From positions 684,501 through 748,500 of the forward strand of contig AP026127.1 in assembly GCA_030295235.1 (NCBI GenBank): a stretch of DNA of 64,000 nt, in the 5' to 3' direction. The position numbers were made by a program, and so were the translations under genes. This DNA comes from Fistulifera solaris (taxonomy: Eukaryota > Bacillariophyta > Bacillariophyceae > Naviculales > Stauroneidaceae). Shown one piece after another: positions 1 to 64,000 of this stretch; position 1 is the first letter of the stretch; each line of letters starts with the position of its first letter. The notes below the pieces were generated by a model. The model made no database searches, had not been told where the DNA came from, and saw nothing but the letters and a program-made list of their open reading frames with translations.

Positions 1-1
1 T

Positions 2-1759
2 ATGCGACAATATCAAGCGTTTGATACCAAGTCTCCGGAAGTGTATTTCACGAATAATAGAGAAAATAACGAAACTGAACACTCGATAACATCAAACGAC
101 GGAATATGCGGCGTTCTTGGCAATCAATCTCCCACGTCTTTATGGGCGAAAAATGTATTGAGTATCTTACGTGCCAGCCAAAGCCCTCTCGATACGAATT
201 ACGTTTTTCAAAACCCGACTGCCCAAGTATTAAAGATCATCACGCCCAGGCTACACAACAGTATGAAATCGAGCCCACGCAATTGGAAAGCCATGGAGCA
301 TGTGATTGAAACAACCAATCGAAGACTCGCTTATTTGAAAGCGAAAAGAGAAGGCCGCTTGGCTGAGGAAGTACGACCGCTAAAAATTCTTGTCATGGGC
401 GGATCCGTGACGAGAGGGATGAACTGTTACACCCGTATCCGGCATTACGATTATAACAAGTGTTGCTGGGCTACTCGACTCGGGACACTTCTCAACAGCT
501 TAGCTGGGGATCGAGTTGTAGATGTACACCTGGCAGCGGTGAGCGCAACGAACTCCGCGACAGGACAAGTCATGCTCGAATACAGCTTATTACCTGAAGA
601 AATGAGAGGCCCTGATATCATTATTAGTGCTTATTCAACGAATGACATGCACGTGTACACCATGCAGGAAGCCCTCAGTCAAAACATTACATTACGTGAT
701 AAAATCTTTGGGATGGCGCAGAATTTTACACGCACCGCGCTCCAGCAGTGCACGAAAGAAGGGAACACGCCGCTGCTGTTTTGGCTCGATGATTATTTGG
801 GAAATGAACAAAGAGAGATAGTTGCCACTTCAGATTTTATTCAAGGGCTTCAGGTTTTGGCCGGCTATTACGGGTTCGGACTCTTATCCTATGCGGATAC
901 GGTACGCGACCTTGTTTACGGCTCAACAACGGAGAGATCGTTTTCACCTCCAGGATGGTACAAAGAGAACTCTGAAATGAAAAGAGAGGTTCACCCACCG
1001 TATCCGATGCACATCGCTGTATCGTACATTATAGCTTACGCGTTCCTTCAACTAACGTCAACGTATTGTGGTCTCGAATCGTGGAATGTGACATCATGGG
1101 AGAGTAGATTAGACTATTACAATGCAGAAGTGCCAGGATTGCCTAACACGCAAGGAAGTAAGGAATCCCTAGACATGCCTCCCCAACCTCGACCGGAGGG
1201 ACTACCTCCGTCTTTGAATACCAAGCTCAAGTTGGAAGACATTTCGGAACTATGGCGTGAAGTTCGTCCAAATACTTGCGACGCTGAAAAGACACACAGG
1301 ACACGCTGTCCTATTGGATGGGTCGGTGCTTTGCGACCAGATCACACTGCAGATGACGTATCAAGTTACTTCCAGCCGTATATTCGACAACCTTTTGAGT
1401 GGGAATGGACAATGGATAGGAAGAAGCCTGGTTGGCTGCCTACGTCGGCGGAAAATGCAACGATGACATTTGATTTTCCTTTGCAACAGGAAATTCATCG
1501 CTTAGTGATATTCTACATGAAAAGCTATGGGGAAATGTGGGAAAATTCGAAGGCCGAACTAAAAATCTATTTGGATGATGACACAGTGGATGAACATGCT
1601 TTTCAATTTTCGCTCGGTGGTTTTCATGATAAGAAAACGAGCGAAGTCTACGTTGAGGAAGTCGATCTACCTCGCGGAGCGTTAAGACGACTTCAAATGA
1701 AAGTTCAACACGCAGCAGGAAAATCCTTCAAGCTAATGGGATTCGCGATTTGCAGTTGA
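2..1759 (+). CDS. SGNH-hydrolase-like protein with C-terminal beta-sandwich region (5' end probably outside the window)
   Basis: The frame is 585 codons, open from the first ATG at base 2, so the true N-terminus may lie upstream of the window. SGNH blocks are visible: GGSVTRG with a candidate nucleophile Ser at residue 135, YSTND with the Asn near 214, and HPPYPMH with a candidate catalytic His at 331 or 337. This pattern is known from GDSL/SGNH esterases and acyl-transferring enzymes. The last 130 residues hold a Trp-rich, beta-rich segment that could be a carbohydrate- or membrane-facing module. No transmembrane segment is visible in the part shown. Substrate is unknown. Two other, much shorter SGNH enzymes lie at 57-59 kb but are not close relatives. 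Confidence 0.7.
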   Translation: MRQYQAFDTKSPEVYFTNNRENNETEHSITSNDGICGVLGNQSPTSLWAKNVLSILRASQSPLDTNYVFQNPTAQVLKIITPRLHNSMKSSPRNWKAMEHVIETTNRRLAYLKAKREGRLAEEVRPLKILVMGGSVTRGMNCYTRIRHYDYNKCCWATRLGTLLNSLAGDRVVDVHLAAVSATNSATGQVMLEYSLLPEEMRGPDIIISAYSTNDMHVYTMQEALSQNITLRDKIFGMAQNFTRTALQQCTKEGNTPLLFWLDDYLGNEQREIVATSDFIQGLQVLAGYYGFGLLSYADTVRDLVYGSTTERSFSPPGWYKENSEMKREVHPPYPMHIAVSYIIAYAFLQLTSTYCGLESWNVTSWESRLDYYNAEVPGLPNTQGSKESLDMPPQPRPEGLPPSLNTKLKLEDISELWREVRPNTCDAEKTHRTRCPIGWVGALRPDHTADDVSSYFQPYIRQPFEWEWTMDRKKPGWLPTSAENATMTFDFPLQQEIHRLVIFYMKSYGEMWENSKAELKIYLDDDTVDEHAFQFSLGGFHDKKTSEVYVEEVDLPRGALRRLQMKVQHAAGKSFKLMGFAICS

Positions 1760-1883
1760 GATTCATTAGCGCCTTCACGGTAAATAGTAGAAAATGAAAA
1801 AGTTCACACTAAGAAAAGACGTTTCCAGTTACATCGTCGTGGCTAATGATACCATAGATCGGATAGAGAGCCTTGTGCGCAAT

Positions 1884-2252
1884 TTACTTCTTCTCATTAT
1901 CACCTGATTGGTTTTGAAGCGACATAATTTGATCAAACATCTTTCTTCGCTTTGGATCTCGCAGATTATTTTGCTGCATCTTCACCACGGCTCTGGCGAG
2001 CGCCTGATTCTTTTCACGTTCTTCCTGTATTTTACCCATCAGATCTTCGATTTCTTCTAAGTCTTGACTATCACACGAGTCTTCGCTATCGGATTCGTCA
2101 AAGCTCTTTCTCTTTCGATTGTTATCCGACGAAGAATCGCTGTCATCGTCCGAGTCATCTGAATCATCAGCGTCTCCGTCGTCACGCGCTTGTTCCGTTA
2201 GACTGAGACGCGCCATATCCGACGTTTCGTCTTCTGCATCTGTTAAACTCAT
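1884..2252 (-). CDS. Small acidic coiled-coil protein, function unknown
   Basis: A 122-residue protein with a genuine ATG at 2252. Residues about 20-60 are a Ser/Asp run (DDSDDSDDDSDSSSD type) followed by a short basic patch (RKRK). Residues about 65-115 form a charged helix with heptad-like Leu/Ile/Met spacing (LEEIEDLMGKIQEEREKNQALA), consistent with a coiled coil, ending in a basic stretch. This looks like a small nuclear or chromatin-associated accessory protein, but I recognise no family. The 218-bp tandem repeat begins about 150 bp upstream of its start, so it occupies the promoter side of this gene. Confidence 0.55.
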   Translation of the reverse strand: MSLTDAEDETSDMARLSLTEQARDDGDADDSDDSDDDSDSSSDNNRKRKSFDESDSEDSCDSQDLEEIEDLMGKIQEEREKNQALARAVVKMQQNNLRDPKRRKMFDQIMSLQNQSGDNEKK

Positions 2253-2404
2253 GTTGGGGATAGTTGATTCTCAATGATCTGGGGATTGTTACTCAATAGA
2301 CATCAATCGCAAATGCCTATCTTGCGCATTTTGATTTTTTTCGATTTTAACGAAGGCATGCGCAACGCCGCGAAGAACACACGCGGAACACTCATGATAC
2401 ATGA

Positions 2405-3355
2405 TGCGCAAAATCCGGCATCCCCTCTGTCGATAAATTTCCTTACGGAGCTCTACGTGGGTTCTACGAGTCGACTTTACAAACGTTCCATTATCGCACT
2501 TTTTTTTGATATTTTCGGCTCCAACAGCACTCGATAATCATTACAGGGAATGCGACAACAATGTTAGGGGTGTAACAATTGATTGCTCTGCCAATTACAA
2601 CCGAAAGAGGATGCATTCAAAATTGTTGAATTTCCGGGTTCCCCCTGTTGATAAATTTCCTTACGGAGCTCTACGTGGGTTTTACGAGTCGACGTTACAA
2701 ACGTTCCATTATCGCTCTTTTTTTGATATTTTCGGCTCCAACAGCACTCGATAATCATTACCGGGAATGCGACAACAATGTTAGGGGTGTAACAATTGAT
2801 TTCGCTGCCAATTACAACCGAAAGAGGATGCATTCAAAATTGTTGAATTTCCGGGTTCCCCCTCTGTTGATAAATTTCCTTACGGAGCTCTACGTGGGTT
2901 CTACGAGTCGACGTTACAAACGTTCCATTATCGCTCTTTTTTTTGATATTTTCGGCTCCAACAGCACTCGATAATCATTACAGGGAATGCGACAACAATG
3001 TTAGGGGTGTAACAATTGATTTCGCTGCCAATTACAACCGAAAGAGGATGCATTCAAAATTGTTGAATTTCCGGGTTCCCCCTGTTGATAAATTTCCTTA
3101 CGGAGCTCTACGTGGGTTCTACGAGTCGACGTTACAAACGTTCCATTATCGCTCTTTTTTTGATATTTTCGGCTCCAATTTTTTGATATTTTCGGCTCCA
3201 ACAGCACTCGATAATCATTACGGAAACGACGTTAAAACTCTGCCTCGCCGTAGGCCCTACGTAGAAACTTGTACTGGGCGGCAGAATTTTAACGTCCTTT
3301 CCCGGGAATGCGACAACAATGTTAGCGGTGTTACAATTGATTGCGCTGCCAATTG
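2405..3355. repeat. 218-bp tandem repeat, about four copies
   Basis: The string GATAAATTTCCTTACGGAG recurs at 2432, 2650, 2869 and 3087, giving periods of 218, 219 and 218 bp. Copies 2 and 3 are nearly identical, while copy 1 and the terminal part are more diverged. Copy 4 holds a local duplication of about 22 bp (TTTTTTGATATTTTCGGCTC type, around 3160-3200) and is split by an 81-bp inverted-repeat element at 3222-3302. Short open frames on both strands simply follow the repeat and have no recognisable protein features. The block lies between the 3' end of the calpain gene and the 5' end of the acidic protein gene. Confidence 0.9.
3222..3302. mobile_element. 81-bp MITE-like element with 23-bp terminal inverted repeats (copy 1)
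   Basis: The element begins GGAAACGACGTTAAAA and ends TTTTAACGTCCTTTCC. Its 23-bp arms pair with two mismatches. The centre holds a second small palindrome (CGTAGG-C-CCTACG). The flanks ATTAC and CGGGAATG join to the uninterrupted repeat sequence seen at 2758, so the insertion is exact with no clear target-site duplication. The joined target, ATTACCGGGAAT, is itself an imperfect palindrome. A second copy with about 93% identity and the same length lies at 38485-38565. It has no coding capacity, so any transposase would be supplied in trans. Confidence 0.75.
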
Positions 3356-3522
3356 CCTAGAAAAAATACGGCAGGTCGAAATTTTGATTAAATCGGTACT
3401 AAAACCCAGGAAGAAAACAAACAATTTAGCTGTCAATAGTCGATACGGTCGAGGGAAAGTCAGTTGAAAAACTATAGAAATCATGTAGCGCCACTATTCG
3501 CACTTTATCGTTATGAGATCAA

Positions 3523-5013
3523 CTAACAAATCCAGCAGACATTTTCCCTTGCCGACAAAGTTTCATCGGTGGTGTGGTGCGCGACGTAGAGATTGATAAT
3601 CCCTTTGCAGCAACACCAGAACTCGGCGCATCCTTTCAAATATCCCTTGAGGATTCCTTCCCGTAGCAAGAGATGGATCAGTGTGCATTTGCTTAACACA
3701 TACAATAGATAACTTTCTAACTTACCACAACATCCTTCATCTTCATGAACATCCAAAGACCAATCACGAGCAGTTGTTCGGTCGCAAATGTTCACACGAG
3801 TGAAGACTTTGCTAAAGTCTTCGAAGGACATCCAAAATGCGCCGTCGTCTGCAGCAACAAAGTTCAGCACTTTTGCAACTTCGGGGTGCTTTTTCCACAT
3901 CGAGCTCTTGTCCGACCATGCTCCCTTCCACTCAAACGTTCCCCAAGGATTCCGCAGTTGAACTAGGCGAAATTCTTTTACTTGGCGAGCCTGAATGATG
4001 GAGTAAGCGTGTCCAGCGACCAGTCCTTCCTTCTCCAGCATTTGTTCTCCTGACGGTCCATCGGACTTTCCGTACTCTGTTTTGCCGATGCTGGCCGACA
4101 TTAGAGCTTTTTGTTTATCGTACTTCTTCAGCAGGGTCCACAATTGTTCGACTGTGTACGTTTCTTTTGTGGCTTTGAATCCACAAGCACGTTTGTCTTT
4201 TTTGTCTTTCAGTGCTACCATGTCCTCCCTTTTCCATCGGAATTGTTTGTTTTTCTTGTCCGGTTCTTCCAATGACATTTGAAATACCTTATCCCCCGTC
4301 ATACTGAGCCAACCCCAAAGCACGAAACCTCCATCCAAGGCCGCGTAACTTCCGCAGAACTTTGCGTACGCTTTTTCGAGTAAAATGGCCCACAGTTCAT
4401 TGCCATTCGGGTGCATGAAACGGGGCTTGTTTGTCCCTTTATGGCAAGGAATCCTGTCGTCAATTGTGACAATCTGCCATTTTTCTTGCACCGGATCATA
4501 TATACGGACTTTGTATTTTCCTCGAGGATTGTATTCCTTGGTAATGAATAGATTGCGGATCGCGTGAGGGAATTCGGAAGCACAAGCGAATGCGGCCACC
4601 AGCCAACAATCGCCTACGGCTCCTTGACAAAGATCACTCGGTTCAATTTCTCCCTCAAAAAGTTGAGGGCGCTTTCCCTTGATCCCCTCAATATCTTGCG
4701 CACGGACCCAATCTGTATCCTTCTCCATAGCCTGAGCGCTTTGTCCCTTTCCACCGGTCTCTTGGTGATTGCCGAGAGCCTTGGCCCCTATGAACGATTT
4801 GTCTTCGTAAACAAACCAACAGGGTAACAGATACCGCCAGAGACATCCGACTGTGAAGCGCTGACAAAGTACGCGCATGCAGGGTCCGCAATACACTTGG
4901 AAGCTTCGAAACACCAGCGCGATCGGAGCGACAATAGGACAGCATAGAATGTTCCAGACGAGACCCGCATTTCCGGAAAAGAGGTTCGCACAAGTCGGAG
5001 CCATCTTTTGCAA
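3523..5013 (-). CDS. Calpain-type cysteine protease (family C2)
   Basis: The frame encodes 496 residues. The CysPc core spans about residues 105-410, with the catalytic triad in normal context: Cys136 in GAVGDCW, His335 in VAGHAYS and Asn355 in LRNPWG. The N-terminus (residues 8-66) is rich in Cys and hydrophobic residues (LCCPIVAP, CGPCMRVLC, LLPCW), suggesting palmitoylation or membrane anchoring. There is no C2L or penta-EF-hand domain, so this is a short protist-type calpain. A GTAAGT donor at 3725 and an AG acceptor at 3657 would remove 69 nt in frame and join EGCC to GILKGYLKG, so the last part may contain a small intron that the unspliced frame reads through. Cytosolic or membrane-bound limited proteolysis is expected. 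Confidence 0.88.
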   Translation of the reverse strand: MQKMAPTCANLFSGNAGLVWNILCCPIVAPIALVFRSFQVYCGPCMRVLCQRFTVGCLWRYLLPCWFVYEDKSFIGAKALGNHQETGGKGQSAQAMEKDTDWVRAQDIEGIKGKRPQLFEGEIEPSDLCQGAVGDCWLVAAFACASEFPHAIRNLFITKEYNPRGKYKVRIYDPVQEKWQIVTIDDRIPCHKGTNKPRFMHPNGNELWAILLEKAYAKFCGSYAALDGGFVLWGWLSMTGDKVFQMSLEEPDKKNKQFRWKREDMVALKDKKDKRACGFKATKETYTVEQLWTLLKKYDKQKALMSASIGKTEYGKSDGPSGEQMLEKEGLVAGHAYSIIQARQVKEFRLVQLRNPWGTFEWKGAWSDKSSMWKKHPEVAKVLNFVAADDGAFWMSFEDFSKVFTRVNICDRTTARDWSLDVHEDEGCCGKLESYLLYVLSKCTLIHLLLREGILKGYLKGCAEFWCCCKGIINLYVAHHTTDETLSARENVCWIC

Positions 5014-5375
5014 AAAGAAAAGGATGAAGAGGGATCACAGGTATGAATGATTGAAGCACAATGAATTATTGGATGAAGTCGTCCCCTTATGAGCAAACCC
5101 ATGATCGGTCTTTAGACTTTTTTTCTTTTGCGCGCGGCAACACAAAAAAGGCGAAAAGGTTCGTCGCGCAAAGATACTTATTGCAACCCGAACCTCAGGG
5201 CTTATATATTCGGTACCGGATGGACTACATTCTGCATAATAGAATACTACTAGGCGGAATTTGTGTCCTTCGTTCGCAAGCTTCTTCGTCATTCTTTCTC
5301 ATCACAAAAGATGAGCAAGTTTTTACAAAAAACAAATTCTTTCATTAATTTTACACATTATTAGCTTTACTTTGC
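5014..5375. other. Intergenic, 362 bp
   Basis: This stretch separates the calpain start from the 3' end of the fucosyltransferase-like gene on the same strand. It is AT-rich towards 5320-5375 and would hold the calpain promoter and the 3' UTR of the neighbour. I see no repeat or conserved coding signal. Confidence 0.5.
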
Positions 5376-7849
5376 TTACAAGATGTCCATTAAAGGTAAA
5401 AAGAGCGGCAAGTCAAGTGTCTTGTTCGATGGCTGTCGCTCCGTAGGTCCGTCTAGCCAAGTGCAACCATTCTTGTCGGCGGCCGCTTTCGGAACTCCCG
5501 CGGTCCAGTGGCGCACCGTGCAAGTAAAGTTGCGACCAGAGAGCAGCAGTCCCCATTTACCGAACCCACCCATATTGTAAGCTAGGCACTCTCCCATGGA
5601 TATAATGTACAGGTCTACAAACACGGCGTAGTAGTCGGAAGGTGACGTTGGTTGAGTTGGTTTCAGATCCATGTGCAGTGGGTCTTTGTCATGAAGACGC
5701 GTTGCCACTGGTGTGTTTCGAGACTTCCCGTACTCCATGGCAACCTCACGGGCGTATGCTGAATCCGAGGCGAAAAAGAAAGGTCCGCCAGGCCGTAAGT
5801 GCGAAATGCAATTTAGCGAATTGATAGTCCAATTGAAGACTTTCGCTGGATCACGCCCGTGTTCTTCGAGCCCATATTGCGCTCGCAAGTGAACGCTCGA
5901 ATATTCGTAAGGAATCAGCTCAAATCGTTTCATCTCCGACTCGATTTGTCTGGCCACTTTAGGTGCCGGTGTGAAGAAGCTACGCCAACAATCTCGGTAA
6001 TGCTGACGCAAAGCATCTTCCGGCTCACCTGACTGCAAAGCTTCTGCTTTGTAATACTTAGAGCCGTGATCACTTATCTGTATGCGGGACATTATAACTG
6101 TTCGATTGGACTGTGAGTATGCCACCAGTCGGTCTAATGTATGAATGCGATCTGCGTTGGCTTTGAGGGTATCATGAAACCAGTCGGGGACAACCCAGTT
6201 GATACCTCCTATCGGTGGCACCAGAAACTCGGTCAATAATGCCGGTCGCTCCCAGTGAATGAGCAGCAATCGATTTGTATTCGCGGCCACCCGCACCATT
6301 GCAGGTAACAGACGAAGACGATCCGAAGTCCCCCCACACTTTTCGTCACTCTCCATGCAGGTCATGATAATATACCGCGTCTCATTCCAATTTTCCGGGC
6401 TCAAACGTTGCCGCTGCTCTGCATGCCAGTTGAAGTAACTTTTCATCCATTGAGGTAACTGCGTTGATTCATTCCATATTTGAGTGGACGCAATTGCTTG
6501 TAACTTGGGGTGAATGAACTCGGCACTGGCCGACGACAACTGCAGTGCACCATCTTCTTCTGATACCAGTCCTCGCATGGGAGGAGAAAAGATAATACCA
6601 TTTGTTCGAACGTGGCTGCCAGTATTTCGAGTCCGAGTGTACGTGTTGGTCAAGCGGCACTCCGACAACGAAATGGCCGTCATATGCTGCAATGCGCAAG
6701 ATGCGTTCTGACTCATGTAAGACGCCAATTTCCCGTAACCACCCATTCCATAACTCACACAATTTCCCAGGGATAAGACGTACAAATCAACGAACGTATC
6801 ATAATATTCACTGGGCGATCGTGATCTCCACTGTTTGGCCTTGTCTAGGTGGAGAGGGTTTTGTTCGTGTTGCGGTGAAATGACATGATGACCATGACGC
6901 GTTCCGTACTCTCCGGCCACTTGCTGTGCGTACGATGCATCCGATGCAAAGAATAGGTATGGATACTCGGGATCCACAAATTGGAGGCTGCAATTGACGG
7001 CATGACGTGTCAATTGCTCCAAAAAGCGCGGATCGCGGTCCTCAACATTGTACAAGGCCCTCAGATGCGTCGATGGGTATTTTCCTACTTCCAAACCGTT
7101 GTTGTTCATGTATGTTTGTATCCTTTTCGCAATCGGCGGTGCGGGAGTGAAAAAGACTCGCCAGCACTCCGCAAACACTTGGGCAAAGGTGGGCTCGTCC
7201 GGTAACAGAGTAGAATCGTAATACACTTGTCCGTGATCATGCGCTTGAAATTTGACACGAAACGATGGAATAGAGTGATTGGAAGCAAACATGAGTATTT
7301 CATCTTGTACCGTAACCCGCTCCCCCCATTTCCCTTCCAGTCCGGAGGCAAACGCCAGTCGACACCTCCCACCGGCGGCAATAAGAATTCTTCCAACGGA
7401 GCCGGGCGGCCCCATTGAAACAATAAGACGCGTTCCGATTGCGCCGCCACTCGTACTAAAAAGGGCAAGGTCATGAGTCGATCGGCCAGTCCACCGCATT
7501 TGATGTATTTCGGCAAGCACGAAACTATCATGAGACGCTGATTGTTGTCGTTGTGTAAAAGAGACTGACGCGCTTCTTTGTGCCATCGAAAATAGTTTTT
7601 CATCCATTCCGGTAATGTTTCCAAAGATTCCCATAAATCGGCAGTATCGATTTGATAAGAAGCAGATGGTTGAACAAAAGACACCATCAACTGTTGATCA
7701 TTCGAAATCGTGACATTCGATGACGCGAATGAATGACTTGAACGGCCGTGATCCAGATGCGTTTGCATTTCCCACAAAACGACAAAGTAGAGAAGGCATA
7801 TTGCCGCAAATACAGTTTTGAGGCCTCCATTCTTTATTTTATTCTTCAT
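5376..7849 (-). CDS. Type II membrane protein with two tandem fucosyltransferase-like domains (one frame break)
   Basis: Two overlapping frames form one gene: the N-terminal part starts at the ATG at 7849 and the rest continues in the frame ending at 5376. The switch falls at a run of six C (7322-7327). One added base makes 2475 nt (824 residues) and restores the domain. Residues about 10-27 are a signal anchor (FAAICLLYFVVLW). Two homologous domains follow, each with PEWMKNYF/PQWMKSYF, a GGLADRL or GGTSDRL loop, an HLR motif (STHLRALY, SVHLRAQYG), FFASD, and VDLYxxSxGxCxxYxMGGxG. The GGLxDRL and HxR motifs recall GDP-fucose-dependent transferases (NodZ/FUT8/POFUT-like). Golgi or ER location is expected. 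Donor and acceptor are inferred only from fold-level motifs. Confidence 0.7.
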
Positions 7850-8680
7850 ATTGCAATCATGACGAAAGGATTGTTATTAAAGGAAGCAGCGACTGCGTAG
7901 ATCATGTTTGCATTGCAACGAAAAAACGAAAGACCGCGCATTTTACTTATTGTTGTGACACGTATCCGATTACGGTGAGGGTTTGTCTTGCCCATTCTAT
8001 ACACTGCCCTCCAAAGTGTAGACGACATTTTCCACGACTGCATTATATTGGGTCATGAGTAACGAGTGAATGCGTGCTTCTGAGGAGCCAGACGCTGCTG
8101 TTTGACCTCGTTCGTTCGGCCTGATCGAAATGTCTTCCTTAAATTTGAACTTAATTGAAATTAAGGTCGGTAACTTTTTGACGCACGCGTCGATGCTGGA
8201 TGCTAAGAAGAATCCCTTTCGCGAATTGTTTGTTTTGGTAAATGACAGCCTGGTGCTGGTTACCATTCAATCTCCGTTCTTGGTACTGGTAATCAGTCAG
8301 TGGTTAATAACTCCATTCTACAGCATTTATTATGTACGAGACGCTTCTTGATGCGGAAGGGCTCTCTAGCAAATCGTCGTCTCTCGAAATCACTATAGTC
8401 CTAAAGTGTAAGCGACCTTTCGGTCTGACGTCCGGCCGCTCTGGGAGTCCCGATTTTGTGCGTCTTGAATAAGACGTCACACTTCGCAAAGATCTCCCGC
8501 CACCGCACAAACGCGCGGCGGGAGACGATTTCCCCCTTGATACAAGTAGAGACGACGAGCGATCTTATTCGCGTCCTCTCGTCCTCTCCGCAGAGCATTA
8601 TTTTATCATTGCAAACCATTATCAGAGCATTGCTTTCTCCTTATTATTACTACACTTGCTCACAAGAAGAATCGTTTATC
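7850..8680. promoter_or_regulatory. Divergent promoter region, fucosyltransferase-like / CAND1
   Basis: These 831 bp lie between two genes that start head to head. An AGACGTCAC motif sits at about 8469 and a TGACGTCC at about 8423, both close to the CRE/bZIP site TGACGTCA. The 3' end, before the CAND1 start, is T-rich with a TATTATTAC stretch. Short open frames here have no recognisable features. Confidence 0.4.
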
Positions 8681-11600
8681 ATGTCATACAACAGTGTGAA
8701 TAATCAAAACTCCGTCAATGTCACGGCGCTATTGAAAAGACGGAGCACTACGACAAAGACGAACGCTACATGGCCATTTCGGACCTCCGCGACTTTTTGA
8801 AGCGACAGGAAGGAACGACGCACGATACCGCCACGGAACGCAACATTTGTACGGCTGTCTTGCGTCTTTTGCACGACAAATCGAATGATGTTCAAGCCAT
8901 GGCCGTGAAGACATTGTCGGATTTGCTGACTACGGTACAACAAGAGCAAGTCGTGGAAATTGCGGATTCGCTCGCGGATCAAGTGCTGGACAACAATAAA
9001 TCTGAATTGCGCGATGTGTATTCGATTGGGTTGCGTACACTCGTCAAGACGATTCCCGCTCCCATGGGAGATCGTGTTTCGCAACGTTTGGTGGGCCGGC
9101 TTCTCGATGGCATTCAATCCTCCGAAGAAGAGATTGTGTTGGCTTGTCTCGATACTTGGACGGAATTGCTCACGCGGTTCGGATCGTCGGTAGTGCACGT
9201 ATCCCGACAGCACCAGCCTCTTCTGTTGCAGTGCTTGAAGTTGTTGAACTCACCGACACCCGTCATTCGGAAACGATCGGGAAATTGCATGGGAGTTCTC
9301 TCGACTGTACTCAGTGATGTGCTTTTAAATCAAATGATTCAGTCGCTACTCGAGCCTATTGAAATTCCCAAAAGCAAAGATCAAGATACGAGAGCCTGGA
9401 TTCGGACCCTGTGTACCGTATCGGGATCTGTCGGGCATCGCATGAGTCAGCAGCAAATTGATCGGATTCTGCAGTTGTTCTTGCAGTTTACGAAACCAGC
9501 CGATGCAATGACGGGAGACGACGAGGATGACGCCGAAATGGCGGGTACGACGGATGAACACGCGATCAATGTCATGAATGAATTGCGTGAATCGTGTTTC
9601 ATGGGATACGAATCGTTCATCACGCTGTGTCCCAATGAAGTGCAACCGCACATGGATAAGATCATTCAAGCTGCGTTGGCGTATATGAGTTACGATCCGA
9701 ACTACAGCTATGGTGTGGACGATGAAGATGACGAGGCCGTCGATGATGCTGATGGAGACGGAGATGACGATGAAGAAAATGAATATGAAGAAGAGGAAGA
9801 AGACGATGATGAGGAAGAGGACGACGATGATGAAAGCTGGAAAGTCCGACGCAGTGCGATTCGTGCTCTCAAAGGAGTGGTCTCTGCCTGCAGCAAAGAC
9901 CCCACGCGATTGTGGAACAAGACTTACTCGATTCGGCAGGGGAAATCCAGTGTCGTGGCTTTGGCGATTCTGGGTCGTTTCCGAGAACGCGAGGAAAACT
10001 GTCGGGTTGAGATCATCGACTGCTTCAATCAGATGCTCGCTTCTCTCGTTGCCGCGGACGAGAGGGGTGGCATTCGTATTGCCAGTGACGAGACTATGGA
10101 TGACGAAAGCGCTTTTTTTATCGATTTCGGGCGGCTTTACACGTCTAAGCTAGTCAAGGCCTCCGAAAAGATTTTGGAAATAAAGAAAGGCAATGAACGC
10201 TCCAAGTCTAGTGCGCTGTCGTTGCTTTCGACTCTCTGCAATGTTCCAGGTGGGCTGGGATCCTCTAGTGCCATTTCTTCAGTCTTGAGTCATATTCAAG
10301 TCTTCTTATCTTCGTCGGGTGCAAAGGACTCCACCGCACACCGCGAAAGTACCAGCAAGGGTCTCCGTCTTGATGCACTGACCACAGTCCATGCCATCCT
10401 ATCGTCAACGAACCACGATCCGGAATGGATGAGAGCTGACATTCAAAACAAGCTTCTTCCCCAGTTGTGTCTGTCGGTTCAAGAGCAATGGTACAAAGTC
10501 ATCGCCGAAGCGTTACGTTCTTTGACGCAAGTGCCCAAAATAATTGTATCTGGAGTAGATCCCTCATCCAAGGATTGCAAGGTGGTTGCTCAAAAGCTGT
10601 ATGACGCCGTCCAGCCCTTGTTGGCAACGCATGATGTTGATCAGGAAATCAAGGATTGTGCTCTTGATGCTTGTGCTGCCCTTCTTATGTCGATGAATGA
10701 TAGCTTATCGAATGAGCAAAGGGAGAACCTTCTGAAGCTTTTATTGGATCGATTGCAGAATGAGACTACGCGCATTGCGGCCATCAAAACCCTTGCTGAA
10801 ATTGCCGGCTGTTCGAATAAAATTGATCTGTCTCCGATTCTGGCGGAATCGGTCCGTTCCATGGGTTCGTTCTTGAAGCTCAGTAGCCGTTCGTTGCGGC
10901 AAACTTCTCTTGAAGCTTTGATTGTTGTGGTAAATCAACATGGAGATACTTTAAATGATCCGAGTGGAGACTTGTATTCTTCGGTGCTGGTCGATCTGGA
11001 AACTCTCGTCGTAGCGACAGATTTGCATGTGACCCAACTCAGTTTGTAAGTTCTCAACATTTCATTCCCCTGATCTACTTTTCACGGCTAACAATTGCAT
11101 TCTTATCGACAGACGTGTCTGTGAAGCAATTCTGTCGGTATGCCCAGCAGCGGGTGCTACATTCAGGTCTAATGTTTTAGGGCGTGCTCTCGCGCTGTCC
11201 ACGGCGTCGTCTCTCCAAGATAGTGCTCTTGCGTCTTTACTGGCCTTGTTTGAGCGGTCCATTACGAGCAACGCAGTCGAGTTTCAGGAATTATTCGAGA
11301 AATTGCACCAGCAGCTCAAGCCTGAGTTGAGTAAGACAGCCACATATCACTTGGCCGAATGTATCGCAGCTGCTGCAAGCGCAACTCACCAAGAAAACAC
11401 AAAGACTGTCCTGGATGGAGCTTTGGACGCAATGAAAACGGCTGTTTTAGATGAAACTGACGGTGCAAGAGTCAAGGACTTGCAACTATCAGTCCTCATC
11501 GCGGGAGACATTGGTCGCAAAGTAGATACAGTCGCTGTCTTTGGGGCTGGTTTCGCGGATGATTTGAGAGTTTCATTTGTACGTCTCCTGGATCATTCTG

Positions 11601-12715
11601 TTGACGAATTGATGTATGCAGCGGCGTATGCTTTGGGAAACGCTTCAGTCAAGTCGCCATCTGTCTTTCTCTCTGAAATTGTCCAGCGTATCGACTCGAG
11701 CAATAAGAAACAGAAACATGTAGTGCTCTCCGCGCTTCGTGACTTTATCAAGTGCGGGCACAAACTATCGGCTACAGACATTACGTCCGCCTCACTGCCG
11801 GTCATTCTGCCGCCCCTGGAACACAACTGCGGAGATTCCGAAGAGGGTGTGCGAACTATGGTCGCCGATTGCTTTGGTTCGCTAGCTTGTCTCCATCCCG
11901 ACGAAGTGCTTTCAAAATTGCAGTCCATCCTGTCCGCACATTCCGAGATAGCCGCCCCCGGTGGAAAAATCTCCGAAAAAGATGAAAATTCGAAGAAGAA
12001 TGCTTGGGTAAGCTGGACAGTCATTACCTCAGTAAAACAAGCTATCGCCGGAAAAGTGGATGCTGTTAAACTTGCTGCCGCCATGCCGACCTTCGTCGCA
12101 GTATTGAAGCAACAGGAACTGTCACTTCGAACGACAGCCCTTCTTATGATCTACGCTTCCGTGCACCATCTGCCTCAAGCTATTACAGGTCTCCTGGATG
12201 AAATCGTATTCCCAGAGCTTTACCGAGTGGCGAGCCTGAAACTTGAGCGTAAGGTTGACCTTGGACCGTTCACGCATACAGTAGACGACGCTTTACCCCT
12301 TCGAAAGGCCGCACTAAGTATCTTTGCAAGCTGTTTGGAGAACGCTCCTGAGTCTATGGACATGAGCAAGTTTTTGCCAGTTCTAGCTACCGCTATGGGC
12401 GATGCTGAAGATATCCAATTGCATGCTCATCAAGTTGTGATATCCATGTGCGCGCGACAGCCTAGCTACTTAGTCGCTTCTATTGACACGTTCGTGGATC
12501 CTCTCGAAAAAACCATGAACAAGAAACCAGGTCAAAAGACCGGCACTGAACTTGAGCGCCTCAATGACTGGATTAAGAGTTCGATTCGCGTCATGATAGC
12601 TCTCAATGCATTGGATGGTGTCCCGAGCTCTGGTAAATTCGGTCAGTTTGTTGAGCGGATCAAATCAGATGCAAAGTTTGCGGAGAAGATTCGAACGATT
12701 GAGGAAGAGCGCTAG
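8681..12715 (+). CDS. CAND1: CAND1/TIP120, cullin-associated NEDD8-dissociated protein
   Basis: This HEAT-repeat protein exchanges substrate receptors on cullin-RING ligases by binding unneddylated cullin-RBX1. The N-terminus MSYNSVNNQ..VTALL followed by EK-x-DKD-RYMAISDL matches the human start ([23 protein letters not shown]). The two halves lie in different frames at about 8732-8740, where one extra G is needed. The signature YDPNYSYGVDDEDDE, a long Asp/Glu run (residues about 330-375) and ESWKVRRSA are diagnostic of CAND1. An intron spans 11046-11112 (67 nt, GTAAGT..CAG) and joins VTQLSL to RVCEAILS. With the base allowed for, the product is 1322 residues (human 1230). HEAT repeats fill the whole length. 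Confidence 0.95.
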
Positions 12716-13122
12716 TATTGTCGACGAACTAATATCGGCTTCTCGGTTCACTTTTGATGACGATTAGCTCGTTCTATTTTACGAAAATTCTTTGTCATTT
12801 CCCGTAGCAATATTCTCGTGGCTCTCAATCTCTTTTTGAAATTTGTCCATACTTTCATACACGCACCTACCAGGGTACCGCTCAACGGACTTCTTTCCCG
12901 TATAGCTGGATTGATTTGACTCACGGACAGTCAAGTCTACAGTTAAAGGATAGTGAAAGTAACATGTATGGTTTATTGTGTTGAACACCTTTTTGTTGTC
13001 GCTTTTATCGCATCGTCGCGTTTTGATTTCGTCGTTTCATTTTGGTCATCGTCATCGACCAAGACGACTTATTACAAATTGTACGCCTTTCTTTTAGTTC
13101 ATTGATAGCTATTGCCATTAAC
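12716..13122. other. Intergenic, 407 bp
   Basis: This lies between two plus-strand genes, holding the CAND1 3' UTR and the roadblock gene promoter. The last 80 bp are rich in GTCATCG and T runs. No repeat or RNA gene was seen. Confidence 0.4.
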
Positions 13123-13466
13123 ATGACAGAGTCGGACACGGGGGATGTTTCTATTCAAGAATTGCAGGACACGGTGAGCCGCTTGGCATCGCACAAGGGC
13201 GTGCAATCGGTCCTCATATTGAACCGGGAGGGCGATATTCTAGCCGAGAGTATTGTCAATTTTACGCCTTCATTAAATGTAGACGAAGCACCGAAACACG
13301 AACTAGCAAAACAATCGCACAAATTACTCACATCCGCACGGGCGTACTTGCAATCTCTAGACCCAAATGACGAAGTAGCTTTTTGCAACTGCGATCGAAA
13401 AACAATCACGAAGTCATGATTGCACCGCATGAAGGATACGTCTTGGCAGTTTCCAAGCGGTTGTAA
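13123..13466 (+). CDS. DYNLRB: Dynein light chain, roadblock/LC7 type (one frame break)
   Basis: The ATG at 13123 gives MTESDTGDVSIQELQDTVSRLASHKGVQSVLILNREGD, which matches the roadblock start ([20 protein letters not shown]). The frame then leaves the family at DEVAFCNC and ends at 13419. Allowing one more T in the T5 run at 13380-13384 gives DEVAFLQLRSKNNHEVMIAPHEGY and a stop at 13464-13466. That matches the known C-terminus (LRIRSKKNEIMVAPDKDY) and totals exactly 345 nt (114 residues). Roadblock dimers bind the dynein intermediate chain. The protein acts in cytoplasmic or axonemal dynein, and in a diatom cytoplasmic or intraflagellar roles are both possible. Confidence 0.85.
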
Positions 13467-13602
13467 GGATAGAACGATCCTAGATGTACCATTACATGCA
13501 ATTGATGACCGTAGACAAAGTACGATTCTAAAATATATGATGCGAAATCTTGATTCAAAAAGAAAGAATTTATATAGGGCGCTCATAAGCCTTTTAACGA
13601 TT

Positions 13603-15710
13603 CTAGTCAATCTCGATCACCTCCTTTGTAAAAGTACGGACGGATGACGTTTGACTGAAAATCGGACGCAGGTCTTCATCGTCGCTATCGTCGTCTAAGA
13701 GTTGGATGGTCGGTTTAGGAGTCTGTCTTTCGAAAGGAAGAAACGACTCGAAAGAGCTAGGAAAATCGTCTAGATGGCGATCCGCTGCTGTGAGGGAGCA
13801 AGTTTCTGTTTCCGAAACGCGTGCTTTGTCGGCTTGCGGCGGATCCTTCAACAACGAAGGCGTTGAAGCCGCTACCGTGGTTGATGTTGCAAACTGACTG
13901 GGGCGAGAGGATATGTCTTCGTCGTCATCGTCACTATCTAGCATCTGTATGATCGAATTTTCTGGAGAAGGGGGGTTGTTGTTCGATTGTTGTCGTCTTT
14001 CGGGAGGCGAATCTTCAAAAGAAGTTGGATACTTCTCCAAAATACTCTCCATCGGATTGGTTGCTAGGCCAGCGGAATAGGACTTCGCGGGACATGTATC
14101 CGCGACAAGATTTTCATTCACGGGCGGTGGACCCTTACGCACAGCTTCTGCTGTACATGGCATGGTGTTTTCTTTCGCAAATTGCGCAGTTGCAACTGCA
14201 GTTTTAGTTGCCGGTAAAGTGCCTTGCCGGTGCACGAGGGGCTCGTCATCTCTCATTGCCAATCCGTATGCTACATGCAATTCTGCGGAGCTCCGTGGAC
14301 CAACCTTGCTAGTCCGCGCTCCCTCGCTTACGACTACCTCGGACAAGAGCTCCCATCGGTGGTATTTGGGTACCGAATCGTACGCCTCCAGCAAGTGACA
14401 CGTCGTAGGATAGAGTTCCTGTAAGCGAACAATCTTTCTGGCATTAACTGTGCTGACTTGCTTGAGCATAAACCCATGCAAACTACCAACGCGCCGATTG
14501 GTGATTTCTCGATCACGTTCGACAATTGCCTTCAGTTCGCTGTATGTCATGAAGCGTTGCGTACCAAAAGGAGGCGTCGGATCACAATCAAAAGTCATTT
14601 CCATCAATGACTGCATGCGCTTTCGCCGATGACGACGGTTTTGTGCTAGTATTTCTCTTTCATCAGAGGGTCGCACGTCACTTTGAACGGCTACTTGACT
14701 GAAATTGGGTAGGGCTTCGGAGGAAGTAAAGACTGCGGGAAACGTCCTCTGCAAGATGCGACGATGCATTCGTTTCAAAGTAACAACAGTATCATCCATG
14801 TGCTTGGTTTGAAGAATTTGAAAGCCCGTGTGGAGTCGAATTTCCCACAACGCCGAAAGCAAAGTATCCGCCGGACATCGGTGCTGATCCTTTGTAATAT
14901 CGCCCTCAATCAAGAAGACAACTTGGGCAATTCCTGTTTCTTTCAAACGCTTTCGCTGTTCCATATAACGTGTTCCGAACAAACTTGCTTTCAAATCTTC
15001 GGCCGATTTACGTTCCACAATGGTCCCTACCAGTAATTCCTCCACAACTTTTCCACCCTGCGTCCCCTGCGCGATCCAGGCCATATCCCCGATGGGCAAA
15101 GTCCTTTCTTCCGTGGGAATCCCCGATTGCTGACATGCCGAACGCATTTTGTTGCGCTCTTGTTCTCTAACATCAATCAATAAAACAACCCGCCATACCA
15201 TTCGTTGATTCTTCCAGTTCAATGCCCGGGCTTGTGCTTGTTCGACCGCCAACTGCTTTTTTCGTCTTTTTCTCCACCATCGCCGGCTCGAGTGTTCTTT
15301 TTCGTGAAGTTCCGTCATTGCCTGCAGATTGATGATTGATATTAATGTTGATTGCAGTTGGTAAGGTTTTACGGACAATGCAGGATTCTCCGGCATCGGG
15401 CGAGACCCCACTCAGCGCAATCGATGCCGCTTTCGGACGCGGCGTTTTTTCGGGAGGCACAATCATTTTTGCAATCGTCGGTCCCACAAACGGCAACGTC
15501 AATGCTTCATCGTACGTTACAACCGGATCTTTGGCTTTCTGAAGTGACTCGATGGCGCGCTTTAATGTGAAAACGAAATTACCGTGCGCTCGTTCTTGCT
15601 TTTCAAGCAAACGGTCCAGAGCGGCTTGATTGGCGTCGCATGTTGCCGTATGAAATTTGGAGCGTCCCGTTCTTTTTTACCGGAAGGCCTTTCTGACAAG
15701 AGTGCGGCAT
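13603..15710 (-). CDS. MUS81: MUS81 structure-specific endonuclease catalytic subunit (two frame breaks)
   Basis: The ERCC4 nuclease domain is clear: VVLLIDVREQE, LPIGDMAWIAQ, VERKSAEDL (the catalytic ERK-x3-D motif), then TPPFGTQRFMTYSELKAI and a C-terminal helix-hairpin-helix region (LLEAYDSV). The N-terminal HhH domain (GNFVFTLKRAIESLQKAKDP, LPFVGPTIAKMI) lies in another frame. Joining the frames needs one base less in CCC at 15189-15191. Reaching the likely ATG at 15710 needs one base less in T6 at 15673-15678. The total is then 702 codons. A long acidic, Ser-rich tail (residues about 500-701, SDDDDED and SDDEDL) extends past the usual C-terminus and may include SUMO-binding or phosphorylation sites. 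With an EME1 partner it cleaves replication forks and Holliday junctions in the nucleus. Confidence 0.88.
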
Positions 15711-16083
15711 GTTTCGTTGAAAGTGCGTCTGATTTTATGAAGAAGAGTCAAAGAAATACAGTTGAGCATTAAATAATAGTGAAGACTTCATGGAAGGAGA
15801 TGAATGACACGAAGCAACGTTCTGGCATGGCTGGCGTTTTCAACGGACAGCTACGGCACTCATATCATCGTTACTACTCATGACTGATTCACTGGTGACT
15901 GGGAGGAGATGCTTGACGTCACTTCTTGACTGACTCATACCCGCGCCAACACTAACAAAAAAAAACACGCCGATACTTGTAGTTGGATTTCGATGAGATA
16001 TCGTCAAACGGTCATTATTTCTTTGAAGACTTTGTATCTCATTTGAAAGTTCTCATCGTCCATCACAACGATATTACCCTGTA
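15711..16083. promoter_or_regulatory. Divergent promoter region, MUS81 / MsrA
   Basis: This 373-bp head-to-head intergenic region holds a perfect TGACGTCA palindrome at 15914-15921 within TTGACGTCACTTCTTGAC. It is the only strong site I see here, and an A-rich run follows at 15957-15967. Confidence 0.45.
15914..15921. promoter_or_regulatory. CRE-type TGACGTCA palindrome
   Basis: The 8-bp palindrome lies about 170 bp upstream of the MsrA ATG and about 200 bp from the proposed MUS81 ATG. TGACGTCA-type elements are known targets of bZIP factors, and in diatoms related elements take part in CO2/cAMP and light responses. Function here is inferred from the motif and its position only. Confidence 0.35.
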
Positions 16084-16965
16084 ATGAAGTATTCTCGCAC
16101 CGTTTGCACTTCTCTGATTGCCTTGACTTCGACCACGTTGGCATTCCGTAGTTCGTCGTCTACCTTTCTCGGTCAATCAACAATTCGTCAAGCCTCTCGT
16201 GTCATTCCGTATTCCGCCACGACTCCCACTATGCTTTTGAATAAATTGTTTGGAGGCGGTGCATTCGGTACCGAACGCATTGCCTACCAAAACTTGGATC
16301 ATCCCGGGCCCGAATTGGCGAAATGGGCCGAGCAGGGCAAAATGCCCGCCACATCGGAACGTGATCCCCATTTGGCGCTAGCGACTTTTGCGGGTGGATG
16401 CTTTTGGGGCTTGGAATTGGCTTACCAGCGTGTACCGGGAGTGCAATACACGGCAGTTGGTTATGCACAGGGACCGGAAGAGTTTCCCACTTACAATCAA
16501 GTTTGTGCGGGTGCCACGGGTCATACCGAAGCTGTCATGGTGTATTATGATCCAAAGGAATGTGATTACTCCAAGTTATTGGATACCTTTTTTGATCGTG
16601 TCGATCCGACGACTGTGAATGGTCAAGGGCGTGATTTTGGGTGAGTCTTGTTCTCGATCGCTGAGGTCCATTATAGTACCAAGTCTTTTGCTCATTTATT
16701 CATTCGTATCTCGCTTTTCAATTTGCAGGAAACAATACCGGACAGGAATTTACTTTCATACACCGGAACAAGAGGCCATTGCACGAGCGCGCTTTGAAGA
16801 AGAGGCCAAGAAATACAAAAAGCCCATGGCCACGGAATTAAAAGCCGCAACGCCCTTTTGGCCAGCAGAAAAGTATCATCAGCAGTATTTGGAAAGGGCG
16901 GACGCTTTGGAATGCCCCAGGATGCTTCCAAGGGCGCTACAGAGACCATTCGATGCTACGGTTAA
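16084..16965 (+). CDS. msrA: Peptide methionine-S-sulfoxide reductase MsrA, plastid-targeted (one frame break)
   Basis: This enzyme reduces methionine-S-sulfoxide in proteins using thioredoxin. Residues 1-20 form a signal peptide with FRSS directly after the likely cleavage, a plastid-type presequence. The catalytic motif GGCFWG has its Cys at residue 106. An intron at 16641-16728 (GTGAGT..TTGCAG, 88 nt) joins GRDFG to KQYRTGIYFH. The annotated frame then derails after KYHQQYLE. One extra A in AAA at 16893-16895 restores KGGRFGMPQDASKGATETIRCYG with a stop at 16963-16965, giving 264 residues and a recycling Cys near the C-terminus. Neighbours give no operon-like context. Confidence 0.93.
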
Positions 16966-17136
16966 TTTACATTTAGAAGCGAACTACGTGTGCAAAATGT
17001 TTAAACACTTTTAGCTTGCGTTTACTTGAGAGTTTGTTTCTCATAGATACAGGCAAGGCCAAGTTCAAAAATATCCAGAAAAACCAAAATACACTTTATT
17101 TCTAGATACAGATTATAAGTATTACCAAGTTTGTAA

Positions 17137-18661
17137 TCAAAGGTTGGTGGAATCGGAGGTGTCCTCTTTGTCAAAATCGTGCATGACGATCGTATTATCG
17201 GCGCCATCACTGACAATTCGAGCACCATCGGTCCATATGGAGTTCAGCCACACCTTGTATCCCACAAACTGGTATAAGAACGTCATTTCATCGACGTCCC
17301 AAACGCGAACGCTAGAATCCTGCCCGCCGCTTACAACAATACCCGGTCGAGGACTGGAGAGACTACGCACGGAAGCAAGATGCCTGGATTCATACGCCTT
17401 GAGTGGTTTGAGAAATGGCCTCTTGGTGTTTACATTACCAAACTCATCCAACCTAAGACGCTGCTGGAATAGACTACCATCATTGCCACCACAAACGATC
17501 GAATATTGCTGAGTTCCTGTACTCTTCTCGCCTGCCTTGCTGTGTGCTACAAATGTACATGACTGAATAAATGCATTGGAGGACTTTCGTTCCATCGAGT
17601 CGAATGGAGGAGTGAAGGAAGCTAAGGGTTGCCCGCTTTCGTCATCCTCTAGCGAAATCAGTTCCACCTTGCCATAGGCAGTGCTCGCCACAGCGCATCC
17701 GAGCTCCGAATCAACGTGCATGGATACTAATCCGGCACTAAGCTTCCACGAATATTCCGGACTCTTACGTAATACCAAGGGAAGATCGTCATCCAAGGGA
17801 TAGCCATGCACATGCCCATCGGCAGTTCCTACCCATAGATACTCGTCGTCCAAATGTAATGCGACCACGAGAACTCCCTCCAGTGCTTCCATTGACCCTT
17901 GAGATACTAGTTGCTTCGAACCAGGATCATAACCCCACAGCTTTACACCGCCGTCTGCAATTTCCGAAGCAGCAGATTCGCTTTGAGATTGAATTCATTT
18001 TTCACAGATGGAAAGTGTTGACTGCAGCCTGCAATTCAAATTCAAACTCACCTCGATCCGCTGAGCAAATTCTCGACCCCGAAAAAGCCACTGACAGTGT
18101 ACCCCCGCCATCGAAAGACCCATACAAGAGACGTAGCGTCTGCTCCAGGTCGGCAGGAGACGCCAATGCTTCATCACTATCGTCACTCTCTTGCTCACTT
18201 TCAGGTTTCAGATTGCTAGCAAGAACTTCTCCCGTTTCCAAATGAGTGACGTACAAATATCCTCGCGCACTACCACATACCGCCAGCGGATAATCCACAT
18301 CGAGTCTACGAACCCAGTCGGGTAAAACGACGGCCACTTTGGAGGAACATGTAGCATTCTTCCACCGCGAAATTCTTTGTTCTTCTTGTTCGTCGAGTTG
18401 CGAAGCACGAGCTTTAAGACTTTCAATCCATCCGGCCGAGTTACTATTGTCATCATCATTTTTCGAAAAATTATCCTCCGGACTGTATTCTAAGAGCGTG
18501 TTCGGTTTCCTATAACTCTTCCATTCGGCATCCGTTGGAATTCGTCGCGATGAGAACGACGGCGACGGTGAATGACCGCGTAGGGGGGCATTCAATCGGA
18601 AACTATCAGCTAATATGCAAACGTGCGCCGCAAATAAAATACACCGTGTCATTAAAATCAT
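17137..18661 (-). CDS. Plastid-targeted WD40-repeat protein
   Basis: Two exons are joined across an intron at 17955-18051 (GTGAGT..TTGCAG, 97 nt), giving ICSADR-DGGVKLWGYDP and 475 residues with a continuous frame. Residues 1-19 form a signal peptide (MILMTRCILFAAHVCILADS) followed by F, which points to plastid import. Residues about 100-470 form a beta-propeller with recognisable repeats: RDGGVKLWGYD, SGGQDSSVRVWDVDE and SDGADNTIVMHDFDKE. Some blades are irregular. No enzymatic motif is present, so a scaffolding or assembly role in the chloroplast is likely. It does not match a family I can name. Confidence 0.75.
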
Positions 18662-19193
18662 TGCTGATTATCGTTCTTTCTTCGTTTCGATCGCAGCACA
18701 ATGATCCGATTGCCTTTTTCACCTACAATGGAGAAATAAGAAAAAAATAAAGTCGACCAGCTCACAGAAATTCAAGCGAGCGTTGTTTCCTTTCGAATTC
18801 CGACATCACCCTACTTTTTCTTTCATTCGGATCGTCCGGCATTGAAGAAGCAAGTTCTGTGATATGAATATCAAAAGCACAAATATCTGGATACACGGTT
18901 TACTGTATAGAACGAATAGTTGCAAACGATGACGAGCATTTGCGTCTTGACTTCTTTCACAACACTAGCTTGTACCGGATGGTGAATGTATATATGAAAA
19001 AGTAGAGGGTTACTTTGTACCGAAACGTTCTTTGAGGAGTTGTTGTGATTAGTAAAAATAAAAACAGTGCGACTAAACCCTATTTCAACGAGTGTTTCAT
19101 CGCACGACAAAAAACGGAGAAGTAAGTCTAATAACCATTGCTGTTCAGCTCTATTGCACAAACGTAGCAGCTACTTCCTACCGCTACCTCACA
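18662..19193. promoter_or_regulatory. Divergent intergenic region, WD40 / FAR1-like gene
   Basis: These 532 bp separate two head-to-head genes. The sequence is AT-rich, with no tandem repeat or palindrome that I would call. Confidence 0.3.
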
Positions 19194-19945
19194 ATGGAGG
19201 AAGAACAACAAGAGATAGTCGAGTTTCCCAATAAAGAGGAAATCGAAGAGGAAAAGAGTGAAAACAAAGAAAACACTTTTTCGGATGACCTCAGCATTGG
19301 TGACTCTCTCCCTCAGAAAAACTGTATGATCGAGCGTGAAATCAACTCTATATTCCACTTCAATGACCGCTTTCTAAACCCTACAGAACTGAAAAGAGTC
19401 TTGCCCAAGTTGGAAATAAACATGGCTTTTTAGTGAGACGAGAAGGAATGTCAATCGTTTGCAACAGAGGGGGTAAAAAGAGAAGGAGACGCCCTACCAG
19501 TGCTGGCTCCATCCGAAAAAAGACACGCAAGCGAAGGAAGCCCGAACTCAGATGCGATTGCCCCTTTAAAATCTGTTTCACGTATAACGAAACGGCGACG
19601 GTTCAGGAACAAATCGAAGGAGCCAAGTCAAGGTACTCGGACAAGATTCACATTACATCCATCTGTGTTACTCACGGAAATGGTTGCAATCCGGGTGATC
19701 AACAGATAGAGCACTGCATTCGCGCTTCCGGCGCGTTATTGGACCGGACTTCGGAGGCCGTATGGAAGGCGGTCGATCTGGTAAACAAGACCGACGTCAC
19801 TGCGAAAGATCTCCGCAAATTACTCCAGCCTGCAGTGCCCAAGAACTGTGTGTTGACATCACAAGACATTGCTAACTTTCGACAGTGGGCCAAAAAGAAT
19901 GGAAACCGCACTCAAAAGGAGAACATTCAAGCGAACGTAGGATGA
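19194..19945 (+). CDS. FAR1/MULE-transposase-type DNA-binding protein (one frame break)
   Basis: Two adjoining frames meet at a T5 run (19427-19431). One added T joins LEINMAF to LVRREGMSIVCNRGG and makes 250 residues from the ATG at 19194. The order acidic N-terminus, AFLVRREG, CNRGGKKRRRR, basic linker, CDCPFKICFTYN, then ITSICVTHGNGC follows the C2H2-type WRKY/GCM1-like zinc-finger domain of FAR1/FHY3 proteins and of Mutator-like transposases. The remainder (HCIRASGALLDRTSEAVWKAV and so on) resembles the helical segment that precedes the transposase core, but the DDE core is absent. It is therefore either a domesticated DNA-binding protein or the N-terminal remnant of a MULE. I see no terminal inverted repeats around it. 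Confidence 0.5.
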
Positions 19946-19988
19946 TTGATATAATCGTAGCAGATGTTTTCCAGTATATTTTTCGTTA

Positions 19989-21049
19989 TTATTTCTTTTT
20001 ACCAAACAAGACTTCCTCAAATTGCTTCCACAAGATACTAAACAAAATACCCTGCAATCCGTTGGCCAAAATTTTGGTTTCCAATCCACGAAAGAACAAG
20101 CCCTGCACGCCCGACTCTTGCAAGACATTCTTGACGACTTGCACGTACGTCAGTTGCTCTGGATGGGACTGTTTATAAACTTTGACGACACGAATGGAGT
20201 TGGAACACGTATCCGAGATGGCCGACGAGCAGAAACCCAAAAGTGCTCGACGGCCCAACTCGGCCAATTGCGTGTCTTGTTTCGGGATTTTCTCCGAAAG
20301 GTAGTTGTAGGTGGCAAACCACTGCAGATGGAGAAATGATTGGATGAGAAACACAAAAAGAAGAGAACGACAAACATAGAAGTAAGTATTCACAAGCACG
20401 TACCGGATAATGTCCGACAAACGTCGCACTCGCAGCGGCCAACGAGCCGTTGTATAACGTGAATACGCCATTCAATTTAATTTTATCCACAACCGAGGAG
20501 AATTTTCCGGTAACCTGCATCGTTGTCTTTACTGTATCCACTGGCATGAGGAAAATACGGAACAAAGCAGCCGCTCCACTGGCCGCCATGGTCTTGACAC
20601 CGACATTGAGGTCCTTGGTCGACTCGAGACCATTGAGAGCGGTCAAAACACCGGTATTGGCCGCTGTATCACCGAAACGACTGAGAGGACCTTGAATTAA
20701 AGCAGGAAGCACACCACGGTAGAAGCGAGGAATACCACCATCCGCATACAGCGTTCGGAGCGCCGTGGGGAAAGTAGTTCCATTGCGATATTGATAGTTG
20801 ATCTGAAGAAAAGGAGAGAAGAACAAGTGCAGAAAACACGGCGATGATAGTATTGAGACACGCCAAACTTCTCACACAACAAAACGAGAGCAAGCAGAGA
20901 CTCACGGTGGTTCGCATCCACATGAGAGCACCGACGTTAGCACCCATAGCAATGGCTCCGGCGGTTCCTCCCCGCAATGCACTAGCGGCCGCCTTGTTCA
21001 TCACTTGCGAAAAGCTTAGAACTTCTTCTTTCTTGGAAGCGTCCGTCAT
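19989..21049 (-). CDS. Mitochondrial carrier family (SLC25) protein
   Basis: Three exons with consensus junctions (introns 20803-20905 and 20322-20403) total 876 nt and 291 residues in one frame. The second repeat contains PVDTVKTTMQV, the carrier signature PxDxxK, and the third ends GLFFRGLETKILANGLQG, the W/YxGxxxR-like second motif. The first repeat is degenerate (SALRGGTAGAIAMGANVGALMWMRTT). Six transmembrane helices are expected in the inner mitochondrial (or another organelle) membrane. The degenerate first repeat makes a substrate assignment unsafe. It converges with the FAR1-like gene, leaving only about 43 bp between the two stops. Confidence 0.82.
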
Positions 21050-21788
21050 TTTTTACTTGATGATTGTTAACCTTGAACTACAAAATGCCTCTTCCGGAAT
21101 GGTAACGATGATGACGGAGATGAATGAAGTTCATTGTTGTTCATCGGCAAAAGACGATGTTGTCGATAAAATAATTTTGATCCAGGACGGCGCAAATTAG
21201 AGTCAATAAAATAGTAGGAAGCTAAATAGCAAACGTCATCCTTTTCCAAACGACCGTTCAAGGTGCGCGTGGAGGAATGAATTTCGTGCGTGGCGTCTGT
21301 CTGCACTCGGCCTAGTCTTACTGTGGCCAAAACTGTAAGATCAATTACCCACGACTGGTTTTAGTCATGAGACATTCATAGCTTTTTTAGGCAAGCGCCC
21401 CTGTACTTCTTCATGATTGAACAACAAGTAGGTTGTCAAAAGGTAGCATCAGCCTAACTTGATACTTTTGTCATTGAGATTTCATCCAACAATGCTGTCA
21501 GATGGTTCCGGCGCTTCTTATAGTTTCACTGTGGCCCATTCTGTTGGTTCTACGCAAACACGACTGATTTCAGTCACATTCAAAACGGGCAATAAAATTT
21601 TACCAGCCCGTTTTGTTGAAACGCGCAATAATGAGCATCTCTCGACAATAATAACATAACATCGGTTACGTTTCAACACAAGTAATGCAAACTTGTGTGA
21701 TGTTGGATACGCATCGAAATTTACCAGTAAATCGATAGATACTCTTCAAAGCAGCAAGGAAAGTTTATTATTCTGCGAAAGGAGTTTG
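21050..21788. promoter_or_regulatory. Divergent intergenic region, carrier / ICT1-like gene
   Basis: This 739-bp head-to-head region contains short dyads, GACTGGTTTTAGTC near 21353 and GACTGATTTCAGTC near 21563, which share GACTG..AGTC arms. Both could be coincidental. No coding signal was found, and the frame open from 21693 lacks an ATG before 21789. Confidence 0.35.
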
Positions 21789-22472
21789 ATGACTGTTGCC
21801 CAACGACACCAGTTCTCTATCATCTTGGTCATGTTGTGGAGGTTGATTGCGAGAGGAACAGTAGCTTATTCGACCGGCGCTATTTCTCTTCTCAAGTCTC
21901 CACCCCATTGCTTCCGTGTCACTGAATACGGATGGTTAATAAGAGCTCATCGTACCGCTTTTCTTCACCCCGAACGATTCGATTCCTTGAATTTCCGCTT
22001 GTATTCGAGTACCACCCCTCGCAACAACAGCAATGACAACAGCAATCACGACAACTGGAAAGTGCCTGAATACATTGATATTCCCGAGGAAAACTTGGAT
22101 TTCTCGTTTGTTCGATCTTCGGGTGCGGGTGGTCAAAATGTGAACAAAGTCAATTCGCAGGTCCAAGTTCGACTGAACGTACACGAGGCCTATTGGATTC
22201 CATACGAAGTACGGCAACGTTTATTGCAACAACAAGCCAATCGGATCAGTAAGGAAGGTGTCTTGACGATTGCGGCACAAGAACATCGTACACAAGTGGC
22301 CAACCGCAAGGCCGCCGTACAAAAACTGCAGAACATGTTGCTGCAGGCGTGGCCTCGGCCGAAAGAGCGACGTATGCGGCAGGGTATTTCGATCAAAACA
22401 AAAGAGCAACGCAAGGAATTCAAACGTCGAAGGAGCGATGTCAAAGAAGGGAGAAAGAAGGTCGATTTTTGA
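21789..22472 (+). CDS. Class-I release-factor-like protein, ICT1/ArfB type (GGQ domain)
   Basis: From the first ATG in frame (21789) the product has 227 residues. Residues about 1-85 are a Ser/Arg-rich organelle presequence. The GGQ domain follows: FSFVRSSGAGGQNVNKVNSQV, where GGQ is the peptidyl-tRNA hydrolysis loop. The C-terminal tail is highly basic (KEQRKEFKRRRSDVKEGRKK), as in ICT1/ArfB, where it enters the mRNA channel of stalled ribosomes. No codon-recognition domain is present, so this is a ribosome-rescue factor of mitochondrion or plastid rather than RF1/RF2. Confidence 0.9.
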   Translation: MTVAQRHQFSIILVMLWRLIARGTVAYSTGAISLLKSPPHCFRVTEYGWLIRAHRTAFLHPERFDSLNFRLYSSTTPRNNSNDNSNHDNWKVPEYIDIPEENLDFSFVRSSGAGGQNVNKVNSQVQVRLNVHEAYWIPYEVRQRLLQQQANRISKEGVLTIAAQEHRTQVANRKAAVQKLQNMLLQAWPRPKERRMRQGISIKTKEQRKEFKRRRSDVKEGRKKVDF

Positions 22473-22687
22473 ATCTGGTTTACTCAAACGCCGAGTTTAT
22501 CGAGATCGCCATGAAAGTTGATTCGATTGTTTCCTTTATAACCTGTGCATTTCTTGAAGCACAAAATTTATAACAACCTCCGCCAATTTATTCATTCCTT
22601 TATTTGTTCTTAGGCGACGAGAATTGATGCACAGGAAATCTCATTCATTTGCAAAATAAAAAACACCCTTCTCTTTGCTTGCCCCTA

Positions 22688-23200
22688 TCATTGAGATTTC
22701 TTGGATGAATTCGTTTGAGTAGGCGTAGCGGTCGCCGTCGTCCACAGCAACCAGAGAGGAATCGCCAAGTACGGGAAATACAAACTGGTCAAGAGCACAC
22801 GTTCCGTAAAACTTGCCACATGTTCCGATGCCCAAAATGATGTCAAGATCGGCACCAACGTCGTCGACGTGTGCGCTCCGTAGGCGATACATGCGGACCG
22901 AAAGCCATCGGGATACGTCGACCGGTCAGATTGACTGAGATAATAGACTGCGACACAGAAGAAGGGTAACTGAAAGCATAATTCTAGAACCACAAAGGAC
23001 TGAAACCACAACAGGTTGCGAGCATTGCCCATGAGAGGATCGTTGAATGTGGCGACTTCGAATTCTCCCAAATCGATCAAAAATTGAGGGAAGAAGGAGA
23101 GAGGAATGACGGCTTGCCCATCCAAGCAAATGGTGAAGATAATGTGCGAAGCAAAGAATCCGAGGAGTATCAGACGAGTTGTGCCGGTGAATGCTTCCAT
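22688..23200 (-). CDS. TMEM97: TMEM97/sigma-2 receptor family membrane protein (EXPERA domain)
   Basis: A 170-residue protein with four predicted transmembrane helices. It matches human TMEM97 in register: SHIIFTICLDGQAVIP (human SHIPITLFMDLQAVLP), FNDPLM (FKDPLL), WFQSFVVLELCFQLPFF (WFKSFLFCELVFQLPFF), YGAHTSTTLVPIL (YSVHTMTTLIPIL) and LYFPYLAIPLWLL. Conserved acidic residues in LDGQ and LE of the ligand pocket are kept. The family resides in the ER/endolysosome and binds sterols or ligands, with links to cholesterol trafficking and to EBP-type isomerases. The start at 23200 is a true ATG. Confidence 0.9.
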   Translation of the reverse strand: MEAFTGTTRLILLGFFASHIIFTICLDGQAVIPLSFFPQFLIDLGEFEVATFNDPLMGNARNLLWFQSFVVLELCFQLPFFCVAVYYLSQSDRSTYPDGFRSACIAYGAHTSTTLVPILTSFWASEHVASFTERVLLTSLYFPYLAIPLWLLWTTATATPTQTNSSKKSQ

Positions 23201-23579
23201 GGTGTGCGTCGATTGCTTTTGTAAAAGACTTGAATCGCCGAGAAAATGTATGAAGACCGGAAAAGAAGATAAGGATATTTATGATACCTGGTACGATAAG
23301 CTAGTCTATTTGCTATAGTCTATCTTTGTATTATTCATTCGTCTTTGGTTGCAATGCGTCGGGGCAAAAAAAAATGCTGTGGGCGACGAGTGCGGATCGT
23401 CCGTCGTCGGATTTACTAAGGACAGCTCCTTGCGATACTAAGGGGAGAAACAAACTTGATGGCTTTATCTCAAAGCTCCTACCAAACAGAACGCCTGATC
23501 ACAAGAGTGAAAAACTAGAAGAGCGACTACGTATGCGGTGCAAAGACCGGTGGCCACTCTATACGGAGTACATGCATTT
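23201..23579. other. Intergenic, 379 bp
   Basis: This separates the TMEM97 start from the 3' end of the ubiquitin-2OG-RING gene, both on the minus strand. An open plus frame at 23326-23583 has no protein-like features. Nothing else was seen. Confidence 0.35.
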
Positions 23580-24701
23580 TTAAAAGAAAACGCGCTGCTT
23601 AATCTGAATGCGACCACGACAGATAGGACATTCGGTGCTGACCGATGCAACACATGCATCACAAAGGCAAAGGTGTCCGCACGGGATCAAAACCTGACAC
23701 GATCGCCGGCTGTGACAAACGACACACTTCGATACAGTAAAATCGGCATTCTCCTTCCAGCGTTGAAAGCCGTCCACCTGGTCACTCGAAACTTCCACCA
23801 CTCCACCTTCTCCAAGACCGTTAAACCTATCCACCACAAAGAGACTTTTTCGTGTGCCACTTGTGAGACACGTGACACCATGAAGGACCTGTCTCGGATG
23901 CTGGACTAGCGATCCCGCGGGCCGTTCCAACACATGGAGAACATCGTTGACAAAAAAGACAAGACGCCCCCCTACATACTCCGACGGATCATTTAAGGCA
24001 ATTTGCGATGTCCTGGTGGCATAGCCGCCGTCACAGTGAAAGTTGATGCAGGCATTGGTCGGACCTTTTGTCATACGAAGAGCCACTTTGGACCCACCTC
24101 CACTTTGTCGAAAAGTTCTTTGAAGCTTGGTTAGTACGGAATTGGGTGTATCTTCTTGAAGAAAGGGCTCAAGAAGTTGTTCAAACTGCTCATCTGGGAC
24201 TACGAGGCGCATATCAACTCGATTGGGCGCATCATCAGTCTCAGTTGCTTCCCACATATAATCGAGGAAGCTACAGATGAGCTCGCATTGATCTGCGGTC
24301 AAAATTCCAGCATTTTCTTGATAGCGAAAGGTGCTATATGGATCCGCTCCTTCACGTGCAGCTTTCTCGCGAAGTAGATCCAGAGGGACAGGTTCATTAG
24401 CACGTTGTTCGTCCGTCAGCATCAGATAGCGAATCAAGGGGTTAGAAGGGTCGTTGTAAGTGAAGGTGCTGATCATTCCACGCAACCTCAAAGCCAGATG
24501 AAGGGTTGATTTTGCCCTGATTTTGTAGGCGGCAAATGTGCGTCCATCTTCAAGTTGCATTCCTGCAAAAATGAGACGTTGTTGGTCTTCGGGGACTCCT
24601 TCCCTTTCGGCTAGCAGTCTCTTCGCCGTTTCAATAGTATCACGCGATTTTACGGAGATGGCAACTGTCTTGCCTATTAATGTCTTCACATAGATCTGCA
24701 T
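23580..24701 (-). CDS. Ubiquitin / 2OG-Fe(II) oxygenase / RING finger fusion protein
   Basis: From the ATG at 24701 the product has 373 residues and three modules. Residues 1-76 are a near-complete ubiquitin ([33 protein letters not shown]). K6, K11 and K27 are kept, while K48 is M, K63 is A and the final Gly76 is M, so normal processing and K48/K63 chains are unlikely. Residues about 120-290 are a prolyl-4-hydroxylase-like double-stranded beta helix with the iron facial triad HxD (H222, D224) and H274, plus R284 for 2-oxoglutarate. Residues 326-362 are a RING-HC finger ([18 protein letters not shown]). The fusion suggests oxygen- or 2OG-gated ubiquitin ligase activity. A 223-bp satellite begins about 180 bp upstream. 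Confidence 0.9.
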
Positions 24702-24883
24702 GTTTTGCAAATAAAGCTTTTTATTGCAATACCTGGTACACCGAGAGTTTTGTGTTGCTTCGATCGATGCTTGTTGCTTTTTTCTAAGCAAAAGTGTGAG
24801 GAAACTGGCGTATACCCGCGTGCGTTACATTAGTACCCAGTTAGTCTGTCCATCTGCAGCAATAAAACAGTGACACATACTTA

Positions 24884-26735
24884 CAGAAATTCTGTGATAG
24901 TCCCGAAATTCTGGACCATTGGTTTCGATCCTATCGAGATGCTGTGCACGTTCCAAAACTTCTGGACAAGGTGTTTGGGATCATAACGAAAGCGAGTGGG
25001 CGTCCTAGAAAATCTGGACACGGTGTTTTCGTTCATATCGAAAGAAAGAGCATTTTCCAGAAATTCTGGAATTGCTATTACTACGTATTTCTCATCATTC
25101 ATCATACAGAATTTCTGTGATGGTCCAGAAATTCTGGACCATTGGTTTCCATCCTATCGAGATGCTGTGCACGTTCCAAAACTTCTGGACAAAGTGTTTG
25201 GGATCATAACGAAAGTGAGTGGGCGTCCTAGAAAATCTGGACACGGTGTTTTCGTTCATATCGAAAGAAAGAGCATTTTCCAGAAATTCTGGAATTGCTA
25301 TTACTACGTATTTCTCATCATTCATCATACAGAATTTCTGTGATAGTCCAGAAATTCTGGACCATTGGTTTCCATCCTATCGAGATGCTGTGCACGTTCC
25401 AAAACTTCTGGACAAAGTGTTTGGGATCATAACGAAAGCGAGTGGGCGTCCTAGAAAATCTGGACACGGTGTTTTCGTTCATATCGAAAGAAAGAGCATT
25501 TTCCAGAAATTCTGGAATTGCTATTACTACGTATTTCTCATCATTCATCATACAGAATTTCTGTGATGGTCCAGAAATTCTGGACCATTGGTTTCCATCC
25601 TATCGAGATGCTGTGCACGTTCCAAAACTTCTGGACGAGGTGTTTGGGATCATAACGAAAGCGAGTGGGCGTCCTAGAAAATCTGGACACGGTGTTTTCG
25701 TTCATATCGAAAGAAAGAGCATTTTCCAGAAATTCTGGAATTGCTATTACTACGTATTTCTCATCATTCATCATACAGAATTTCTGTGATAGTCCCGAAA
25801 TTCTGGACCATTGGTTTCCATCCTATCGAGATGCTGTGCACGTTCCAAAACTTCTGGACGAGGTGTTTGGGATCATAACGAAAGCGAGTGGGCGTCCTAG
25901 AAAATCTGGACACGGTGTTTTCGTTCATATCGAAAGAAAGAGCATTTTCCAGAAATTCTGGAATTGCTATTACTACGTATTTCTCATCATTCATCATACA
26001 GAATTTCTGTGATGGTCCAGAAATTCTGGACCATTGGTTTCCATCCTATCGAGATGCTGTGCACGTTCCAAAACTTCTGGACAAAGTGTTTGGGATCATA
26101 ACGAAAGTGAGTGGGCGTCCTAGAAAATCTGGACACGGTGTTTTCGTTCATATCGAAAGAAAGAGCATTTTCCAGAAATTCTGGAATTGCTATTACTACG
26201 TATTTCTCATCATTCATCATACAGAAATTCTGTGATGGTCCAGAAATTCTGGACCATTGGTTTCCATCCTATCGAGATGCTGCGCACGTTCCAAAACTTC
26301 CGGTTTGGGACCATAACGAAAGCGAGTGGGCGTCCTAGAAAATCTGGACACGGTGTTTTCGTTCATATCGAAAGAAAGAGCATTTTCCAGAAATTCTGGA
26401 ATTGCTATTACTACGTATTTCTCATCATTCATCATACAGAAATTCTGTGATAGTCCAGAAATTCTGGACCATTGGTTTCCATCCTATCGAGATGCTGTGC
26501 ACGTCCCAGAATTTCTGGAAACGATGTTTGAGATCTTTAATCTTAACGAAAGAAAGTGGGAATTTCAGAAATTCTGGAAACTGTAGAATACGTTCCAGAA
26601 ATTCTGGACAACAACTTATTTCCTATCACACAGGAATTCTGTGGTGTTTCAGAAGTTCTGGACAATAAATAATTTTGTCATAATATCAAACAGAAATTCT
26701 GTGGTTTCCAGAAATTCTGGACCGTGCAGTTTTTT
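24884..26735. repeat. 223-bp higher-order satellite array with palindromic monomers
   Basis: Unit starts recur at 24884, 25107, 25330, 25553, 25776 and 25999 (exact 223-bp steps), then 26222 (215 bp, internal 8-bp loss) and 26437. Full units are almost identical. Each unit contains four related monomers of about 50-60 bp, each headed by a variant of CCAGA-N3-TCTGG: CCAGAAATTCTGG, CCAAAACTTCTGG, CTAGAAAATCTGG and CCAGAAATTCTGG again, plus an ACAGAATTTCTGT dyad at the joint. The right edge (26500-26735) consists of diverged single monomers, as in alpha-satellite-like higher-order arrays. Best dyads read GGTCCAGAAATTCTGGACC. The array lies between head-to-head genes (ubiquitin-2OG-RING and YtoQ-like). 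Confidence 0.92.
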
Positions 26736-26860
26736 CCGCACACAATCCAACCGCAAAACGCATACCGGTACCCTATAGACATTAGGTAATCGTAACCTTC
26801 AATTGAAACTATGAGCATTCAAACATATCGAGGTGGAAAGAAGTTACCAGGTAGAGTAAC

Positions 26861-27520
26861 ATGTTAAGCAATACTTTACGTCAAATACAGCGCCAAAGCG
26901 TTCGTGCTTTCAGTTCCGAGACAAAAATCTGGAATGTTTACCTTTCGGGTGAGTCGAGTCTTTTCTGCCAGCACGTCTTTGCCGAAGCACGCAACTCACG
27001 TCTACGCCTCTCTGCCAACCTCAGGAGAGATTCATTCCGACTGGAGAAATGTCATTGCGGAAGGAGTACAAAGAAGAATTTGCCCGTACGACTCTCTTCA
27101 CCGAACCTCAATCATGAAGACAGTGACGATTGCGGTGCCATCATTCTTGGTATGCAAGAAGAGCGTCCCAACTGGGATCGATTGGGAGCGAAAATGAACG
27201 ATATTCGTACCAAGACTTTGCTTTCGCAAGCTGATATTGTTGTGGTGTGCTTTGGAGAAAAATACCGACAATGGAATGCCGCATTCGATGCCGGCTATGC
27301 GGCCGCTCTGGGCAAACCTTTGATTACGTTGCATCCACCGGAAATTTCGCATATGCTCAAAGAAGTCAATGCTTCTGCTAATGTCGTTTGTGAAGAACCG
27401 GAGCAAGTAGTACAAACACTGGCTTATGTTATTCTGGGAGAGTTACCTTCAACACCCAAAGATGGAGATCGTTTTATTCCCATCGCCGATCGACTCGGCA
27501 AGGGAAATCCGAATCCGTAA
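26861..27520 (+). CDS. YtoQ-family protein, mitochondrial-type presequence (one frame break)
   Basis: The ATG at 26861 begins MLSNTLRQIQRQSVRAFSS, an Arg/Ser-rich presequence. An intron at 26949-27024 (GTGAGT..CTCAG, 76 nt) joins VYLSG to EIHSDWRNVIAEG. One extra A in AAA at 27070-27072 then gives VQKKNLPVRLSSPNLNHEDSDD and joins the remaining frame, for 194 residues. The whole follows bacterial YtoQ: VYLAGEIHSNWR, NHDRSD, ILGMQ, ADIVVVCFGEKYRQWNAAFDAGYAAALGKPLI. The fold resembles nucleoside 2-deoxyribosyltransferases, but the biochemical function of the family is not established to my knowledge. The bacterial-like sequence suggests organellar or transferred ancestry. Confidence 0.85.
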   Translation: MLSNTLRQIQRQSVRAFSSETKIWNVYLSGESSLFCQHVFAEARNSRLRLSANLRRDSFRLEKCHCGRSTKKNLPVRLSSPNLNHEDSDDCGAIILGMQEERPNWDRLGAKMNDIRTKTLLSQADIVVVCFGEKYRQWNAAFDAGYAAALGKPLITLHPPEISHMLKEVNASANVVCEEPEQVVQTLAYVILGELPSTPKDGDRFIPIADRLGKGNPNP

Positions 27521-27557
27521 ACGCCACAATAATATACATGCAATCAAGATCACCTTA

Positions 27558-28783
27558 TTATATGATCTCCATCCAGTCATCTCCCTCGCCAACTTCATCA
27601 TGTTGACTCTCCAAGATTCGAGCCAACCAATCGGAAAAGAAATCCATCCCCAACCAGTTGAGTGCTTCTAATTCTACTTTATACTGTCGCATCTGACGAA
27701 GTTCTTCAATACGCCTCTCGGGATCTTCTGCTGTAGCAATCCACCCGTGAGTTCCGCTAAGTAGATGTCCTTCCAATCGCTGCTCGTCCACTTCCGTCAA
27801 TTCTTGAAAGACCTGCCTCGGCAAGGCTCTGCCCTCTCGTTCGAGCTGTTGTATTTGACACGGTCGCAGTCCAATCCACTTCATCGAAACGCCCACATTG
27901 CTACTACGACGGCTTTCTTGATAATTGTGCAATACCATGACCCCGAACGGATTACTATCACACACTCCGTAGACCGGCAAACGAAGTACTCGATGCAAAT
28001 GATGGACGCAAGCACGCGTTGCCAAGTCAGGAAAGCCACGACCCGTCACAATGACACACGGATACCGCTCGAAAAAGCGATCTTCCGACAAGCGTTTGTA
28101 AATGCCTTCTTTTCAACGACCAGAATGCATTTTGCCGCGACCGTGGATATATCAAAGTTCAAACGCTGACCCAACCATTCACTGCCGATGGTCGCACCCT
28201 GTATGGATTGCAGGTGCCGTCCATCCAAGACGCAAACGCCATCTTGTAGTAATTGCACATCACCCGTCCACCATCCCCGCGGCGATGCGTGTAATCCCAA
28301 GGCATGTCGAGGTACCCCCAACAGCTCGGCCGCGTCCCAAATGGCGGCGCAGCATTCCTTTGGAGAAGAGTAGAGGCATGGCAACGCATAATATTGCCAT
28401 TGTGAGCGATGTAGAATGTGCACAGCAAACAAAGACACGACAAACCACTGCTACGGTTCTAAACTCACCTTGTGCGAACGAAAATGCGTGACATAAAAAT
28501 AGTAAACTTCACGTGTGGTGGTAGTACGGTTCGCTAGCAAAAGAGCGTGGCAATAGGAGAGCACTAACACAATGTTGGTGAAAGAGCGACATTGATTCCA
28601 TTGACCGAATGCTTTGGCGATACCGTTTCCTTCCAGTGCGGGGAGTCGATTTTCATCCAATTGATTCACTATATCATGAATCAAACTTTCAATTCGTGAG
28701 ATTACAGTCTCGGGTGTAACATCTTCTTCCAATTCTTCTTCATGATTGTCGTTCAATGACGCATCGTCGACTTCGTTCGCCAT
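27558..28783 (-). CDS. SPO11: SPO11 meiotic topoisomerase VIA-like protein (one frame break)
   Basis: The protein makes meiotic double-strand breaks. Exon 1 (28469-28783) carries the winged-helix region with the catalytic Tyr in TTTREVYYFY (Tyr94/95). An intron at 28358-28468 (GTGAGT..AAAG, 111 nt) joins HFRSHK to ECCAAIWDAAELLGVPR. The Toprim domain is in exon 2 (CVIVTGRGFPDLATRACVHHL, VYGVCDSNPFGVMVL), with Glu in VVEK and DxN in place of the usual DxD. The frame breaks after ILVVEK, and one added G near 28108 restores VVEKEGIYKRLSEDRFFERYP and makes 371 residues, typical for SPO11. The TopoVIB-like partner is not in the window. Confidence 0.92.
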
Positions 28784-29504
28784 TTCCGTAATCGTTTGCG
28801 GGACTGGGCGCTGCTTGTTACGGGTCGATTGAAGTGATTGCTATTTCTCTTAATGGATGCCTCGCTATTTGTTTGACGAAAGTGAGCAAGAAATTCAATA
28901 CATTGACAAATAATGATAGTTATCTGAGAGAATAAAAACGACGGATGCATACTCCATGGACGAGAAAATCATTTTTGTTGAGCGATGTTTTTTGTGTTGT
29001 CGTTTTTCGGGTCACGTTCCGACACCTACACGAGTTACAATCTATGAGCTCTCGTGAATCGTTTTGTCGACACGGCCAAACTAATGATCTATCAGTCGGA
29101 AATGTCAGCAGTTAATTAATTCTGATGTAAAAGACAGCAACGATAATATCATCTGCTGCCCAGATAAATGTATTTTAGTGATACAGCGCAGGAGTAAGTC
29201 TACTCGAGTGTCTCCTGTCTTGAGATTAAAAACAGCAATAAAGACATGTGAGTTTACAGAAACAAAAGGAAAGTGTTACGATTCACGTGATGTACAAGTC
29301 CATAAAGAAAGACAAAGTACTCGATAGGTGTTTCGAACAGGTTGATTCTTCTCGCATACCAATTTGTGCACCAGAGACATAAGAAGCGCAACCTTTCGGC
29401 CGTCGACACTGGCTGGGATGCAAAGTATGCTGACTACAACGCTCCACAGAAAGCTTGCTTACCATGAGAAAAAGAACGCCACTGGTCGAAATCAGATATC
29501 AAAA
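28784..29504. other. Intergenic, 721 bp
   Basis: This lies between the SPO11 start and the 3' end of a small minus-strand gene. It is AT-rich (29100-29300), and open frames are short and unconvincing. No repeat or RNA gene was recognised. Confidence 0.35.
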
Positions 29505-29747
29505 TCACGTGTGGTTGTGTTGACAATATCCTCCGCACTCCTTGCAGTAATTTTGACACATGCTGTGACAATCGAGATCATCAAATTCGTAAGGAGGAGC
29601 AAACGCAATGGCCGATGCCGCCAGTGCCGTTCCCACAAACATGAGTCCCAGAGGAGTGTGCGTGACGGGGGCGTGCACGGGATGATGAAGCGTCGCAAAC
29701 CCGTGAGCATCCACGGGGAGTTTGCGGAGTACGTTGCTAAAGATCAT
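29505..29747 (-). CDS. Small single-pass membrane protein with Cys-rich tail, unknown function
   Basis: An 80-residue frame with a true ATG at 29747. Residues 1-30 are His/Pro-rich (ATLHHPVHAPVTHTP). Residues about 32-51 form one transmembrane helix (LGLMFVGTALAASAIAFAP), followed by YEFDD and a Cys cluster CHSMCQNYCKECGGYC. The layout resembles small accessory subunits of mitochondrial respiratory complexes, but I cannot assign it. The antisense frames over the same region are less protein-like. Codon usage and the membrane segment are the only support, so confidence is moderate. Confidence 0.5.
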   Translation of the reverse strand: MIFSNVLRKLPVDAHGFATLHHPVHAPVTHTPLGLMFVGTALAASAIAFAPPYEFDDLDCHSMCQNYCKECGGYCQHNHT

Positions 29748-30320
29748 GGTCCGATGCAGAATGTCTTAAAGATTCTTTTCTTTTGATAGCGGTTGTTGAT
29801 ATTCGTTTCAAATATTTTGTGTGCGATCACCAGCTCTCTTTGCGAGCGCCGCTAGACACACGACGGTGCCGACGAAATTCGTGTCACCGAAAACTCAAGG
29901 TTCGCATCATTACTGCAGTGTGGAATACACATCACCCGAGTCTTGTTCTCGTTCTCATTATTTGGAAAAGAATCTGGACAAGAACTATGCCCTTTCACGA
30001 TACGCCTTCTGCTTTCATCCAGATGCGAACCGCTCTGCTGTCAAAAACTGCAGCCATATAAAAAAAACATCACAATATGAGCGGTCGACGGTCATGCATT
30101 GACGCGGTCGCTGAGTCACAAAAATTCGTGATCTTCTCATTACGCCACAGTGAACTTTCTGTCTTTCTGAGACACGAAGCACTTAACCTTACCGTGTATT
30201 TGTCCCGACGCGCTTTTTTTTCAAAAAGCGATGCGCGAACGACGAACGACCATGGCGAAAACGCATTAAAACAAAAACAGAATCATCGTTTCTTGACTTT
30301 CTTTGTATATCTCATCAAAC
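29748..30320. promoter_or_regulatory. Divergent intergenic region before the ING/SGF29 gene
   Basis: These 573 bp lie between head-to-head genes. Only weak open frames occur and no repeat is visible. A T- and A-rich stretch at 30218-30300 precedes the downstream start. Confidence 0.3.
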
Positions 30321-31257
30321 ATGTCGAGCGGTGACGAAACATACTTAGAAGCATTTGTGGAGAGTCTCACAACACTGCCGTATCAAGTGCGGCGGAATTT
30401 AGAACTAGTGCAAGATCTCGATCGATCGTATCAAAGTGATTTGGCCAAGCTGCAAGAGCTGTACACTGCTTATTTACAGCAAGCGGAAGAAAAGGTGCTA
30501 CAGTTAGAAGTAGCACCGATGGAGGCTGGGAAAGGAGTCCGCGTCATACGGAAAGAAGATGCCGAAAATGCACCCATCATCATTCCCACCACGGCCGAAC
30601 TCATGAACTACACGTACGACGCGGACGCTATGCGTCAAATTGAAGCACTACAAGCCGATTGCTTGCAAAAGGCAGATGAAAAGGTTTGTGTGGCAAAGCA
30701 GGCATACGAATGGATTGACGCGGTAGTGGAGCGACTTGACGATGATTTGCAAACGCTTTCGAAACTATTGCAAGCGCAGGGAGAATTTCAACAAGAAGAG
30801 GTAGCGCAACCGAACGACTTAGCCGCGTGTCAAGTGGGAACCGAATGGATTCTGGCCAAGGTGTTGGAGTTTGATACTGCTACGAGAACCTATAAACTGA
30901 TCGATGAAGATGTCGAAAGCCATAAAGGTACGATTGCATCACAGCTGAATATGTATTGTCAATCGCTTTCTCCGCACTTAACTCTCCCTTCCCCTTTCTC
31001 TCCCAGTCTTTCATTTACCAGAAGATCAGGTCGTCATCCTTAGATGTTTGGATCGTCTGAGCAAAGGAGACACGGTGTTTGCCGTGTATCCGGACACGAC
31101 TTCGTTTTATCAAGCCACCGTTGTACAAGTCCCACGGAAAACAGCCGGTCAGAGTTCGCCGTTCGTCATCGTCAGCTTTATGGATGATTCCGACGAGTTT
31201 GGTGTGACTCACGACAAGGCAGTTCAGTTGCAACATATCATGGTGCCTCCGAAGTAG
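30321..31257 (+). CDS. ING N-terminal domain fused to SGF29 tandem Tudor domain
   Basis: From the ATG at 30321, with an intron at 30928-31006 (GTACGA..CCCAG, 79 nt), the product has 285 residues. Residues 1-45 and about 105-150 match the ING dimerisation helices: YLEAFVESLTTLPYQVRRNLELVQDLD and ADEKVCVAKQAYEWIDAVVERLDDDL. Residues about 175-285 match the SGF29 double Tudor: GTEWILAKVLEFDTATRTYKLIDED, then GDTVFAVYPDTTSFYQATVV and VSFMDDSDEFG, including Tyr/Phe cage positions. SGF29 reads H3K4me2/3 in SAGA, and ING proteins normally read the same mark through a PHD finger that is absent here. A nuclear histone-acetyltransferase adaptor role is inferred. Confidence 0.85.
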
Positions 31258-31670
31258 TGTACCTCCAACAACCACGTCATTTTCACGTAACCAAGGCTGA
31301 GATGTTACTGAAAGAGTGCCGCCTGCATAAAATGTATCATCTAATTTCGATAGTGGCCGTCCAACTTCATACTTGATACATAGTATCGTTCGGATCGCTG
31401 CTATAGTTTGGAGTTGAATGAATATACTCGGCAGCCTGGAAGTGCGTTATCCCATCCTCCTTTGCAAATTACTCTACCAATAGGGGCATTCTATCGTAGT
31501 ATAAACTAATTCGGACTTGATGCCAAATATCTAATCACTACATTGACTTCGGCTATGGATGGATAAAGTAGTTGATAATGAAATTTCTAAAATCGATGCT
31601 CGTGTACAAACAAAGAAAGATATTTGCTCCTGCAGATGAGGCTCGGAAAGTGCTCCTGTAAAAGGCTTCT
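31258..31670. other. Convergent intergenic region, 413 bp
   Basis: The stretch lies between the 3' ends of the ING/SGF29 and TSP1 genes. It is AT-rich and should contain both 3' UTRs. No other signal was seen. Confidence 0.3.
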
Positions 31671-32638
31671 TTATACGATAACACCCGTCACAGCAACGAG
31701 CACGGCAACCGACGGCACGGCCAATCGCTTGGCCGAACTACTCGCACCGGCGCCACCATCCGTGTCGACACCACACACGTTCGGTGAGCAGGGTCGCTCC
31801 TCGCGGAAGGAACCCACGCACGGTGCACCATTTTCCGAAGGCTTGGGATTGTCGCACACCCGAAATCGGGATTGAGTGTTTTCACAGCAGGTGTTGTATT
31901 CGGTCCATTCACCCCATCCTCCGTTGACGACGACTTCACCTTCACTACCACCCGATGTGGGTTCTTCACCGCCGGAAGTCGGGGCGGTTGGTTCACTTGG
32001 AGTGGGTGCCGTCGGGTCACCCATGCACACGCCAAAGTCGTCCGCCGCAAATTGAGTGGAGCAACATTGTTCTCGGGTTTCAAAGAGAGTCTGATTCTCG
32101 ATAGACAATGGAATTTCACAAGCACCCGTGGCCACATTCGCGAAATAACACTCGGTGGATCCATCAGTTCGTTCACACGGAATGGATTCGGTGGCCTCTC
32201 CTACACACAAATTGGCATTGACCGACAAACAAGTTCGAGAGCGTGTATTGGCCAGGTTGCAGCAAGGCGTATATTCGGACCATTCCGACCATCCATCGCT
32301 GCCGCATTGATCATTCTCGCAAGTGAAGGGCAATTCCGAGGGACCCGCGCAGAAAGCTCCTCCTCCCGCTGGTTCTGGATTGTTGCAAACGCGGACCCTT
32401 TTATGAACCCTCCACAACATATGCCGTCATCTACCCAGTCGGACCATCCTCCATTTACGGCCTATTGCCATCAAAAATTTGAGACAGATGAGGTGGAAAG
32501 TACATTTTTACGGGGACACCTCACAATACACGCCGCAAGAAAACAAAGAAAACACACGATACTCTTGAGGCGACAGACACAACTTACCACCTGTGCTGAG
32601 ATAGAAGCACATCCGGTAATTAGCAAAAGTAGCTTCAT
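31671..32638 (-). CDS. Secreted TSP1-repeat protein with GPI-type C-terminus (one frame break)
   Basis: Exon 1 (32588-32638) encodes a signal peptide (MKLLLLITGCASISAQV). An intron at 32462-32587 (GTAAGT..AATAG) leads into three thrombospondin type-1-like repeats headed by GWSDW, GWSEW and GWGEW, each with a CC pair and an R-x-R-x-C strand (RVRVC, RSRTC, RFRVC). Repeat 1 crosses a frame change at T4 (32399-32402). One extra base gives CCGGFIKRVRVCNNPEP and a total of 280 residues. A Pro/Thr/Ser/Gly linker (about residues 165-200) precedes the last repeat. The C-terminus (GAGASSSAKRLAVPSVAVLVAVTGVIV) looks like a GPI-attachment signal. A cell-surface adhesion role is inferred. Confidence 0.8.
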
Positions 32639-33275
32639 TCGAACACCGTTTCTATTTCTCAAGTTGATGCTAATTGTTGACGATGAAACGTTAATCGCTT
32701 TCCTGTTCTAAATCGATATCAATGGAGGTGTTCCTTGAACGGTGTTGTTGTTGATGAGGAAGGCATTCGTGTCATAATAAGTTCAAACGATCTTACATCT
32801 CAATGTCCACCGTTCCGTCGGACTGCGTAAGCCAACGGAGAATAGGACGAATTTTATTGGCATTTTGGCAAGCAAACTTGGTCGAGGATCCAGGATTTGT
32901 GTCCGGATTTTCAATAGTATAAAACATGATTCGTATATGTCTGAATACCGAAGTTCCGGATACATACACTTCCTATTTTCCGTTGAAGTCTAAATGATAT
33001 TTTTTGTATGGAATTTGGAGGGAGAAAAGCGCTTGGCGCCAAACGCCAAACGAAAACGCTCGTAAAGGGGTGAACTGCGGACTTCCCCTGCCCTCATTCA
33101 TGATATTCATGATTGAAAAGGGACGTGAAGTAATGATGTGCATAATCTTTTACAGAGCAGCCTTTAGTTTTAAACTGACGCTGATCCGTCGAAAATGTAA
33201 ATATCAAAGAATAGCATAGAGCTCAAATTCGATAATTAATACGGAATATGTTTTACAAGAAGTACTTCATTTTTT
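32639..33275. other. Intergenic, 637 bp
   Basis: This separates the TSP1 start from the 3' end of the RibD-like gene (both minus strand). It is AT-rich, with no repeats, RNA genes or convincing frames. Confidence 0.3.
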
Positions 33276-35512
33276 TTAAAGAAACCACGGAGCCTGTTCT
33301 TCAACGTAACGTCGGTCCAGCGCCCTCATCGTAGGCTTCATGAACTCTCGAGGACGTTCATCATCTACGAGCACTAGACGCGCGTCTAGACGAACATGGC
33401 GGATCGGTCTCCCGTCAATATTCATTCTGCAATCCATGTCTGCTTCAGGTTCGTCACAGTATTCCAAACTAATGTCTTCTTGATCGGCAAATACCTTTAC
33501 TTTGCGCGCAGGACCACAGGCCGATTGAAGAGCGTTCTCCGCCAGCATCAGCTGCCAGAATCGACCACCAATGGCGTCCACAGCCAAGTGAGCCGACACC
33601 CACTGAAAGGCACCCGCCAATATGGATTGAACACCACGGTCACCCCAACAGCCCGCTCTCCACACGACTGTTTGGTAACCATTGCGCTCACCCAAATGCT
33701 TCATTACATCAACGGGTTCACCCCCTTCTATCGTTTCCACAATAACACCATATTCTTCCAATTGCGCTTTCAATTTCTGTGTTTTTCCAAGTTCCTCTTG
33801 AATAAACGACGTTTCTGACTTTGCCAGCTTTTCGTATTCGATTGCGGCTTGTGCGCACCGTTCGGCGTCGCCGGACTCGATTGCCATGGCGGCGGCTTGT
33901 GCTAATTCGGCACATTTGGCTGCGGCGTTGGCAGCCGCCAAAGCGGCCGCTCTAGCTCTTTCATTCAAACCTCTGCGTAACAAAACCCGGGTCTTTTTGC
34001 GGCCCGTGGCTCTCCAAAAGGACTCAACATCGACACCTCTGGGTAGATTGGGATCTTTGTTCGACAAAGGCAGCTCTGGCAAGTCTGTGGCGTCCATTAC
34101 AATGATTCGTTCGACACCCGCAGGCAACTCTTCACCATGGGTAGCCAACCATTTCAAGCCATTGAGCCGTGCTGTTACCGACGTATCGTCCGTTGGTCCA
34201 TTTCCAGCTTTGGGAAAGGTCGCAACCACAGCATCTACTTGTTCGTACCACGGCATCATAGGAGATCCCATAGTCACGGGATCGCTCTCTAAACTTTCCT
34301 CTTCAAAGTCAACGTTGAAAAAGTCGCCATCTTCCCCTTCGGGTGTGGTATCGGCCCAAATAACTTCCGGTGGCGGAGCGATTTCGAAGCGGCCCAAATC
34401 ACGGTAACTTAGTTTCTTTCCATCTATTTCGGTACCAAAGGCATTGCCGTGACGCGCAAACGCCTGTACATTGTCGGACGCGACCACGGAACAGTGCAAG
34501 AATCCCAGCGGTCGTTTGAACTGACGAAAGTTATTGCGTGCCATGCGATGCAACTTGGAGTTGGCCAAAATAGCATAATCTTCGATCACCGCTTTGCACA
34601 ACGATTCACAAGCCGTTCCTACAAATACATCAATACCCGCCGCATGCAGAGCGGACGCTCCTTTGAGAGCGCGGGATTGCACAGGATCCGCGCACCCGAT
34701 CACCACCCGACGGACGCCGGTCAATTGGATCAATCGCGTCATCGGAGGCAGCGCCGTCCCCTGTCGTTCGTTGGATGGCTCCAGTGTCACGTAAAGAGTG
34801 GATTGGGACAATTCTCGACGAAAGGTTTCGTCTTCGGGCCACGAAACACACCATTCGGAAAGCGGAGTAATGGACAAGCCCGCATTTTCGAAGCACGCCC
34901 TCACGGCATGTGTATTGTAATCACTTCTTCCGTGTCCCATGATTTTGCCTTCCGCGGAAACTAAAACGGCACCAATATCGGGTTGCGGGAAGGGGGATGA
35001 ATCACTGATCATATACAGCAATGTTAGACTTTCCGACGTACATCAAGATCGTATATAGATTCCGTCCGATGAATTACGACTTACCCAGTGATGGCAGCAT
35101 CGATAGCAAGGTGCATGAACTCCTCATCCCGGGCACTCTGTGCGGGATCGACAGCAGTTTGCTGCTGTTCCAAGTTTTCTTCTACTTTCGTAGCGGAAGC
35201 TTCTTTTACAGAAATGTCTTCGGCTTGTATACTCTCCGTAGTTTCGTTCACATTCTTGGATTCGGCGGTCTCATCCTTTTCCTCTACAATTCTGTCTGTA
35301 TTCTTCTTCCCCACTATAACCTCTAACTCTGATGCTTCCTTCCCCGAAAGCCCATTGACATCTTCAACGGCTTTCTTGGCCATGAATGATTGCACTTGAA
35401 TTGCAGCATGAAACGGAGTCCGCCGCCAGTTGGATGGGGTAAAAGCGAAACTGGAGGTGATCAGCCAAAGGCTAGCAATGAACCCATGGGGCAAAAGAGC
35501 GCGTTTCATCAT
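33276..35512 (-). CDS. Plastid-targeted RibD/PyrR-like protein with degenerate deaminase site
   Basis: Two exons with an intron at 35005-35084 (GTAAGT..ATCAG, 80 nt) give 718 residues. Residues 1-23 are a signal peptide ending SSFA|FTPS, a diatom plastid signal. A Glu/Ser-rich linker precedes the cytidine-deaminase fold (MHLAIDAAITG, PDIGAVLVSAEGKIMGHG, TLYVTLEP). The zinc/catalytic residues are missing: HAE is HAV, and the PCxx..PPC loop is PSNERQGTALPPM. The RibD reductase-like segment follows (GVRRVVIGCADPV, HCSVVASDNVQAF). The C-terminal half contains an Ala-rich coiled coil (AALAAANAAAKCAELAQAAA) and a domain I cannot name. Plants also have a deaminase-dead reductase (PyrR), so a role in riboflavin synthesis is plausible. 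Confidence 0.68.
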
Positions 35513-35992
35513 TGCGCTGTCGACTTTCTCGCTTCAAATGATATTAAATAGTTAATAGTTTGAGGAACATACCAATAGATGGAAATGAAAGTGATTGATT
35601 ATGTCGTCGGAATTGAAGAATCATCATATCGCATCTGCGTCTCGATCGTCTCGTCGCGGGGGACGAGTTTTTCTCGTGTCGCTGACATCACTCGTGGCGC
35701 TCGTACGGCGACCGAACTAGGAATGCTTTTAGGCGCCTTCTATTATTTTAAAGCCCTTCATCATCTATAAGTCGGTCGTCAAAACATAATTATAAAGCAA
35801 CAAGCAACTACATATTCCATGCATTACCTGGTATATATCGATCGTTTGTCTTTAACTGTGCTGATTTATTCACAAATAGACTAAGATTGACTCGAGCAAG
35901 TTAAGTTTCGTCCCACAAAAACATGAACTGGATATTCTAAACACTATTACTATTTAATGAATCAATTGACTACTTTTGTCACTGCAGCTCCT
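35513..35992. other. Intergenic, 480 bp
   Basis: This lies between the RibD-like start and the 3' end of ARL8 on the minus strand. A 63-residue plus frame (35579-35770) lacks family features. Nothing else was seen. Confidence 0.3.
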
Positions 35993-36656
35993 CTACTTTC
36001 CCTGAGCCGTCAGCCATTCTACTACTTGATCAATGTTCGTACATTGCAAGGCGGAGATGGGTAGCACAACCCAAGGCGTCTCCATGACATAATTTAACTG
36101 CAACGCCTCAATTAATTCTTGCTCACCAACATGATCGGGAAGATCAATTTTATTCGCCAGCACCAATACGGGCGTAGTGCCGATACTACCGTCGTCGAGT
36201 AGTTTGTGCAATTCCTTTTTCGCGGCCGGTAGTTTGTTGGGTGCCGCCGCGTCCACTACATACAAGACAACGTCACATCCTTTCGTATATCGAGACCATT
36301 CTGACCGATATTGTTCCTGTCCTCCAATATCCCAGCATTTCATGTTCACTTGTCCCTTTTTGAAGACTTTGACATTGAGACCGATCGTCGGGACCGTTTC
36401 GACGGGTTCGCCGTGCGCCAGAACAGAAAGTAAAGTCGTTTTGCCACTAAATTACATATAATCAAATATCACCAGATAAAGGACACAAGTAAGAAAGATA
36501 CGTTTGGTTCAAACAAATGAGATTGAGCTCACAGTGGATGAATAAATCGCCAAAAATAGCACTTCAATCGCCGTACCTATTTTCCAGCCCAATGACCACT
36601 ATGTCCAGCTTTTTCGTATAAAAAATCTCAAGTAACCGAGTAAGGAGAGCCCCCAT
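35993..36656 (-). CDS. ARL8: ARL8-type Arf-like small GTPase (one frame break)
   Basis: Exon 1 (36577-36656) encodes MGALLTRLLEIFYTKKLDIVVIGLEN. An intron at 36448-36576 (GTACGG..TTTAG, 129 nt) completes the P-loop GLENSGKTTLL. Later motifs are WDIGGQEQYR (switch II), NKIDLPD (guanine specificity) and ISALQ. The amphipathic N-terminus without a Gly2 myristoylation context, together with the WDIGGQ and RYTKG strings, fits ARL8 better than ARF1. Between GKTTLLSV and LAHGEPVETVPTIG the frame shifts at about 36420-36424, where one base too many is present. With that allowed for the protein has 177 residues. ARL8 recruits kinesin to lysosomes or vacuoles. Confidence 0.85.
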
Positions 36657-37045
36657 CTTGTTAAGTTTAATTAATCTTCTTCTAGCACTCGTTGTATGTT
36701 CTGGTTATTATTCTGTTGATGATGTTTGCGTTTTTGTGTTGTGTTTTTTTCGTCGTCGTGTGTTCGATTTTTTGCGTTTTCGGAAAAATGACCATGTCGC
36801 ATGGCGAGAAGCGGGTTTCATTTGCTAAATACAAATACTCTTAGTAAATGCGATATTAACTTTTTTACCAGTATACAATTTTTGTGTAGACGACCTTTTC
36901 CCCGACTCGATACCATTATCAGTCACGAAACAGGTCCATCAAAATAGAACCCCATCACCAGGAGTCAAATAACAATATCAGTTAATTTACAAGTGCATAT
37001 CATCCATCGCTTCAATATAGAACCCTGGAGTCCTTGATCTAATTT
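36657..37045. other. Intergenic, 389 bp
   Basis: The stretch separates the ARL8 start and the ArsS 3' end, both on the minus strand. It is T-rich at 36700-36790, next to the ARL8 start, and I see no other feature. Confidence 0.3.
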
Positions 37046-38365
37046 CTAGGCCGTGGTCCCCTGACAGCTGGACCCCATACCTGCCGTGCAACCAAAGCAA
37101 TGATTGTCTGTACGGATCTTGTACTCCCGTAAATCAAAAGAATCAATGTCAAAGACCGAAAGATTATCCTTCAGTCCATAACCTAGCTGCTGATTGAAAT
37201 CGCAATCAAACAATTTTCCATCGTAACCCACACTCACCAAATCACGACACATGAGCGTATCGAGTGTATCGGCATTGAAATTTCGTACCAACAAGTCCAT
37301 GTAGTCCTTCAGTTCATCACGTCGGTGCAAGAAGTCCGCAAAACGCTTAATCGGCATATTCGTAATGGTAAACAAGGAGTTGAACAAGATACCAAAATTC
37401 TCTTCCAGTTGTTCTTTGTAAACGGTTTCCAGTTTTCCCTGTTCCGGGGGCAAAAAGGCACCCAGAGGATTGTAGACCAGATCCAAACCCAGTGCTTCAT
37501 CTTTACCGTATCCGGCTTCATTCAACGCCAGCAAAGCCGCAATCGACCGTTCAAAGACACCATTCCCTCGCTGCTGATTGACATTCTCCGACGAGTAGCA
37601 CGGCAGACTCGCAATGACACGAACCCGATGCTCCTTCAAAAAGTCAATCAAATCCTCTTGCCCCGGTTCTTGCAAAACGGTCAAATTACAACGATCGATA
37701 ATCTCCAGATCGGGCCGCATGGAACGTGCCATGCTTACTAGGTAACGGAATTGCGCATTCAATTCGGGTGCTCCACCCGTAATGTCGAGTGTTTGAATCG
37801 AAGGCGTTTTCATCAGCAAGTCCAGACACTGTGCCGCCGTTTCCGCCGTCATCATTTCTTGTTTGCGGAGGGGTGAACTTTCGACGTGACAATGATCACA
37901 GGCTTGATTGCAGTACAAACCAATGTTTAATTGTAAAATGGTGGGTAATTTGCGATCAAAGTTGGCGGGTAAAAAATCGGAAAAGTGTTTGACTCCCAAA
38001 TCATCGAGAGCGCGACGACGCAACGTGCGTTCTTCTTTGTTTAGAAGAACGGGTTTGGGTTGAGAAGATGAACCTTCCATGCCAGCCAGTGTTTGCTCGA
38101 CGAGCGATTGTCCGAACAAGTCCTTGCGACGCCATTTTTGGGTCTTTTCAACACGAATTTTGTCAATTTCGACAGGCGTTTTCCCATAGTCAGGAAGATC
38201 GAATCGAGATGTGGAGGAAGCATTGCTACTATTTTCTTTGGTGGAAGAGTGTAAAGCACTTATTGTTGTAGGGGTTGTAAAGAATCGAGCAGGTTGTTGA
38301 GGGGCCGTGAAAGCGTTTGCCACCGAAAGCCACGACAGCAGTAGCGCCGAGTAAGAAAGCCGCAT
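37046..38365 (-). CDS. arsS: ArsS-type radical SAM/Cys-rich protein (arsenosugar biosynthesis), plastid-targeted
   Basis: The preferred start at 38365 gives MRLSYSALLLSWLSVANA|FTAPQQ, a canonical diatom plastid presequence; the frame is open to an earlier ATG at 38461. The product has 439 residues. The radical SAM cluster motif is CNQACDHCH, with GG in LDITGGAPEL for SAM binding. The C-terminus has the family's extra Cys motif (FDCDFNQQLGYG, CFGCTAGMGSSCQG). ArsS is known from cyanobacteria and algae and supplies the deoxyadenosyl moiety to dimethylated arsenic. Plastid location fits a cyanobacterial or plastid origin. A second 81-bp inverted-repeat element lies about 120 bp upstream, in the likely promoter. 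Confidence 0.9.
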   Translation of the reverse strand: MRLSYSALLLSWLSVANAFTAPQQPARFFTTPTTISALHSSTKENSSNASSTSRFDLPDYGKTPVEIDKIRVEKTQKWRRKDLFGQSLVEQTLAGMEGSSSQPKPVLLNKEERTLRRRALDDLGVKHFSDFLPANFDRKLPTILQLNIGLYCNQACDHCHVESSPLRKQEMMTAETAAQCLDLLMKTPSIQTLDITGGAPELNAQFRYLVSMARSMRPDLEIIDRCNLTVLQEPGQEDLIDFLKEHRVRVIASLPCYSSENVNQQRGNGVFERSIAALLALNEAGYGKDEALGLDLVYNPLGAFLPPEQGKLETVYKEQLEENFGILFNSLFTITNMPIKRFADFLHRRDELKDYMDLLVRNFNADTLDTLMCRDLVSVGYDGKLFDCDFNQQLGYGLKDNLSVFDIDSFDLREYKIRTDNHCFGCTAGMGSSCQGTTA

Positions 38366-38822
38366 TGTTGAGAGTGAATGAAACAAAAGATGATACGAAA
38401 GGGACTTGTTTGCGAATGATGTATCAAGACAATAATAAACAGCGAGATCTTTTCCCAACATTTTTTTTTTTATTACAGTAGTCAGGAAACGACGTTAAAA
38501 TTCTGCCGCGCCGTAGGCTCTACGTAGAAATTTGTACTGAGAGGCAGAATTTTAACGTCCTTTCCAGACTACCTCATTCTTTTCTGCGTCAGATTTGATT
38601 GGTTTCCCTAAATGCCGTACCGGTATCTAACCGACTATCAGATCAACTGTAGGTTTACATCCCAGTGACTCAGACCAGCCCGCAGTCCCGTCAGTATCGA
38701 CAAAGCGAAAAACAGATATGCTGATGCACAATAAGTAATATAAAAAAATAAGAAAGGAGTAATAATATTACTTTGCCTTGTTAATCGTAACTTCAAACCA
38801 ATTCACTTTATATTGCAATACA
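38366..38822. promoter_or_regulatory. Divergent intergenic region, ArsS / TRIAP1, with an inserted element
   Basis: These 457 bp lie between head-to-head genes. A T12 run is at 38460-38471, followed by the 81-bp inverted-repeat element. The remainder is AT-rich without clear motifs. Confidence 0.4.
38485..38565. mobile_element. 81-bp MITE-like element (copy 2)
   Basis: This copy is the same length as the one at 3222-3302 and differs at about six positions. The 23-bp terminal arms match at 22 positions (GACGTTAAAATTCTGCC is shared by both arms). The flanks extend the dyad: GTAGTCA on the left and AGACTAC on the right, so the joined target would read GTAGTCAAGACTAC, itself a palindrome. No target-site duplication longer than one base is evident. 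Confidence 0.75.
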
Positions 38823-39230
38823 ATGGGAAATCAACCGAGCTCCGCGACCGAGAACCTTTCCTCGGAGCCGAGAAATCTCGACGACACGGCCCCAGCGAAC
38901 GTGCCTCCATCATCGCGCCTGGATACGACACAAATCACACGCCCCCAAAAGAAACGCGAGGGCATGGCATTGATTCAATACCGGTGTCGATCTTCCAAAG
39001 CCAAGTATGAGAAATGTGTTTCCGATTGGTACGGCAATGAATTCATGAAAGGCGATTACGCGAATCAAGAAGATGCGTGTGGGGATTTGTTTGAAATGTA
39101 CAAAAAATGTGTTTTAAAAGGCGTACGGAAAGAATTCTGGGGTAACAAAAGGAGAAACCCAAAGAAGGTAGCTTTTTGTCCGAGCTGGAGGGTGACGAGG
39201 ATTAGGAGTGTACCGAGGATGTGTTGCTAA
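38823..39230 (+). CDS. TRIAP1/MDM35-like twin CX9C protein
   Basis: The ATG at 38823 starts MGNQPSS. Residues about 55-105 match MDM35/TRIAP1: CRSSKAKYEKC (first CX9C), VSDWYGNEFMKGDYANQEDAC, then CGDLFEMYKKC (second CX9C) and VRKEFW. These proteins are oxidatively folded in the mitochondrial intermembrane space and chaperone PRELI/Ups lipid-transfer proteins. The N-terminal 45-residue extension is unusual. The tail as read (KKVAFCPSWRVTRIRS) looks out of frame. One extra A at about 39165 would give KKGSFLSELEGDED and a stop at 39203-39205 (127 residues), a more plausible acidic end, but this correction is less certain than the others. Confidence 0.82.
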   Translation: MGNQPSSATENLSSEPRNLDDTAPANVPPSSRLDTTQITRPQKKREGMALIQYRCRSSKAKYEKCVSDWYGNEFMKGDYANQEDACGDLFEMYKKCVLKGVRKEFWGNKRRNPKKVAFCPSWRVTRIRSVPRMCC

Positions 39231-39292
39231 TAGAAGAAAATAGAATTTCACTACAACTACAACATTTTGACTCGCGAAACGATTCTAAATAT

Positions 39293-40204
39293 TTACATGG
39301 AACGCAAAAGTCCTTTCGCTCTGCTGGAATCTGGTCGAGCCTGCACGAATAAATTGTCTTCCCCTGTTTGGTGTATCCTGACATCGGGGTCAAGATACAG
39401 GACATCAAAGAACGCCTTGGGCGGCTTGGGCCCACTCTTTCGCCGCAATAAACGCGACGTCCACACCAGCAATCGCGTCAAAAAAGTGGCTGGAACGGGA
39501 ATGTACAGTGACCAGCGTTTGGGAACGAAGAAGAATCGACGAAAGGTGATTTTGGCGTATCGAAATTCCAAGGCTACGCGTTGTGGATTGAGTGCCGTGG
39601 CTTTGATTTTGACGAGTAATTGTTCGATGAGTCCGGGTTTGTTCTTGGCGTTAGCCCCTGGAATGAAATCAATGATGTTCGACATCCATCCGTTGACAGC
39701 ATCCACTTCATTTCGAATAATGGCATCGCCGCGCTTGGAATTCTTGGAAAAGGCCGCATCGGCGGCTGTACTAAAGAGCAATTTCCACGGCCCGTGTAAA
39801 GGGCAATCTTCGGCGGCTTGCGGTGTACCCCAAGCATGCGTGGCTTCTGTGGTCGGATTAAAAGCAGCTAATTGATGACATATGCTCGTAATATCGTCCG
39901 CGACGACGCCCGTGGCATCGGAAATGCCGTAAAAATTCACTTTTTGCGGGGCACGCGTTTTTGGATCGAGTTCACCACCTTTGACACCGTACTCAATGCT
40001 TGTTGGCGTAGTGCCATCCAGTGCTTGAATGGCACGGAGTAGATCAATTTTCTGGAATAACTGGGTTTTCAAGGCTTCGGCGTCATGGGAGGCGTTCTCG
40101 ATTCGTGTTGTAAGGGGTCGCCGACCGTTCGTCGGAAGAAGAAACGAATGAACGTTCGCAATGATAGTATGAACGAGTGAAAGTACTATTAATTTCGATT
40201 GCAT
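39293..40204 (-). CDS. Plastid lipid-associated protein/fibrillin (PAP family)
   Basis: A 303-residue protein. Residues 1-20 form a signal peptide ending NVHS|FLLP, a plastid signal. The fibrillin domain shows KTQLFQKIDLLRAIQALDGTTPT near the start, GPWKLLFSTAADAAFS as the typical conserved W-x-L-L-Y/F-T/S block, and the C-terminal FDVLYLDPDVRIHQTGEDNLFVQAR block with the D-x-x-x-R-x-x-R/Q-x-x-x-G-N/D pattern. Fibrillins bind isoprenoids and associate with plastoglobules or thylakoids. It diverges from the BAR gene across a region with a TGACGTCA site. Confidence 0.87.
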   Translation of the reverse strand: MQSKLIVLSLVHTIIANVHSFLLPTNGRRPLTTRIENASHDAEALKTQLFQKIDLLRAIQALDGTTPTSIEYGVKGGELDPKTRAPQKVNFYGISDATGVVADDITSICHQLAAFNPTTEATHAWGTPQAAEDCPLHGPWKLLFSTAADAAFSKNSKRGDAIIRNEVDAVNGWMSNIIDFIPGANAKNKPGLIEQLLVKIKATALNPQRVALEFRYAKITFRRFFFVPKRWSLYIPVPATFLTRLLVWTSRLLRRKSGPKPPKAFFDVLYLDPDVRIHQTGEDNLFVQARPDSSRAKGLLRSM

Positions 40205-40652
40205 GAGTCGTTATTTTTGTCGTTCTCGATGGCGTACAAAATTGCATTTCTTATTGAGTCCTTTACAATCGGCAACGCTCTCATCACTTTTTTGTGGATG
40301 TTGCGACGACGAAATCGGCGACGGCTTTATTATTTGTCGCGGTCCTGGACGAGTTTCCAATCAACTGACGTCACATCATAATGAGGTGAGCTAGTTTAAT
40401 ACTCTGTACTATACTACTCCGTAATAAGAATGCTACAATTTGGCCGAGACTCCTCATCACCGTTTCTGTTTCTGCACCTCTTCCTTGGCTGCGCGCGCCC
40501 AGGTTTGATTTCGCTCGTGTCGCTCGTCCTCGCGTCGCTCTTCGTTCCGTCGCTCAGGAAGCATTGTTTCCAAGGCATACAATAGTCATAAGTGTGTTGC
40601 ATATCTTCCATTCCATCATACTGAAATCGCTTGAAAGTTTTTGTCATAAAAA
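40205..40652. promoter_or_regulatory. Divergent promoter region, fibrillin / BAR protein
   Basis: This 448-bp head-to-head region contains a perfect TGACGTCA at 40366-40373. Short plus-strand frames from 40199 and 40203 overlap the fibrillin start and lack family features, so I do not call them genes. Confidence 0.4.
40366..40373. promoter_or_regulatory. CRE-type TGACGTCA palindrome
   Basis: This is the second perfect copy of the bZIP-type palindrome in the window, also located between head-to-head genes. It lies about 160 bp upstream of the fibrillin ATG. The motif is known for bZIP binding; activity here is inferred. Confidence 0.35.
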
Positions 40653-42299
40653 ATGGGGAAAACACGAGTAGGAGCCATTGTGCGCGAAGCAGTCGGTACC
40701 AAAGGCAGTGCTAACAATCAGAGTGCAGATTTGCAAGCACTGACCGAGAAATACAAAGTTTTCTGTAAGAATGTTAAAGGTCTCGTGAACTCGTTGCAAC
40801 AACATCATGCGACATTGGCTCAAATAGGGAAAACACGCTTAGCGGTACGTTTCTGCTGTGAAATCGTCGTTACAAGAATACTTCACAAAACGTCTTCGGA
40901 TCTTTGACGCGACGCACTTTTTGCTTACATACTTTGCATCCTTTAGGTGGCTCAAAGTGTTGCGGTTTTTAGCAAAAACACTCCCTTGTGGGACGCTGGA
41001 GGTCAAATGCCCGGTGCCGATCGTCCAGCAGAGACCGTATGTTCCTATGCATCGATTCATGATAAACTCGCCGCTAAGCATAACGGCTACGTGCAGAAGT
41101 ATCAACAATTTATTTTGCAATACGTTGTAGAATGGGAAAAGACTGTCACTACACGCGTCGAGAATGGTTTGAAAAAGGTCGAAGAACAGCGTCGGGAATT
41201 GAATCATTACCAAAAGAAGGTCGAAACACTGCGAACATCTTCCAACAAAGTCCTGACGTCTGGAAAATCACTCAAGGGAGAACAAGCCGAAAAGTTGAAA
41301 CGCAACGAAGAAAAATTGATTGCGGCCAAGCAATCGTACAATAAAATGTCGTCGGCTTTGTGTATTCTGATGGATGAGATTTCGGAGCGATATTGGCGTG
41401 ACTTGCATCCCGTCATGATCAAGGCGACGCAATTCGATATGACGATTGCGTCAGATGAAGCCAAGATTACGACCGAATTGAATCAAGTGGTCTCGAAATT
41501 GAAGCAGGTGGCCGATCAGAATGGAATTACCGCTCAGGATCGTCTTAAAGATTTGGGTAGTTTGAATCCGGAATTGTTGTCGACGCGACCCGGGGGTGTG
41601 GCCGGATTTGCGGCACTCGAAGCGGATACGTCGATGCCGTTGGGTGGATCTCTGTCCAGTGGAGGTATTTTTGGAACAGGAGGTGCCATTAGTCGTGACT
41701 CGTCGTTTGGAAGTTTCGATGTACCCCCGACAAGCGGAAACAGCAGCGGCTTCAATCCGATTCCGGCCATGGCCACCATGTCCCTTCAACAGCAACTGGC
41801 ACCGCCACCGACGCTCGATGATGTATACGGCAGTTCCATGTACGGCGCTCCTCCTGCTGCTCCTTATAATCCATCCGCATCGTTTTCGGCTCCGCCTATG
41901 ATCTCGTCGTTTGGCTCGGGCAGTTTCAGCGCGGATAGTACTTCGGGAGGAGCAGCGCCGCCCCCGGCCGGTCCTCCTCCGCCGCCTCCGCCGGGTGGTT
42001 ATGGTCAAGCGATGGTATCCGCACCCGCCAGTATGCCCAGTCCCTATGCTTTGGATCCGTACGCGACGGCTCCTGCCCCATCGTGGGGCGCTCCACCGAC
42101 ACCCAGCTCGCAATATTCCATGCCACCACCACCCCCGAACAACTTTGCTTCGGCATCTCCATCGTCGTCGTATGGAGCACCGCCACCCTCGTATGGAGCG
42201 CCGCCCGCGTACGGCAATGCACCTCCTCCGTACGGAGCACCGCCCAGTCCTTATGGAGCACCACCGCCGGCGGCCAATAGCAACCCATTCCATTACTAA
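40653..42299 (+). CDS. BAR-domain protein with Pro/Gly/Tyr-rich tail
   Basis: Two exons with an intron at 40845-40946 (GTACGT..TTTAG, 102 nt) give 514 residues. Residues about 1-230 form a long helical domain with the amphiphysin/BAR layout (QALTEKYKVFCKNVKGLVNSLQQ, YVVEWEKTVTTRVENGLKKVEEQRRELNHYQKKVETLR, AKQSYNKMSSALCILMDEISERYW). Residues about 300-514 are disordered and contain PPPPPPP and many GAPPP/SYGAPP repeats, likely SH3- or profilin-binding sites. This domain order suggests membrane curvature coupled to actin or endocytic machinery. The Arg-rich antisense frames over the tail are composition artefacts. Confidence 0.82.
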
Positions 42300-42564
42300 T
42301 TGATTGCGAACAATAACTCTACCAATATAAACACATTTTGCATCTCATTCAAAAATATCTCATAGCTTCACACTTTTTCTAGATAAAAATTTTGTGAGGG
42401 TGGTTTCCAGCCGGCCCATCGGAAGAATCTTGAGGCATACAGGTTGAATCGTGAGAGAAAAAACCTACAACGTGAACAGGACAACAAATATATTATCAAA
42501 TTAATGGAACCATTCTGTTTTTTTTTTTTAATTTTTCGTCGTTTTACAGCGAAAGTGCGATTAA

Positions 42565-43941
42565 TTAGGGAAATCGTTGCACCGCCAAGGTACTTCCGTA
42601 TTCTTGATACTCCGCCTGACTCAACCACAATTGTTGAAAACTGCCTAAACTCGTCAAAATACTCCCCCCAATCCACGCCGCCGACGTCCGTTCTTCCAAA
42701 TACAGACTGCAATGAATTTTGGGCGTAAATGCACTGGGCCAATGGAGTCGACTGGACAAGGCGGATGCCAATTGCGAGACACCCGACATGCCTCCTACGA
42801 GAATTATTTGGGAGGCCAATTCTTTCCGCACGGGCACGTCACCTACGGCACTAAGTGATTCGTGTAGCAATTGATGCAACGGGGCATTGGAGAGTGTCGT
42901 ACAAGGCGGTATCGTAGCAGAAGATTCGATAAAGGGTGTCGATTCGGAAAACAAAAGTTCATGAACTTGACACATATCTTGTGATACATTCAAAGTCGTT
43001 CCATCCGGTAACTGATATCCCAACGGCGTCGTGATATCCTCCAACGACGGCGAGGAAAAAGGTACAGTTGTCGGTGGTGTCAACGAAAGAGGCCACATGT
43101 ATTCACTGGTCCGAAATTCTCGAAACATATCTTGCATAGCCCATCGATGGAAGGCAGAATGGTTGCCTGCGGAAGGCTGAGTCTGTCGGATTTGATACCG
43201 CGGACGCAGTGTCGCTTGTTGCGACAAGGCCGCATGCCACAAAATATGATCCAACCAGTCACCACCCCGCCCATTCCGGCGTTGCGCTTGTTTCAACACC
43301 AAGCCATCGACGACCGGTGTCACCCGACATCCTCCCGCCCCCAAATCGACCACGGTCGCCGTCGATCGTCCCATGGCAAAGGCTGCCAACATGGGTGTTG
43401 GCGCCACAAAGAGTGCGGGACATTGCCACGTTTCCATACACAATTCAGTCATTTGTTGAATCTGTTTGCGTTGATTGCTGGCACTGGCCAAGTCGGTACA
43501 TCCCGGTGCAACCAGTAATAACGGATGCACAACGGGTTGATCGAGCGTCGTAGAATCGTCGATGGCCTCATTCTTTGTTTCAGCATTCTTTGTTTTCAAT
43601 GAAACAGGACGACTGCGATGTTTCGTCGCGTGCCGCACCATCATTCGTTCGAGTGCTTGCTCCCAAACACTTTGATACGCATCCCAATCATACACACATT
43701 CTCCTTGTGATAAATATGACACTGGATCAATGCCAGGTGCATCTTTCATAGACGGCGGTTGCATGACGGTGCGAATCTCCGTCTCTGGTGATTTGTAACA
43801 CGAAGAAAGGACCTTTCCCGATGCATCGACGCCTCGAGACGAAACGACGTAACGCGGCGCATCATCCCCGCCGTATCCAAACCGAGCCACGTGACTGCCC
43901 ACATCGCCCACAAACGAGCCCGTTTCGTCACCGCAGTACAT
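42565..43941 (-). CDS. ARP4: Actin-related protein ARP4 (BAF53-like)
   Basis: A 458-residue single-exon gene. The N-terminus MYCGDETGSFVGDVGSHVARFGYGGDDAPR matches ARP4/BAF53 (MYGGDEVGALVIDVGS). Actin-fold landmarks are the phosphate loop, TATVVDLGAGGCRVTPVVDG and IILVGGMSGVSQL. The C-terminus has AAWIGGSILTSLGSFQQLWLSQAEYQEYG, the typical W-I-G-G-S-I-L block. ARP4 is a nuclear subunit of INO80, SWR1 and NuA4 and, in other lineages, SWI/SNF complexes. An internal fragment of this gene is duplicated 12 kb away at 55.4 kb. Confidence 0.9.
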   Translation of the reverse strand: MYCGDETGSFVGDVGSHVARFGYGGDDAPRYVVSSRGVDASGKVLSSCYKSPETEIRTVMQPPSMKDAPGIDPVSYLSQGECVYDWDAYQSVWEQALERMMVRHATKHRSRPVSLKTKNAETKNEAIDDSTTLDQPVVHPLLLVAPGCTDLASASNQRKQIQQMTELCMETWQCPALFVAPTPMLAAFAMGRSTATVVDLGAGGCRVTPVVDGLVLKQAQRRNGRGGDWLDHILWHAALSQQATLRPRYQIRQTQPSAGNHSAFHRWAMQDMFREFRTSEYMWPLSLTPPTTVPFSSPSLEDITTPLGYQLPDGTTLNVSQDMCQVHELLFSESTPFIESSATIPPCTTLSNAPLHQLLHESLSAVGDVPVRKELASQIILVGGMSGVSQLASALSSRLHWPSAFTPKIHCSLYLEERTSAAWIGGSILTSLGSFQQLWLSQAEYQEYGSTLAVQRFP

Positions 43942-44942
43942 TACTAGTTAGAAGGAGTGTCTGAAACAGTAAGGAAAAAACACAAAAAGAAGTGAAGTTT
44001 GTTTGTTGTATTATCAGCACTTCATCATTGTGGCGCTGCGGACGCTTTTTGGGAAAAATATACACTCCGGTATAAACGTCGGAAAACAAGCTACATTCTA
44101 CCTTAAGGATGAGGATAATACAAAGTAAAAAACGTATATTACTCCGTAGTACCTAAACTATTTCGAAGCGATTCGACGTAAAGCATCAATGCGTGCATTG
44201 CAAATGCTTCTAAAAACAATTCAGTTGTAGCTCAGCAAACTTGTAGAATCAACGGAGTTAAACTAACATAATCTAGCTCGGAAGAATCATGATTCATGAC
44301 TAAAAAGCAGTCGGACGAAAAACGGACAACATTTTGATCTATAGTAAATTATAGGAAATTTAGGAGGACAATGTTCACAAGGCGTTTCCACGTAATCAGT
44401 CGAGGCGTGCATATCAACTTCTGCTAAATGTCTCATTGAGTTATGATAAAGGCATTCGTAGCACAAGATACCAGCAGAACGGTATAGTCAGTAACGTATT
44501 CTTGCGCGGACGATTTTTTCGATTCATGACTAAAATCAATCGTGAAAAAAGTCATCTTCACTTTGGTCTATAGTAAACAGGGAAAAAGTTCTCATCAAGC
44601 TTTTCGATGTGAATGAATATCAAATCTTACATTGCAAATGCAGCGTGCTTTGAACGCTCAATTGACCTATTTGTTAAAATGGCTGGAGTTGAACGGAATT
44701 GTAGAACGAGTGGGGTTTTGTTTATTGATTCATTCATAACTAAAAAGTGGGAGTGTCGTGGAAAAGTCGCTGATACAATTTAAGCTATAGTAAATACTGA
44801 AGAGACAACGCAAAAAATATCCAAAAAATATAGTGATGCAATAACCTATCGTCGTCTATCCTATAACCCATAATTATCAATCAAGTACCATCCGACAGAA
44901 CCGAATTCGCTTTTCGATTACTCTTTGAAAGCTTGATTGCTC
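43942..44942. repeat. Diverged tandem repeat of about 210-230 bp in a divergent intergenic region
   Basis: Three modules share the frame GATTCAT(GA)CTAAAA ... CTATAGTAAA: at about 44289-44352, 44521-44577 and 44733-44800. Each is preceded by related text (CATTGCAAATGC at 44195 and 44632). Spacings are about 232 and 212 bp. Similarity is low enough that this looks old. The region lies between the starts of ARP4 and the coiled-coil membrane protein, the third divergent intergenic stretch in the window with tandem repeats. No open frame of note was found. Confidence 0.6.
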
Positions 44943-46028
44943 ATGGCGATGACAGCAAGGTTGTATTCTCTTCTCGTCGTGTCAGTCGGCATGATCGAAC
45001 CTCTGAATGCTTGGCTATCCAATGGGTCGTTGCGGTTGTCATCATCGTCGTTGTCGTCAACATCTATGAAAGTGGCGTTTCACACACAGCACTTGCTACA
45101 CGCTAAAAAGAAGAAGGAAGAAGAAGAGGAGGAGGATGATGACTCGGCGAATAACAAGTCGGGAGTGGGCATGGAACGAGCGTTTCAACAATTGGAACAA
45201 TTATCGTTTTTACCGACCGACAACAACAACAGCATTCTAGACAACAAAAATGTTACTAAAATACAAGCATCGATGGACAACTTACAACTTACGTCTACTT
45301 CGACTCCGACACCCGAACAAGAAGTATTGCTGTACAAAAATATGGTGCAAGAATTGGAACAGACCACCGAAGAAGATTTGTATTCCAATGTCTTGCAAGA
45401 TATGGGCGGTGGCAGCGGTACTTCTTCGAGTGTTAGCGAAACAGAGGAGGAAAGAACAGTCGATCCCCCCAAACCCACCACCAGCGCCGATTTTTTGAAT
45501 CAAGCGCTCTCCGAGGCGCTGCAACAAGTCCAAGTCAATACGCCCAGTGCCGTCGATTCCATTCTCGATGACCCCGAATTGATGAATGAGATTGAAGCCA
45601 TCTTTGAACGAGGCAATGCAAAGTTGCTGGAAGGCTTGGAAGCGGTCCGACGCGAACAGGAACAACTCACTAAAGCCAGTATAGCCGCCCAACAACAAGC
45701 GAACGAAGAGGACGCCGAGACTCAGGCCCGACTGGATGCAGCGGAACGTTCGATGCAAACCATGTTACAACGTGTGAATCAAGAACGGTCGAATGTCGAA
45801 CAGGCTGTGCAAGACTTACAACGTGCCCAAGAACAAGAAGAAAACGTTCTTTTGAAATTGAAACAGAATCCACTGAAACAAGGTGCTTTAATTGGTTTCT
45901 TGTTGTTTTCGTTCCGATCTTTGACAGACTCCTTTGCCGTATTAAATGATCCCTCTCAAGAATGGACGGCGGCGTTAGTGCAAGGTGCGATTGCGTTGGC
46001 CTGTGCGGCCGTCTTTTATATGTTGTAA
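44943..46028 (+). CDS. Coiled-coil protein with two C-terminal membrane helices, probably plastid-targeted
   Basis: From the ATG at 44943 the product has 361 residues. Residues 1-24 are a signal peptide ending PLNA|WLSNG; W at +1 is acceptable for diatom plastid import. A Ser-rich stretch and a K/E/D run (KKKKEEEEEEDDD) follow. Residues about 200-305 are Gln/Glu-rich coiled coil (LLEGLEAVRREQEQLTKASIAAQQQANEED, MQTMLQRVNQERSNVEQAVQDLQRAQEQ). Two hydrophobic helices close the protein (GALIGFLLFSFRSL and AALVQGAIALACAAVFYML). I recognise no family. A thylakoid- or envelope-anchored scaffold is an inference. Confidence 0.62.
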   Translation: MAMTARLYSLLVVSVGMIEPLNAWLSNGSLRLSSSSLSSTSMKVAFHTQHLLHAKKKKEEEEEEDDDSANNKSGVGMERAFQQLEQLSFLPTDNNNSILDNKNVTKIQASMDNLQLTSTSTPTPEQEVLLYKNMVQELEQTTEEDLYSNVLQDMGGGSGTSSSVSETEEERTVDPPKPTTSADFLNQALSEALQQVQVNTPSAVDSILDDPELMNEIEAIFERGNAKLLEGLEAVRREQEQLTKASIAAQQQANEEDAETQARLDAAERSMQTMLQRVNQERSNVEQAVQDLQRAQEQEENVLLKLKQNPLKQGALIGFLLFSFRSLTDSFAVLNDPSQEWTAALVQGAIALACAAVFYML

Positions 46029-46198
46029 TACGAAATAGAAAAGACCACTACATTTCGCTATAACAGAGCACAGGAAACAAAGCAGCCATAATTACAGCCA
46101 ATTGCATTTTCCTTATCTTTCGATCTCCACGTAGACGATGCGGTCTATGTACCATTTATAGCATTCTTTCTTTGCGACTAATGAGTAAATTGAGCCTC

Positions 46199-46616
46199 TT
46201 ACTTGTTGAAGGTTGAATCTCTGCCAAACGCAATTTCGTCTAAACCTTGTCCACTGCGCTCGTAAATACCTCCGCGATCAATGAAGTTAGGGCATGGTCG
46301 ATACGCTTTGATGGGCCACCATGGTAGAACGACCGCAATGCCACCCAATATTCTACAGAAAAGAGTAGAAGGTGAGTCGACAAAATCATGAAATCAGGCA
46401 AGAAATCGGATAGTATTATGCAGCGACTCACCTTCCACTTCCATCGCACATATTACACTCCGGGCACTTGACCGGTAAAGAAGGTTTCTCGGCTTGTGTT
46501 TCGGGCTCAGCGCTGAAAGAGTGCATTACGAGGCGGCGATGATTACTGGTCGAGGGCGAAAAAGCCGCGACCTGTAATGAAACAATAAAGAGGAGAATAC
46601 AAGACAAGGGTCGCAT
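46199..46616 (-). CDS. Small plastid-targeted Cys-rich (zinc-ribbon-like) protein
   Basis: Two exons with an intron at 46353-46431 (GTGAGT..TGTAG, 79 nt) give 112 residues. Residues 1-19 form a signal peptide with the plastid motif QVAA|FSPS. The mature part holds CPECNMCDGSGR, a DnaJ-type CxxCxGxG-like half site, then GGIAVVLPWWPIKAYRPCPNF and GGIYERSGQGLDEIAFGR. A single further Cys follows, so zinc binding may need dimerisation or be incomplete. The strings resemble small chloroplast DnaJ-zinc-finger-like proteins, but no exact function can be assigned. Confidence 0.7.
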
Positions 46617-47180
46617 TTTTTCTTTCTTTTCGGTGAGAAGAATTGTAAGCAATAAGAAAAGGAACGAGAGATTCTGTTGTGCGGTATGCTGCGCTTTTTA
46701 ATCTGTTTTGCTCATTCAATTCATTCCGTTTTCATCATGGTCGCTTTTTATACTATTTTCCTTCAACAAAAAAAAAAGCTTTCATTCGGCAGTACCGATC
46801 CGACAGAACCACGCACGCTTTCTATGCTTTTCAGTCCCAGATGATAATGACTGGAATGCTGAGGTCCACGTGGAGAGAAGAAATGACAATCTCAGCGGTG
46901 TTTGAAACTGGAACGAAGAGTAAGATCCATGACACCGTGCAAATCTACGGTTGACGCGCATTTTTTTTGACTTCAACGCGTCCGCCGTTCAAAACGCATT
47001 TCAACAATAAGATCATAACAACGGAGTAAATAATAACAAAGAAGTGACTACGAATATATCTTCCTAGTCTCTTTGTTGTTATTTGAAGAATATACTGAGC
47101 TGATTTTTGAGGGGCTTGACGTAACTAGAAACAAAGAGTAAAGAGAGAATCCTAGTTCTCTCAGCTCGAATATTCACTGG
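46617..47180. other. Divergent intergenic region, 564 bp
   Basis: The stretch lies between the Cys-rich plastid protein and the SLC35B1-like gene. It is AT-rich, with the near-repeat TAGTCTCTTTGTTGTTA / TAATAACAAAGAAGTGACTA around 47030-47082 able to form a weak hairpin. No gene was seen. Confidence 0.3.
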
Positions 47181-48672
47181 ATGCATCTAAAGCTAATTTC
47201 CATCCTGTGGCTCTTTTCTTCGGCATTCGGATCGAACAATCCAACGAGTTATCAAGCTCTCGGAAGTGCTCGTTCTCGTTCTCGATCAAATAGTCCCGTT
47301 CCTAGACTTGAATTGGCAACGCGAGGCGGATTCTCCGATCTGTACGTTTCTTGCTTTTGTTTTTTTTTATGGATTGAAGGTCTTGTCGGAAGAGAATAAT
47401 TGGCAATGCCATCACAATTGTGACTGTTTTTTTTTGATACTAAAGAACTCGATGCACACCGGGTGTCGTTCTGTTTGTATCGATGCATCTTTCATTCAGT
47501 TACGATTACTCAACTCACTTCTCCTCCTTGACCCTTTTTTTCCTGCAGTGAAACGGCGCATTCTCAAGAAGAAGACAAGTCGGTCGCATCCATTGAACTC
47601 AATACCACCGAACCCACTTTGACCGATCCACTTGTGACCCCTCCTCCTCCCCCCTGTTGTAGTTTCCTCGACGCCCCCTCGCAAGTTTGGTCCCTTTACC
47701 ATGCCGTCAAATGCTGCTATGCCCGATGCTGTCAAGCTCTTGATTGGGGCGGGTGGTATTTATGCCGCATTTCTCTACTACGGGTCACTTCAGGAAGACG
47801 TCTTTCGTTACACCGCCGCGGATGGAACTTCCTTCAAACAAGCTTGGTTCCTTCAAGTTCTGGAAGCACTTGCGAACGTGATTGTTGGCTTTATCGGTAT
47901 GCAAATTTCCGGTGCTACGCAAGGAATTCCGCTAACCATGTTTGCCATTTCTGGTGCTGCACAAGTATCGGCGAAAGCATGCACTAGTTTGGCTTTGGCG
48001 AATGGCTTGAGTTTCCCCGTTGCTACCTTGGCAAAATCTGGAAAAATGGCACCCGTCATGGCCGGGTCCTTGCTTTTGGGAGGTGCCACGTACGAATTGC
48101 GAGAATACTTGCAGGTTGCCTCTATCATTCTCGGTACGGCTATCGTCAGTATGGGAAAGAAGAAGGGAGACGGACCGGGTAGTTCTGCCATGGGTGTCTT
48201 TTACATTCTCCTGTCGTTGGCGTTGGACGGAGTAACGGCGGGATTCCAGAAACGCTTGAAAGTCGAGACCTCCAAAGTCGGTGTCAAACCCAAGCCGTAC
48301 GATTTCATGTACTGGACCAACTTGTTCATGCTCGGCACTGCTGCTGTCATTGCCTTGGTCCTTGGTGAATTGCACACCGGGTTGGCGTTCTGCCTCGGCA
48401 ATCCCGAAATCTTGTCCAATATTATCAAATTTGCTATTTGCAGTGCCGTCGGACAGTCCTTCATCTTTTACACGATTGCTAGCTTTGATCCGTTGGTACT
48501 TTCTACCGTGACGACGACGCGTAAGATCTTTTCGGTGTTGTTGAGTATCTTCTTGAAAGGCCATCAGTTGTCCTTGGTGGGATGGTCGGGTCTGTCGATG
48601 GCGTGCGCCGGTATTCTATCGGAGCTGCAACATAAGTCTCCCAAGAAAGAAAAGCACGAGCACAAGAATTAA
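47181..48672 (+). CDS. SLC35B1-type nucleotide-sugar or ATP/ADP transporter (possible frame break)
   Basis: The core from the ATG at 47701 (MPSNAAMPDAVKLLIGAGGIYAAFLYYGSLQEDVFRY) is the SLC35B1/UDP-galactose transporter family, with GKMAPVMAGSLLLGGATY, DGVTAGFQKRL, SFIFYTIASFDPLVLSTVTTTRKIFSVLLS and a Lys-rich cytosolic tail suited to ER retrieval. About ten transmembrane helices are expected. An upstream exon (47181-47341) encodes a signal peptide (MHLKLISILWLFSSAFG); an intron at 47342-47548 follows. The linking frame joins the core only if the C6 run at 47649-47654 has one base fewer, giving 427 residues. Otherwise translation starts at 47701. SLC35B1 moves ATP/ADP or UDP-sugars across the ER membrane. 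Confidence 0.85.
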
Positions 48673-48795
48673 GCATACGATGTATGTTTCTTGTAGTCTG
48701 CGTCTTTCGAAGAATGATACAAGTAATGGAAAAGAGTTGGCATTGAATGTCTAATGTAGTTCGTATTGCTAGTACATCGAGTGTTTTTTATTTCT

Positions 48796-50271
48796 TTACA
48801 TCGGCATCATACCGTCTCGTCGTTCCTCGGAAGACACACGATCCAAAAGTGCATTCACTCGTTTCTTCACCGTCTCAATTTGTCGAGCCGTGCCTTGAAT
48901 CAGCAACACCTTGCGGAGCTGATCGACGTGCATTTTGGTGCCCGTCGCTCGTTGCATGCTAATGATGGTTTGACCCCTACGACCAATCACAATACCAACA
49001 TGATTGCCCAGTTCAATTTCGGCATCCAGCACTTCGGCTCCCTCTGTTCCCTTGCGATCGTCCGTACCCAATCCCTGAGAACTGCCCAATCGATTGCGTG
49101 CCCAAAATTTCGTTTGTCGATCGTTGCTCCCCGTGGCCAGCATATGACCCGCTGGGTGCCATTGCAGATCCCAAATGGCCATATCATGGGCAAAAGGTAC
49201 TTTGGCGGCCGGTTCTTCGGAACCTTTGGCTCCGACATTCCAAAACAAGAGCGTCCCGTCCATTCCACCCGACGCGAATACGGTTTGATTCAGTGGATGC
49301 CAAGCGAGACTGGTGACTTCCTTGTTGTGACCTTTTAACGATGAAATCTCCTTCATGGCACGAATATCGTACAATTTAATGACTTGATCACGCGATGCCG
49401 TGAGCAACCAGTTGCCATTGTCATTCCATGCGACTTTCGTCACCGTGTTGCGATGGCCGTAGAGAGTGCTTAAGCAATTTCCAGCACGGGGGTCCCATAG
49501 TTTGACTAAATTGTCTTTCGATCCAGTGGCAATGACCGAAGATCGGGGATGCCATTGCGCGCTCTTGACATCCCAACCGTGGCCTTCCATGACTCGTTCT
49601 TCGGTGTGTGTGGCCCAATCCCATACACGGACGGTAGAATCATCACCGCAACTAACAAACTTGGTATCGGCTGGTGAGAAAGAAAGGGAGTGAATGGCTT
49701 GATTGTTGTGCGAATCGATGGACTGTACAGGCGCGATACTGGGACTCCAATATTTAATATTTCCCGCGCCATCGGAAGTTAATAAATAGTTTTTGTTGTG
49801 ACTCCAAGCCATCGATCGAAATGTTGTATCGTGCGCACTCATGATGAGCTCGAAACTAAAATGAATACCATCCCACAAAGTAAACTCTCCTTCTTGATTT
49901 CCCGTCAACAATCTTCGTCCTCCCGGTGTCCAGCTCAAACACAAGATCGGTGTCGAATTCTTGGCGCGAGTGACATGAGCACAATACGTGAGATACAATT
50001 CCGAGGGAATGGGAGCGGCGACGTTCGAAATCGGTAATCCCATGCGTCGCAAGCAACTGGAATGCGGTTGCAAATATTCTGCCGAGTGACGCGTGTGATG
50101 ACTGCGGCAAGCTTTGCGGAACAAGCGATTTTGCAGATCGATCACTGCCGGTGTATGAAAGTCCACACAGCGGCGGATCAAGTTGCGTTCGGCGGCTTCT
50201 TGCTCGGCGTCGTCAGCAGAAAGTCCACCGGGACCCGGGCCTCCCGCATTTGTTACTTTGGGGAGAGACAT
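48796..50271 (-). CDS. Polyadenylation factor Pfs2/WDR33/FY with C-terminal KH-like domain
   Basis: The ATG at 50271 gives 491 residues. Residues about 25-70 match the family N-terminus ([21 protein letters not shown]). Seven WD40 blades follow: [71 protein letters not shown] and so on. WDR33/Pfs2 binds the AAUAAA signal with CPSF30 in the cleavage-polyadenylation complex. After the propeller, residues about 410-480 contain [26 protein letters not shown] and [22 protein letters not shown], a KH fold with the GxxG loop GRRG. This module is not part of the yeast or human proteins as I know them. Confidence 0.9.
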
Positions 50272-50359
50272 TACTTTATACATGTATTTGAGTAGATAAG
50301 CTAATGGTTAACGAAAGGAATGGATCTTGAAAAACAAAAGGAAAAACGCGGACGACGGA

Positions 50360-50757
50360 TAGATTTCCTGGGAACGTGAAGATAAAACAGGTCCAGATTT
50401 TCTGGACCAACGTAAATACCACTCACCCAGATTTCCTGGGAAGGTGAAAAATGCAACTGGTCCAGATTTTCTGGACCAACGTAAATACCACACACCCAGA
50501 TTTCCTGGGAAGGTGAAAAATACAACTGGTCCAGATTTTCTGTACCAGTGTAAATACCACTCCCCCAGATTTCCTGCGAGCGCGAAAAACAACTGGTCCA
50601 GATTTTCTGGACCAACGTAAATACCACTCTCCCAGATTTCCTGGGAACGTAAAAATACATCTGGTCCAGATTTTCTGGACCAACGTAGATACCACAGCCC
50701 CAGATTTCCTGGGAGCGTGAAAATACGTCTGTTCCAGATTTTACCAGGCATTTTCTG
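50360..50757. repeat. 68-bp tandem array of two alternating palindromes
   Basis: The string AGATTTCCTGGG-type recurs at 50361, 50429, 50498, 50567, 50634 and 50702 (steps 68, 69, 69, 67, 68). Each unit alternates two dyads about 34 bp apart: GGTCCAGATTTTCTGGACC and CCCAGATTTCCTGGG. The first is identical in both 8-bp arms to the main dyad of the 24.9-26.7 kb array. The remaining unit sequence (AACGTAAATACCACTC, AAGGTGAAAAA) is unrelated to that array. It occupies the intergenic space between the head-to-head Pfs2-KH and ankyrin-like genes. Confidence 0.92.
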
Positions 50758-50836
50758 GAGACGGAAACAAACGCCGAAGATGATGATTGTTGCTGCGCAG
50801 GCACAATCGAAGCTTTCCCTGGATATTATTATCATA

Positions 50837-52203
50837 ATGTCAAGACGAGTTTCTAAGGAAGGTAAACCAATTAATGATTGCGACTTAGTTTCATGGAAAA
50901 TGAAGCAAAGGTTCCGTGCCTTGTTTTTTGCCGCCTATCATTTTCTCGATGGAGGCGAACACTGGACAGAGGCAGCTGCGATCTTGCATCAACGCGTCGT
51001 CTCCGAAGTCTCGTCTCATCCTATCCTTGCTCGAACGATTCATGGAGAAATGAACGGTTGGTCACTTTTGCAAGTATTCTGCGAGAAAACCAGTGGCTTC
51101 TGTCGTGAAACGATCCAGTTCCTCATAGACACCAATCCGCACATGATACTTTGGAGACACTGGAGGTCGACAATGTTGACTGGTAGAGTTCTGTCAATTC
51201 ATATGATCGCTGAGAATATGCAGTACTGCAAAATGATGCCGTGGATTGCAGAACACTATCCGTGGGTGCTTGAGCATTCATATTGTCAAAAGAGACCACC
51301 TCATTTCGAAATGCTAAGAAACCATGTCCATGGTGAATGCGACGTGGAAACTGCTCGGCGCTTTTACGAACTATACCCGCAAGGCCTACGGGAGAAAGAA
51401 CGATTCATGTCGTTTGGCTGCTACCCTCTCTTCGTATGTTTCAAAGGAGGATTTGAACCCGATGCGGAAATCTTTATTTGGATAGCGCAACAATATCCCG
51501 AGGCTGTGTATCATCAACCGGTAAACAGATACAATTTGCTGTACGATGTTTGTTTTGCACTCGCCGCAGAAGATAGGGAAGAAACAGAAGATATACCCTA
51601 TACGTGTACACCGAATATGGCGAAAATATGCCGATTCCTCATCTGCGAACATGCTGATTTACTTCACCAGATAGCAGATGACAATGGAAACTTGCCAATT
51701 CACATGCTAACGCGCCGATGCAACCGGCCTCTTGTACAGGAAATGATTCTTGTTATGGTGAAAGCTTGCCCCAAGTGTGTTCTTGGAGAGGCTGGCACAT
51801 TTCATCCAAAGCTTGCTACGATACCTTTATTAAACAAATGCACTCATCCATTATTGACGAACTGGAAACCGATGAAGCAATAAAACTATTATCACAAGTA
51901 TCGCAAAATATGGCAAAAGCGGCAACGCCATGTATCAGTGCAGGCCAGAGTTATCATGCAACCTCATCTCTCTTCGGTCCCCTTGTGGAAGTCTTTTGCT
52001 CCTGGGCCCACTTACAGATAACCGATACTTTACCAGCGCGGAAGCATAGAATCCAAGGGTACATAGCGAATACGTGTCGTGATTTTGAAGGAGAAGACGT
52101 TTTTGATGAATCACTTCTGGAAGATCCTTACGAGTGGAGCCACGAAAACTTCTATGAATCCGATAGCGATGATGATTGCAGTTCTATTGCAATGTTTCCT
52201 TGA
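50837..52203 (+). CDS. Degenerate ankyrin-repeat-like protein (one frame break)
   Basis: The preferred start is the ATG at 50837 (MSRRVSKEGKPI). Two frames meet at TTT 51826-51828; one added T joins KLATIPFIKQMHSSIIDELETDEAIKLLSQ and gives 455 residues. The body consists of irregular repeats of about 35-45 residues with ankyrin-like turns: NGWSLLQVFCEK, GRVLSIHMIAE and DDNGNLPIHMLTRRCN. Similar large families of diverged ankyrin proteins are common in diatoms. The C-terminus is acidic (ESDSDDDCSSI). No catalytic domain is present, and function is unknown. The 68-bp palindrome array ends about 80 bp upstream. Confidence 0.65.
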
Positions 52204-52392
52204 TAGGAAGAAGAAAACTCGGATATTTTGAACTATCAACATTCATGTTGTAGTGCTTCAATTTGGTTCTCGAGCACAGTCGCTATGATACAGACGAAGC
52301 CATCTTTCATGAATTCTAGCTAATGTTGAAATGCGACAAAAACGATGTTTTGTCAAGACTGAAAATGAGTCAGCTAAGTCTATTCGGAAGAA

Positions 52393-54044
52393 TTAAGAAT
52401 TAGCAAGTAGATCCTTCTCGGCGCGCTTCTTGATGGTATTCAGTTGCCCCAAAAGTGTATTTGCTTTCACGAAACTACTTTCCGATTTTGATGCCAGTTG
52501 CCGTTGCTTATTATTGGCAGTATGATAAATCAACGACCTCGAAAAACCTTCCGGGTCCAGCGAAATGATTCGTTGCATATTACAAGCATGCCGTATAGTC
52601 GACAGCTGCATGCCTCCACTGTACCATTCTACATTGCGCATATCAAGACCATCAAAGCGGTAGTGAGGTGCTTCGTACGGGGGCAAGAATCCACCCGCGC
52701 AGATATCCGTATGCCATCGCCACAGCTGATCACGTGTCGCCATCCAACCACCTTGGTTGTTAATGTATTTGTATTCCAGTGGCTTGGGCCGCTTCGCCTT
52801 GGGCCAGTAATCGTCGTTCCGATTACTCCAGTAATCCCCAACGACATCACTGATATTCAAGTTGTTCTGCGCCGGACCACGCTGTGTTAAGACCCAATGC
52901 AGCCAACTATCATCCGGCATTTTGCGGACACCCAATGGGAAGATATTGGTTTCCCACAGCATGAGCTGATCGGCCGTCGGCGACTCGGGAATGTGCGCGC
53001 TGGTCGTTTCTTCATGAACATGACAGCAGATTGTCGGATCGACCTCTTTTGGCCTTCAGTGAACTCCAAATCCACGGGAACCGGTCCGGTATCGGTTTGA
53101 GCGGGATAATTCTGCTCATCGAGTAAAACTTCGACACGAATAAACCCAGGAATAGTTCGACGCAATTGTCGTTTGGTCATAACACCGTAGTAATTTTGTA
53201 TAGCATCTGTATGCGACACAATCTGGGAAGGTGGATCTTCCGGAGCTTGCTCGTAAAGTCGTTCTAATTCGTCGGTGACTCGAATGAAATGATGGACGTG
53301 TTCTGCCGTGATGAGCATATCATCTTCAAAATTGACAAAGACGTCGTAGTCCAGCAGCTTGTCTTTAATGACAAAACGATGTTGCCGCGCTAAATGTAGA
53401 ATATCGTAACGCAGTTTGGTAAACGGATTCTGTGCCGTATCGTACGCCAAAGGAGCCGCATCATTCCACACTTCCAATCCGACCGAGTCGGGCAGTGCTC
53501 GACGAACCAAAGCTTCTCGTTCGGGCAGTAATGTAAAATGACAGATAAGATACAAATCCACATGGTACCCAGCATCTACCATGGTCCGTATTCCTTCCGA
53601 AACGACCGGAATCAGTGTCAATTGCAGTCGATCGGATCCTTTCTCGGTATTCCGTGTGCCCGAGTTGTATTCATTCAAGGCAGTCACAATGTACAATATC
53701 CTCTTTCCCTGGGGCTGTGTGACCGATGCAGTCTGTAATTTCCTTCTTTCTGGTAAAGCTAATCGTCCAGGGACGGTAATTGTGGATTGCGATACGAAAA
53801 GAGCAACGACGAGGCCGATCATGAAGGTCATGGTAGCCAGTCGCATCGGAGCTCGACGACCTTTCATCAACTTGAATAAACCCAATTGCCTACTTGCATA
53901 ATCGTCAATTGCGTCTCCACAAGATGAGGAAGATGGTCTCATATTGTTAGTATTGTGACCTTGTGGTGCGTTTCTTTGCAAAAGGCTCTTCGACGTTTTC
54001 CATCGTATACCTTGTAATAGGCGCGCAGTCATTTTCCGAGTCAT
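52393..54044 (-). CDS. Putative type II membrane glycosyltransferase (one frame break)
   Basis: From the ATG at 54044 with one added A at T4 53047-53050, two frames merge as EFTEGQKEVDPTICCHVHEETTSAHIPESP and give 550 residues. Residues about 65-90 form a signal anchor (LATMTFMIGLVVALFVSQ). The lumenal part has KRILYIVTALNEYNSGTRN, a nucleotide-binding-like first strand, and DYDVFVNFEDDMLITAEHVHHF, a DxD-like acidic motif as in GT-A enzymes. The C-terminal half includes DYWSNRNDDYWPKAKRP and conserved Trp/Tyr residues. A Golgi glycosyltransferase is the best guess; donor and family number are not assigned. Confidence 0.6.
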
Positions 54045-54285
54045 TTCTGACTGAGTTCTCCAGTCGTGACAAGACAACACTTTGGCATCACAGTCCGTGG
54101 AGCGGTACTCAATAATGTATTTATAAAAAGTGTTCACTGATCAATGAGACAACATGAATGAGAGAATGTTTTCGACGCGAACACAACGATCTTTTTCGTC
54201 GCCGCGCAGCACGCGGAATAAGCGCGACGATGTCAGTTGATTTCAAAATTCTTTACCTTTATCATTTTAGCTTGATGATAACTTG

Positions 54286-55140
54286 ATGAACATGGATATC
54301 GCTTGTATTATCTCCGCCGTACTCTTCTGGATCAGCGGCGGCTTTCGCGCCGCGCAAATGATGCAATGGAGAAGACAACCTAATTTCAATTACATCCTGT
54401 GGACGGATTTCGATGCGGAGTACTTGATACAGCAATGGAACTTTCGTATCGATCACCGTTCTTTCGAAATGGCCACAGGAATGATCAACGCTATCGCTTG
54501 GTTTACTTTTGCGATTCCTATGCTTCATGTCGTCTGGTTGCAGTCGCTCAAAGGTAGGCGCATGATTAGTATTCATGTCGCCATTGCGTTGATGGCAATT
54601 GGGGGTGCCGTGACGGAATTGTTGGCGCGTTTGTTTTATATTGGCAGCACATCGACGATGGAATGGATGGTCAAGGATTTTCAGCTCGAAAATTGGACCG
54701 AAAATGCAGAAGGCGATCAATTGGGCTGGAAATCACTCGAAGTCACGCATTTGGCCATTATGGGAGTTCTCACTTGGATTGACGCTCTCGAATATTTGTT
54801 CTTGTCCTTTATCTTTGCTTTCTTATTTGTATCCGTCTGGCGTAAATCAGAGCGTTTGCTGGATGTCAAGTGGGCGAGGTTTGGAATGGTGCTCTCGGCT
54901 CTATCCTTGATTGATTTTGCCGCGGATCTCATGCGTTATCAGAATTGGAGAAAGTATTCGCGCATTACTTTTGTCATCTCGGCTTTGAATCGGTTAGTTC
55001 TCTTTCCTATTTGGCTTCTTTGGTTGGCAATTCAAATTCCCAAGGCCGAAGCGATTCTGGGAGAAGCATCGCAGCCAACGGAGGAAACGAAAAAGTTTTC
55101 TAGCAATCTAAACGAAGACAACAGTCATGTTGTTTCGTAA
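54286..55140 (+). CDS. Multi-pass membrane protein, function unknown
   Basis: The ATG at 54286 gives 284 residues with about six hydrophobic helices: IACIISAVLFWISGGF, MINAIAWFTFAIPMLHVVWL, HVAIALMAIGGAVTELLA, LEYLFLSFIFAFLFVSVW, MVLSALSLIDFAADL and VLFPIWLLWLAIQIP. Charged or Trp-rich segments between helices (TDFDAEYLIQQWNF, FQLENWTENAEGDQLGWKS) are probably extramembranous. The tail is polar. I recognise no transporter or enzyme motif. Its gene diverges from the glycosyltransferase-like gene with about 240 bp between the starts. Confidence 0.65.
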   Translation: MNMDIACIISAVLFWISGGFRAAQMMQWRRQPNFNYILWTDFDAEYLIQQWNFRIDHRSFEMATGMINAIAWFTFAIPMLHVVWLQSLKGRRMISIHVAIALMAIGGAVTELLARLFYIGSTSTMEWMVKDFQLENWTENAEGDQLGWKSLEVTHLAIMGVLTWIDALEYLFLSFIFAFLFVSVWRKSERLLDVKWARFGMVLSALSLIDFAADLMRYQNWRKYSRITFVISALNRLVLFPIWLLWLAIQIPKAEAILGEASQPTEETKKFSSNLNEDNSHVVS

Positions 55141-55433
55141 TCACGCGATGCTAAGTTGCTCCCTAGGTGCTTTAAAGCCACTCTTTCACAGAATTTCCAG
55201 TTAATCATGAAAAATAACTTTAAGTTTAATTGAAACTGGCTTTACAGATAAAAGTAATGAATGCTGATACTCGTGTGATACTTTTAGGTCGAAGCGAATT
55301 TACTATTTCACCCTAGTTTTAGTTATGGTTTGGTCCGAACAGTACTTAAAGATACGCTTGGGGTAGGCAATACGGGTGTTTTTTTATGTCACGGGCGAAG
55401 CAGGATTGTGCCCTATTTGATTCCACAAACGTA

Positions 55434-55720
55434 GGTCGCTTGTTGCGACACGGTGCCGCAAAACATAATCCTGTTAATCTCCACCCCGCCCATTCCGGCG
55501 TTGTGCTTGCTTTGATACAAAACCATCGACAACCGGTGTCCCCGACGCCCTCCCACCCCCAGACCACCGTTGCCGTCAATCGTCCCATGGCAAAGGTCTA
55601 CCAACATGGGTGCAAATGCCACAAAAAGTACCGGCCAGGTTTCCTTCCATAGTACGGTCGTTCTTTGCGCTGATTGCTTAGACTGGCCAAGTCAGTGCAT
55701 CCCGGTTGAGCAAGTAATAC
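55434..55720 (-). pseudogene. ARP4 fragment, duplicated and decayed
   Basis: The plus-strand text TCGCTTGTTGCGACA, CCACCCCGCCCATTCCGGCGTTG, CAACCGGTGTC, GTCAATCGTCCCATGGCAAAG, CCAACATGGGTG and GCCAAGTCAGTGCATCCCGGTTG follows in order the ARP4 coding region at about 43208-43523 (same orientation), with roughly 80% identity and small indels. The protein frame is broken several times and the flanks do not match ARP4, so this is a truncated duplicate of a host gene. The low identity suggests it is not recent. No poly-A tail or target duplication was recognised, so the mechanism is unknown. Confidence 0.75.
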
Positions 55721-57309
55721 CGACGACCGCGACAACATGATAAAGGCTGGAATTGTCCATGGTACTGCAATCCCCTACTGCATCAACGAATTCGGCTCGA
55801 AACAAGATCAAATTGGTGGTGGTGCGTGGCGATGATTCGCTTTCGTGTGCGGCTCCGTCGAGGAGTCATGTGCATGTTTTCTGTGCAGCGGCAAGAGAAC
55901 GCCGAGCTGACATAATTTGTTGGGCGGTGTCGGACTGCAGGCGAGGACGCAGTGTCACCGAGAAAACTAATTTGGTGACAGCACCACCTCGAATCCAAGG
56001 GTTCGTTCTATGTTGAACTATAACCTAAAAGCAGGAATTTCCAAGACGCAAAGCTTGTATTTGACATTCGTCATGGCTTGCTTATTTCGTGCTTCTAATG
56101 CATCTCAGAAGGGTGCTCCTCGTATAAATCAGCTCGAAATCAATCACTCCAAATGAATATAGTGCAGTACATTGTAATGACAATCTCTTCGTGGCATCCC
56201 TTTGTCAAAACGATATATTGCCCCAAAACCGGGTGCAAATCACCGATTGGGCTATGCATTGAAAAAAAGTGCTTTGTTGCTTCAAACTCTGTTCCGATCG
56301 GAGATCCAATTTTCTGAAGTTGCATCTCACACCTCGCGTTTCATCCGGACGAGCCAATCTATTCGAGTGATCTGGGTAGCGCTTACATGAATGCAGTATC
56401 GAAGTGTTGAAATAATGCGACTTTCGCGATTTTGGCATTCAAAAATTCAAAAAAAGTCCATCCTTGGAGAAGATCGCTTTGAAGGCGTCGATATTTGCGA
56501 TGCTGTCGAGTGGGCTGCCGTAAAACACGGTCCATATTCGCTACGACGCGAGTTCGCGCGCATGATATCGTACGCACTATCTCCTTCCTACCCCATATCT
56601 TTAGCTATCACAGTACTATTACGTCTCGAAACGGCCGACATAAAGGATACAACGATGCTTAGACAAAAATCATTGAGCAGGTGAATCCATTGTAATAGCG
56701 ATAAAATCCTCTCTGAGACGAATTTCCGTGCGATCTTACGTATACATCCCTAAGTGTCTATCTCCATCTTGATTTCAAAAGAAAATGAGAAGAAGATTGT
56801 TAAATGCCTTCGAAGGGTCGCTCAAAGGCCCGAAATGAAAGTGAAAAGCAATGGGCCGAAAAAATCCTGTGCTTATGCCCTTTCATTTTTGGCCAAAAAG
56901 CACGTTTCGGTCACACTAGGTCCTTGGAGTACTAGAAAATTAGATCTCCTGTTTTTAGTAGATTACTTTTCGGAGCGGTACTCGTGGTTTTGCTAGTGTC
57001 GCAGTGTGCTTGCGAAATGTCGCAGAGGACGCACGGACAGACTGGGCCCACTTTCGGACTCGTGACTCAATGAGTGAAAAGCATTACACTGACAAATACT
57101 ATGGCCTCAAATTACACGGGACACACACCCCCATTTTTTTTGTGTTGTGTATGTTGTGTTTTGTGTTGGTGTCAGTGTTACTCTTTGTTTTGTGTTGCAG
57201 TCTATTTCTGGCTGTCTATTCTCTAACACGAGATTGATTTCCTACGTCGTCAGCTTAACCAGGCCTCTTTTAACTCGGCGGCGCCATTTACTTGAAAACG
57301 TTTATTGCG
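55721..57309. other. Long intergenic region without a recognised gene
   Basis: These 1.6 kb follow the ARP4 fragment. Several short frames occur (for example 56391-56684 and 56754-56996), but none shows domains, signal peptides or conserved motifs. A string GGACGCAGTGTC near 55934 also occurs in ARP4 (43203) and may be a further scrap of the duplication. The stretch 57120-57210 is GT-rich low-complexity sequence (TTGTGTTGTGTATGTTGTG). Confidence 0.4.
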
Positions 57310-57951
57310 ATGAGCTCAGCATTCTCGCTCCCGCCCTATCGAGTCTTCGCTTTCGGAGATTCGTTGACGGCAGGAACGTCGGGGTACGGACTTCACCCGT
57401 ACGCTCCGTATCTTGAAACTGCTATCAACGTCAATGACGAAATGAATGGAAGAGAAGTCGGTGTTCAATATCTAGGCCTACCGGGCTGGACCGCAAGAAG
57501 AATGCTGAACAATTTAGATTGCGAACGAAATGGTCTACGTGCCGCCATTCGGAACATGCAAAACCCTACACCTTCTTTGGTCATCATCCTAGTGGGAACA
57601 AACGATATGGGCAATAAATTCAAGGAACACGAGATTACGGAAAATATTCTGAAGCTTCATCAGGTATGCTATGACGAAGGTGTGCCCCGAACGATAGCTA
57701 TTGGAATTCCTCCTTCCGGTTGGCAGAGCGGGGATGCCGATGCTGCCCGACTGGCAAAATCAATCAACTCCAACATAGAAAATTTCTGTCGTGAAAATCC
57801 GGAGAGAGCTACATTTCATCCCTTTCCTTTTCACTTTGAACTCGACGGCGAAAACTGGGATGAAGATACTCTCCACTTTTCTCAGTTTGGCTATCAAGCC
57901 TTAGGCGAGAGCCTGGTCAATGTTGTGATAAGATTACTCAACGCCTCATAA
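57310..57951 (+). CDS. SGNH/GDSL hydrolase (tandem copy 1)
   Basis: The first ATG in frame (57310) gives 213 residues. All SGNH blocks are present: FGDSLTAG with Ser18, GLPGWT (oxyanion Gly), VGTNDMG (oxyanion Asn) and DTLHFS (Asp/His pair). The protein resembles bacterial TesA/arylesterase-type enzymes in length and layout. No signal peptide is evident, so it is probably cytosolic. It is closely related to the copy at 58806-59507 (most of the sequence aligns without gaps). Substrate may be an acyl ester. Confidence 0.88.
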   Translation: MSSAFSLPPYRVFAFGDSLTAGTSGYGLHPYAPYLETAINVNDEMNGREVGVQYLGLPGWTARRMLNNLDCERNGLRAAIRNMQNPTPSLVIILVGTNDMGNKFKEHEITENILKLHQVCYDEGVPRTIAIGIPPSGWQSGDADAARLAKSINSNIENFCRENPERATFHPFPFHFELDGENWDEDTLHFSQFGYQALGESLVNVVIRLLNAS

Positions 57952-58805
57952 CTACTGTGCATGGCAACGCAGAAGCGTCGAACGTGTCATTTGAGCGGCG
58001 CATTTTGAAATTATTCTCGCTTGGAACGTATAATGGGTGGTGGCGGAACCTCTAGTACTAAAAATGACGAACTGCGGGATTTGCTTAGTGGTAGCAAAAT
58101 TTATATCCCACTAACCCGAAAAGCTTTCTGGTAGTAGATTTCATCATTCATGACAATGCAACAGCGAGACAGCCTTTTCAAATGTTGAACTAGATTGGAG
58201 TAACTCAATATTTTGCTTTAGAACCTCAAAAAGCTTGTCACGGCTCTCAGAAATTTTTAAGAATCATACTTTGCGACATCACATTAAATGGAAACGAAGC
58301 CTTGAGCATTCTAACAGGCCAGCGTCACGAAATGGTACGTGCATTACAGCAGTTATCATGCCGATAGAAAAATTATATACTCGAAAATGTTACTCCGTAC
58401 TTTTTTACCCAAGTAAAAAGATGTCATTGAGTGTCGTCATTTTCGTTGACAATTTGAATAAATTTTAGCTACCTGGTGAGCCTTTTGCTTGCTCGCCCTA
58501 GTTTTGTGAAGCATTAGTCGGAACGGTACTCGTAAGATACGGAAAAGATCTTTCATCGGATTTACGATTTTCGCACTTATTGGGGACGACGATGACGATG
58601 ATTGATGATTTTGCACCATCGCATTTATTGTTATTGCTTATATATCCAGCATACTAATCTTGTAAAGTCCCGGGCGTTGCGTTATGCGAGCAAGGTAAGT
58701 TTTGTGTCGACATTCTTTGATAGCTAATTTCTCTTCCAGGAGACTGATATCGTCCTCGTCAGGTCATCGAAAAATTGCACTTTAATTTTCTGCGGCGCAG
58801 CTCTC
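57952..58805. other. Intergenic, 854 bp, partly duplicated
   Basis: The sequence at about 58024-58125 (GGTGGTGGCGGAACCTC..GCGGGATTTGCTTAGTGGTAGC) is repeated in diverged form after copy 2 at about 59605-59675 (GGATGGCGGCGGAAC..CGGGATTTGCTTAGTCGTGGC). The duplicated unit therefore includes 3' flanking DNA. The remainder is AT-rich without genes. Confidence 0.5.
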
Positions 58806-59507
58806 ATGATATTGGCGTCGCTTCGTCGACAAAGTATCAGAACAGTTCGTATAATGGCTAACGCAATGAGCTCAGCATCGTCACTTCCGCCGTATCGAGT
58901 CTTTGCTTTTGGTGATTCGTTGACGGCAGGAACATCGGGGTACGAACTTCACCCTTACGCTCCTTATCTCGAGAACGCTATCAATTCCAAAGGCGGCATA
59001 AATGAAAGACAAGTCATTGTTCGACATCGAGGTCTACCAGGCTGGACTGCAAAAGAAATGCTGAACAATTTAGACGACGGACGGGCTGGCCTACGTGCTG
59101 CCATTCGGAACATTCAAAATCCTTCTCTGTCTTTAGTTATCATTCTAGCGGGCACTAATGATATGGGCTATGGATTCGGCGAACACGAAATCACGGAAAA
59201 TATATTGAAGCTTCATCAGGTATGCTACGACGAAGGTGTGCCCCGGACGATAGCTATTGGGATTCCTCCTTCCGGTTACCAGAGCGTGAATGCCGGTGCT
59301 GCCCGACTAGCGACGTCTATCAACTCCAACTTGGAGGAGTTCTGTCATAACAACCCAGCAAAGGCTACATTTCATCCATTTCCGTTTCCGTTTGTGAAAG
59401 GTGGCGAGAACTGGGATGCTGACACTTTGCACTTTTCTCGAAAAGGCTATCAAGCTCTGGGAGAGAGTCTGGTGAATGTTCTGATGGAAACACTCAAAGC
59501 CACATAA
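58806..59507 (+). CDS. SGNH/GDSL hydrolase (tandem copy 2)
   Basis: 233 residues from the ATG at 58806. The 16-residue stretch before MANAMSSASS is Arg/Ser-rich (MILASLRRQSIRTVRI) and could be a mitochondrial presequence; translation may instead start at 58854 or 58866, which would match copy 1. Catalytic blocks are the same as in copy 1: FGDSLTAG, GLPGWT, AGTNDMG and DTLHFS. Divergence between the copies is spread evenly, and both retain every catalytic residue, so both are probably functional. Confidence 0.88.
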   Translation: MILASLRRQSIRTVRIMANAMSSASSLPPYRVFAFGDSLTAGTSGYELHPYAPYLENAINSKGGINERQVIVRHRGLPGWTAKEMLNNLDDGRAGLRAAIRNIQNPSLSLVIILAGTNDMGYGFGEHEITENILKLHQVCYDEGVPRTIAIGIPPSGYQSVNAGAARLATSINSNLEEFCHNNPAKATFHPFPFPFVKGGENWDADTLHFSRKGYQALGESLVNVLMETLKAT

Positions 59508-60178
59508 CCACACTTGTAAATATGCTATGCATCCTTTCTCTCTCTAGAATAGCTGAGCTTATCAATCATGCGACTCCTCAGGTTGAAATTATCGAGGTTG
59601 AAACGTAAAACGGATGGCGGCGGAACAAGCAAATTGAGCAATAACGCCGGGATTTGCTTAGTCGTGGCTCCCACTAAATCTAAATCTAAGTCGCCGCAAT
59701 CACAGAGATTATTCATCTTGTCTGGTCGTAGCTTTGATCGTTCGTGATATTCATGATGATGACGTTGTGAGAGCACGTGGAACCTGGAACTTGATTATTG
59801 TTTGGCGTCCGCGCCGAGATCCGAGATCCGAGATACCCTGTACGTACAGTAGTACGCTAAATACGAAGTCCTATGTATAGCATGAAGTCATAAGTCCACG
59901 GTAGACTACAAAGTATAGGTAAACTAAGAACTAAGAACTATTATTATTTCTTATTTGTTTCGTTCCCTGCTGTTCTCTATTTTTATGATCAAGAATCATC
60001 GACGGCCTTAGGCCTTAGTGACTTTCTAAGATTGGCAATAAGCTTATAAAGTACAGGCAGTCTTGGCTATTCTCCCAATAAACTTTCATAACGTGTTTGG
60101 TGTTTGCACATCATTCTCTGTTTTTTGGCCTCGTTACAATTTCGAGCTCATAATTTTCACAAACCAAAACTTGCAACC
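59508..60178. other. Intergenic, 671 bp
   Basis: It contains the 3' flank of the duplicated SGNH unit (to about 59680) and a run of short direct repeats: GATCCGAGATCCGAGATACC at about 59818 and AACTAAGAACTAAGAACTA at about 59923. No gene was seen. Confidence 0.45.
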
Positions 60179-60996
60179 ATGCTCTTTCGATCCAGTCTCG
60201 TTGCTGCCCTTTCGGCTAGTTTCCTTCAAAGTGCTGCCGCTGAAATCACGACCGACGTCGTTGGAAAAAGCGGAAAGATCAAGATCTTTGACTCTGCCGG
60301 AATCCGAGAGGACCGAAACGCCATCATGATGACCATGGACTTTCTCTACGAGTTGGACGCCGACGAGAAAATTGTTGGAAACCAAGGCTCCCAAAAGCAC
60401 GGTACCCAAACCTTTGCCAACCAGCAGTTCACCTTTTCTGATGTCGAAGAGGTGACCTACTCCAACGTCACGGCTGATTACTTCTCCTTCGAGGCAAAAG
60501 TGTACGAAGCCGGTTCCATTAAGGTTGAGACGTACGTCTTCCGTGAAGATGGTGTCATCACTACCAGCGCCGAAGAAACGTTTGACGTCTTTGCGGGTGA
60601 CTTTAAGTTTTCCATTGAGCTCATTGATTGGAAGTGGTGCAATCCTTGCGACAGCAATGAATACGGCGCCTTCGTTGACGTCGGTATCGAGTTGAAGGGA
60701 AGCAAGGCCGAGCCGTCCGAAGAAGACCTCGGCGGTGGCATTCCTGTCATCTTGTCCAGTAAGATCTTGGCCGATAATGTCGTAATTGACATGCCCGCCG
60801 GATACCCTAAGATTGTCTCCAAAGATGCCTACGACTTGGATGGAGATGGTGTCGAAGACGGTGATGGCGACGGCAAGAAGCTCTTTATCTTCCGTTTCCC
60901 CAAGGAAGGGGATGCTACCCTTACGACTATGACCCGATCATTCGTACCAGTGGGGACACCTGCGGCATCTTCTGCCGTGCCCTTCCTTGCTTGTAA
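60179..60996 (+). CDS. Secreted acidic protein with Ca-binding-like DGDG loop (probable frame break)
   Basis: From the ATG at 60179 the first 20 residues are a signal peptide (MLFRSSLVAALSASFLQSAAA). The mature part is acidic and beta-rich with IDWKWCNPCDSNEYGAFVDVGIEL and SKDAYDLDGDGVEDGDGDGKKLF, where the DxDGDG loops resemble EF-hand or thrombospondin type-3 calcium loops. The frame as read continues to 61018 (LTTMTRSFVPVGT..). One extra G in GGGG at 60908-60911 would instead give GGCYPYDYDPIIRTSGDTCGIFCRALPCL and a stop at 60994-60996 (272 residues), a Cys-rich end that fits a secreted protein better. No family is recognised. Confidence 0.68.
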
Positions 60997-61081
60997 AAGC
61001 CCGAGGATGGATTCATAAGCGCATAACTTTACACTACAATAATAAAGGCCAATTATAATTATACAAATTATCGAATCCGTT

Positions 61082-62853
61082 TCAAGTATACCGTGATGCT
61101 TCGTGCAGTTCCAACTCATGTCCTGTGCTGTATTCGTTTGGGAACATGTGCTGGTACTCAGACCCACCCGTCAGTCTCCTCACTCGTTCCGTTAAAATGC
61201 CAAATTTACCTTGCCGAATCACAAAAACCGATGCCACAAAGCCGGCGACAAAAATCCAAAGTAATTTACAAAACGCCCCGCAAGTTGCATTCGATGATTC
61301 TCCGCCAGTTTGAGCAGGATATTGCTTCTTCTCTTTCGTAGGTGCAGTTACTGGCGACAGCGGATTCACCGGAGCAGCTACGGGTGAAAAGTTCGGCGGA
61401 ACATTGCCCGATGGGGCAAAACCTTCTTTTCAACAAGATGAGTGTAATCGCAGTGGCTTTCTGCCCATCCTACTCGGTGGTTCTTTGCGTCAAACAAAAC
61501 ATCATGCCCCATGATCGCGTTTGCTCCCAATAAGCTACCACTTTGTGGAGGCTCTTCCATATTAAAGCGAGCATAATAAGCACCTGTTGCTTCACTTAGC
61601 TCCATGTAATGGGTTGGAGGAAGTGCTAAGAGCACATCGTACGGGTGTTCGGGGTCAAGGTTTCCAGCCAGACTGACAACTTTATTGGGGTCGCCGACTT
61701 CTTTGTTTAGTTCAATAGCACCCTGTAATTGGAGAATAATTGTGGGCAATTTCTGAATCTGCTCGTAGCTTAGATAAACTGCTCTGTTGTTGTACGCTGA
61801 CCCCGTCACGGACTTCCATGCTTGCTGAAACGGTTCCGCGAGTTTGCTCGTAAGGTAAGTATCTGTAGTTCCTGACTCGATTATGACAGGGCCTTGATTG
61901 AGAGCTTCTTCCGATACATCGACTTGTATAATTTTTAAACTGGGGTCGGTTGAGTTAATAGAATCACCGCCTCCTCCCTCTCGTAAATATACTTTTCGTA
62001 TCAATACACCATAGCTTCGTCCCCAATCCTCATCGTGAAAAGTAAACACCATTGGGGTCAGGTGCAAACGATCATCGGTGCCACCTAATGTCATGGCTCC
62101 TGATTCAGTACCGCTTCGGTTCACATGCGGCTGACGAGAATAACACAAGGAAAACTTTTCCTCTTCCATCATGTGCGCTTCGTACATTTGATGCCAGAAG
62201 GATTTGTCAGAATTATCCATTCCCAAAATACCGTCCGCCAGTTGCTCAATGAAGAGTCCCGTGATGGAAGTTTGACAGCCAAACAACAAATCAAAAGCAA
62301 AGGCAACCGCGTGTTCCGGATCTAAATCGTCGTGTCCTCCGTCATCCACACTGATGGGCCTATTGTGCAAGCCGCCAATGTAGCAGTGATCCAAACTTTC
62401 TTTCGCTCGCCAGCTCGAACCCTCCATGTACGAGACCCCAAACTGACAATAGCACTGTTTCGAAGGATCATCGGACGATTTGGTTCCCAGAAAACATTCA
62501 TCACAACTGACTTGGCGGAAGGAAATCGAGTTTTCTTCTTGAAAGTAATTGTCAACATGATAATCGATGCCACAATCATGACAATCGGAACAGGGAAAGG
62601 CTGTACCAGGGCCTCCGGTATTCAGAATCACCGTTTGTCGCTGTGGGGGAGTTCCGCACCATAAATCCACGTAGTGCGTACCGTACCCTTGGTAGAGGGC
62701 ATCCACTTGCGTGGCATGGCCTTCTTCTTCGGCCGCAGATGTTTCCCCGTCGAGTCGCCGGTTTCGCTGTCGAATGACGTGTTCGGGGAATAAGGGAATC
62801 TGCACGAGACCAAGAGCCAAGTGTAAATGAAGAATGAAGAGTGTTACAAACAT
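61082..62853 (-). CDS. Pepsin-like (A1) transmembrane protein lacking both catalytic Asp (one frame break)
   Basis: The ATG at 62853 starts a signal peptide (MFVTLFILHLHLALGLV). The A1 fold is clear: YGTHYVDLWCGTPPQRQTVIL, SYMEGSSWRAKESLD (flap region), FGCQTSITGLF, ADGILGM, GVLIRKVYL and LLGANAIMGHDVLFD. The two active-site triads read NTG (Asn78) and ESG (Glu326) in place of DTG and DSG, so normal aspartic protease chemistry is not expected. One added base at A4 61428-61431 joins EKKVFAPSGNVPPNFSPVAAP to a second frame with a transmembrane helix (LLWIFVAGFVASVFVI) and cytosolic tail, 590 residues in all, as in BACE-like enzymes. Confidence 0.83.
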
Positions 62854-63943
62854 TGTGCGACGAAACGTGATTCGGTCAGTTGGCGATAAGCAAAGAAGTA
62901 ATTAGCTTGCAATTGATCTCTCCAATATCAAAGTCGTATTCCCTATGAAATCAAGCAACGGTATGGGCAGATAGGAAGAGGATGTTGAGAATGAAGTATG
63001 AAAGAATGTTCGACAGCATCATTAACGATCGCATTTCAAAATTTTCGGCTGCCACAGAAAAAAGATCTACGCGCACCTTATTTTCGTCGCATAAGTGCTT
63101 GTGAGACCTACTTCATAGCTGGTAAGGACTTTCAGCTCGAGTGAATTAGTACCGGTACCTCGGTCTCGGTTTAGGGTCCGGTTTTGCCTTGGCCGATTTA
63201 CTGTAGACGTAAATGTACTGTAGCTTGTACCGGCAGGTTCTACGCCTGTACGACTGATGTGCAGTCACGAACACTTGAAAATTGAGCACTTTTACCAAAT
63301 AATAAAATCCTAAATATTTATTCCTACTTTTTCTGAAATGCGGATGCTTTTTCGACATTTGACTGAATTTTCCACTGGTTTTTCTCTTTTGGCACAAATA
63401 TTGTTTTTTCTTTCTTTCAGGAACTCCGATTTCTGAAGCACTTTTACCTCCTACCTTGGCTAATTCTACTAGCTGGATATTATTTACTTGATATTTACAA
63501 TATTCAAATACTTTAAACATGACCTTGCATTGCAATGCACGATTTTCGTGTTGAAAATCCGATTTGTTGTTTTCGTAGATCACTATAGGCACAAAGTGTT
63601 GATTAAGGGACTTCACGACTGTATTTCAGTCAGGAAGCACCATCCTGGGAGACACGGGAACGCACCTCTGCTTGGTACATTTTTCTACGGGGAGCCTACG
63701 TGAGTGTACACTTTTTCCCGAACCTTCCTGCATCTTGCCGAGCCGAACTGCGATTTGACATTAAAGCTTCGGTTCAAGACTAGCGGATAAGGCAAGGAAA
63801 GAACATACATAATGCCATTAGATCGTTTCAAATGACATTCAGAGCCAACACACCATTTCACCAATGCAAGAATTACAAAGTACTTAATAATTGCATCACA
63901 ATACTGAGATCGCTCTCTTACTATTTACAATCGCGCTTTATGA
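62854..63943. other. Intergenic, about 1.1 kb, no recognised gene
   Basis: A minus-strand frame at 63146-63616 begins with GTG, has no ATG near its start and is Lys/Tyr-rich without domain features. I see no repeat or RNA gene. The segment 63150-63240 has several GTACCGG strings (TTAGTACCGGTACCTCGGT, TTGTACCGGCAGG) of unknown meaning. Confidence 0.35.
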
Positions 63944-64000
63944 TTAGGCGGTCGTTGTTTTCCGTTTGAGCCAATTTTCAGCGACTTGGCTGCTTCTAAC
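63944..64000 (-). CDS. Possible 3' end of a gene running off the window
   Basis: Reading inward from the window edge on the minus strand gives RSSQVAENWLKRKTTTA and a TAA at 63944-63946. Eighteen codons are too few to identify, but the composition (charged, Trp, basic tail) is protein-like. Upstream coding sequence would lie beyond base 64000. Confidence 0.25.
   Translation of the reverse strand, partial: VRSSQVAENWLKRKTTTA

Follow-up and report, generated by a model that had tools for sequence, protein, structure and literature searches.

A diatom protein with a ubiquitin-like domain, a 2OG-Fe(II) oxygenase domain and a RING finger in one chain, a candidate single-chain ubiquitin ligase

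Results

In a 64,000-nucleotide stretch of the Fistulifera solaris genome (hereafter the window, located on C7) we found a gene that encodes, in this order, a ubiquitin-like domain (residues 1–76), a 2OG-Fe(II) oxygenase domain of the P4H/PKHD type and a RING finger (residues 326–361). Its single unbroken, intron-free frame of 373 codons plus stop occupies window positions 23580–24701 of the minus strand, with the ATG at 24701 and the stop codon ending at 23580; all coordinates of its parts given below refer to this strand. The three-module architecture recurs in the same order at two other loci of the genome. A sequence-only reading of this DNA had described three modules in one uninterrupted frame with their catalytic residues in place, and the open reading frame, the profile matches and a residue check bear this out. 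Our main reading, to which we assign a probability of roughly 45%, is that the protein is a single-chain RING ligase: the oxygenase domain would capture, and probably hydroxylate, a client, the ubiquitin-like domain would activate the E2 from its backside, and the RING would ubiquitinate. A single-sequence structure model of the whole 373-residue protein was uninformative (mean pLDDT 37).

The N-terminal 76 residues (24474–24701) match the Pfam ubiquitin profile PF00240 (5.2e-21, residues 3–74), and 47 of the 76 are identical to ubiquitin. Residue 76 is Met instead of Gly (G75-M76) in all three copies that reach it, and K29, K33, K48 and K63 are all replaced in the window copy (K48 by Met, K63 by Ala). 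Release by deubiquitinases and conjugation both need the Gly-Gly end of ubiquitin. Because residue 76 is Met, the domain can be neither released nor conjugated. By its residues, then, this segment is an integral ubiquitin-like domain and not a conjugatable ubiquitin: it had been called ubiquitin outright, of which the similarity stands, whereas the terminal Gly and the four lysines are gone. A cleavable fusion of the ubiquitin-eL40 or ubiquitin-eS31 kind is ruled out by the Met at position 76. An internal ubiquitin-like domain, this one ending in RLMGG and followed by a long C-terminal part, was also seen in a frame at C5:1472000-1475000 (433–1776, minus strand).

The I44 patch is partly retained. 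The window copy keeps L8, I44 and H68 and has Ala in place of V70, and the C8 copy has Ser in place of L8; this partial retention counts against the proposed role as a backside activator. The domain could instead serve for docking, in the manner of a Rad23-type shuttle, with the proteasome or a ubiquitin receptor as its partner; the oxygenase would then find clients and the RING would tag them for delivery. An integral, non-conjugatable domain in every copy that reaches residue 76 would suit such a role, and the best NCBIfam match of the domain is Rad23 (2.1e-7, far under its curated cut-off). However, the domain is nearer to ubiquitin itself, both in identity and in its Pfam match, and a Pfam scan (E up to 1) found no UBA domain in the protein. 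We consider docking doubtful.

Between the ubiquitin-like domain and the oxygenase core, residues 77–130 (24312–24473) form a linker and the helical N-terminal part of the oxygenase region, which begins with a conserved MISTFTYND and is helical in the structure model of this region. The oxygenase domain proper comprises residues 131–300 (23802–24311). Codons 222–225 (H-C-D-G; 24027–24038) hold the iron-binding HxD motif, conserved in all three copies, and codons 274–284 (23850–23882) hold the distal iron-ligand His and the 2OG-binding Arg, as placed by alignment to 2OG oxygenases. H222, D224, H274 and R284 thus lie exactly at the positions claimed from the sequence for a P4H-like enzyme. They sit in alignment columns counted as invariant or nearly so among 54 sequences, and the iron triad HxD...H and the basic 2OG residue are in register with 2OG oxygenases.

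No Pfam oxygenase profile matched the whole protein or residues 79–320. The region is matched by the 2OG-Fe(II) oxygenase family phrog_61 (1.5e-8), by the NCBIfam YbiX PKHD hydroxylase profile (3.4e-6, far under its curated cut-off) and by PiuC in the PDB (5.4e-4), and an HMM built from 65 phage PiuC-like proteins matches the window protein at 6.9e-11 (search space set to 10000). The structure model contains the double-stranded beta-helix fold, with PiuC, PHD2 and an algal P4H as fold matches. The match to the PiuC-type fold is partly built in, because the model was made from an alignment of PiuC-like phage proteins. In fold, PHD2 ties with PiuC (PHD2 identity 11–15% among the matches listed), and the sequence matches are of the PKHD type. 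From residues and fold we infer that the middle domain is a 2OG-Fe(II) oxygenase of the P4H/PKHD superfamily, with putative hydroxylase activity. Of the other oxygenases found in this genome, the nearest is a frame at C1:2367500-2371500 (1348–2118, plus strand; 44% identity over 66 residues, E 0.002), which has HxD, GG and H...R motifs and matches phrog_61 but no Pfam profile.

The oxygenase domain might also act as a sensor, in which binding of 2OG, iron or oxygen reshapes the protein and switches auto-ubiquitination, so that the level or activity of the ligase would track 2OG or oxygen. Against this, a fold match alone shows no function, and the genome holds 46 matches to PF13640 (none on C7), so the domain by itself does not point to sensing. 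We regard a sensor role as improbable.

A second linker, residues 301–322 (23736–23801), is predicted to form a helix ahead of the RING (model residues 228–240, at the low-confidence end of the model). The RING-HC finger and C-terminal tail, residues 323–373 (23583–23735), match Pfam zf-C3HC4_3 (PF13920; 6.6e-11, residues 324–366). Eight zinc ligands in C3HC4 order, assigned by alignment to cIAP1 (C326, C329, C341, H343, C347, C350, C358 and C361), are retained in all three copies. The sequence CPICRG puts an Arg (R362) in the linchpin place, and the end ...KQRVFF puts R370 and F372 on the R-x-F of cIAP1. These three residues are present in the window and C8 copies; in the decayed C1 copy, positions 362 and 372 are both Ser. 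In cIAP1, the donor ubiquitin is held in trans by the tail residues Arg614 and Phe616, which extend across the RING dimer (PMC6349121), and an Arg linchpin is described as important for ubiquitin transfer (PMC12326332). The PDB relatives that align over both RING and tail are cIAP1 (4.3e-8) and XIAP (9.6e-8). The best-scoring solved RING is that of CGRRF1 (1.9e-8), which is not an IAP and counts against an IAP-type reading; its match stops before the C-terminal tail, and the comparison covers the RING only. Taken together, the linchpin Arg and the R-x-F tail suggest a cIAP/XIAP-like RING with putative ligase activity.

A genome-wide DNA search returned three gene copies and three 53-base matches at ubiquitin loci. 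Besides the window gene itself, the copies are one on C8 (C8:586596-587724), which is syntenic with it, and one on C1 (C1:972022-973100). In the alignment both share the ATG and the end of the window frame, and both have all three modules in the same order. The sequence-only reading had named the lack of any homologue with more than one of the three domains as one outcome that would refute it; the result is in its favour, since all three domains are present at C8 and at C1, although both of these loci are broken by frameshifts or deletions. In a three-way alignment the C8 copy has three single-base frameshifts and an in-frame 6-base insertion (pairwise BLAST of C7 against C8 gives seven frameshift gaps for this gene). 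The C1 copy has lost single bases at two places and blocks of 34, 9 and 3 bases, and has gained 5 bases in one insertion. At C2:921517-921692, a site absent from the copy list of the genome-wide search, the sequences that flank the C1 copy lie next to each other but for about the first 61 codons of the gene, left after a deletion of about 1.07 kb. In the simplest history, both parental lineages would already have had two loci, which gives four ancestral positions; the frame is intact at one of these, the window copy.

F. solaris is described as an allodiploid, in which guide RNAs were chosen common to two homoeologous genes (PMC13276009). Two guide-RNA targets published there have exactly two genomic sites each, one pair on C38/C39 and the other on C7/C8, and a primer given there for one homoeologue has a single site. 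Given allodiploidy and the pairing of guide targets, C7 and C8 are therefore most likely homoeologous chromosomes. In line with this, the part of the window between about 7 and 38.6 kb is for the most part collinear with the C8 stretch compared (C8:570001-600000). Errors of assembly might account for the C8 frameshifts, since each of the three involves a single base and two of them fall within runs of C. Against this, five of 12 neighbouring frames have no frameshift gap over 2247 codons; the other seven have one to five gaps each, some of them possibly introns.

A tandem array of a 223-bp unit (7.5 copies, window 24882–26535) lies just upstream of the gene and is absent from the matching C8 site. 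Its satellite family has 176 matches in the genome. Among the matches listed (40 of 251 candidates scored), some lie on each of C1, C3, C5, C7 and C9 and none on C2, C4, C6, C8 and C10, so the satellite may mark one subgenome. Farther along are a YtoQ-type nucleoside 2-deoxyribosyltransferase (PF11071; 26861–27520, plus strand), with a reading frame that is interrupted in the C8 homoeologue, and a Spo11/TOP6A Toprim frame (PF21180; 27558–28091, minus strand). On the other side of the gene are an RF-1 domain protein (PF00472; 21693–22472, plus strand) and an EXPERA protein (PF05241; 22688–23200, minus strand). A bacterial promoter and terminator scan found 2 and 1 sites, respectively, where 1.7 and 1.7 were expected; its bacterial model is inapplicable to a diatom.

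Comparison of the C7 and C8 copies gave an omega of 0.29 for the whole gene. By part, omega was 0.53 in the ubiquitin-like domain, 0.15 in residues 77–130 (54 codons), 0.24 in the oxygenase domain, 0.24 in the linker 301–322 (only 22 codons) and 0.41 in the RING. The module order in three copies and the constraint across both junctions favour a single-chain ligase; that the ubiquitin-like domain is the least constrained module counts against it. Codon constraint thus spans all modules and linkers, although it is the loosest of the genes compared: among 13 long frames (15 picked by hand, two of them without matching codons) both omega and dS (0.45) are highest in this gene, the 12 others ranging from 0.02 to 0.27 and from 0.22 to 0.42, respectively. 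Read in the frame of the window gene, the complete codons of the C8 copy (372) and of the C1 copy (354) include no stop codon.

The lineage of the window copy accumulated 41 amino-acid changes, where 56.9 were expected without selection (minimum 43 in 3000 simulations). In this base run the 36 sites at which all three copies differ were assigned to the other lineages. With these sites assigned to the window lineage there were 66 changes against a mean of 86.3, and with the sites omitted 41 against 56.8; none of 3000 simulations was as low in either case, and a repeat of the base assignment gave one in 3000. The catalytic and zinc residues point the same way, none of the 12 having changed on the window lineage (expected 2.0; chance probability 0.11, which is weak alone). 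The C8 lineage shows 60 changes against a simulated minimum of 61, and the C1 lineage 90 against 92. Because both lineages show a pattern of constraint like that of the window copy, the breaks in C8 and C1 look recent relative to their history.

These counts bear on the notion of a dying family, in which the window copy would be the last open frame of its set, its role lost and its sequence drifting. The C8, C1 and C2 copies are broken or deleted, so the function may be dispensable, and both the single intact position out of four and the highest omega and dS of the set lean towards decay. However, the deficit of amino-acid changes on the window lineage and the unchanged catalytic and zinc residues speak for continued constraint, and we think drift quite improbable. 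That the modules are not translated together (a gene-model fusion, an assembly join or separate transcripts) we reject as very unlikely, because the C8 and C1 loci share the three-module order, the frame is free of stops, the linkers are constrained and a GG cleavage site is absent between the ubiquitin part and the rest.

We searched for relatives outside the genome in viral, phage and prokaryote collections, which were not built for eukaryotes, and found none of the three-part protein. Among viral contigs, the whole protein gave seven pattern-matching stretches and no relatives. The DNA pattern for MISTFT...D...P had one viral match, which we take as chance because no frame of at least 60 amino acids there holds the motif. 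With the oxygenase region, GTDB genome contigs gave 45 pattern-matching stretches and no relatives. Phage records gave no match to the whole protein at 1e-5 and 24 to the oxygenase region at E up to 1, all of them covering less than 80% of the query; most of the annotated ones among the best 20 of these 24 are 2OG-Fe(II) oxygenase, PiuC or ybiX, with one ferrochelatase and one hypothetical protein. We also rejected transfer of the entire protein from a virus or bacterium, because no relatives turned up in these collections, which is a weak argument.

Discussion

Our findings suggest that the gene encodes a RING ligase of several domains, unusual in its client module and equipped with a ubiquitin-like domain of its own. 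In the single-chain ligase that we prefer, the oxygenase domain would bind, and probably hydroxylate, a cytosolic or nuclear client protein. The cIAP-like RING, as a dimer, would recruit a ubiquitin-loaded E2 of the UBE2D kind and would ubiquitinate the client or the protein itself. The ubiquitin-like domain would most likely sit on the E2 backside and act there, in tethered form, as free ubiquitin does when it stimulates dimeric IAP RINGs; its occupancy of the backside would keep the ligase in a fast state. The genome contains, on C38, an E2 exon with the stretch CSAGPVGDDMFHW; we take this exon to be of the UBE2D type and the first Ser of CSAGPVGDDMFHW to be the backside Ser22. For cIAP1, ubiquitin without its GG end is reported to bind the backside of UbcH5B and to stimulate transfer (PMC6349121).

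One molecule could then both modify and tag its target, and a coupling of hydroxylation and ubiquitin transfer in cis, as proposed from the sequence, is plausible. We infer the hydroxylation, the ligase activity, the dimerisation, the backside binding, the client and any dependence on oxygen or 2OG; oxygen sensing by this protein would be hypothetical. In a bolder version, the protein would be a self-contained ligase dependent on 2OG and oxygen: the same chain would hydroxylate a client, recognise the product and attach ubiquitin to it, and the tethered unconjugatable ubiquitin would activate the E2 permanently from its backside. Such a protein would amount to a PHD-VHL in one chain, with an independent origin in diatoms. 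We hold this version to be unlikely.

If the single-chain ligase is real, metabolite or oxygen state would be wired to protein turnover in a different way, within one diatom protein that has a built-in ubiquitin activator, and the protein would be a compact object for studying in cis how an E2 is activated from its backside. A CRISPR RNP knockout method published for F. solaris (PMC13276009) brings the question within reach of direct tests.

The RING is closest in layout to those of the IAP ligases cIAP1, XIAP and BIRC7, which likewise carry a C3HC4 RING at the extreme C-terminus and align over residues 325–372, including the R/K-x-F tail; cIAP1 also shares CPICRG with the Arg linchpin. The BIR domains of these ligases are their own: the N-terminal half of the window protein consists of the ubiquitin-like and oxygenase domains, and the Pfam scan (E up to 1) found no BIR domain in it. 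On the oxygenase side, the PKHD-type hydroxylases PiuC and YbiX are bacterial and phage enzymes, and we know of no ubiquitin-system modules in them.

Oxygen sensing by hydroxylation and ubiquitination has so far been known to work through separate proteins. In PHD2-VHL-HIF and in SKP1 P4H-SCF, a P4H-type hydroxylase is functionally paired with a ubiquitin ligase as separate proteins. The window protein shares the fold of PHD2 and is instead one chain with its own RING. KDM2A and KDM2B join a 2OG oxygenase of the JmjC type to an F-box, an SCF-type module, in one chain; the window protein differs in having a P4H-type domain and a RING.

UHRF1 consists of a UBL, reader domains, SRA and RING, in this order. 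It thus offers a ubiquitin-like domain, a client-recognition part and a RING in one chain, as described in PMC9464978. The arrangement is alike in the window protein, with an oxygenase in the middle; Tudor, PHD and SRA domains were not found there (Pfam scan, E up to 1).

The sequence-only reading knew of no described protein with this three-part order, and none was described in the titles and abstract openings listed by searches of the open-access literature; proteins with a JmjC fold and a RING are known in plants (PMC8657654). According to that source, JMJ24 and OsJMJ715 combine a JmjC 2OG-oxygenase fold with a RING in one chain and have E3 activity. They belong to the JmjC family, the RING is N-terminal in OsJMJ715, and the passages on them mention no ubiquitin domain. 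Whereas both are reported there to be without H3K9 demethylase activity, the oxygenase residues of the window protein are intact.
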